Positions 1-41,993 of a DNA stretch of 41,993 nucleotides are shown piece by piece (the stretch's first letter is position 1; every line of letters starts with the position of its first letter). A model generated the notes under the pieces. That model did no database searches. It saw nothing but the letters and a program-made list of their open reading frames with translations, and was not told the DNA's origin. The DNA is from Alphaproteobacteria bacterium (GTDB taxonomy: Bacteria > Pseudomonadota > Alphaproteobacteria > SHVZ01). A program made the position numbers and the translations under genes. The DNA is taken from the NCBI GenBank assembly GCA_009694025.1, contig SHVZ01000019.1:1-41993 (forward strand). Direction: 5' to 3'.

Positions 1-208
1 CTAAGGGGCCTCGTGCCCCGTCGAACCCAGATCCGCAACCCCCAGCCGAGCCATCGACATCAAACCGCGCCAATCGGGTGCCACCATGCCGCTCGTCCGC
101 GACGCCCCAGCCCAGCTATCCCTTCGCATGGTGAATAGATCGGGCTAGGAGCCTGTCTGAGCAATGGCCATGGCCTCAACCAGGCTCCTAGGGTACGTCG
201 GCCTCGTT
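1..208. other. Gene-poor left edge with an inverted repeat
   Basis: I see no gene here that I can support. A 42-codon minus-strand frame (129 down to 1) ends in TAG at the window edge, but its product resembles nothing I know. The visible structure is a perfect 11-bp inverted repeat, CTAGGAGCCTG at 145-155 and its complement at 181-191. A further four paired bases lie inside it (TGAG 158-161 with CTCA 175-178), around a loop that contains the palindrome GGCCATGGCC (166-175 region). It lies just downstream of the minus-strand hydrolase gene. Confidence 0.5.
145..191. repeat. Inverted repeat / hairpin downstream of hydrolase gene
   Basis: Two 11-base arms, 145-155 and 181-191, are perfect reverse complements. 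Four more paired bases sit inside them after a two-base mismatch. The hairpin could form in the 3' end of the minus-strand transcript that ends at 209. It lacks a run of T on the exit side of that transcript, so it is not a textbook Rho-independent terminator. It could be an mRNA 3'-end stabiliser, a dispersed intergenic repeat unit or one end of an old insertion sequence. No second copy was seen in the window. Confidence 0.5.
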
Positions 209-1162
209 TCAGGCGATGTAGCGGCCGAGACGGACGGCGGTCAGCCCTTTTCTGAGGCGCCGCGACGGCATGATCAGGACGCACCCGTCATAGGGAGTGA
301 GCACCGGCTTGCCGCCGTCATTGGCGATCTCCGTCCCCTTCCGCTCGAACTCCTCCATGCCGCGATAGGGGCCGACGAAGCGGAAGTCGTCGCTCGCGAC
401 CGTCACCGCCTCGGTCACCTGGATGACCCGTTGCTTCTTCGGCGGCGCCTTCGGCAGGTGGCGATCGAGGAAGTCGGGAGAGACGATGTCGACATGCTTG
501 AGGAACCGGAGCGTACAGTCGATGGCGACATCGGCCGACGTCTTCTCCCAGTGCTGCCCGCACTCGACGAGGTAGGCGTTGCGGGAATCGGTCTCCTTGC
601 CGAAGAAGCTGTAGTCGCGGAGCCGCTTTCCGGCGGCGTGGCCCTGGTCGGCGACCACGATCTCGGGCCCGCCGACGCCGAGCGCGAAGTCCTGGCCCTT
701 CTTCAAAGGGCCGGAGAGGCCGAGCGGCGGCGTCCTGTGCTGCATCGAGTGGATGTCGAGCAGGAAGTCGACGGTGTCGATCAGCGGCCGGAGTTGACGC
801 GCGCGGGTCATCTCGGAGGACTTCCTCGGACCGTCGAGCACCGATTCCGACCAGACCCGGTTGAAGTCCTCGTCGACGAAGCGCGATGCCGCCGGCTTAT
901 TCGGATCGAAGCTGCGGTAGGCGGCGACGTTGGCGAACGCCAGCGTCAGCTTGCCGCGGGTCGGTCGCACACCCTCGCGGAACAGGAAGTCGACCGCGAT
1001 CGCTCCGCAAATTTCGTTGCCGTGGGTCAACGCGTTGACCATCGCATGCGGCCCCGGTTTCCCGGAATCGAAGGTCGTCACATAGTTGGTGCCGGTGTTG
1101 CCGTGCTTGTAAGGATCGAGCGACGGCGCCGTTAGCTCGACCGGATAGGCCTCATCGTCCAC
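209..1162 (-). CDS. Succinylglutamate desuccinylase/aspartoacylase family zinc hydrolase (M14-like)
   Basis: A predicted cytoplasmic 317-residue zinc amidohydrolase of the AstE/aspartoacylase branch of the carboxypeptidase A fold, which removes acyl groups from N-acyl amino acids or related amides. The zinc ligands are visible as H47 and E50 (motif HGNE) and H138 (DIHS). An aspartoacylase-like DFNR motif sits near residues 99-102, and E200 in VECGQH fits the catalytic glutamate. The reading frame opens with GTG at 1160-1162, preceded by a GAGGA-like ribosome site about six bases upstream; the nearby ATG is out of frame. It follows the dCTP deaminase gene by 44 bp on the same strand, so co-transcription is likely. 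The substrate cannot be read from sequence: the length and motifs fit the family, but neither AstE nor a true aspartoacylase is proven. Confidence 0.85.
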   Translation of the reverse strand: MDDEAYPVELTAPSLDPYKHGNTGTNYVTTFDSGKPGPHAMVNALTHGNEICGAIAVDFLFREGVRPTRGKLTLAFANVAAYRSFDPNKPAASRFVDEDFNRVWSESVLDGPRKSSEMTRARQLRPLIDTVDFLLDIHSMQHRTPPLGLSGPLKKGQDFALGVGGPEIVVADQGHAAGKRLRDYSFFGKETDSRNAYLVECGQHWEKTSADVAIDCTLRFLKHVDIVSPDFLDRHLPKAPPKKQRVIQVTEAVTVASDDFRFVGPYRGMEEFERKGTEIANDGGKPVLTPYDGCVLIMPSRRLRKGLTAVRLGRYIA

Positions 1163-1206
1163 GGGTACGTCCTCGTCTTGCGGATGGGAAACGCGCGTTT
1201 TCTATC

Positions 1207-2424
1207 CTAAAGGACTTCGGCTCTGCGGCGGAAGTGCTTGCCGAGCACCAGCCCCTGGCGCTGGTAGGAGGAGCCGATGCCCTGGCCGTAGAGCTTGTCG
1301 GGCTTGGCGATCAGGGGTTCGTAGACCAGGCGGCCGACCACCTGGCCGTCCTCGATCATGAACGGCACCTCGTGCACCCGGACTTCGAGGACGGCACGGG
1401 TGCCGGCGGCGCCGAGATCGGGATCGCCGAACCCAGGATCGAAGAAACCGGCGTAGTGCACGCGGAACTCGCCGACCAGCGTGTCGTACGCCAGCATCTC
1501 GGCGGCGTACCCGGCCGGGATGCGGACGGTCTCCTTGGACGCCAGGATGTAGAAGTCGTGTGGGTCGAGGACGATGCCGCGGCCGTCGTCCGGTGCATGC
1601 ACCTCGTCCCAGAAATCCTCGGCGAGGTAGCCGCCGACCTGATCCACGTCGATGACGCCGGTGTTCCGCCGGGCGCGATAGGCGATCACCGACCCCGGCC
1701 CGTCGCCCTTGACGTCGACGGTGAAGGCGATGCCGCTGCGGATGTTCTCGGGCTTGTCCAGGATCTGGCCCTCGAACATCTCGATCTGCGGATCGGTGGC
1801 CTCGCCGTCGCGGGCCTCGATGCCGATGATACCGACCTCGCGCTGAAGCTCGCGGAGGGCCTTGTCGCTGAGCGAGGGTGAGCCGCGTTTGACCCGCATC
1901 TGCACCAGGCGGCTGCCCTTGCGGACCTTGACGCTGAAGGCCCGCGGGCAGACCTCGACGTAGAGCGGCCCATGGTAGCGCTCGGGGATGCGGTCGAACT
2001 CGGTTCCCCGGTCGGTGATGACGCGGGCGAAGACGTCGATCCGGCCGGTCGAGCTTTTCGGGTTGGCCAGCGCCGAGACCCGCTTCTTGAAGGCGACGCC
2101 TTCCAGCAGCGGGATGATGTAGACGCAGTCCCGCTCCAGCACCGCCCCTTTGGTCAGGTCGAGAGTGTGCATGGCGACCCGCCCCAGCCGCTCGGCGACT
2201 GTGGCGCTCGGCCCTGGCAGGAAGCTGGCGACGACGCGATAGGCCTCGGTGCCGAGGCGGAGGTCGAGGCTGGCCGGCTGGATCTGTCCGGGCTCTATCT
2301 CCTCGCGGGCGGTGATCTCCTTCGCCTCGATCATGTGACGGAGGAACTGCGAGGGGACGACCCCGGTGGTCCGGTCTTCGGCCGGCTGCGGCTGTGGGAG
2401 AAGGGTGTCGCGGGTCTCAGTCAT
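1207..2424 (-). CDS. dcd: 2'-deoxycytidine 5'-triphosphate deaminase (two-domain alphaproteobacterial type)
   Basis: Deaminates dCTP to dUTP, feeding dTMP synthesis in the cytoplasm. The 405-residue product is about twice the length of the E. coli enzyme (about 190 residues). It looks like a tandem duplication of the trimeric dUTPase/DCD fold. The first half carries the family motif SSTGRID within NPKSSTGRIDVFARVITD. The second half repeats the barrel pattern, with HYAGFFDPGFGD followed by VVGRLVYEPL. The open frame extends far upstream to 4581 but that part is a shadow of the transporter operon; the ATG at 2424 starts the recognisable protein (MTETRDTLL). It is divergent from the importer operon with a 111-bp gap, and is followed by the zinc hydrolase. 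Single-protein two-domain enzymes of this kind are usual in alphaproteobacteria. Confidence 0.9.
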   Translation of the reverse strand: MTETRDTLLPQPQPAEDRTTGVVPSQFLRHMIEAKEITAREEIEPGQIQPASLDLRLGTEAYRVVASFLPGPSATVAERLGRVAMHTLDLTKGAVLERDCVYIIPLLEGVAFKKRVSALANPKSSTGRIDVFARVITDRGTEFDRIPERYHGPLYVEVCPRAFSVKVRKGSRLVQMRVKRGSPSLSDKALRELQREVGIIGIEARDGEATDPQIEMFEGQILDKPENIRSGIAFTVDVKGDGPGSVIAYRARRNTGVIDVDQVGGYLAEDFWDEVHAPDDGRGIVLDPHDFYILASKETVRIPAGYAAEMLAYDTLVGEFRVHYAGFFDPGFGDPDLGAAGTRAVLEVRVHEVPFMIEDGQVVGRLVYEPLIAKPDKLYGQGIGSSYQRQGLVLGKHFRRRAEVL

Positions 2425-2535
2425 CGGGCCTGGGTCGGATCGTAATTGCAGTTGACCGCTGGGGCGCGCCCTAATAGCCGATAGGGCAGAAACAAGGGTG
2501 CCCCTGAGGGTGCCACGGAATAGGGAGACGTCGCC

Positions 2536-4110
2536 ATGACCATCGCTAAACGAACGATAGGTGTCGCGGTCGCCGCCGCGCTGAGCCTGGCGGCAGGGTT
2601 GACCTCGGCCCAGGAGCTGACGATCGGCCTTGGCGCGTCCGTCACCTCGCTCGATCCGCATTTCCATGCGTTGGGGCCGAACAACAACATCGCCTCGCAT
2701 GTCTTCAACTCGCTGGTCGAGCAGGACGAGAACCAGCGCCTCGTTCCCGGCCTCGCCGTCTCCTGGACGCCGCGCGAGGACGACACCTGGGTGATCAAGC
2801 TGCGCCCGGGCGTGAAGTTCCACGACGGCTCTGACTTTACGGCCGAAGACGTGATCGCCAGCGTCAAGCGGGTGCCGTGGGTGCCGAACAGCCCATCTAA
2901 CTTCACCATCTACACCAAGGCGATCAAGAACATCGTCGTCGTCGATCCGCTGACGATCGAGCTCAAGACCGACGGCCCGTACCCGCTGATGCCGAACGAC
3001 CTCAGCAACTTCTTCATCGTCAACAAGAAGATGGTCGAAGCGCCGACCGAGGACTTCAATCGTCTGGCCGCTACGATCGGTACCGGCCCCTACAGGTTCG
3101 TCGACTATGCTCGCGGCGACCGCATCGTCATGGAGCGCAACGACGCCTACTGGGGCAAGAAACCGGAATGGAAGAAGGTCACCTTCCGGCTGATCACCAA
3201 CCCGGCGGCCCGTGTCGCCGCGCTGCTCGCCGGCGACGTCCAGATGATCGAGGCGGTTCCGACCGCCGATATCGAGAAGCTGAAGGCCAATGCCGCTCTC
3301 ACGCTCGCCCAGGCGGCATCGAACCGGCTGATCTACCTGCATATGGATCACCAGAGGGAAGTGACGCCGTTCATCGCCGACACGTCGGGCAAGCCGTTGG
3401 CCAAGAATCCGCTCAAGGACTTGCGGGTCCGCCAGGCGTTGTCGAAGGCGCTCAACCGCGATGGCATCGTCGAGCGTGTCATGGAGGGCGTCGCGGTTCC
3501 TGCCGGGCAGCTGCTCGCCGACAGCTTCTTCGGCACCAGCCCGAACCTGAGGCCCGAGAAGTTCGATCCGGACGGGGCGAAGAAGCTGCTCGCCGACGCC
3601 GGCTTTCCGAACGGCTTCGCCATCACCATCCACGGCCCGAACGACCGCTACATCAACGACGGGCGCATCATCCAGACCATCGCCCAGATGTGGAGCCGTA
3701 TCGGGATCGAGGCGAAGGTCGAGGCGCTGCCGTGGGCGACCTTCGCGACCAAGGCCACCAACCAGGAGTTCACGATCTACCTGGTCGGCTGGGGTTCGGG
3801 CACCGGCGAGACGTCGTCGACGCTCCGCTCGCTGCTCGCGACATTCAACCGGGACACGGGCATGGGGCAGGCGAACCGCGGCCGCTACAGCAATCCCGAG
3901 CTGGACAAGGTGCTGGCCGAGGCGTTGAAGACGGTCGACGACAAGAAGCGCGGCGAGCTCCTGGCCAAAGCCAGCGAGATCGGCGTTCGCGATGTCGGCA
4001 TCATCCCGCTGCACTACGAAGTGTCGACCTGGGCGATGAAGAAGGGCCTCAAATACGTCGCCCGCGCCGATCAGCAGACCATGGCGATGGAAGTGACCAC
4101 CGCGAAGTAG
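2536..4110 (+). CDS. ABC transporter substrate-binding protein, peptide/nickel family (SBP_bac_5)
   Basis: Periplasmic ligand-binding component of a peptide/opine-type importer; 524 residues, the usual size for family 5 binding proteins. Residues 1 to about 25 form a signal peptide (basic start, Ala/Leu-rich core, cleavage near TSAQ). There is no lipobox, so it should be soluble. The mature part begins with the family pattern LTIGLGASVTSLDPHF and contains GTGPYRFVDYARGDRIVMERNDAYWG, the typical hinge region. An AGGGAGA ribosome site precedes the ATG. It is the first gene of a five-gene importer operon and is separated from the first permease by 133 bp holding a strong hairpin, which often lets the binding protein be made in excess. 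The ligand may be a dipeptide, opine or similar small molecule and cannot be named from sequence. Confidence 0.92.
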   Translation: MTIAKRTIGVAVAAALSLAAGLTSAQELTIGLGASVTSLDPHFHALGPNNNIASHVFNSLVEQDENQRLVPGLAVSWTPREDDTWVIKLRPGVKFHDGSDFTAEDVIASVKRVPWVPNSPSNFTIYTKAIKNIVVVDPLTIELKTDGPYPLMPNDLSNFFIVNKKMVEAPTEDFNRLAATIGTGPYRFVDYARGDRIVMERNDAYWGKKPEWKKVTFRLITNPAARVAALLAGDVQMIEAVPTADIEKLKANAALTLAQAASNRLIYLHMDHQREVTPFIADTSGKPLAKNPLKDLRVRQALSKALNRDGIVERVMEGVAVPAGQLLADSFFGTSPNLRPEKFDPDGAKKLLADAGFPNGFAITIHGPNDRYINDGRIIQTIAQMWSRIGIEAKVEALPWATFATKATNQEFTIYLVGWGSGTGETSSTLRSLLATFNRDTGMGQANRGRYSNPELDKVLAEALKTVDDKKRGELLAKASEIGVRDVGIIPLHYEVSTWAMKKGLKYVARADQQTMAMEVTTAK

Positions 4111-4116
4111 GTCGTC

Positions 4117-4172
4117 CGAGGTCCACATCGGCCGCTCCCTCGTCCGCGTTGCGGACGGGGGAGGGGACCTCG
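4117..4172 (+). promoter_or_regulatory. Intercistronic hairpin between binding-protein and permease genes
   Basis: A nested stem-loop. The inner stem pairs 4135-4147 with 4151-4163 (13 bp, one G-T pair, three-base loop). The outer stem pairs CGAGGTCC at 4117-4124 with GGACCTCG at 4165-4172. It starts seven bases after the binding-protein stop codon. By analogy with other ABC importer operons it probably stabilises the upstream mRNA end and reduces read-through into the permeases. It is not followed by a T run, so full termination is unlikely. Confidence 0.6.
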
Positions 4173-4243
4173 ACGCAGTGCGACGCCGTCGGTAGAGTCG
4201 ATCCGACCTGGCCGCAGGCGCCGGGCGGGGGAACAGAGGCCGT

Positions 4244-5221
4244 ATGACCGTCTTCATGGTTCGACGCCTGATGCAGAGCGTCGTCGTCCTGCTGCTCATG
4301 TCGGTGATCGTGTTCCTCGGCGTGTTCGCCATCGGCAATCCCGTCGACATCCTGATCTCGCCGGACGCCGACCAGATCGAGCGCGAGCGCGCCATCCGCG
4401 CGCTTGGCCTCGACCGGCCGATCTGGGAGCAGTACTTCGTCTTCCTGGTGAACGCCGCGCGCGGCGACCTCGGCCGCTCGTTCGTCTTCAACGAGCCGGC
4501 GCTCAGGCTCATCTTCGAGCGCATGCCGGCGACGCTGGAGCTCGCCGGCACCGCGGTCGTGATCTCGCTCGTGGTCGGCATCCCGCTCGGCCTCTATGCC
4601 GGCTTGAAGCCGCAAGCGGCGACCTCGAAGGGGATCATGGCGGGCTCGATCGTCGGATTCAGCCTGCCGACCTTCTGGCAGGGGCTGATGTTCATCATGG
4701 TCTTCGCGGTGATGCTGGGATGGCTGCCATCGACCGGGCGCGGCCAGGTCGGCACCTTCCTCGGCCTCAAGTCGAGCCTGTTCACCCGGGACGGCCTTGC
4801 CCACGTCATCTTGCCGGCGGTCAACCTTGCCCTCGGCAACACCGCGCTGATCATTCGGCTCACCCGCGCCGGCGTCCGCGAGACGCTGCTCCAGGACTAC
4901 ATCAAGTTCGCCCGTGCCAAGGGGCTTTCCAACCGGCGCGTGGTCGGCGTCCACGTGTTCCGAAACATCCTGATCCCGCTCGTCACCGTGATCGGCCTCG
5001 AGATCGGCGGCCTCATCGCCTTTGCCGTGGTCACCGAGTCGATCTTCGCCTGGCCCGGCATGGGCAAGCTGATCATCGACTCGATCAACCAGCTCGATCG
5101 CCCGGTGATTGTCGCCTATCTGATGATGATCGTGCTGCTGTTCATTGCCATCAACCTGATAGTCGACATCCTCTATTCGGTCATCGATCCGCGCGTGCGC
5201 CTGCAGGACGTCAAGGGATGA
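4244..5221 (+). CDS. ABC transporter permease, DppB/OppB type
   Basis: First inner-membrane permease subunit of the importer, 325 residues, normal for the family. An N-terminal transmembrane helix (about residues 10-30) is followed by the periplasmic section containing GDLGRSFVFNEPALRLIFERM, typical of DppB-type subunits, and then five more hydrophobic helices. The cytoplasmic EAA loop that docks on the ATPases is seen as DYIKFARAKGLSNRRVVGVH, and the protein ends in the family pattern YSVIDPRVRL. Its stop codon overlaps the start of the next permease (ATGA), indicating translational coupling. Confidence 0.93.
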   Translation: MTVFMVRRLMQSVVVLLLMSVIVFLGVFAIGNPVDILISPDADQIERERAIRALGLDRPIWEQYFVFLVNAARGDLGRSFVFNEPALRLIFERMPATLELAGTAVVISLVVGIPLGLYAGLKPQAATSKGIMAGSIVGFSLPTFWQGLMFIMVFAVMLGWLPSTGRGQVGTFLGLKSSLFTRDGLAHVILPAVNLALGNTALIIRLTRAGVRETLLQDYIKFARAKGLSNRRVVGVHVFRNILIPLVTVIGLEIGGLIAFAVVTESIFAWPGMGKLIIDSINQLDRPVIVAYLMMIVLLFIAINLIVDILYSVIDPRVRLQDVKG

Positions 5222-6126
5222 GCGCCCCGATCGCCGCGGATCTCCCGGCCAAGGTCGAAACGCCGTTCCGGCGCCTGGCATCGGAGTTCGTCGAGGACCC
5301 GCTGGCGGTGATCGGCGCGGTGGTCCTCGCGATCATCCTTCTCGTCGCGATCTTCGCGCCGCTGATCTCCCCTCAGAACCCCTACGACCTTTCCAAGCTC
5401 GACATCCTCGAAAGCCGGCTGCCGCCGGGCGCGAAGAGCATGGACGGGATGACCTTCTGGCTGGGGACCGACGGGCAGGGCCGCGACATGTTGTCCGGCA
5501 TCTTCTATGGGCTTAGGACCAGCCTTGCGGTCGGGGTCTTCTCCGGCATCTGCGCGATGGCGGTGGGCATGGCCGCCGGCCTCGTCGCCGCCTACCTCGG
5601 CGGCCGGACCGAGACGCTGATCATGCGGCTGGTCGACCTGCAGCTCAGCTTCCCGACCATCCTCATCGCGCTGATCCTGCTCGCCGTGCTCGGCCAGGGC
5701 GTCGGCAAGATCATCCTGGCGCTGGTCATCGTGCAGTGGGCCTACTACGCCCGTACCATCCGCGGCACGGCGCTGGTCGAGCGCCGGCGCGAGTATGTCG
5801 AGGCGGCCGTCTGCCTCGGCCTCTCGCAGCCGCGCATCATCTTCAACCATATTCTGCCGAATTGCATGCCGCCGATGATCGTCATCGGCACCGTGCAGGT
5901 CGCGAGCGCGATCGCGCTCGAGGCGACGCTGTCCTTCCTCGGCATCGGACTCCCGATCACCGAGCCGTCCCTCGGGCTCTTGATCGCCAACGGCTTCGAG
6001 TACCTGCTCTCCGGCAGGTACTGGATCAGCTTCTTTCCTGGGATCGCGCTGCTCGTCACCATCGTCTCGATCAATCTCGTCGGCGACCAGCTGCGCGATG
6101 TGCTCAACCCGAGGCTTAAGCGATGA
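5218..6126 (+). CDS. ABC transporter permease, DppC/OppC type
   Basis: Second inner-membrane permease subunit, 302 residues. The frame is open further upstream, but the ATG at 5218 overlapping the previous stop gives the normal DppC length. The N-terminal cytoplasmic stretch is followed by a helix ([19 protein letters not shown]) and the family signature [20 protein letters not shown]. The EAA loop is [20 protein letters not shown] and the C-terminal pattern is [15 protein letters not shown]. It pairs with the upstream DppB-type subunit to form the channel. Its stop overlaps the ATPase gene by four bases. Confidence 0.93.
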
Positions 6127-7115
6127 GCTCGGGCTTCGCCGGGCCGACCCTCGAGGTCCGCGGGTTGAGGACCCACTTCTTCACCCGCGGCGGCGTGGTG
6201 AAGGCGGTCGACGGCGTCTCCTTCGAGATCGGCAAGGGCCGCATCCTGGGGTTGGTCGGCGAGTCCGGCTCAGGCAAGACCATCACCGGCTTCTCGATCC
6301 TCGGCCTGGTCGATCCGCCCGGCCGCATCGTCGAGGGCGAGATCCGCTTCAAGGGCGAGAATCTGGTCGGCCTGCCGGATGACCGGCTGCGCGCGATCCG
6401 CGGCGACCGCATCGCGATGATCTTCCAGGACCCGATGATGACCCTGAACCCCGTGCTCAGGGTCGACACGCAGATGATCGAGGCGGTGCGGGCGCATCAT
6501 CCGGTGAGCACTAAAGAGGCGCGGGCGCGGGCCCGCGACGCGCTCGGCCGGGTCGGCATCCCGTCGCCGGACGAGCGGCTCGGTGCCTACCCCCACCAGT
6601 TCTCCGGCGGCATGCGCCAGCGCGTCGCCATCGCCATCGCGCTCCTCAACAACCCGGAGCTCATCATCGCCGACGAGCCGACGACCGCGCTCGACGTCAC
6701 CATCCAGGGCCAGATCCTCTACGAGGTGCAGAAGCTGTGCCGCGAGGGCGGCACATCGCTCATCTGGATCACCCACGACCTCTCGGTCGTCGCCGGTCTC
6801 GCCGACCACGTCTGCGTGATGTATGCGGGCAAGATCGCCGAGTCGGGCTCGGTCGACGACGTGCTCGACCGGCCGATGCATCCCTACACCAAAGGGCTCC
6901 TCGGCAGCGTGCCCAGCCGCAACAAGCGCGGCAGCCCGCTCGCCCAGATCCCGGGGATGACGCCCTCGCTGCTCAATCTGCCCGACGGCTGCCCCTTCGC
7001 CGAACGCTGTCCGCGCGCCGACGGCGATTGCCGCGCCGCCCTGCCGCCCATGGTCGAGCACCTGCCCGGCCGCGCCGCCCGCTGCATCCACCCGCATCTC
7101 GAGGGGCGGGCGTGA
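6123..7115 (+). CDS. ABC transporter ATP-binding protein, DppD/OppD type
   Basis: One of two cytoplasmic ATPases that power the importer, 330 residues. Visible motifs are Walker A GESGSGKT (residues 46-53), the Q-loop in [13 protein letters not shown], the ABC signature SGGMRQRV, Walker [12 protein letters not shown] and the switch histidine in [16 protein letters not shown]. After the nucleotide-binding domain comes the oligopeptide-transporter C-terminal extension, with the cysteine-rich pattern [14 protein letters not shown]. The ATG overlaps the preceding permease stop and the stop overlaps the GTG of the partner ATPase, so all subunits should be made in similar amounts. Confidence 0.94.
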
Positions 7116-8104
7116 CCGAGGCCCTGATCGAGCTCCGCGGCATCGTCAAGCGCTTCGTCAGGCCGCTGGATGTCGCGGCCAAGGTCGCCAACGTGCTGGG
7201 CGCGGGGATGGAGGAGGAGGTCGTTCACGCTGTCGACCACGTCGACCTCGCAATCCGTCCCGGCGAGGTCGTGGGCCTGGTCGGCGAGTCCGGCTGCGGC
7301 AAGTCGACCCTCGGGCGCATCGCCGCCGGCATCCTTCCGCCGAGCGAGGGTCGGGTGTTCTATCGTGGCAAGGACGTGACCGGGGACAAGCTCCGCGGCG
7401 GCAAGGCCCAGCTCGGCACGCAGATGATCTTTCAGGACCCGTTCGCCTCGCTCAATCCGCGGAAGCGCGTCGAGGACATCATCGGCGAGGCCCCCTTGGT
7501 GCACGGCCTCGTCACCCGCGCCGAGTTCGGCGGCTACGTCGAGGCGACGTTGCACCGCGTCGGTCTCGACCCCACCTTCCGGCGGCGCTACCCGCACCAG
7601 TTCTCAGGTGGTCAGCGCCAGCGCATCGGCATCGCCCGGGCGCTCGCGGTCAAGCCGGAGTTCCTGATCTGCGACGAGGCGGTCGCGGCCCTCGACGTGT
7701 CGATCCAGGCGCAGGTGCTGAACCTGTTCATGGATCTTCGCCGCGATCTCAACCTGACCTACCTTTTCATCAGCCACGACCTCGGGGTGGTCGAGCACCT
7801 GAGCGACCGGGTGGTCATCATGTATCTCGGCCGCGTGGTCGAGAGCGGCGCGACCGAGGAGCTGTTCCGGGCGCCGAACCATCCCTACACCCAGGCGCTG
7901 CTCGGCGGCGTGCCGCGCATCGAGTCGCGGCACCGCCGCTTCGAGCCGGTCACGGGCGAGATCCCGTCGCCGCTGCATCCGCCGCCGGGCTGCCACTTCC
8001 ACCCGCGTTGTTCGCACGCGACGGAGCGGTGCCGGCGCGAGGTTCCGGCGCTGAAGGAAGTTGCGCCCGGGCGGCTCTCCGCCTGCCACCTCAACGACGG
8101 CTGA
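7112..8104 (+). CDS. ABC transporter ATP-binding protein, DppF/OppF type
   Basis: Partner ATPase of the importer, 330 residues from the GTG at 7112, which overlaps the previous stop codon (GTGA). The open frame extends upstream to 6737, but that part reads through the neighbour and has no homology. Motifs: Walker [10 protein letters not shown] after VVGLVGE, the Q-loop in [15 protein letters not shown], the signature [14 protein letters not shown], Walker [13 protein letters not shown] and the H-loop in [12 protein letters not shown]. The C-terminal extension again carries spaced cysteines ([15 protein letters not shown]). Walker B reads DEAVAALD rather than the commoner DEPVSALD; the catalytic acidic pair D-E is kept. 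Confidence 0.94.
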
Positions 8105-8107
8105 GCC

Positions 8108-8953
8108 ATGCACATCCCCGGCGTGCTGACGCGTCATGACCCGACCGGCACGCCGGCGCCGGTGCTGCTCGACTCGCCGCACAGCGGCAACGTCTATCCG
8201 GATGACTTCAGGCCGATCGCTCCAATGGAGCTCTTGCGGACCGGCGAGGACGCCTTCGTCCACGAGCTGTTCGGTGCCGGCCCGGCGAAGGGGGCGATCC
8301 TGATCGAGGCGCATTTCCCCCGCGTCTATATCGACCCCAATCGGGCACCGACCGACATCGACCCCGACCTTCTGTCTGAGACCTGGCCTGAGCCGCTGAA
8401 GCCGACCGAGAAGAGCCGGCTCGGCCTCGGGCTGATCCGTCGGCTTGCGGTTCCCGGCGTCCCGGTGCACGGCAAACGCCTGACCGTCGCCGAGGTAAAA
8501 GCACGACTCGACCGCTACTACAGCCCCTACCATCGGGCCGTCGGGGGCGCCTACGAGGAGCTGCACGGCCGCTTCGGTACGGTCTGGCACATCAACTGCC
8601 ATTCGATGAAGTCGATCGGCACGTCCATGAACACGGACGTGGGCAAACGGCGGCCGGACTTCGTCCTCGGCGACCGCGACGGCAAGACCTGCGATCCCGC
8701 CTTCGTGAGGCTGGTCCACGAGGTGCTCGCCGACTTGGGCTACGCGGTCGCGATCAACGATCCGTATAAGGGGCTGGAGCTGATCATGCGCTATTCCGAC
8801 CCGGCTGCGGGGCGCCACGCGCTGCAGATCGAGATCAACCGCGCCCGCTACATGGACGAGAAGCGCATCGCCCGGGGCGCCGAATTCGATCGGCTGAAGG
8901 CGGATCTCGACCGGCTCCTGGACGCCGTCGTCGACTTCGCGCGCCGACGATGA
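8108..8953 (+). CDS. N-formylglutamate amidohydrolase family protein
   Basis: Predicted zinc-dependent hydrolase of the N-formylglutamate amidohydrolase (HutG-like) family, 281 residues, close to the family norm. The classic reaction is N-formyl-L-glutamate to glutamate and formate, the last step of one histidine degradation route. Seen in the sequence: LLDSPHSGNVYPDDF near the N-terminus, the DPNRAPTDID segment near residue 80, a second histidine-rich segment WHINCHSMKSIG, and LQIEINRARYMDE near the C-terminus. It starts four bases after the importer ATPase and overlaps the esterase by four bases, so it belongs to the transport operon. No other hut gene is present, so it more likely removes an N-acyl group from the imported compound than takes part in histidine breakdown. 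Confidence 0.87.
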   Translation: MHIPGVLTRHDPTGTPAPVLLDSPHSGNVYPDDFRPIAPMELLRTGEDAFVHELFGAGPAKGAILIEAHFPRVYIDPNRAPTDIDPDLLSETWPEPLKPTEKSRLGLGLIRRLAVPGVPVHGKRLTVAEVKARLDRYYSPYHRAVGGAYEELHGRFGTVWHINCHSMKSIGTSMNTDVGKRRPDFVLGDRDGKTCDPAFVRLVHEVLADLGYAVAINDPYKGLELIMRYSDPAAGRHALQIEINRARYMDEKRIARGAEFDRLKADLDRLLDAVVDFARRR

Positions 8954-9966
8954 CCCGCCGCTCCTGGGACCACCCGAAAGGCGAGGTTCGGCGCCTCACC
9001 GTCGATTCCCGCGCGCTTCGCGGCAATGCCCTCGGCGATCCGCACGAGCGCTCGGTCGACGTCTATCTGCCGCCTGCCTACAAGCCGTGGACCCGGGTGC
9101 CGCTCCTCGTCGACCTCGCCGGCTTCACCGGCTCCGGCCTTGCCCACACCAACTGGAAGGCCTTCACCGAGAACCTGCCGGAACGGATCGACCGGCTGAT
9201 CGCGACCGGCACCATCGGACCGGTAGCCGTCGCCTTTCCCGACTGCTACACCCGCCTCGGCGGCAACCAGTACATCAACTCCGCCGGCATCGGCGCCTAT
9301 GCCGACTTCCTGATCGCGGAGGTCGTGCCCCAGGTCGAGTCGACCTTCGGCTGCGGCGGCCAGGGGCGGCGCGGCGTCTTCGGCAAGTCCTCCGGCGGCT
9401 ACGGCGCCATCGTCCACGGGCTCCTCCACGCCGATTTCTGGAGCGCGGTCGCCTGCCATTCCGGCGACATGGCCTTCGATCTGCTCTACCTCCAGGACAT
9501 GGCCTCGACCCTCGACGTGCTGGCAAAGCACGGCCGGTCGACCGAGGCCTTCATCCGGCACTTCGAGGCGCAGAAGAAGCCGTCGGACAAGGACATCCAT
9601 GCCCTGATGATCCTGGCGATGGCAGCGACCTACGATCCTGATCCGCGCCAGTTCCTGTCGATCCGGCTGCCGGTCGATCTCGAGACTTGCGAGATCATTC
9701 CCGAACGCTGGGCGCTGTGGACCCGGTGGGACCCGCTGGTGCTGGCGGCAACGCGAACGGCGGAGCTGAAGAAGCTGAAGGGGCTGTTCATCGATTGCGG
9801 CAGCGAGGACCAGTACCACCTCCATTTCGGTGCCCGGCGATTGCATCGGCTGCTGGACGCGCACGGCGTTCGCCACACCTACGAGGAGTTTCCGGACAAC
9901 CACTCCTCGATCGACTACCGCATGGACGTGAGCCTGCCCTTCCTCGAGCGGGCGCTACGCGCCTAG
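8950..9966 (+). CDS. Alpha/beta-hydrolase esterase (esterase D/enterochelin-esterase-like)
   Basis: A 338-residue serine hydrolase of the putative esterase family. The nucleophile elbow is GKSSGGYGA (G-x-S-x-G). The acid is probably in FIDCGSEDQYHLHFGA, and the catalytic histidine in EEFPDNHSSIDYR near the C-terminus. The N-terminal part, HERSVDVYLPPAY, is the usual first strand of this family. There is no signal peptide, so it should act in the cytoplasm. Its ATG overlaps the stop of the amidohydrolase gene (ATGA), making it part of the same operon as the importer. It probably hydrolyses an ester or thioester in the imported substrate; this is inference from context. Confidence 0.85.
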   Translation: MTRRSWDHPKGEVRRLTVDSRALRGNALGDPHERSVDVYLPPAYKPWTRVPLLVDLAGFTGSGLAHTNWKAFTENLPERIDRLIATGTIGPVAVAFPDCYTRLGGNQYINSAGIGAYADFLIAEVVPQVESTFGCGGQGRRGVFGKSSGGYGAIVHGLLHADFWSAVACHSGDMAFDLLYLQDMASTLDVLAKHGRSTEAFIRHFEAQKKPSDKDIHALMILAMAATYDPDPRQFLSIRLPVDLETCEIIPERWALWTRWDPLVLAATRTAELKKLKGLFIDCGSEDQYHLHFGARRLHRLLDAHGVRHTYEEFPDNHSSIDYRMDVSLPFLERALRA

Positions 9967-9975
9967 GAGATCCGG

Positions 9976-10425
9976 ATGGAAGAACCCTTCGGCTCGGTGC
10001 CCAAGACCGGATGGGCGAAGATGGTGCCCGAGCTGCTCGTCCGCGACGTCGATAACAGCCTGTCGTTCTGGAGGGATCTGCTGGGATTCGACATCGCCTA
10101 TCGCCGGCCCGCGCCGCGCTTCGTCTATCTCGAGCGGCCGGAAGGCGCCCAGATCATGCTCTGCCAGCGGATGGGCAACCGGGAAACCGGCCCGCTGGAG
10201 TCGCCCTATGGGCGGGGCGCCATGTTTCAGGTCTATATCGCCCGGCTCGCCCCCGTCCTCTCCGCCCTTTCGGCCCGCGCTTGGCCGATCTATGAGGGGC
10301 CGCGCGAAGCCTGGCGGGGGATCGGCGACCGCGAGGGTGGGCAGCGCGAGGTCTTCGTGCAGGATCCCGACGGCTATCTGGTGATGGTGGCGGAGGACCT
10401 CGGCGAACGACCGCTCGCCAGCTAG
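9976..10425 (+). CDS. VOC superfamily (glyoxalase/bleomycin-resistance-like) protein
   Basis: A 149-residue single-domain vicinal oxygen chelate fold protein. It opens with MVPELLVRDVDNSLSFWRDL and ends with VQDPDGYLVMVAEDLG, the two halves of the beta-alpha-beta-beta-beta module typical of bleomycin-resistance-like proteins. The metal-ligand pattern of true glyoxalase I is not obvious, so it may be a binding protein, a dioxygenase-like enzyme or a resistance protein. It lies nine bases after the esterase stop and is probably the last gene coupled to the importer operon. Its substrate is unknown. Confidence 0.85.
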   Translation: MEEPFGSVPKTGWAKMVPELLVRDVDNSLSFWRDLLGFDIAYRRPAPRFVYLERPEGAQIMLCQRMGNRETGPLESPYGRGAMFQVYIARLAPVLSALSARAWPIYEGPREAWRGIGDREGGQREVFVQDPDGYLVMVAEDLGERPLAS

Positions 10426-10476
10426 CGCTCGGTAGGGCCCTCGCCAGGGGGCGCCCACCGGGCTAGACTCGACGAC

Positions 10477-10881
10477 ATGCGCATCCTCGCCGCCCTTGCC
10501 GGGCTGCTCGTCGCGGTGCCGGCCCTCGCCCAGACCCCGCAGGTGACGATCGCCGAGTCTGAATGCCGGAACCTCACGGTCCACCAGCCATCTCCCGATG
10601 TGAAATATCGCCCTGGCGTCGACGCCCAGGGGCGCCAGGTCGCTCCGGCGGATCTCGGCAACCGCCAGCGCTTCCAGCCGCCGAAGGAGATCACCATCGA
10701 CGTGACCCGGCGTCTCGCCGGCACCAATTCGCCGAGCAGCCTTTACAAGGCCGAGGCGAACATCCTTCAGCTCAAGGTCCGCGACGGTAAGATCTTCTAC
10801 GGCGACCAGCAGCTCGGCGACCGCGACCAGCGCGCCATCGCGCAGGCCTGCGCCGAGATGATGAAGTCGAAGACGCCCTGA
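10477..10881 (+). CDS. Small exported protein of unknown function
   Basis: I do not recognise a characterised family. The 134-residue product starts with a clear signal peptide: MR, an Ala/Leu/Val-rich core and a cleavage site near ALAQ at residue 19. The mature part of about 115 residues has a cysteine near each end (ESECRNL, IAQACAEM) that could form a disulfide. It also has a central segment YRPGVDAQGRQVAPADL and an IDVTRRL strand pattern suggesting a small soluble periplasmic domain. It follows the VOC gene by 51 bp and converges on glutaryl-CoA dehydrogenase with six bases between the stops. Confidence 0.75.
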   Translation: MRILAALAGLLVAVPALAQTPQVTIAESECRNLTVHQPSPDVKYRPGVDAQGRQVAPADLGNRQRFQPPKEITIDVTRRLAGTNSPSSLYKAEANILQLKVRDGKIFYGDQQLGDRDQRAIAQACAEMMKSKTP

Positions 10882-10887
10882 CGTCCG

Positions 10888-12090
10888 CTAGCTAAATGCC
10901 TGGATGCCGGTCTGGGCGCGGCCGAGGATGAGGGCGTGGATGTCGTGGGTGCCCTCGTAGGTGTTCACCGCCTCAAGATTCATCAGGTGGCGGATGACGT
11001 GGAACTCGTCCGAGACGCCGTTGCCGCCGTGCATGTCGCGCGCCATCCGGGCGATGTCGAGGGCCTTGCCGCACGCGTTCCGCTTGACCAGCGAGATCAG
11101 CTCGGGGGCCGCCTTGCCTTCGTCCTTGAGGTGCCCGACGCGAAGGCAGGCCTGGAGGCCGATGGTGATCTCGGTCTGCATGTCGGCGAGCTTCTTCTGG
11201 ATGAGCTGGTTGGCCGCCAGCGGCCGGCCGAACTGCTTGCGCTCGAGGGTGTAGCGGCGCGCGGCGTGCCAGCAGAACTCGGCGGCGCCGAGGGCGCCCC
11301 AGGAGATGCCGTAGCGGGCGTTGTTGAGGCAGCCGAACGGCCCTGCAAGGCCGGCGACGTTGGGCAGCAGGTTCTCCTCCGGCACCGGCACGCCGTCCAT
11401 GACGATCTCGCCGGTGACCGAGGCGCGGAGCGCGAACTTGCCCTCGATCTTCGGCGTCGAGAGCCCCTTCATTCTGCGCTCCAGGATGAAACCCCGGATG
11501 ACGCCGTCCTCGGTCTTGGCCCAGACGACGAAGACGTCGGCGATGGGCGCGTTGGAGATCCACGTCTTGTTGCCGGTCAGGAGATAGCCGTCGGCGGTCT
11601 TCTTCGCCCGGGCCTTCATCCCGCCGGGGTCGGAGCCATGGTCGGGCTCGGTCAGGCCGAAGCAGCCGACCCATTCGCCGGTCGCGAGCTTCGGCAGGTA
11701 CTTCTGACGCTGCGCGTCGGTACCGTAGGCATGAATCGGGTGCATCACCAGGCTCGACTGCACGCTCATGGCCGAGCGGTAGCCTGAATCGACGCGCTCG
11801 ACCTCGCGGGCGATCAGGCCGTAGGAGACGTAGTTGACCCCGGCGCAGCCGTAGCCGTCGATGGTCGATCCGAGGAGGCCGAGCGCTCCCATCTCGTTCA
11901 GGATTGCGCGGTCGAACTTCTCGTGCCGGTTCGCCTCCAGGATGCGCGGCATCAGCTTGTCCTGGCAGTAGTCGCGGGTGGAGTCGCGCACCAGCCGCTC
12001 GGCCTCGGTCAACTGCGCATCCAGCAGGAACGGGTCGGCCCAGTCGAAGCTGGCCTTGGTCGCGGCGGTCTTGGCACGAAGCGCGGTCAT
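10888..12090 (-). CDS. gcdH: Glutaryl-CoA dehydrogenase (acyl-CoA dehydrogenase family)
   Basis: A flavoprotein that oxidises and decarboxylates glutaryl-CoA to crotonyl-CoA in lysine, tryptophan and hydroxylysine breakdown, passing electrons to electron transfer flavoprotein. The 400-residue product matches GCDH specifically rather than a general acyl-CoA dehydrogenase: [21 protein letters not shown] at the start, [17 protein letters not shown] in the FAD-binding region, and the catalytic glutamate E379 within [21 protein letters not shown] chose the ATG at 12090 because the extension upstream to a TTG at 12153 is not family-like. It stands alone on the minus strand, divergent from a DUF6898-like gene by 83 bp. 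Confidence 0.93.
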
Positions 12091-12173
12091 GGGAGGCACC
12101 TTGTCTTTCGGTCGGTCGTCGCCCTTTATAGGGCGACAGGGGACATGGCTCAAAGGCCCAGGAACGTAGCGCG

Positions 12174-12368
12174 ATGAGCGGGCGGGAAGTGCTGTTCGAG
12201 ATGTCGCGCGTCGGCGCCTATATGAAGGTGGTCGCCGTCGATGCCGAGACCGGCACCGAGGTCTCGATCGTCGGCCCGGCGACGGCGCCCCCGGAGGTGC
12301 TGAAGCGCCAGGCGGTCAAGCGCCTGATCTTCGTGCTGAAGCGCAAGGCCGCCGGGGAAATGCTGTGA
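12174..12368 (+). CDS. Small DUF6898-like protein
   Basis: A 64-residue protein of unknown function. The core [31 protein letters not shown] and the basic helix [14 protein letters not shown] resemble the short DUF6898 proteins found across Rhodospirillales. It is predicted to be soluble, with a small beta-sheet followed by a helix. It is divergent from gcdH and 205 bp ahead of livH. The family label is from memory of the pattern and is less sure than the existence of the gene. Confidence 0.7.
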
Positions 12369-12445
12369 CGCGAGGCATCGGTGAGAAATGTCGCATTCGC
12401 ATAAGAAACGAAGCCAATGACGGAGGTCTCGATCCTGTCACTTGC

Positions 12446-12555
12446 CCCTTGCCTCATCCGTTTGTTCGGCGATAGGGTCCGCCGGCGCGGAACCGCCGGG
12501 GAATACAACCGGAACCGCATGGATGAGGCAAGGGACCGATCTGAGACGACGGTCC
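12446..12555 (+). promoter_or_regulatory. Structured leader of the liv operon
   Basis: Within the 205-bp gap before livH, the 14 bases CCCTTGCCTCATCC (12446-12459) and GGATGAGGCAAGGG (12521-12534) are perfect reverse complements. Between them sits a GC-rich inner hairpin (CCGGCG 12482-12487 with CGCCGG about 12494-12499). A third helix, GGACCG 12533-12538 with CGGTCC 12550-12555, borders the right arm and shares two bases with it. It ends about ten bases before the ribosome-binding site of the TTG-initiated livH. The arrangement fits a regulatory mRNA leader, though a protein operator is also possible. It matches no riboswitch class I recognise. Confidence 0.45.
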
Positions 12556-12573
12556 TCGGGGGGCTGAAGGGCG

Positions 12574-13487
<914 letters not shown>

Positions 13488-13488
<1 letters not shown>

Positions 13489-14903
13489 TGGACGCCAGAG
13501 CCTTGCTCAAGGATGCAGGCCTTGCGGCGTTCGTCGCCTTCGCGCTCGCCTTTCCGATGGTTGGATTCCAGACCATCGATGTCTCCGGCAGCCACGGCAT
13601 CACCGTCGTCACGCGCTTCGGCGACGTCGCGATTGCCGTCGCCCTGGTCTTCATCGGCCGCCTCGCGCTCAGCCTCCTTCAGAATCGTGCCATGCGCTTG
13701 CCGATCCTGGTACTTTCGGCGGCTCTGGCGGTCGGACTGCCGTTGCTGACGACGTCGTACCCGGTCATCACCTGGCTCTCCGTGATTGCCACGGCGGTGA
13801 TCGCGGTCAGGGCAGCATGGCTGGTCTTCGACATCGCGGACGTCGTCGGTCGCGACGAAGGTAACCATCTCCGCGACGCCACGGCCTTCATCGGTCGCTG
13901 GTTCGGGCCGGTCCTGGTCGTTTTCGCCGTCCTGTTTCCGTTCCTACCGATGACATCGCGCTATATCCTCGACCTCGGCATCCTGGTCCTGACCTACGTC
14001 ATGCTCGGCTGGGGGTTGAACGTGGTGGTGGGCCTCGCCGGGCTGCTCGATCTTGGCTACGTCGCCTTCTACGCGGTCGGCGCCTATTCCTACGCCATCA
14101 TCGCCCAGACATTCGGCTGGTCGTTCTGGGTCTGCCTGCCGCTCGCCGGACTCTTCGCCGCGTTCTTCGGGGTGATCCTGGGGTTCCCAGTGCTGCGCCT
14201 ACGCGGTGACTACCTTGCCATCGTGACGCTCGGCTTCGGTGAGATCATCCGCATCATCCTGCTCAACTGGTCGTCCTTCTCGGGCGGTCCGAACGGCATC
14301 AGCGGCGTGCCGCGGCCGTCCTTTCTAGGCTTTCCGTTCACGGCGAACCCGCCGGAAGGCACCAGGGCCTTCCACCAGCTCTTCGGTCTCGACTTCGCGC
14401 CTGAGCATCGGATCGTCTTCCTCTACTACCTAATCCTGGCGCTCGCCCTCGTCACCAACATCTTCACGCTGCGCATCCGCAAGCTGCCGATCGGCCGTGC
14501 CTGGGAGGCGTTGCGGGAAGACGAGGTTGCCTGCCGCGCGCTCGGCATCAATCCGACCAATACCAAGCTCACGGCCTTCGCCATCGGCGCAATGTTCGCA
14601 GGCTTCGCCGGCGCATTCTTCGCGACCCGGCAAGGCTTCATCAGCCCGGAGAGCTTCAGCTTCCTCGAATCCGCGGTGATCCTCGCCATCGTCGTTCTCG
14701 ACGGCATGGGCAGCCAGATCGGTGTCGTCCTGGCGGCGGTGCTTCTGATCGGAATCCCGGAATTCTTCCGTGAGCTCGCGCAGTTCCGCATGCTCGCCTT
14801 CGGCGCGGCGATGGTCGGCATCATGATCTGGCGCCCACGCGGCCTCCTCGCCCACCGTGATCCGTCGATCCACCTGCCGAAGGCGGTCGGAGGCGGCGCG
14901 TGA
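13488..14903 (+). CDS. livM: Branched-chain amino acid ABC transporter permease LivM
   Basis: Second permease of the importer, 471 residues. It is longer than a minimal LivM because of an N-terminal extension of roughly 140 residues with several extra hydrophobic helices before the conserved core. The core starts near YILDLGILVLTYVMLGWGLN and has VVGLAGLLDLGYVAFYAVGAY, the LivM signature. The cytoplasmic loop WEALREDEVACRALGINPTN contacts the ATPases. The ATG at 13488 overlaps the livH stop; the upstream open frame is a shadow of livH. It overlaps livG by four bases. Long LivM proteins with this extension are common in alphaproteobacteria. Confidence 0.93.
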
Positions 14904-15750
14904 CACGGTCGCCGCTCCTTGCGGTCGAGCATCTGACCATGCGGTTCGGCGGTCTGGTCGCGGTCGACGATGTCTCCTTCACCGCCTACGACCGCGAGAT
15001 CACGGCGATCATCGGGCCGAACGGCGCCGGCAAGACGACGGTGTTCAACTGCCTGACCGGATTTTACCCCACGCCGGTCGGGCGGCTCCGGCTGACCGGT
15101 GGCCGCGGCGAGTTTCTGCTCGAGCGCATGGACGGGTTCCGCATCGCCCAGAAGGCGGGCGTGGCCCGGACCTTCCAGAACATCCGGCTGTTCCCGCGCA
15201 TGACCGTGCTCGAGAACCTGATCGTCGCCCAGCACAACGTGCTGATGCGGGCCTCCGGCTACACGGCAGCCGGCCTTCTGGGCCTCCGCCGATACCGGGT
15301 CGCCGAGCACGAGGCGCTCGAGCTCGCCCGGTCCTGGCTCGACCGGCTCGGGCTCACCGCACAATCGGATTGGGAGGCCGGCAACCTGCCCTATGGGTCG
15401 CAGCGTCGGCTCGAGATCGCGCGCGCCATGTGCACGAAGCCGGTGCTGCTTTGCCTCGATGAGCCGGCCGCCGGGCTCAACCCGCGTGAGTCGGCGGAGC
15501 TGAGGGGGCTGCTGACGGAGACCCGCGACCAGCACGGCATCGGAATCCTCCTGATCGAGCACGACATGAGCGTGGTCATGGGCATCTCCGACCATATCAT
15601 CGTGCTCGACTACGGCAGCATGATCGCCGACGGCACGCCGAGCGAGGTCCGGAGCGATCCGGCGGTGATCAGGGCCTATCTCGGCGAGGAGGAGACCGAG
15701 CAGCTCCCGCCGGAAGTGGCGGGCGACCTTCACCAGGAGGGCCGGATCTG

Positions 15751-15751
<1 letters not shown>
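14900..15751 (+). CDS. livG: Branched-chain amino acid ABC transporter ATP-binding protein LivG
   Basis: Cytoplasmic ATPase of the importer, 283 residues from a GTG at 14900 that overlaps the livM stop (GTGA). Motifs: Walker A GPNGAGKTT, the Q-loop in ARTFQNIRLFPRMTVLENL (a LivG hallmark), the signature region LPYGSQRRLEIARAM, Walker B LLCLDEPAAGLNP and the H-loop in LLIEHDMSVVMGI. The signature reads YGSQRR in place of the usual LSGGQ, which is normal for LivG. It overlaps livF by one base. Confidence 0.94.
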
Positions 15752-16461
<710 letters not shown>

Positions 16462-16471
16462 AGGAGACCCC

Positions 16472-16828
16472 ATGAAGGATCTGCTCGGCGCTTCTCCCGG
16501 CCTGTTCTTCGTCGTCACCGTCGTCATGTTCGGCGGCGCCGCCTGGCAGACCGGCCAGGTGCTGGCCCAGACTTGGCGGCCCTACTGGCATATGGTCGCC
16601 TACGGCTTGATGCTGGCTGCTGCCGACCGGCTGATGCTGGTGCTGCTGTTCGAAGGGCGGCTGCTCGCCGTGACGCCCTATCTCACGACCCTCGTGGTCC
16701 TGGTCGGGTTCGGCAGCCTTGCCTTCCGCCTGACCCGGGTGCGGAAGATGGTCGGACAATATCCCTGGATCTACGAGCGTGACGGCCTGCTCGGCTGGCG
16801 CGAGCGCTCGGGGAGCGACCGGCCGTGA
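16472..16828 (+). CDS. Small inner-membrane protein, DUF6867-like
   Basis: A 118-residue protein with three predicted transmembrane helices (about residues 10-30, 40-58 and 66-86) and a conserved-looking C-terminal tail, QYPWIYERDGLLGWRER. A GGAG ribosome site lies ahead of the ATG at 16472. Proteins of this type (DUF6867 in my recollection) sit beside branched-chain amino acid ABC genes in alphaproteobacteria. Its position between livF and livK supports an accessory role in that transporter. The function is unknown; the family name is given with moderate confidence. Confidence 0.8.
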   Translation: MKDLLGASPGLFFVVTVVMFGGAAWQTGQVLAQTWRPYWHMVAYGLMLAAADRLMLVLLFEGRLLAVTPYLTTLVVLVGFGSLAFRLTRVRKMVGQYPWIYERDGLLGWRERSGSDRP

Positions 16829-16916
16829 GCCGATGCGCCGGCCCGCTAGCAACCCCGCGGGGCTTGATTGGCCTGCAGAGGCATGCGCGTTTTCAACGAC
16901 AGGGAGCCAAATCAAC

Positions 16917-18032
16917 ATGCGCAAATTGACGTCGTCGCTCCTCGCTGCCGTCGCCGTCGCGGCTTTCGCCGCGATGCCGGCCTCGGCGCAGGACCTCGTG
17001 GTCGCGACCGCCGGTCCGATCACCGGACAATACGCGGCCTTCGGCGAGCAGATGAAGCGCGGTGCCGAGATGGCCATCGCGGACATCAATGCCAAGGGCG
17101 GCGTTCTCGGCAAGAAGCTGAAGCTCGAGGTGGGTGACGACGCCTGCGATCCGAAGCAGGCGGTCGCCGTCGCCAACCAGATGGCCGGCAAGAAGATCGT
17201 CTTCATGGCGGGCCACTTCTGCTCGTCCTCGTCGATCCCCGCTTCGGCCATCTACAACGAGAGCGGCATCCTGCAGATGACGCCGGCCTCGACCAATCCG
17301 GCGCTGACCGAAGAGGCGGCCAACAAGAAGTGGACGAACGTCTTCCGCACCTGCGGCCGAGACGACGCCCAGGGCTTGGTCGCCGGCAAGTTCCTGGCCT
17401 CCCAGTTCAAGGGCAAGAAGGTTGCGATCATCCACGACAAGTCCGCCTACGGTAAGGGCCTCGCGGACGAGACCAAGAAGGCGATGAACGCCGCCGGCCT
17501 GCAGGATGCGATGTACGAGGCCATCACCCAGGGCGACAAGGACTTCACCGCGCTCGTCTCGAAGATGAAGGCGGCGGGTATCGACGCCATGTATCTCGGC
17601 GGCTATCACACCGAAGCCGGATTGCTTGTCCGTCAGTCGCGCGAGCAGGGCCTCAATGCGCTGCTCGTCTCCGGCGACGCGCTGGTGACCGACGAGTTCT
17701 GGAAGATCACCGGCCCGGCCGGCCAGGGCACGCTGATGACCTTCGCGCCCGATCCGCGGAAGCTCAAGACCGCCGAGGACGTGGTCAAGAAGTTCAAGGC
17801 CGCCAACTAGGATCCGGAGGGATACACGCTCTACACCTACGCCGCGTTCCAGGCGTGGGCGGCGGCGGTGGCCAAGGCCGGCACGACCGATGCGGCGAAG
17901 GTGGGTGCGGAACTCCGCAGCATGTCCGTCGACACCGTGCTCGGGAAGCTCGCTTGGGACGCCAAGGGCGACGTCAAGGACGCCGCCTATGTCTGGTATG
18001 TCTTCAAGGATGGCAAGTACAACGAGATGTAA
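16917..18032 (+). pseudogene. livK: Branched-chain amino acid ABC transporter binding protein LivK, interrupted by in-frame TAG
   Basis: Periplasmic binding protein of the liv importer. The ATG at 16917 starts a signal peptide (cleavage near ASAQ, residue 24) and a type I binding-protein domain: VVATAGPITGQYAAFGEQ, INAKGGVLGKKLKLEVGDDACDP, and a Cys pair of the kind seen in LivJ/LivK. Codon 298 (17808-17810) is TAG. Beyond it the same frame continues for 73 codons with full family character (DPEGYTLYTYAAFQAWAAAV up to KDGKYNEM) to a TAA at 18030-18032. The whole would be 371 residues, the normal LivK length. The family usually has an aromatic residue where the TAG stands, so one base change from a Tyr codon explains it. 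If real, the product lacks the last fifth of the protein and is probably unstable. A base-calling error is the main alternative. Confidence 0.88.
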
Positions 18033-18084
18033 CCTCCGGCGCGATCCGTAAGGATCGTCGCATCTGAGGTAAATCGCTCGTTGG

Positions 18085-18122
18085 AACGGCCCGGCGGAGA
18101 ACCGCCGGGCCGTTTCCTTTTC
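18085..18122 (+). terminator. Rho-independent terminator after livK
   Basis: A perfect 13-bp stem pairs 18085-18097 (AACGGCCCGGCGG) with 18102-18114, around the tetraloop AGAA. The T-rich tail TCCTTTTCC follows. It ends the liv operon 52 bases after the distal livK stop at 18032, not after the internal TAG, which supports the longer gene as the original one. Confidence 0.85.
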
Positions 18123-18130
18123 CAGGTGCG

Positions 18131-18565
18131 CTATTCGGCCCGCTCGCGCCGTCGGCCGCGGCCGAGGCCGATCTTCTTGGCGAAGGCCGAGCGCTGGGCG
18201 GAGTAGTTGGGCGCCACCATCGGATAGTCGGCCGGAAGACCCCACTTCGCCCGGTACGCCTCCGGGCTCAGCCCGTAGGCGGTCCGGAGGTGGCGCTTCA
18301 GCATCTTCAGCTTCTTGCCGTCCTCGAGGCAGACAATGTGGTCGGGCGTCACTGAGCGCTTGATGGCGACCGCCGGCTTCAGCGCCTCGCCGACGGGAGC
18401 AGCCCGCCCGTTCAGGCCGGCGAGGGAGGCGTAGACGGTGTCGATGACCCGCGGGAGGTCGACCGTGCCGAGACGGTTCTGCGAGAGATAGGCCGCAACC
18501 ACGTCGGTGGTCATCCGCAGCAGTTCGTCGTGCTGGGCTTTCTTAGGCTCTGCGCGTTCGGTCAT
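18131..18565 (-). CDS. mucR: MucR/Ros family transcriptional regulator
   Basis: A DNA-binding regulator of the MucR/Ros family, which acts as an H-NS-like repressor of AT-rich promoters controlling exopolysaccharide, motility and host interaction genes in alphaproteobacteria. The 144-residue product has an N-terminal helical oligomerisation region (DELLRMTTDVVAAYLSQN) and a C-terminal DNA-binding core, DHIVCLEDGKKLKMLKRHLRT then YRAKWGLPADYPMVAPNYS. Of the zinc-ligand positions, C79, D82 and H92 are present, but the fourth is Ala96/Tyr97 rather than His. Zinc-free Ros-fold proteins are known, so function is not excluded. I chose the ATG at 18565 (AAGGG nine bases upstream) over an extension to 18646. 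It is divergent from rpiB across an AT-rich region. Confidence 0.9.
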   Translation of the reverse strand: MTERAEPKKAQHDELLRMTTDVVAAYLSQNRLGTVDLPRVIDTVYASLAGLNGRAAPVGEALKPAVAIKRSVTPDHIVCLEDGKKLKMLKRHLRTAYGLSPEAYRAKWGLPADYPMVAPNYSAQRSAFAKKIGLGRGRRRERAE

Positions 18566-18603
18566 GAGTTCCGACCCTTGTTGTTTGGCACTCCCCAGGC
18601 TGG

Positions 18604-18631
18604 TCTTTACATGAGGCAAAACAAGTGTCAA
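18604..18631 (-). promoter_or_regulatory. Candidate sigma-70-type promoter for mucR
   Basis: On the minus strand, TTGACA (18631-18626) and TAAAGA (18609-18604) are separated by 16 bases and lie 39 bases ahead of the mucR ATG. The surrounding region (about 18606-18665) is much richer in A+T than the rest of the window, with TpA steps and GTCAA repeats of the kind MucR proteins bind. Autoregulation of MucR is known in the family and is a reasonable inference here. Confidence 0.45.
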
Positions 18632-18821
18632 TTGTCCTATGGTCAAATGGCGTATTTAGTTGAATTCGACCTTGGGCTACTTGGCCAAGGGCAGTCATCC
18701 CACGTATTGCCGATCCCGCGGGGGAGGCGATGTCAGCCAATAGCTTGTGCCGAATTGTCCGCGAAGCCTGAGATATGGTAGAGCTGTCTCGGGATTCCTT
18801 CCGCGACCTCACCGACGAAGA

Positions 18822-19262
18822 ATGGCAGACAAGGACACCATCGGCATTGCCTCCGACCATGCCGGCTACGAGCTCAAATCGGCGCTCAAGGCCGAGCTCG
18901 GCGGTCTCGGCTTCGCGGCGCTCGACTTGGGGACGGAGTCGGGGGAGAAGTCTGTCGACTACCCGGATTTCGCCCGGGCGCTCGCCGAAGCGATGAAGGC
19001 CGGAAAATTCTCGCGCGGCGTTCTGATCTGTGGCACCGGCATCGGCATCGGCATGGCCGCCAACCGGCACGCCTGGATCCGCTGCGGCGTCGTGCACGAC
19101 GAGACCTCCGCCAGGCTCACTCGTCAGCACAACGACGCCAATGTCATGGCCGTCGGTCAGCGGCTGATCGGCGTCGAGACCGCCAAGGCCAGCCTCAAAG
19201 TCTTCCTCTCAACCCCGTATGAAGGCGGGCGGCACGTCCAACGTGTCGCCAAGCTCGCCTGA
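18822..19262 (+). CDS. rpiB: Ribose-5-phosphate isomerase B
   Basis: Interconverts ribose 5-phosphate and ribulose 5-phosphate in the non-oxidative pentose phosphate pathway; a cytoplasmic dimer of RpiB/LacAB-type subunits. The 146 residues contain [17 protein letters not shown] at the N-terminus, the active-site segment [15 protein letters not shown] (catalytic Cys, then the phosphate-binding loop), and [14 protein letters not shown]. The ATG at 18822 gives the normal length; the frame is open upstream to 18747 without homology. It precedes glyA by 20 bp, the usual order in alphaproteobacteria, and supplies ribose phosphate for nucleotide and flavin synthesis. Confidence 0.94.
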
Positions 19263-19282
19263 CGCCCCTATTCGAGAAGCGC

Positions 19283-20581
19283 ATGACCGCACGGTCTAAC
19301 CCTCGTCCCGACGCCTTCTTCGCTGCCGACCTCGCCGAGCGGGACCCCGAGGTCGCCGCCGCCGTCGGCCGCGAGCTCGGTCGCCAGCGAGAGCAGGTCG
19401 AGCTCATCGCCTCCGAGAACATCGTCAGCCGCGCCGTGCTCGAGGCGCTCGGCACGGTCCTCACCAACAAGTATGCGGAAGGCTATCCGGGCAAGCGCTA
19501 CTACGGCGGCTGCGAGTTCGTCGACCAGGCCGAGACGCTGGCGATCGAACGGGCCAAGCGGCTGTTCGACTGCCGTTTCGCCAATGTCCAGCCGCACTCC
19601 GGCGCCCAGGCCAACCAAGCGGTCTTCCTCGCCCTCTTGAAGCCCGGCGACACCATCCTCGGCATGTCGCTGGCGGCCGGCGGACACCTGACGCACGGTG
19701 CCGCGCCGAACCTGTCGGGCAAGTGGTTCAAGGCCGTCTCCTACGGCGTCCGCCGCGAGGACTGCCAGATCGACTACGACGAGGTCGAGCGTCTGGCCCA
19801 TGCCGAGAAGCCGAAGCTGATCATTGCCGGCGGCTCGGGCGTGCCGCGGATCATCGACTTCGCGCACTTTCGCAAGATCGCCGATGCCGTTGGCGCCCAC
19901 TTGATGGTCGACATGGCGCATTTCGCCGGACTGGTTGCCGGCGGGGTCTATCCGAGCCCGCTGCCGCACGCCCATGTCGTGACCACGACCACGCACAAGA
20001 CGCTGCGGGGCCCGCGTGGCGGGATGATCCTCGCCAACGACGAGGAGATCGGGAAGAAGATCAACTCGGCGGTCTTCCCGGGGCTGCAGGGCGGTCCCTT
20101 GATGCATGTCATCGCCGCTAAGGCGGTGATGCTAGGCGAGGCCCTGAAGCCGGAATTCAAGCTCTATGCCCGCTCCGTCGTCGACAACGCCCGGGCATTG
20201 GCCGAGGTGCTGGTCAAGCGCGGCCTCGCCATCGTCACCGGGGGCACCGACAGCCACCTGATGCTGGTCGACCTGCGTCCGAAGAAGCTGACCGGCAAGG
20301 CGGCCGAGGCGTCGCTCGAGCGCGCCTACATGACCTGCAACAAGAACGGCGTTCCCTTCGATCCGGAGCGGCCGACGGTGACGTCCGGCATTCGCCTGGG
20401 CACGCCGGCGGCGACGACCCGCGGCTTCGGCGTCCAGGAGTTCCGCCGGGTGGGCGAGCTCATCGGCGACGTGCTCGAGGGCCTCGCCCGGCATCCGGAT
20501 GACAACGGCGCCGCCGAAGTCGAGGCGCGCGCCGAGGTGAAGCGGCTCTGCGAGCGCTTTCCCATTTATCAGACGCTTTAA
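19283..20581 (+). CDS. glyA: Serine hydroxymethyltransferase
   Basis: A PLP enzyme that converts serine and tetrahydrofolate to glycine and 5,10-methylenetetrahydrofolate, the main one-carbon source. The 432 residues show the fold-type I pattern: [18 protein letters not shown], the tetrahydrofolate-binding region [12 protein letters not shown], and the Schiff-base lysine K239 in [15 protein letters not shown]. The C-terminal domain contains [17 protein letters not shown]. Length and all core motifs are normal. It lies between rpiB and nrdR on the same strand and is probably co-transcribed with them. Confidence 0.97.
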
Positions 20582-20604
20582 TCGCGGTCGGAGGAGGAAA
20601 CAAG

Positions 20605-21066
20605 ATGCGGTGCCCGTTCTGTGGCCACGAGGATACCCAGGTCAAGGACTCGCGCCCGACCGAGGATAACTCCGCGATCCGGCGCCGGCGTTTCTGCCCG
20701 GCCTGCGGTTCGCGCTTCACCACCTTCGAACGCGTCCAGCTCCGCGAGCTGGTCGTGGTGAAGAAGACCGGGAAGCGCGCGCCCTTCGATCGCGACAAGC
20801 TCGCCCGGTCGCTGCAGCTTGCACTCCGCAAGCGGCCGATCGATGCCGAGCGCCTCGAGCGCGTCGTCAACTCGATCGTCCGCCGGCTCGAAAGCATGGG
20901 CGAGAGCGAGATCCCGTCCAGCGTCATCGGCGAGCTGGTGATGGAGTCGCTCGCCAATCTGGACCAGGTCGCTTACGTGCGCTTCGCCTCGGTCTACCGG
21001 AACTTCCGCGAGGCCAAGGACTTCGGCGACTTCGTCGGCAAGATCAACACCGACACCGAGGACTAA
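20605..21066 (+). CDS. nrdR: Transcriptional repressor NrdR
   Basis: An ATP/dATP-sensing repressor of ribonucleotide reductase genes. The 153 residues contain a zinc ribbon with C3, C6, C31 and C34 ([10 protein letters not shown] and [13 protein letters not shown]), followed by an ATP-cone domain from about residue 49 ([21 protein letters not shown]) to residue 139. Its place between glyA and ribD is standard for the class. A GGAGGA ribosome site precedes the ATG. No ribonucleotide reductase gene lies in the window. Confidence 0.97.
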
Positions 21067-21081
21067 TCAGCAGGCGAGGCG

Positions 21082-22182
21082 ATGGACTCCGACCGCGAGT
21101 GGATGGAGCGGGCCCTCGCCCTGGCATATCGCGGCCTGGGTCAGGTCTGGCCCAATCCCTCGGTCGGTGCCGTCGTGGTCAGGGACGGCCGCGTGGTCGG
21201 CGAGGGTTGGACCCGGAAGGGCGGTCGCCCGCATGCCGAGACCGTCGCCCTGGACGCGGCCGGCGGGGCGGCGCGAGGCGCCACGCTCTTCGTCACCCTC
21301 GAGCCCTGCGCCCACCACGGCAAGACGCCGCCCTGCGCCGATGCGGTGATCTCCGCCGGCATCGCCCGGGTGGTGGCGTCGATCGAGGACCCGGACCCGC
21401 GCGTGTCCGGCCAGGGTTTCGCCAGGCTCCGCGAGGCCGGGATCGCGGTCGAGGTCGGCGCGGGCGCAGCTGCGGCGCGCGAGATCAATCTCGGCTTCTT
21501 CACCCGGCTCGCCGAGGGCCGCCCGATGGTGACGGTCAAGCTCGCGACCAGCCTCGATGGGCGTCTCGCCACGCACACCGGCGAGAGCCAGTGGATCTCC
21601 GGCGAGGCCGCCCGCCAGGAAGGCCACCGGCTCCGCGCCGACCATGATGCGATCATGGTCGGCGTCGGGACGGTGCTGGCCGACGACCCGAGCCTCACCT
21701 GTCGGTTCCCGGGCAGCGAGGATCGCACGCCCGTCCGCATCGTCGTCGACAGCCGGCTTCGTCTCCCGCTCACCTCGAAGCTGGTGATCGGCGCGCGGAC
21801 GATCCCGACCTGGGTCTTGGCGCTCGCCGACACGGATTCCCTCCGGTGCCGGGCGCTCGCCGATCTTGGTGTCGAGGTGCTGGAGATCCCGTCGGAGGAG
21901 GTCGGTCGTCCGGATATCCGACAGGCCTTGCGGCTCCTCGGCGAGCGTGGCCTGACCCGGCTTCTGGTCGAGGGTGGCGGCCGGCTGGTGGCGAGCCTGC
22001 TCGCCGTCGCCGTCGTCGACCGCCTGGTGTGGTTCCGGGCCCCGATCGTCATCGGTGGCGACGGCATTCCCGCCTCGGCCGCGTTCGGCGTCGACCGCCT
22101 GGCCCAGGCGCCGCGCTGGCGGCGCATCGGCACGGTCGAGCTCGGCGACGATGTGATGGAAACCTACGCCCGAACGGCGTAG
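21082..22182 (+). CDS. ribD: Bifunctional diaminohydroxyphosphoribosylaminopyrimidine deaminase / 5-amino-6-(5-phosphoribosylamino)uracil reductase
   Basis: Carries out the second and third steps of riboflavin synthesis: zinc-dependent deamination of the pyrimidine, then NADPH reduction of the ribose side chain. The 366 residues hold an N-terminal cytidine-deaminase-type domain with zinc ligands H51, C76 and C85 and catalytic E53 (PHAETVAL, EPCAHHGKTPPCADAV). The C-terminal reductase domain begins near VTVKLATSLDGRLAT and includes LLVEGGGRLVASLL. Length is normal. It opens the clustered riboflavin genes; a 15-bp gap from nrdR leaves no room for an FMN riboswitch directly ahead. Confidence 0.96.
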   Translation: MDSDREWMERALALAYRGLGQVWPNPSVGAVVVRDGRVVGEGWTRKGGRPHAETVALDAAGGAARGATLFVTLEPCAHHGKTPPCADAVISAGIARVVASIEDPDPRVSGQGFARLREAGIAVEVGAGAAAAREINLGFFTRLAEGRPMVTVKLATSLDGRLATHTGESQWISGEAARQEGHRLRADHDAIMVGVGTVLADDPSLTCRFPGSEDRTPVRIVVDSRLRLPLTSKLVIGARTIPTWVLALADTDSLRCRALADLGVEVLEIPSEEVGRPDIRQALRLLGERGLTRLLVEGGGRLVASLLAVAVVDRLVWFRAPIVIGGDGIPASAAFGVDRLAQAPRWRRIGTVELGDDVMETYARTA

Positions 22183-22191
22183 GTATCCCGC

Positions 22192-22784
22192 ATGTTCACA
22201 GGGATCGTCACCGATGTCGGGCGAGTCGCCTCAGCCACCGATCGCGGCGATCGACGGTTCGTGCTCGCGACCGGGTTCGATACCGGCCGGATCGACATCG
22301 GCGCTTCGATCTCGTGCTCGGGCTGCTGTTTGACCGTGGTCGAGAAGGGCCCTGGCCGCTTCGCTGTCGACGCCTCCGGCGAGACTCTCTCGGTGACCAC
22401 GCTCGGCGACTGGCAGGAGGGCACCGAGGTCAATCTCGAGCGGGCCCTCAGGCTCGGCGACGAGCTGGGCGGCCACCTCGTCTCCGGCCATGTCGACGGG
22501 GTCGGCCGGGTGGTGTCGGTCCGCGAGGAGGGTGCCAGCCACCGGATCCTCTTCGAGGCCCCGGCCGAGCTCTCCCGCTTCATCGCCTCCAAGGGCTCGA
22601 TCGCCGTCGACGGCGCATCCCTTACCGTCAACGAGGTTGACGGACGTCGGTTCGGCGCCAACATCATCCCCTACACCTGGACGCGGACGACCTTCCGCCG
22701 GCTCGTCGCCGGCAGCCGCGTCAATCTCGAAATCGACCTCCTGGCCCGCTATGTCGCGCGGCTGATGGAGCCGGAGACATCCCG

Positions 22785-22788
<4 letters not shown>
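22192..22788 (+). CDS. ribE: Riboflavin synthase alpha subunit
   Basis: Dismutates two molecules of 6,7-dimethyl-8-ribityllumazine to riboflavin and the pyrimidine precursor. The 198 residues form two lumazine-binding repeats: the first begins MFTGIVTDVGRV and the second is marked by LGGHLVSGHVDGVGRV. The SCSGCCLTVVEKG strand and ASLTVNEVD pattern are also typical. It starts ten bases after ribD and overlaps ribB by four bases (ATGA), so the three genes are translated together. Confidence 0.96.
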
Positions 22789-23924
<1,136 letters not shown>

Positions 23925-23926
23925 GC

Positions 23927-24373
23927 ATGGCCTTGCCCCGCTTCCTGGTCGTCGAGGCCCGGTTCTACGAGGAGATCTCCGATCACCTCTTCAACGGCGC
24001 GGCGACCGTATTGATGAACGCCGGCGTCGGATTCGAGCGCATCGCCGTCCCTGGCGCGCTGGAGATCCCGGCGGTGATCGGCATCGCCAACCAGGGTGCC
24101 AACCCGAAGTTCGACGGATTCGTGGCGCTCGGCTGCGTCATTCGCGGCGAAACCAGCCACTACGAGACCGTGTGCAGCGAAAGCGCCCGCGGTCTACAGG
24201 TGCTGGCCGTCAGCTTCGGGCTCGCGATCGGCAACGGCATCCTCACCTGCGAGACCTGGGAGCAGGCGATGGTGCGGGCCCGGCCCGACGATCAGAACAA
24301 GGGAGGCGGAGCGGTCGAGGCCTGCCTCGCGGTGTTCGAGGCGCGCCGCCGCTTCGGCTTGGTCACGCCATGA
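23927..24373 (+). CDS. ribH: 6,7-dimethyl-8-ribityllumazine synthase
   Basis: Condenses the pyrimidine and butanone phosphate intermediates in the penultimate step of riboflavin synthesis, usually as an icosahedral or pentameric shell. The 148 residues show RFLVVEARFYEEISDHL, VPGALEIPAVIG, ALGCVIRGETSHYETVCSES (the conserved substrate loop with H) and LTCETWEQAMVRA. The ATG at 23927 follows the ribB stop by two bases; the longer open frame is a shadow. It overlaps nusB by four bases, a pairing kept across many bacteria. Confidence 0.96.
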   Translation: MALPRFLVVEARFYEEISDHLFNGAATVLMNAGVGFERIAVPGALEIPAVIGIANQGANPKFDGFVALGCVIRGETSHYETVCSESARGLQVLAVSFGLAIGNGILTCETWEQAMVRARPDDQNKGGGAVEACLAVFEARRRFGLVTP

Positions 24374-24849
24374 CGGTTCCCACCGGCAAGGCAAAGCCGC
24401 GCAGCTCTACCCGGTCGGCCGCGCGGCTCGCGGCCGTCCAGGCACTCTATCAGATGGAGATGACCGGCGCCGGCGCGACCGCGGCCCTGGCCGACGTTCG
24501 CCTCCGCGACGGTGCGGTATCGGACGATGCCGTCGCCGGCATTGCCGTCGATGAGGCGATGCTCATAGACCTGGTCGAAGGCGTGACTCAGCGCCGGGAG
24601 GAGATCGATCTCAGGATTTCCGGCCATCTGGTCGAGGGCTGGTCGTTCGAGCGCCTCGAGCTGGTGCTCCGCGCCATCCTCCGTGCCGGAACCTACGAGA
24701 TCGTCGCCAGGCCGGATGTCCCGCTCCGCGTCGCCATCAACGAATGGGTCGATCTTGCGCACGCCTTCTACTCCGGCAAGGAGCCGGGTTTCGTCAACGG
24801 CGTGCTCGACCATATCGGCCGCGAGGCGCGTCCGGCGGAGGCGCGCTAG
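24370..24849 (+). CDS. nusB: Transcription antitermination factor NusB
   Basis: An RNA-binding helical protein that joins S10 (NusE) on boxA RNA for rRNA antitermination. The 159 residues include the basic N-terminal RNA-binding region ARLAAVQALYQMEMTG and a C-terminal helical pattern, LELVLRAILRAGTYEIVAR then VAINEWVDLAHAFYSGKEPGFVNGVLD, the most diagnostic part. The ATG overlaps the ribH stop. Six bases separate it from thiL. Confidence 0.96.
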   Translation: MTVPTGKAKPRSSTRSAARLAAVQALYQMEMTGAGATAALADVRLRDGAVSDDAVAGIAVDEAMLIDLVEGVTQRREEIDLRISGHLVEGWSFERLELVLRAILRAGTYEIVARPDVPLRVAINEWVDLAHAFYSGKEPGFVNGVLDHIGREARPAEAR

Positions 24850-24855
24850 ACGGAG

Positions 24856-25812
24856 ATGGCGGCCGCCCTCGACGAGTTCGACCGCATTGCTCGCTTCTTC
24901 GCGCCGCTCGCCGCCGGCTTCCCCGGTGCGCTCGGGCTCACCGACGACGCCGCTCTGGTCGACGCGGGCATCGGCCGCGAGCTGGTGGTGACCACCGACG
25001 CGCTGGTGGCCGGTGTCCATTTTCGCAGCGGCGACCCTCCCGACCTGGTCGCCAGGAAAGCGCTCCGCGTCAGCCTCTCCGATCTCGCGGCGATGGGGGC
25101 TGAACCGATCTGCTACACGCTTGCGGCGATCCTTCCGGCGACCGTCGACGAAGCGTGGCTCGCTGCCTTCGTCCGTGGCCTCGCCGCCGACCAGGCGGAA
25201 TTCGGCATCGTGCTGGCCGGCGGCGACTCCGTGAAGACGCCGGGCCCGGCGACGCTCTCGGTGACGGCGATCGGGCGGGTCGAGGCCGGCCGGGCCCTTC
25301 GTCGTTCGGGCGCCCGTCCCGGCGACCGGGTCTATGTGAGCGGGACCGTCGGCGACGGCGCTCTCGGTCTCGCGGTGCTCGAGGGGCGGCTCGCCGATGA
25401 CGCCGAGGGGACGCTCGCGGGCCGCTATCTATTGCCGCGGCCGCGGCTCGCGCTCGGCCGGGCGCTGGTCGACAAGGCCAGTGCGGCGATCGATGTCTCC
25501 GACGGGCTGGTCGCCGACCTCGGCCACATCGCTGCGACCTCCGGCGTCCGTATCACCATCGAGGCCGAACGCGTGCCGCTGTCGCCGGCGGCCCGCGCCG
25601 CGCTCGTCGCCGATCCGCGGCTGATCGACGCGATTCTTGCCGGGGGCGACGACTACGAGCTGGCTTTCACCTCGACCGAGGCCCTCCCCGACGCACTCGC
25701 CAGCACGCCGATCGCCTGTATCGGCCGGGTCGAGGCCGGGAGCGGTGTCACCGTGCTTGATCGGCAAGGCCGTCCGGTTACGCTCTCCGCTGGCGGTTAC
25801 ACGCATTTCTAG
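24856..25812 (+). CDS. thiL: Thiamine-monophosphate kinase
   Basis: Phosphorylates thiamine monophosphate to thiamine diphosphate, the active cofactor. The 318 residues match the PurM/ThiL fold: FDRIARFFAPLA at the start, a metal-binding LTDDAALVD, VTTDALVAGVHF, and VSLSDLAAMGAEP with its conserved Asp. The C-terminal domain contains AAIDVSDGLVADLGHIA and GGDDYELAFT, both diagnostic. Full length with all motifs. It follows nusB as in many proteobacteria. Confidence 0.96.
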   Translation: MAAALDEFDRIARFFAPLAAGFPGALGLTDDAALVDAGIGRELVVTTDALVAGVHFRSGDPPDLVARKALRVSLSDLAAMGAEPICYTLAAILPATVDEAWLAAFVRGLAADQAEFGIVLAGGDSVKTPGPATLSVTAIGRVEAGRALRRSGARPGDRVYVSGTVGDGALGLAVLEGRLADDAEGTLAGRYLLPRPRLALGRALVDKASAAIDVSDGLVADLGHIAATSGVRITIEAERVPLSPAARAALVADPRLIDAILAGGDDYELAFTSTEALPDALASTPIACIGRVEAGSGVTVLDRQGRPVTLSAGGYTHF

Positions 25813-25817
25813 GTGAC

Positions 25818-26261
25818 ATGAAGCTCCTCATCCTCCTGATCGTCCTGGTGGCCCTCCTCGGCGGCGGCGGCTTTGCCGCCTGGACCCTCTATCGCGAGCC
25901 GATCGAAACCAAGGTTGCGCAGATGATGAAGCCGAGGGAGCCCCCAGGCGTCGCCCTGCCGCTCGAGCCGATCACGCTACCCTTGTTCAAGGGGGGGCTG
26001 CCCGACCGCTTCCTCACCCTCGAGATGTCGCTTATCTGCGCCGGCAACGACGCGATGCTCCGGGTCAAGAGCCAGGTACCGCGTCTGGTCGATGCCTACA
26101 TCCAATATCTGCACTCGCTCGCGAACCTGCGTATCCAGCCGGGTTTCGAGGACCTCGACTTCGTCAAGGAGCGCCTCCTCAACGTTTCGGCCCAAGTGGT
26201 GGGCGCCGGCGAGGTCCGCGACATCCTCTTCCGCAACGCCTTCGAGAAGCCGATGCAATGA
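25818..26261 (+). CDS. FliL-like single-pass membrane protein
   Basis: A 147-residue protein with one N-terminal transmembrane helix (about residues 3-24) and a periplasmic domain of about 100 residues. The pattern LPDRFLTLEMSLICAGND, then VKSQVPRLVDAYIQYLHSL, then an ending in VRDILFRNAFEKPMQ, resembles the flagellar FliL / stomatin-like periplasmic fold. No flagellar gene is near. It sits five bases after thiL and overlaps the MFS gene by four bases, so it is expressed with housekeeping genes. A FliL-like role at the motor is possible, but the assignment rests on pattern and topology only. Confidence 0.7.
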   Translation: MKLLILLIVLVALLGGGGFAAWTLYREPIETKVAQMMKPREPPGVALPLEPITLPLFKGGLPDRFLTLEMSLICAGNDAMLRVKSQVPRLVDAYIQYLHSLANLRIQPGFEDLDFVKERLLNVSAQVVGAGEVRDILFRNAFEKPMQ

Positions 26262-27460
26262 GCCAAACCCGTTCCGAGCGTCTGATCGTCGCGCTGCTGG
26301 TCCTTTGCCAGTCCCTGTTCTTCAGCGGTGTCATCGTCATCATGACGCTGTCCGCGTTGGTCGGCGACATGCTGGCCGAGAACAAGACGCTGACGACGTT
26401 GCCGCTCGCCGTGCAGATGACTGCAACCATGGTGACGACCGTGCCGGCCTCGATGGCCATGGGCCGTTTCGGCCGCAAGGCGGGGTTCGTCGGCGGCCTT
26501 CTGATCGGAGCCATCGGCGCCGGCCTCGCCGCCGCCTCGATCATCCTCGGGTCGTTCCTCCTGTTCATCGTCGGAAGCGCCTTCATGGGATCGGCCGTCG
26601 CCGTCGGCCACTTCTTCCGTTTCGCCGCCGCCGACACGGCAAGCCCGGCGTTCCGGCCCAAGGCGATCTCCTACGTCATGGCCGGCGGTGTCGTCGCCGC
26701 GCTTCTTGGGCCCGAGCTCGCCAAGGCGACCCGGACCTTGCTTCCCGCCTTCATCTTCGCCGGCTGCTTCGTCGCCATCGGAGCGCTCTGGCTCGCCACC
26801 ATCCTGCCGGTCCTCAGCCTCTCCCTGCCCAAGCCCAAGGCGGCAGACCTCGCCGGCCCCCGTCGGCCTCTCAGCGTCATCGCCCGGCAGCCGATGTTCA
26901 TCGTCGCCGTCGTTTCCGGCATGGTGGGATACGCCGTCATGACCCTGGTGATGACGGCGACGCCGCTGGCGATGGTCGGCTGCGGATTCGCCTTTACCGA
27001 CGCGGCGCTGGTCATCCAGTGGCATTCGGTCGGCATGTTCGCGCCATCCTTCGTCACCGGCTCGCTGATCTCGCGTTTCGGTATCGTCCGGATCCTGCTC
27101 GCCGGCGCGGCGTTGCTCGCCCTCGCGGCGGCGATCAATCTCTCCGGCCTCGAAATGCTGCATTTCCTATCAGGCCTGGTGCTGATCGGGATCGGTTGGA
27201 ACTTCCTCTATGTCGGCGGTTCGACCCTGGTGACGGAGACCTACGCGCCGGCCGAGAGGGCCGCCGCCCAAGGCCTGAACGACTTCCTGGTGTTCTCGAG
27301 CTCCGCCGCGGCCGCCTTCTCGTCCGGTGCGCTTCAGCATCAGTTCGGCTGGGAGGCGGTCAATCTCGGCGTGCTTCCGGTTGTCGCCGTCAGCGCCGCC
27401 GCCAGCCTCTGGCTCGCCACGATCCGCAAGCGCGCGGCGACGTCCGTCCAGGCGGCCTGA
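26258..27460 (+). CDS. MFS transporter
   Basis: A 400-residue inner-membrane permease with about 12 hydrophobic helices, the size of drug/metabolite MFS exporters. The loop between helices 2 and 3 has GRFGRKAGFVGG, the conserved MFS motif A variant. The second half repeats it weakly as SRFGIVRILLAG. A proline/lysine-rich cytoplasmic loop (LPKPKAADLAGPRRP) divides the two halves. It overlaps the FliL-like gene (ATGA) and probably ends the long plus-strand run. The substrate cannot be read from sequence. Confidence 0.87.
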   Translation: MSQTRSERLIVALLVLCQSLFFSGVIVIMTLSALVGDMLAENKTLTTLPLAVQMTATMVTTVPASMAMGRFGRKAGFVGGLLIGAIGAGLAAASIILGSFLLFIVGSAFMGSAVAVGHFFRFAAADTASPAFRPKAISYVMAGGVVAALLGPELAKATRTLLPAFIFAGCFVAIGALWLATILPVLSLSLPKPKAADLAGPRRPLSVIARQPMFIVAVVSGMVGYAVMTLVMTATPLAMVGCGFAFTDAALVIQWHSVGMFAPSFVTGSLISRFGIVRILLAGAALLALAAAINLSGLEMLHFLSGLVLIGIGWNFLYVGGSTLVTETYAPAERAAAQGLNDFLVFSSSAAAAFSSGALQHQFGWEAVNLGVLPVVAVSAAASLWLATIRKRAATSVQAA

Positions 27461-27517
27461 CCCGGCCGGTGCCACACCCTGGCGCACGGACGCATGTTGG
27501 GGATACCCAAGCCGCTG

Positions 27518-27545
27518 TTGCGCATCGAAAAATGTCTGGTATGTT
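27518..27545 (+). promoter_or_regulatory. Candidate sigma-70-type promoter for hppA
   Basis: TTGCGC (27518-27523) and TATGTT (27540-27545) are separated by 16 bases, 57 bases ahead of the hppA ATG. They lie in the 141-bp gap after the MFS gene, in a locally A-rich spacer. The leader that follows contains GC-rich repeats (CGGCCG, GCGGCCGC) that could fold. The assignment is by motif and position only. Confidence 0.4.
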
Positions 27546-27601
27546 CCGGCCGACTTAGCGGCCGCTGGTGGCGGCCCTCCCGTTTCTAAGGAATCCCAGA
27601 C

Positions 27602-29698
<2,097 letters not shown>

Positions 29699-29722
29699 GC
29701 CGAGGCGGCGCTGCAAGAATGC

Positions 29723-29758
29723 AGACCCCGGCGGGCGACCGTCGGGGTCTTCTGTTTC
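29723..29758 (+). terminator. Rho-independent terminator after hppA
   Basis: A 12-bp stem (29723-29734 with 29739-29750, one G-T pair) around the tetraloop GCGA is followed by TCTGTTT. It begins 25 bases after the hppA stop and separates it from the convergent bamE gene. Confidence 0.8.
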
Positions 29759-29773
29759 GGACGACGGAGGGGC

Positions 29774-30241
29774 TCAGGAGCCGCCGGGCACCCTGGCCCG
29801 GTTCCGCCTGGGCGCCGTATCGCCGAAGCGGCCGATGTTGCCGAAGAGCTGCTGGAAGATGCTGAAGGTCTGGCCCGAGGTCGGCGTCGTGCGCGACACC
29901 GGGTCGATGTTCTCGGCGGCCTCTTTGCCGGTGTGAACGACCTCCCGGACCAGTCCCGCCTCGTCGAAGCGGACGGTCAACACCTTCTGGTCGAGCACTT
30001 CCGGGCGGAAGAACGCCACTGTCTCCGTCCGCTTGCTGATATAGTACCAGGTGTTCGGATCGAAGGTGGCGACTGCCGAGGGGCTGCCGAGGAGCGTCGC
30101 GACCTCGTCCTTGGTCGAGGCGCCGACCTTGATCTTGTCGAGATCCTCAGCCTCCGGAAGACTCCCGCGGCTATCGACGACCGGACTGCAGGCGGCGATC
30201 AGGACGGCCATCGCCAGGGGCGCCAACCGGCTCGCACGCAT
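29774..30241 (-). CDS. bamE: Outer membrane protein assembly factor BamE (SmpA/OmlA lipoprotein)
   Basis: A small outer-membrane lipoprotein of the BAM complex that helps insert beta-barrel proteins. The 155-residue product from the ATG at 30241 has a lipoprotein signal peptide with lipobox IAAC (residues 15-18, modified Cys18). The SmpA/OmlA fold follows: LDKIKVGASTKDEVATLLGSPS, TWYYISKRTETVAFF and VLTVRFDEAGLVREV. A C-terminal tail of about 45 polar, Pro/Arg-rich residues extends beyond the domain, as often in alphaproteobacteria. The extra upstream codons to 30343 lack signal-peptide character. It is convergent with hppA and divergent from the bc1 chaperone gene by 100 bp. Confidence 0.92.
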   Translation of the reverse strand: MRASRLAPLAMAVLIAACSPVVDSRGSLPEAEDLDKIKVGASTKDEVATLLGSPSAVATFDPNTWYYISKRTETVAFFRPEVLDQKVLTVRFDEAGLVREVVHTGKEAAENIDPVSRTTPTSGQTFSIFQQLFGNIGRFGDTAPRRNRARVPGGS

Positions 30242-30341
30242 GGGGCGCAGACTCCTCGAAACCGCTTGCCGCCCGGTTGACCCCGGCGGCCTGATCGGGC
30301 TAGTTGCCCCGCGAAGCTGGGGGTTGTCAACCGGCGAGGTC

Positions 30342-30887
30342 ATGGACGAGGCTACGGTGCTGGCTAGGCTGTTTGGACGTCGGGACGAGAGGAGCGCGGC
30401 AGCTGCCGACTCGCTCTACCGCGCCGTCGTCGAGGCCGCCCGCCGGCCGGTGTTCTTTGCCGAACTCGCCATCCCCGACACCCTCGACGGGCGCTACGAG
30501 ATGGTGGCCTTGCACGCCTATCTGCTCCTTCGCCGGCTCAAACGCGATCACCCGGCGACCGCCGGACTCGCCCAGGCGATGTTCGACCGCATGTTCGTAG
30601 ACTTCGACAATTCGCTCCGCGAGGCAGGCGTCGGCGATCTCGGCGTCGGCCGCAGGGTCAAGCAGATGGCCACCGGATTCTACGGGCGCATCGCGGCTTA
30701 CGATGCCGGCATCGACGGCAGCAACCTGGAGGATGCGCTCCGGCGGAACGCCTATGGCACGGTCGCTACCGACGACGGGACGCTCGCACGCCTCGCCGAA
30801 TACCTCAGGCTCGCGGACCGCGGCCTTGCGACGCAGGCGACGTCGGGGTTCCTTGCCGGCCGCGTGTCCTTTCCCGAGGTCGCCTGA
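30342..30887 (+). CDS. Ubiquinol-cytochrome c chaperone family protein (CBP3-like)
   Basis: Member of the CBP3/UQCC1 family, which in mitochondria helps assemble cytochrome b into the bc1 complex; the bacterial role is presumed similar. The 181 residues from the ATG at 30342 contain FFAELAIPDTLDGRYEMVALH, LLLRRLKRDH and MFDRMFVDFDNSLREAGVGD, followed by VGRRVKQMATGFYGRIAAYD, the most conserved block. It is soluble and mostly helical. It precedes the DUF177 gene by nine bases, a standard alphaproteobacterial order. Confidence 0.92.
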   Translation: MDEATVLARLFGRRDERSAAAADSLYRAVVEAARRPVFFAELAIPDTLDGRYEMVALHAYLLLRRLKRDHPATAGLAQAMFDRMFVDFDNSLREAGVGDLGVGRRVKQMATGFYGRIAAYDAGIDGSNLEDALRRNAYGTVATDDGTLARLAEYLRLADRGLATQATSGFLAGRVSFPEVA

Positions 30888-30896
30888 GGGTCGACG

Positions 30897-31403
30897 ATGG
30901 ACTTGGAATCCGAATTCTCGCGGCCGGTGCCCATCGACCAGATCGCCGAGCGGGGGCGGATCATGGAGATCACGGCAAGCGAGGCCGAGCGCTTGGCGCT
31001 GGCCCGCCGGGTCGGCCTGGTCAGGCTGGATCGTCTGGCGGCGAAGGTCCGGCTGTCGCGCTCCGGCGTCTTCTACCGGGTCGAGGCCGACTGGGAGGCG
31101 GATGTGGTCCAGACCTGCGTGATCACCCTGGAGCCGTTCGCAAGCCGCTTGGCCGAGCACCTGGTCGAGCGCTATGGCTTGGCCGACCGGGAGGCGACCG
31201 AGCTCGATCTCGACCCGGAGGTCGACACGCCGGAGGCGATCGAGGGGGGCGTGATCGACGTCGGGGAGACGGTCGCCCAGGCGCTCTCGCTGGCGCTCGA
31301 CCCATATCCGCGAAAGCCCGGGGCGACAATCGAAATTCCGGGTGAGGAAGGGGGCGGGGAGGGGCCGTTCGAGGCGCTCTCGAAGCTCAGGCGCGGGTCG
31401 TAA
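30897..31403 (+). CDS. DUF177 (YceD-like) protein
   Basis: A 168-residue protein of the DUF177/YceD family, widely found directly upstream of rpmF and linked to rRNA processing or ribosome assembly. The core is SGVFYRVEADWEADVVQTCVITLEPFASRL. Only one Cys of the usual Cys-x-x-Cys pair is kept, as in other alphaproteobacterial members. The C-terminal half is acidic (ELDLDPEVDTPEAIEGGVIDVGETVAQALSLALDPYPRKPG), ending in a pattern typical of this subgroup. It is probably co-transcribed with the bc1 chaperone gene. Confidence 0.9.
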   Translation: MDLESEFSRPVPIDQIAERGRIMEITASEAERLALARRVGLVRLDRLAAKVRLSRSGVFYRVEADWEADVVQTCVITLEPFASRLAEHLVERYGLADREATELDLDPEVDTPEAIEGGVIDVGETVAQALSLALDPYPRKPGATIEIPGEEGGGEGPFEALSKLRRGS

Positions 31404-31409
31404 AGCCGC

Positions 31410-31438
31410 TTGCCCCAGGGGGGCTTCTTGGCTACATA
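31410..31438 (+). promoter_or_regulatory. Candidate sigma-70-type promoter for rpmF-plsX-fabH
   Basis: TTGCCC (31410-31415) and TACATA (31433-31438), 17 bases apart, lie just after the DUF177 stop and about 97 bases ahead of rpmF. A short inverted repeat (AAGCC 31403-31407 with GGCTT 31422-31426) overlaps the upstream element. Ribosomal protein genes usually have their own promoter, so the position is sensible, but this is motif-based only. Confidence 0.4.
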
Positions 31439-31534
31439 AGCGCCCTCGCCGGCCGTCACGGGCTGATGCGCCCCCGAGCGCGTTTCGGCGCGCCTGCGCC
31501 ACGGTTAGAGCCCGTTTAGCGAAAGTAGGTTGCC

Positions 31535-31714
31535 ATGGCAGTTCCCAAGAAGAAGGTTTCGAAGTCGCGCAGGAACATGCGCCGGGCCCATCACGCGCTG
31601 AAGCCGGTGACGGTGATCGAGTGCTCGAACTGCGGCGAGCAGAAGCTTCCTCACCACGTCTGCAAGGCGTGCGGCCACTATGACGGCCGCGAAGTCGTCG
31701 CCTCAAAGGCCTGA
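31535..31714 (+). CDS. rpmF: 50S ribosomal protein L32
   Basis: Ribosomal large-subunit protein L32, 59 residues. It begins [20 protein letters not shown], the invariant start of bacterial L32. It keeps a complete C4 zinc ribbon, C30/C33 and C43/C46, so it is the zinc-binding paralogue. A GTAGG ribosome site lies ahead of the ATG. It stands between the DUF177 gene and plsX, the conserved order that links ribosome and lipid synthesis. Confidence 0.96.
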
Positions 31715-31757
31715 TCCAGAACGGGATCTAGCACCCCGGCCGCCCGAGGGCTGCCCC

Positions 31758-32798
31758 TTGAGCCAGAGGCTCACGCTCGCGTTGGACGCCATGGGCGGGG
31801 ACCAGGCTCCAAACATGGTCATCGACGGGGCGGAGATGGCCCGGATCCGGTTTCCGTCGCTCGACTTCCTGGTCTTCGGCAACGAAGGTCTAATCAAGCC
31901 GCTGCTCGACCGTCACCGCGCCCTCGCCGATCGGACCACGCTGGTTCACACGGACGAGGTCGTGAAGAACGAGGACAAGCCCTCGGTCGCGCTCCGCGCC
32001 GGGCGCAACTCGTCCATGCGGCTCGCCATCGACGCGGTCAAGGAGGGCAAGGCGGCCGGCGTCGTCTCGGCCGGCAACACGGGCGCGCTGATGGCGATGG
32101 CCAAGCTGACGCTCCGCATGCTGCCCGGAATCGACCGGCCGGCGATCGTGTCGTTCTACCCGACTGAGCGCGGCGAAAGCTGCATGCTCGACCTCGGTGC
32201 CAACGTCGAGTGCGACGCCGAGAACCTCGTCCAGTTCGCCATCATGGGCGACATGTTCGCCCGCGCCGTCCTCGGCATCCCGAAGCCCACGATCGGCCTC
32301 CTCAACGTCGGCTCCGAGGAGATGAAGGGCCATGACGAGGTCAAGCGTGCGGGCGTGATCCTGCGGGAAGGCAAGGTCCCGGTCGAGTTCTACGGCTTCA
32401 TCGAGGGCGACGACATCACCGCCGGCACGGTCGACGTGGTGGTGACCGACGGCTTCACCGGCAACGTGGCGCTCAAGACCGCCGAAGGCACCGCCCGCCT
32501 CTACACCAACTTCATCCGGGCGAGCTTCAAGAGCTCGATCCTGGCCAGGCTGGGCTATCTCCTGAGCCGTGGCGCGCTCCGCAAGGTCCGCGAGCGCACC
32601 GACCCTCGCCGCTACAACGGCGCGGTCTTCCTCGGCCTCAACGGTATCGCCGTGAAGAGCCATGGCGGTACCGACGCCATGGGCTTCGCCAATGCCATCG
32701 GTGTCGCCAACGACATGGCCGTCCACGGCTTCCTCGACAAGGTCCGGGCCGAGCTGGCTGAGCTCGCGGCGGTCAACCTCAAGGGCGCGCCGGCATGA
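31758..32798 (+). CDS. plsX: Phosphate acyltransferase PlsX
   Basis: Converts acyl-ACP to acyl-phosphate, the acyl donor for PlsY in phospholipid synthesis; a peripheral membrane enzyme. The recognisable protein begins [21 protein letters not shown] chose the TTG at 31758 (product [13 protein letters not shown] after the start, 346 residues, GAGGG eight bases upstream). The ATG at 31680 would overlap rpmF by 35 bases and add 26 family-foreign residues. Other motifs: [36 protein letters not shown] and [15 protein letters not shown]. It overlaps fabH by four bases. Confidence 0.93.
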
Positions 32799-33754
32799 CC
32801 CGGCGCTCGGTCATTCTCGGCGCCGGCGCCTATCTGCCGAAGCGGGTGGTGACCAACAATGACCTCGCGGCCCAGATGGACACGACGGACGATTGGATTA
32901 TCCAGAGGACGGGGATCCGCCAGCGCCATGTCGCGGCCGAAGGCGAGTTCACCTCCCATCTGGCGGTCAAGGCCAGCGAGCGGGCGCTGGCCGCGGCCGG
33001 CCTGAAGGCGGCCGACATCGACCTGATCGTGCTCGCGACCACCACCCCCGACGAGACCTTTCCGGCGACCGCGACCCGGGTCCAGGCCTTGCTCGGCCTC
33101 ACCCGCGGGGCGGCGTTCGACGTCCAGGCGGTCTGCGCCGGCTTCGTCTTCGGATTGGCGGTCGCCGATAATTTCATCAAGGTCGGGCAGGCCGAGACCG
33201 CGCTCGTCATCGGTGCCGAGACCTTCACGCGGCTCCTCGACTGGAACGACCGAGGCACGGCGGTCCTGTTCGGCGACGGGGCGGGCGCCGTGGTGCTCAA
33301 GGCCTCCTATGGGGACCGTGGCGTCCTCTCGACCCACCTTCATTCCGACGGCCGTGGCCACGATGCCCTCTATGTCGACGGCGGGCCGTCCTCGACCGGC
33401 CGGGTCGGGCACGTCCGGATGCAGGGCAAAGAGGTCTTCAAGCACGCGGTCTCCAAGCTCGCCCAGGTGATCCAGGAGGCCCTCGACGCCAACGGCATGA
33501 CGGCCGACGACATCGACTGGCTGGTCCCCCACCAGGCCAACCGGCGGATCATCGACGGCATGGCCGACAAGTACCGGCTGCCGAGGGAGAAGGTGGTGGT
33601 GACCGTCGACCGCCATGCCAACACCTCGGCCGCCTCGGTGCCGTTGGCGCTGGCCGAGGCCATGGACGACGGCCGCATCAAGCCCGGCCATCTGGTGGTG
33701 CTCGAGGCGATCGGCGGCGGGCTCGCCTGGGGGGCCGCGCTGGTTCGGATGTAA
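32795..33754 (+). CDS. fabH: Beta-ketoacyl-ACP synthase III
   Basis: Starts fatty acid synthesis by condensing acetyl-CoA with malonyl-ACP. The 319 residues carry the full thiolase-type triad: C114 (AVCAGFVFG), H246 ([10 protein letters not shown]) and N276 ([15 protein letters not shown]). The N-terminus [15 protein letters not shown] and [15 protein letters not shown] are family marks. Its ATG overlaps the plsX stop (ATGA), the normal arrangement. Confidence 0.97.
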
Positions 33755-33806
33755 ACCGTCCTTCGCGCTCCATCTCGTCTCAAGATCAGCAGCCATCTCC
33801 CTGTCG

Positions 33807-33835
33807 TTGACCGATTTTTTCGGCCAAGCTAAGGT
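33807..33835 (+). promoter_or_regulatory. Candidate sigma-70-type promoter for ihfA
   Basis: TTGACC (33807-33812) and TAAGGT (33830-33835) are spaced by 17 bases, ending 20 bases before the ATG. The -35 matches the alphaproteobacterial preference and a T-run (TTTTTT) lies in the spacer. A GGGAGG ribosome site follows. This is the best-looking promoter motif on the plus strand of the window. Confidence 0.45.
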
Positions 33836-33855
33836 TCTGCCCGAGGGAGGCCGCC

Positions 33856-34179
33856 ATGACCGAGCAGACCATCACCCGCGCGCATTTGAGCGAAGCGGTC
33901 TACCAGGAAGTCGGCTTGTCGCGGAACGAGTCCGCCGCTCTGGTCGAGTCCGTCCTCGACGAGATCGCCGACGCTCTGACGCGCGGCGAGATGGTTAAGA
34001 TCTCCTCCTTCGGCACCTTCTCGGTGCGCCAGAAGGGCCAGCGCGTCGGCCGCAATCCCAAGACCGGGCAGGAGGTTCCCATCCTGCCCCGGCGCGTCCT
34101 CGTCTTCCGCGCCTCCCATGTGCTGAAGGGGCATATCAACGGCGCCCTCGCGGTGCCGTCCTCCGCGGCCTCGGACTAG
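33856..34179 (+). CDS. ihfA: Integration host factor alpha subunit
   Basis: A DNA-bending nucleoid protein that pairs with IhfB. The 107 residues start with [31 protein letters not shown], then the beta-arm [36 protein letters not shown], with the Pro at the arm tip (RNPKTGQ) that intercalates into DNA. The sequence continues to the usual C-terminal helix with a short Ala/Ser tail. It follows fabH by 101 bp and precedes a MerR-type gene, as in most alphaproteobacteria. Confidence 0.95.
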
Positions 34180-34207
34180 GGCCGGGCAAGAGGGCGAGGA
34201 CTAGGGC

Positions 34208-34672
34208 ATGACCGGCGAGGTCGAGGTTGCGGCGGGGCGGCGGCATGCCAAGTCCGCCAGCGCCTTCCGCACCATCAGCGAGGTGGCCGAGGATCTGGAC
34301 GTGCCCTCGCACGTGCTCAGGTTCTGGGAGACCAAGTTCAGCCAGATCCGGCCGCTGAAGCGTGGCGGCGGCCGGCGCTACTACCGGCCCGAAGACGTGG
34401 AGCTGCTGCGCCGGATCCGCCAGCTCCTCTATCGGGACGGCTACACCATCAAGGGCGTGCAGCGGCTGCTCCGCGACCGGTCGTCGGACGGGGCGGGCGA
34501 GGTCGAGCCGCCCGCTTCCCCAGAGACGCCGCCCCCGCCGCCTCCCGTCCGCGCCCAGCTGCCCCAGGCGGCGCCGGTCCCCAAGGCGATGCCGCCTCGG
34601 GATCTGGCGGCCGTCGCCGACGAGCTGGCCGAGCTCAAGCGCCTGCTGATGCGGGCCCGCAGCCGCGGGTGA
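34208..34672 (+). CDS. MerR family transcriptional regulator
   Basis: A 154-residue regulator with an N-terminal winged helix-turn-helix of the MerR type: [69 protein letters not shown]. This is the well-kept alphaproteobacterial MerR found next to ihfA. The C-terminal half is Pro/Ala-rich and low in complexity ([17 protein letters not shown]), without the effector-binding cysteines of metal sensors. It ends in a short helix, [14 protein letters not shown]. The signal it senses is unknown. Confidence 0.93.
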
Positions 34673-34755
34673 GGCCGCACGCCGTCTCGGCAACCGCCGC
34701 GACCGGCTCGGTGTTTGTCCCGGCGTAGCCACCCCCACGGCCCCGGGAGCTTGCG

Positions 34756-34878
34756 ATGGCTTCAGGTCTTCGACGATCGCTGACCCTGCCGGATCTCGTC
34801 GTCTACGGCATCGGCCATCTTTACCGCCGCTGCGAGGGTTTCTGCGGCACGAGGATCCATGGGAGGCTCCTGGGTTGA
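34756..34878 (+). pseudogene. Possible remnant of an APC-type amino acid permease N-terminus
   Basis: A 40-codon frame from the ATG at 34756 begins MASGLRRSLTLPDLVVYGIG, which looks like the first cytoplasmic segment and helix entry of APC-superfamily amino acid permeases. After about 20 residues the match stops abruptly, the sequence turns into Arg/Cys-rich text, and a TGA follows at 34876-34878. If the resemblance is real, this is the 5' end of a lost permease gene. The match is short, so the call is tentative. Confidence 0.3.
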
Positions 34879-34909
34879 AGATCGGCGGGCGGGGGGGTAG
34901 GTTTTGGAG

Positions 34910-35107
34910 ATGAGAAAGGCCCTCCCCTGGCTGATCGGCGGCTTCTATTTCTGGGCGGCCGAGCCCGCGATCGTCTTCACCCTGCTCGGCTACTGCATCC
35001 TGCTGGCGGCCGGCCCGTTCATCTTCGAGGCTCTCGGCTATCATCGGGCGACGCCGGAGCCGGGTGGCGACCGAACGCCTCACGGAGCGCCTGAACCATC
35101 GGCGTGA
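34910..35107 (+). CDS. Small hydrophobic protein, unknown
   Basis: I do not recognise this 65-residue product. From the ATG at 34910 (a TTG two codons earlier is an alternative) it encodes MRK, then one or two hydrophobic segments (LIGGFYFWAAEPAIVFTLLG and YCILLAAGPFIFEALGY), then a polar Pro-rich tail. Third codon positions are nearly all G or C through residue 42, like true genes here, and then become mixed where the minus-strand frame overlaps. It could be a small membrane protein or the end of a lost larger one. Confidence 0.35.
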   Translation: MRKALPWLIGGFYFWAAEPAIVFTLLGYCILLAAGPFIFEALGYHRATPEPGGDRTPHGAPEPSA

Positions 35108-35195
35108 GCGTCGAGTCGCGCTGGGCGATCTGATCGAGCTTGGCGACGTGCGAGGCGAATGCCGGCGTCCCCATCGCCTGCTGGGCGCCGACCAT
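35019..35195 (-). CDS. Short unknown frame, possibly the 3' end of a lost gene
   Basis: From the ATG at 35195 this frame gives 58 residues, with AQQAMGTPAFASHVAKLDQI then AQRDSTLTPMVQALREAFG, a helical, gene-like sequence with strong G/C in third positions, and then an Arg/Pro tail. The frame stays open upstream of the ATG towards the dehydratase stop, without a clear start. It may be a small protein or a fragment. I do not recognise a family. Confidence 0.3.
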   Translation of the reverse strand: MVGAQQAMGTPAFASHVAKLDQIAQRDSTLTPMVQALREAFGRHPAPASPDDSREPRR

Positions 35196-35263
35196 CCATC
35201 TGGTCCGGACGAACCGAAAGCGGTGCCGGTCTGGGCCGCCGCCGCCTCCTGAACGGCATCCGT

Positions 35264-36232
35264 CTACCCCGGCTGCGCGCCTTCGCCGAGCGCGCGGCCG
35301 ATCAGGGCCGCATCGGCGTTGCCGCCGGAGAGCACGACCGCGACCCGCTTGCCCCGGCTCCGCTCCCGCTCCTTGAGGAGTGCGGCAAGCGCCGCGGCGC
35401 CGGCGCCCTCGGCCAGGTTGTGAGTGTCGGAGAGCAGGACCCGGATCGCCGCCAGCATCTCCTCGTCGGTGACCGCGACGATCCGCTCGAGGCCGCGCTT
35501 CAGCCAGGCGAAGGCCTCCGGGTGGGGCGTGGCGATCTCGATGCCTTCGGCCACCGGTGTCCGCCCCGGCTTGCTGATCACATGCCCGGCGGCGAAGGAA
35601 AGCTCGTAGGCGTTGGCGCTGGCGGCGACGACGCCAACGATGCGGGTCTTGAGGCCGAGCGCGTCGCGGGCGGCGATCACGCCGCAGGCGCCGGATCCGA
35701 GGCCGACCGGCACATAGACCGTGTCGAGATCCGGGACACCGCGCAGCAGCTCCAGGCCATACGAGGCCACGCCCAGCACGAGGTCGGGGTGCCAGGGTGG
35801 CACGAAGTGGAGCCCGCTGTTGGCGCCCATGCGCTGGGCGAGCGCGATCTTCTCCTCGGTTGTGTCACCCTGGTCGACCAGCTCGGCACCGAGCGCCGCC
35901 ATCGAGGCGCGCTTCTCTGGATTGGAGGTCGAGCCGATCACGATCATGACCCGGAGCCCCATGCGTCGCCCGGAGTAGGCGAGGCTCTGGCCGTGGTTGC
36001 CGCTGCTGGCGCTGACCACGCCCGGCGTCTCCGGCTCGCGTTGCTTGAGCCGGCTCAGATAGGTGACGCCGCCGCGGCATTTGAAGGCGCCGAGCGGCGT
36101 GTGGTTCTCGTGCTTGACCCAGACATCGGCGCCGACGCGCTCGGAAAGGAGCGCCCAACGGTGCTGCGGGGTGGCCGGGATGACAGCGTTGACCTCGGCG
36201 GCGGCGGCGTCGAGCTCGGCAAGGGAGAACAT
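35264..36232 (-). CDS. Threonine/serine dehydratase (PLP-dependent)
   Basis: A cytoplasmic fold-type II PLP enzyme, expected to deaminate threonine to 2-oxobutyrate or serine to pyruvate. The 322 residues contain HTPLGAFKCRGGVTYL with the Schiff-base lysine, SASSGNHGQSLAYSGR (substrate carboxylate loop), and VPVGLGSGACGV as the phosphate-binding loop; the loop reads GLGSG instead of the common GGGG. VVLSGGNADAALIG ends the domain. There is no C-terminal ACT domain, so it is the catabolic, non-feedback-inhibited form. It lies 19 bp after the second importer's ATPase and is probably the last gene of that operon. The substrate could also be another beta-hydroxy amino acid. Confidence 0.88.
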   Translation of the reverse strand: MFSLAELDAAAAEVNAVIPATPQHRWALLSERVGADVWVKHENHTPLGAFKCRGGVTYLSRLKQREPETPGVVSASSGNHGQSLAYSGRRMGLRVMIVIGSTSNPEKRASMAALGAELVDQGDTTEEKIALAQRMGANSGLHFVPPWHPDLVLGVASYGLELLRGVPDLDTVYVPVGLGSGACGVIAARDALGLKTRIVGVVAASANAYELSFAAGHVISKPGRTPVAEGIEIATPHPEAFAWLKRGLERIVAVTDEEMLAAIRVLLSDTHNLAEGAGAAALAALLKERERSRGKRVAVVLSGGNADAALIGRALGEGAQPG

Positions 36233-36251
36233 GGGTCCTCTAATCTCCTGG

Positions 36252-37223
36252 CTAGGTACCGACCATCTCGGTCGACGGGCGGACGAGGCTGCCGGCGTGA
36301 TGGCAGGCGACCTGGTGGCCGGCCCCGTGCATCTCCAGGGCCGGATCGCGCTCGGCGCAGATCGAGGTGGCGATTGGACAGCGGGGATGAAAGCTGCAGC
36401 CGCGGGGCAGGTCCTGCGGACTCGAGATGTCGCCGCCGATCGGCGCTGCCTGACGTCGCCGGGATGGATCGGGGATCGCTGCGATCAGGGCCCGGGTATA
36501 TGGGTGGAGCGGCCGCGCCCACAGGTCGGCGCCGGTCGCGCTTTCCACGATCCGTCCGAGATACATGACCAGCACCCGGTCGGCGAAGTACCTAATGACC
36601 GAGAGGTCGTGCGAGATGAACAGATACGAGAGGTCGTAGTCCCGCTTCATCTCGACCAGCAGATTCAGGATCTGGGCCTGGATCGACAGGTCTAGCGCCG
36701 ACACAGGCTCATCGCAGATGACGAGGTCCGGCCCGAGGATCAGCGCGCGGGCGATACCGATGCGCTGGCGCTGGCCGCCGGAGAACTCGTGCGGGTAAAG
36801 GGAAAGGGCGGAGAGGGGCAGCCCGACCCGCTCGATGATCGCGCGCACGCGCCGGCGGCGCTCGGCACGGTCGCCGATGCCGTGGACGTAGAGGGGCGCG
36901 GTGAGGATCGTCTCGATAGTGTGCCGGGGGTTCAGCGAGCTGAACGGATCCTGGAAGATCATCTGCGCCCGTCGCCGGAACGGCCCGAGTGAGTCGGCCG
37001 GGAGGCGGGCGATGTCCTCGCCGTCGAAGACGATCTCGCCGGAGGTCGGCGGGACCAGGCGCAGCACGGTCTTGCCGAGCGTCGACTTGCCGCAACCGGA
37101 TTCCCCGACCAAGCCGACGCTCTCGCCCTTGGCGACGGTCAGCGACACCCCGTCGACGGCGCGGAGCGCGCCCTGAGGCGTCGGGAAGTGGGTATGGAGG
37201 TCAGAGACCGACAGCAGCGACAT
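36252..37223 (-). CDS. ABC transporter ATP-binding protein, DppF/OppF type (second importer)
   Basis: ATPase of the second peptide-type importer, 323 residues from the ATG at 37223. The open frame continues upstream to 37427 but that part overlaps the partner ATPase and is not homologous. Motifs: Walker [10 protein letters not shown], the Q-loop in IFQDPFSSLNPRHTI, the signature [14 protein letters not shown], Walker B LVICDEPVSALD and the H-loop in FISHDLSVIRYF. The C-terminal extension has the spaced cysteines GCSFHPRCPIATSIC. It overlaps the preceding ATPase gene by 23 bp. Confidence 0.93.
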   Translation of the reverse strand: MSLLSVSDLHTHFPTPQGALRAVDGVSLTVAKGESVGLVGESGCGKSTLGKTVLRLVPPTSGEIVFDGEDIARLPADSLGPFRRRAQMIFQDPFSSLNPRHTIETILTAPLYVHGIGDRAERRRRVRAIIERVGLPLSALSLYPHEFSGGQRQRIGIARALILGPDLVICDEPVSALDLSIQAQILNLLVEMKRDYDLSYLFISHDLSVIRYFADRVLVMYLGRIVESATGADLWARPLHPYTRALIAAIPDPSRRRQAAPIGGDISSPQDLPRGCSFHPRCPIATSICAERDPALEMHGAGHQVACHHAGSLVRPSTEMVGT

Positions 37224-38205
37224 CCGCCAGCTCCGACGCCGTGGTGACCGGACAGGCGACCAGCCGGCCGGGACGGACTGCCGCGAGCGGCGGCGGGCGT
37301 ATGCGGCAGGACGGCTGCGCCAGGGGGCAACGTGGAGCGAAGGGGCAGCCGGGCTGGCCCCGGGCCGAGGCGATGCTGCCGGGAATCTCGCGCAAGGGAC
37401 CGGCGCTGTAGTGGAGGCTGGCGTCAAGCCTGGGCGAGGCGGCCAGCAGGCCGCGGGTATAGGGGTGCAGCGGGTCGTCCAGCACCCTGGTCGCGTCCGC
37501 CTGCTCGACCCGCCGGCCGGCGTACATGACGACGACCCGGTCGGCCCATTGGCCGACGATGCCGAGGTCGTGGGTAATCAGCAGCAGCGCCATGCCGAGG
37601 TCGCGGCGGAGCCGGTCCAGGAGGTCGAGCACCTGCGCTTGGATGGTCACGTCGAGGGCGGTGGTCGGCTCGTCGGCGATGAGCAGGCGCGGCCGGCAGG
37701 CGACGGCCATTGCGATCATGACGCGCTGGCGCATGCCGCCGGAGAGACGATGGGGGAAGTCGTCGACCCGGCGGTGGGGATCGGCGACGCGGACCAGATC
37801 CAGGAGCTCGATCGTCCGCGCGCGGGCCGCCGGCGCCGACATCCCCTCGTGCAGGCGCAGCACCTCGGCAATCTGCCGGCCGACGGTCAGCACCGGGTTG
37901 AGCGAGGTCATCGGCTCCTGGAAGATCATCGCGATCTCGCGGCCGCGCACGCGGCGCATTTCCGGCTCCGGCAGGGCCCGGAGATCGCGCCCTTTCAGGC
38001 GGATCGCCCCGGCGACGATCTTTGCGGCTGGCGGGAGCAACCGCATCACCGCCAGCGCGGTCAACGACTTGCCGGACCCGCTCTCGCCGACCACCGCGAG
38101 CGTCTCGCCCTCGGCGACGGTGAAGCCGAAGTCGATCACCGGCGTTCCCGTCGGGAAGGCGATGGTGAGGTCGGCGACGTCGAGCAGGGGCGCGGCCGTC
38201 GTCAT
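37201..38205 (-). CDS. ABC transporter ATP-binding protein, DppD/OppD type (second importer)
   Basis: Partner ATPase, 334 residues from the ATG at 38205, which overlaps the stop of the upstream permease by four bases; codons further upstream to 38316 are shadow. Motifs: Walker A GESGSGKS, the Q-loop in IFQEPMTSLNPVLTV, the signature [14 protein letters not shown], Walker [13 protein letters not shown] and the H-loop in LITHDLGIVGQWADRV. The C-terminal oligopeptide extension has QPGCPFAPRCPLAQPSC. The 23-bp overlap with the following ATPase indicates coupled translation. Confidence 0.93.
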   Translation of the reverse strand: MTTAAPLLDVADLTIAFPTGTPVIDFGFTVAEGETLAVVGESGSGKSLTALAVMRLLPPAAKIVAGAIRLKGRDLRALPEPEMRRVRGREIAMIFQEPMTSLNPVLTVGRQIAEVLRLHEGMSAPAARARTIELLDLVRVADPHRRVDDFPHRLSGGMRQRVMIAMAVACRPRLLIADEPTTALDVTIQAQVLDLLDRLRRDLGMALLLITHDLGIVGQWADRVVVMYAGRRVEQADATRVLDDPLHPYTRGLLAASPRLDASLHYSAGPLREIPGSIASARGQPGCPFAPRCPLAQPSCRIRPPPLAAVRPGRLVACPVTTASELADVAAVGL

Positions 38206-39098
38206 GGCTCGGAGGAGAGTCGGGGGTTGAGCGCATCGTTGAGCGCGTCGCCGATCAGGTTGAGCGCGAGCACGGTCAGCACGATGGCAATGCCGGGGAT
38301 GAAGGTCAGGTACCACGCTGTTCGCAACATCTCGCGGCCGGCGCCGATCATGCTGCCCCAGCTGATGCGGTTGGGATCGCCGAGCCCCATGAACGACAGC
38401 GCCGATTCCATCAGGATCGCCGAGGCGACGATCACCGAGGAGGTGACGATGATCGGCGGCAGCGCGTTCGGCAGGATCTCGATGAAGATGATGCGGGCGT
38501 GGCCGTAGCCGAGGCCGCGGGCGGCGGTCACGAAGTCCTTCTCCCGGAGCGAGCGGAACTCGGCGCGGACCAGTCGCGCGATCGTCGGCCAGGTGACAAG
38601 CGCAATCGCGACGGTGATGCTCTCGACCCGCGGCTCGGCGATCGCGACCAGCACCACCAGCATGAGGAAGCTGGGCGTGGTCTGGAAGATCTCGATCAGG
38701 CGAACCAGCGCGTCATCGATCCAGCCGCCGAAGTAGCCGGCGGTCGCGCCGACGACGATGCCGATGGTGACCCCCAGCGCCATGGCGGCGATGCCGATGA
38801 GGAGCGAGATGCGCGCCCCCCAGACCAGTCCCGCCGCCACGTCTCGTCCCAAGCTGTCGCTGCCGAGCGGGAAGGTCGGGTTTTGGCCCGGCCACAGGAA
38901 CGGGCGGGCGACCATCGAGAGCGGGTCCTCCGGGTAGATCAGCGGCGCGGCGACGGCGGTCACCGCGACCATGATAAGGAACAGCGTCGCCAGGACGGCG
39001 GCGGGATTGCGCAGGAACGCCCGCACGGCCCGCCATGACCCGAGCGGCGGAGCGGCCACGGCGATGTCGGGAGTGTGCCCGGACGTCGCGGCGGTCAT
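38202..39098 (-). CDS. ABC transporter permease, DppC/OppC type (second importer)
   Basis: Inner-membrane subunit, 298 residues. After an N-terminal cytoplasmic stretch and first helix (AVLATLFLIMVAVTAVAAPL) comes the family signature LGSDSLGRDVAAGLVWGARIS. The EAA loop is DFVTAARGLGYGHARIIFIE, and the C-terminus LIGDALNDALNPRL is diagnostic. The start overlaps the stop of the DppB-type gene by one base. Confidence 0.93.
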   Translation of the reverse strand: MTAATSGHTPDIAVAAPPLGSWRAVRAFLRNPAAVLATLFLIMVAVTAVAAPLIYPEDPLSMVARPFLWPGQNPTFPLGSDSLGRDVAAGLVWGARISLLIGIAAMALGVTIGIVVGATAGYFGGWIDDALVRLIEIFQTTPSFLMLVVLVAIAEPRVESITVAIALVTWPTIARLVRAEFRSLREKDFVTAARGLGYGHARIIFIEILPNALPPIIVTSSVIVASAILMESALSFMGLGDPNRISWGSMIGAGREMLRTAWYLTFIPGIAIVLTVLALNLIGDALNDALNPRLSSEP

Positions 39099-40084
39099 CA
39101 GCGGACCTCGATCCGGGGATCGAGCCAGGCGTGTAGCAGGTCAATCAGCGTGTTGGCGATGATCACCAGGAACGACGAGAGCAAGAGGACGCCGAGCAGC
39201 ACGTTGAAGTCGCGCCGCATCACCGACTCGAAGGCGAGACGGCCGAGGCCGGGCCAGCTATAGACGGTCTCGACCACCACGGCGCCGCCGAGGATGCCGC
39301 CGAAATGGATGCCCGCCAGCGTCGTGACCGGCAGCAGCGCGTTCCTGAGCACGTGCCGGAGGGTGACGGTGAGCGGTGCCAGCCCTTTGGCGGCCGCGGT
39401 ACGGACATAGTCCTGGGAGGCCACCTCCAGCACCGCCGCGCGGGTGAGGCGCCCGTAGATCGCCACATAGAACAACGCCAGCGACGTCGCCGGCAGGATC
39501 ATGTGCTTCAGGCGGTCGGCGACGGCATCGAGGCCGGTCAAACCGGCGCCGATCGTCTCCTGCCCACCGCTCGGCAGCCATCCGAGCTTGACCGAGAAGA
39601 GGACGATCAGCATGAGCCCGATCCAGAAGCCCGGCACCGAGTAGAAGAGGAGCGACACGACGGAAAGGACGCGGTCCGTCCAGCGACCGGCGGTCATCGC
39701 CATGGTCGTGCCGAGGGCGATGCCGACGACAACCGCGATCGCCAGGGCGAGGCCCATCAGCATCAGCGTGCTGGGCAGGCGCTGACCGATCAGCTCGCTG
39801 ACCGGCATGCCGTAGCGCGGCGAGAAGCCGAGGCTGAACTGCACAAGGTTGCCGAGATATGCCAGAAGCTGCTGGAGGAGCGGCAGGTCGAGGCCGAACT
39901 GCCGGCGCAGCATCGCCATCGTCTCTTCGGTCGCCGTGCCGAACTCGCCGGCCATGACGTCGGCGGCGTCGCCCGGCGCCAGCTTCAGCAGGAGGAAATT
40001 GAGGACGACGATGCCCAGCACCGTCGGCACCGCCTGCACCACGGTCCGCCGGAGGACGCGGAGCAGGCGTCGGTTCTCGAACAT
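39098..40084 (-). CDS. ABC transporter permease, DppB/OppB type (second importer)
   Basis: Inner-membrane subunit, 328 residues. It starts with a basic segment and a long first helix, followed by a periplasmic part with FGLDLPLLQQLLAYLGNLVQ and then SLGFSPRYGMPVSELI. The EAA loop is DYVRTAAAKGLAPLTVTLRH and the end is LLHAWLDPRIEVR. The family match is clear throughout. It is separated from the binding-protein gene by 105 bp containing a strong hairpin. Confidence 0.93.
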   Translation of the reverse strand: MFENRRLLRVLRRTVVQAVPTVLGIVVLNFLLLKLAPGDAADVMAGEFGTATEETMAMLRRQFGLDLPLLQQLLAYLGNLVQFSLGFSPRYGMPVSELIGQRLPSTLMLMGLALAIAVVVGIALGTTMAMTAGRWTDRVLSVVSLLFYSVPGFWIGLMLIVLFSVKLGWLPSGGQETIGAGLTGLDAVADRLKHMILPATSLALFYVAIYGRLTRAAVLEVASQDYVRTAAAKGLAPLTVTLRHVLRNALLPVTTLAGIHFGGILGGAVVVETVYSWPGLGRLAFESVMRRDFNVLLGVLLLSSFLVIIANTLIDLLHAWLDPRIEVR

Positions 40085-40130
40085 GGGTCGATTACGGTCT
40101 CGGCCGGCCGATCAGTCAATGCGGGAAGGC

Positions 40131-40170
40131 GGGACCGGGCCGGGGTGCATCGGCCGCCCGGCCCGGTCCC
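40131..40170 (-). promoter_or_regulatory. Intercistronic hairpin after the second binding-protein gene
   Basis: A perfect 14-bp stem: GGGACCGGGCCGGG (40131-40144) pairs with 40157-40170, with a 12-base loop. It lies in the minus-strand transcript 19 bases after the binding-protein stop and before the DppB-type permease. It has no T run, so it probably acts as mRNA stabiliser or partial attenuator, in the same place as the hairpin in the first importer operon. Confidence 0.6.
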
Positions 40171-40189
40171 CTCAAGCGACGATCTCGCC

Positions 40190-41781
40190 TCAGTCGACGA
40201 AGTGGACGTCGGCGAAATTGGCGCCGAGCCCCTCGGCGCCGGGGGCGTAGTTACGGATACGCTTGTTGGCGATGATGATCTCCAACGGCGAGATCAGGTC
40301 GACCGAGGGGATGTCCTCGTGAACGATCCTCTGGAACTGCGAGAACATCGTCTTGCGCTTGGCCGGATCGATCTCGATGGCGGCCGCCTCGAGTAGGCGG
40401 TCGACCTCCGGATTGCTATAGTTGGCGGAGTTCGAGAACGGCAGGCCGATACGGAAGTTCTTCGACCAATAGCCGCGCTGGACGCCGACGGTCGGGTCGA
40501 AGACGTTGGTCAGCGACTCGATGGTGAGGTCGAAGCTGCGGTCGGTGTAGACGTTCTTCACATAGGCACCGAACTCGAGGTTCTGAGTGGTCGCGTCGAT
40601 CCCGACCCGGCGCAGCGACTGACGGACGAACTCGGCGAGGCGCCCGTCGATGAACGGGTTGATGAGGAGTCTGACCGGGAAGCGCATGCCGTTGGCGCCG
40701 CGCGGCTGCCCCGCCTCGTCCAATAGCTTGTTGGCGAGCGCCGGGTCGAACTTGCGCGCCTGGACCGCGGGATCGTACCAGGGCGTCAGCGCCACGCTCA
40801 CCGGCGACGGCGACACCTTCGCCTGGCCGTAGAACACGGTCTCGACGATCGCGTCGAGGTCGAGCGAGTGCGCGATCGCCTCTCGCACCTTCTTGTTCTT
40901 CAGCACCGGCGTGTCCAGGTTGAAGAAGATCTGATGCTGGGCGCCGGTATAGGCGAAGCTGCGGGTGTCGACCGCGAGCTTCGGGTGATCCTTGTAGCGG
41001 GCGAGGTCGGAAAGCGGGACCGGGGCGCTGCCGCCGAGGTCGAGATCTCCCGCCTCGAATGCCGCCGCCCGCGCCGCGGCATCCGGCATGAAGCGGATGA
41101 TGACGCGGTCGAGATAGGGCTTAGGCTTGTCCCAGTAGTTGGGATTGCGCTCGAGCACGGCGTGGCTGCCGCGCACCCATTCCTTGAGGATGAAGGGCCC
41201 GGTGCCGATATGGAGCGGCGGGCCCGGAGGTGCCGCCACGTCGACGCCGTCGTAGAGGTGCTTCGGCACGATCGGCGACTCCGATGGGCCGAGCGCGACC
41301 ATCAGATAGGGCGACGGCTTGGAGAGCACGATCACCGCCGTCTTGGCGTCGGGGTGCGCACGTCCTCGACATTGGCGAAGGTGCCGCGGCCGCGCGGATG
41401 GCCGGCCTTCAGGCGCTTGATCGAGAAGGCGACGTCGTCTGAGGTGAAGGGCTTGCCGTCGTGCCAGGTCACGCCCTCGCGCAGGGTGAAGGTGTATTCG
41501 AGCCCGTTGGGCGAGATCTTCCAGGCGGTGGCCAGCATCGGCAGCGGCTTCAGGTCGATATCGTAGGTGACGAGGCCGTCGAAGATCTTGGCCGAAGTCG
41601 TCGGCGTCGAGGTGTTGTTGATGGCCGCCAGCGTCGGCGGCTCGTACTTCATGACGAAGCGGAGGGTGCCGCCGTGCTTGGGATCGGCGGCGTCAGCCGC
41701 GGGCGCGACCAGGGCGCCGCCGAGACCGAGGAGAAGCGTCGCGATCGCCGCGACGGTCGATCGGAAGCGAGACGAAATCAT
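40190..41781 (-). pseudogene. ABC transporter substrate-binding protein, peptide family (SBP_bac_5), frameshifted
   Basis: Periplasmic binding protein of the second importer, broken into two frames. The first part (41781-41332) has a signal peptide (cleavage near ADAA, about residue 32), the family start KHGGTLRFVMKYEPPTLAAIN, and WHDGKPFTSDDVAFSIKRL. It reads normally to FANVEDVRTP, then shifts into TPRRR and a stop. The second part (open from 41335 to 40190) begins VIVLSKPSPYLMVALGPSES and runs to a normal C-terminus. Restoring one base near 41350 (reading CCG GAC GCC AAG) joins them as DVRTPDAKTAVIVLSK, giving about 530 residues, the normal size. The ATG has an excellent AGGAGG site (41788-41793). 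The lesion would abolish import if real; an assembly or base-calling error is the alternative. Confidence 0.88.
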
Positions 41782-41891
41782 TGGGGACCTCCTGAGTTGT
41801 CGATATGCGCCAACGGCGGTCGCCAGCGTTGCGCTTGGAATAGATCCTAGTACCCGCTATGCCTGAAGCGTGAGTCGTGATTCAAGGGGGC
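41782..41891. promoter_or_regulatory. Divergent gap between second importer operon and IS630 transposase
   Basis: This 110-bp gap must hold the upstream region of the minus-strand binding-protein gene, whose AGGAGG ribosome site lies at 41788-41793, and the left end of the insertion sequence on the right. The exact IS boundary and target TA duplication cannot be placed, because the other end of the element is outside the window. Several TA steps (for example in CTAGTACCCGCTA, 41848-41860) are possible junctions. Confidence 0.35.
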
Positions 41892-41993
41892 ATGGCGAGA
41901 GGCATCCCTGAAGCGACCCCGATCATACTGAAGGAAGATGAGCGTGCCCGGCTCGAAGGGTTGGCGCGCTCGACGAAGACGGAGCACCGGTTG
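41892..41993 (+). CDS. IS630-family transposase, N-terminal part (runs off window)
   Basis: Thirty-four codons from the ATG at 41892 to the window edge. The product contains ATPIILKEDERARLEGLARS followed by TKTEHRL, the typical beginning of IS630-family (Tc1/mariner-like) transposases, just before their first helix-turn-helix. The DDE catalytic domain lies beyond the window. The gene points away from the frameshifted binding-protein gene, 110 bp from its start. The element may have been inserted into the promoter region of the second importer operon. Confidence 0.75.
   Translation, partial: MARGIPEATPIILKEDERARLEGLARSTKTEHRL

Follow-up and report, generated by a model that had tools for sequence, protein, structure and literature searches.

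A private in-frame TAG interrupts a livK-type gene in a draft alphaproteobacterial genome

The DNA analysed here (the window, 41,993 nucleotides) is the whole of contig C60 from a 3.28-Mb, 105-contig, 78%-complete draft assembly of an uncultured alphaproteobacterium. It carries a gene for a periplasmic amino-acid binding protein that is interrupted by an in-frame stop codon, with the following features at the locus:

12607..16828, plus strand: the genes that immediately precede livK, namely livH, livM, livG, livF and one for a DUF6867 protein, all with intact frames.
16917..17810, plus strand: 5' part, up to the predicted end of translation, of the livK-type periplasmic amino-acid binding protein gene (297 aa, then TAG); Peripla_BP_6 (PF13458) matches the read-through protein with E=5e-56.
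17808..17810, plus strand: in-frame TAG, codon 298 from the ATG at 16917; Tyr in all four same-genus orthologues.
17811..18032, plus strand: same-frame continuation of 73 codons plus TAA (18030-18032).
18085..18121, plus strand: strong terminator-like hairpin with a 13-bp stem (18085-18097/18102-18114), an AGAA loop and a T-rich tail, 3' of the second livK stop.

The whole livK-type gene spans 16917-18032 and encodes 371 aa when read through. The match to Peripla_BP_6 spans the read-through protein (residues 29-358, 191 bits), and an alignment to amino-acid binding proteins of known structure, 3ip5 for instance (E=4e-115), extends from one end of the protein to the other. A previous sequence-only reading of this DNA had placed a TAG at codon 298, followed by an intact and family-like frame of 73 codons and, beyond the second stop, by the operon terminator. 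All of this is borne out: intact orthologues of identical length, 94-95% identical in protein sequence from end to end, are present in four genomes of the same genus, and hairpins equivalent to the one at 18085..18121 lie 3' of the orthologue in five of the five relatives examined. An Rfam search of the window returned no match. Apparent “internal stops” that the comparison with sister genomes produced in other window genes (livM, livF and others) were traced to sister ORFs extended upstream or to shadow frames of those ORFs, and were rejected as lesions.

Using a codon model trained on homology-supported genes, we scanned 435 kb of the genome (the window together with parts of six further contigs) for stops with same-frame coding signal on both sides. 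The livK TAG ranked first of the 25 stops retrieved, while nearly all of the remaining 24, whose flanks were judged by eye, resembled the ends of neighbouring genes. One of them precedes an opgC gene on contig C10 and another is the UGA of a selenoprotein gene on contig C99, both of which are considered below.

Codon 298 reads TAC, TAC, TAT and TAC in the four same-genus orthologues and TAC in a genome of the same family, which supports the proposed origin of the TAG by one substitution in a Tyr codon. A fifth congener, whose genome is 82% complete, yielded no livK orthologue. Across 105 homologue matches (slightly fewer distinct sequences, since some genomes occur in both collections), the residue at this site was Tyr in 79, Phe in 10, Ile in 9, Val in 4 and others in 3. 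The expectation of an aromatic residue thus stands for most homologues, with Ile or Val taking its place in 13 of the 105. A stop was found at this site in none of the 105 homologues and in none of the four congeners with the gene. The closest records that carry a name are metagenome assemblies of alphaproteobacteria. Among the genomes compared, this assembly alone carries the TAG.

Compared with the sister genes, livK has a dN/dS of about 0.05-0.07 upstream of the stop and 0.13-0.21 downstream; comparisons of the sisters with one another give 0.05-0.10 and 0.05-0.22, so the C-terminal part of livK tends to be less constrained in the sisters too. Upstream of the stop, 22 synonymous and 5 nonsynonymous changes are private to this genome; downstream of it the counts are 5 and 4 (Fisher p=0.18). 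The four nonsynonymous changes after the stop compare with about 15 expected had the whole private branch been neutral (P about 7e-4), and the segment contains no indel. Relaxed selection downstream, which is expected only of an old lesion, was therefore not seen, as dN/dS lies within the sister range. Since the post-stop segment is still under purifying selection and free of indels, the stop is either recent or not real, which upholds the earlier suggestion that, if real, it arose very recently.

We then considered how TAG is read in this genome. It accounts for 112 of 352 gene-like stops (32%) in the 435-kb sample and ends 10 of the 34 homology-supported genes in the window, and it terminates frames at all four places that the sequence-only reading had cited. 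Both release factors are encoded, RF1 with its GGQ and PAT motifs and RF2 with SPF. Frequent termination at TAG together with the presence of RF1 rules out reassignment of the codon, as had been argued from its use as a terminator. No tRNA with a CUA anticodon was found among the 23 tRNAs identified, although the assembly is 78% complete and tRNA-Tyr was likewise not found. Pyrrolysine at this site is also unlikely, because TAG is an ordinary terminator here and the relatives carry Tyr or another ordinary residue. Internal stops are absent from all 112 ABC_tran and 80 SBP_bac_5 matches genome-wide; of the four Peripla_BP_6 matches, livK alone has one and the three others do not.

The stop falls ahead of sequence that completes the fold. 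An intact orthologue, modelled at pLDDT 91.5, has its last two helices (302-321 and 326-334) and four strands (337-340, 343-347, 359-364 and 367-370) beyond the stop position, and P300, E301, G302, Y303, L305 and Y308, which also follow the stop, are invariant in 38 homologues. A 297-aa product would be missing both of these helices and all four strands, so it is most likely non-functional. Its loss may be tolerated, given that three stop-free Peripla_BP_6 genes exist in the genome.

Two further small irregularities of the assembly bear on whether the TAG base is real:

40190-41781, minus strand: SBP_bac_5 peptide-binding gene, split at about 41350, where a CCC run carries a 1-base frameshift relative to a congener.
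L156:6385-7512, contig C10: opgC (PF10129, 382 bits), whose coding frame opens immediately 3' of the TAG that ends the preceding gene.

The frameshifted gene lies 640 bases from the contig end, on the same contig as livK, and is the only split one of the ~77 copies in the genome. No start codon occurs among the first 60 codons of the opgC frame, and the nearest ATG is one base out of frame. Each of these could be a real lesion or an assembly error. As a separate observation, the ~77 SBP_bac_5 (oligopeptide-type) genes and 112 ABC_tran matches in this 3.3-Mb, 78%-complete genome represent a large expansion of peptide-type ABC transporters, which includes window positions 2740-3849 and 40469-41547.

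The codon scan that brought up livK also surfaced a stop of a different kind:

L155:10576-11670 (C99:70576-71670), minus strand: thioredoxin-like selenoprotein gene of the ResA-like WAxxUGC family (NF041054, NCBIfam match above cut-off), with the UGA at 71262.

Four other congeners and one distant relative, 50% identical, share this UGA, and the stretch of ~30 nt 3' of it is nearly identical among congeners. We found selB in several of the UGA-bearing genomes, with tRNA-Sec in both selB loci checked; neither was found in this incomplete genome, though both were found in congeners. UGC-containing TlpA proteins are known selenoproteins (PMC13188914), and the UGA is a truly recoded stop. It is conserved and accompanied by its machinery, as functional recoding should be, whereas the livK TAG is private.

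How, then, is the livK TAG best explained? Of the three options offered earlier, a very recent nonsense mutation and a base error are both still live, with the former placed slightly ahead and the latter nearly as likely; the weights that we give to these and to the third option, a suppressed codon, are a matter of judgement and were not computed. On balance we lean, by little more than an even chance, towards an ordinary stop that arose through a single, very recent nonsense substitution, leaving this copy a fresh null allele or pseudogene. One substitution would have converted the Tyr codon of an otherwise intact livK to TAG, translation would stop after residue 297, and the protein would end short of its final helices and the strands at its C-terminus. 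The gene has the in-frame stop and the intact orthologues that mark a nonsense allele, as read from the assembly consensus of one genome of the species; that the base is real and no consensus error is our inference. A fixed loss of livK is, however, not expected under the strong constraint seen in the genus (dN/dS about 0.06 before the stop), and the fragmentary state of the draft, with its other small lesions including the 1-base frameshift at about 41350, also counts against this explanation. These same facts favour an error of one base in the consensus, or a consensus that mixes co-assembled strains, with livK intact in the living population, to which we assign somewhat less than an even chance. 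The draft is broken into 105 contigs and 78% complete, constraint is strong on both sides of the stop, the frameshift on the same contig and the opgC start that is one base out offer possible parallels, and the anomalous base is the same as the one 3' of it (TAG G), a weak hint in that a phasing-type read error could give such a pattern. Errors are nevertheless not rampant, as the 112 ABC_tran and 80 SBP_bac_5 matches without internal stops attest, and an assembly consensus normally requires most reads to agree. A chimeric join at the TAG was rejected, as identity to the four sisters in 60-nt bins shows no step there.

Readthrough of the TAG, by a suppressor tRNA or a leaky UAG, would yield some full-length LivK, perhaps in a regulated manner, and we regard it as very improbable. 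The segment after the TAG is under purifying selection, which is one criterion for bacterial readthrough (Belinky et al. 2021, PMC7918605), and the missing 22% of the genome could hold a suppressor tRNA. Yet a recent stop or an error predicts the same constraint, which therefore provides no evidence of readthrough here, and the criterion of the same study concerns stops shared by orthologues in at least two species, whereas this one occurs in no congener. TAG ends about a third of the genes, so that an efficient suppressor would lengthen many proteins; RF1 is present; the 53 nt downstream have no unusual fold (z -1.75); and the recoded stop that this genome really has, the WAxxUGC UGA, is conserved. 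Even fainter is the prospect that weak readthrough, or an amber suppressor encoded in the missing part of the genome, makes some full-length LivK and turns the TAG into a regulatory brake on amino-acid uptake. The suppressed-codon option thus finds no support: a CUA tRNA is absent from the 23 identified, the genome encodes RF1, TAG serves as a common terminator and no relative shares the stop.

The livK stop has an ordinary explanation, and the finding hardly matters beyond annotation, where the gene should be labelled as interrupted. Its worth lies in the contrast, within one genome, between a private stop and the truly recoded UGA of the WAxxUGC selenoprotein. Nonsense alleles of recent origin occur widely among bacteria and are for the most part soon lost, and most in-frame stops last about as long as polymorphisms in a population do (PMC7918605). 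Like single-lesion pseudogenes and null alleles, livK has one in-frame stop in a sequence that is otherwise intact and constrained, and other species do not share it; it differs from them in that the base is known from the assembly consensus alone. Draft assemblies also produce spurious internal stops (Cooley and Wright 2024, PMC11017572), and livK resembles such cases as a conserved gene broken by one base in a draft assembly, while the low overall rate of internal stops in conserved families sets this genome apart from them. With the bacterial in-frame stops proposed to be read through (PMC7918605) it shares a dN/dS well below 1 downstream, but its stop is common to no orthologue. Compared with the LivK/LivJ branched-chain binding proteins (PDB 3ip5, 4n0q, 2liv, 1usg), the gene has full-length homology when read through and follows livHMGF, but it is interrupted at codon 298, and its match to the NCBIfam LivK-type subfamily model falls below the cut-off (364 vs 477 bits), so that any exact substrate assignment would be tentative.
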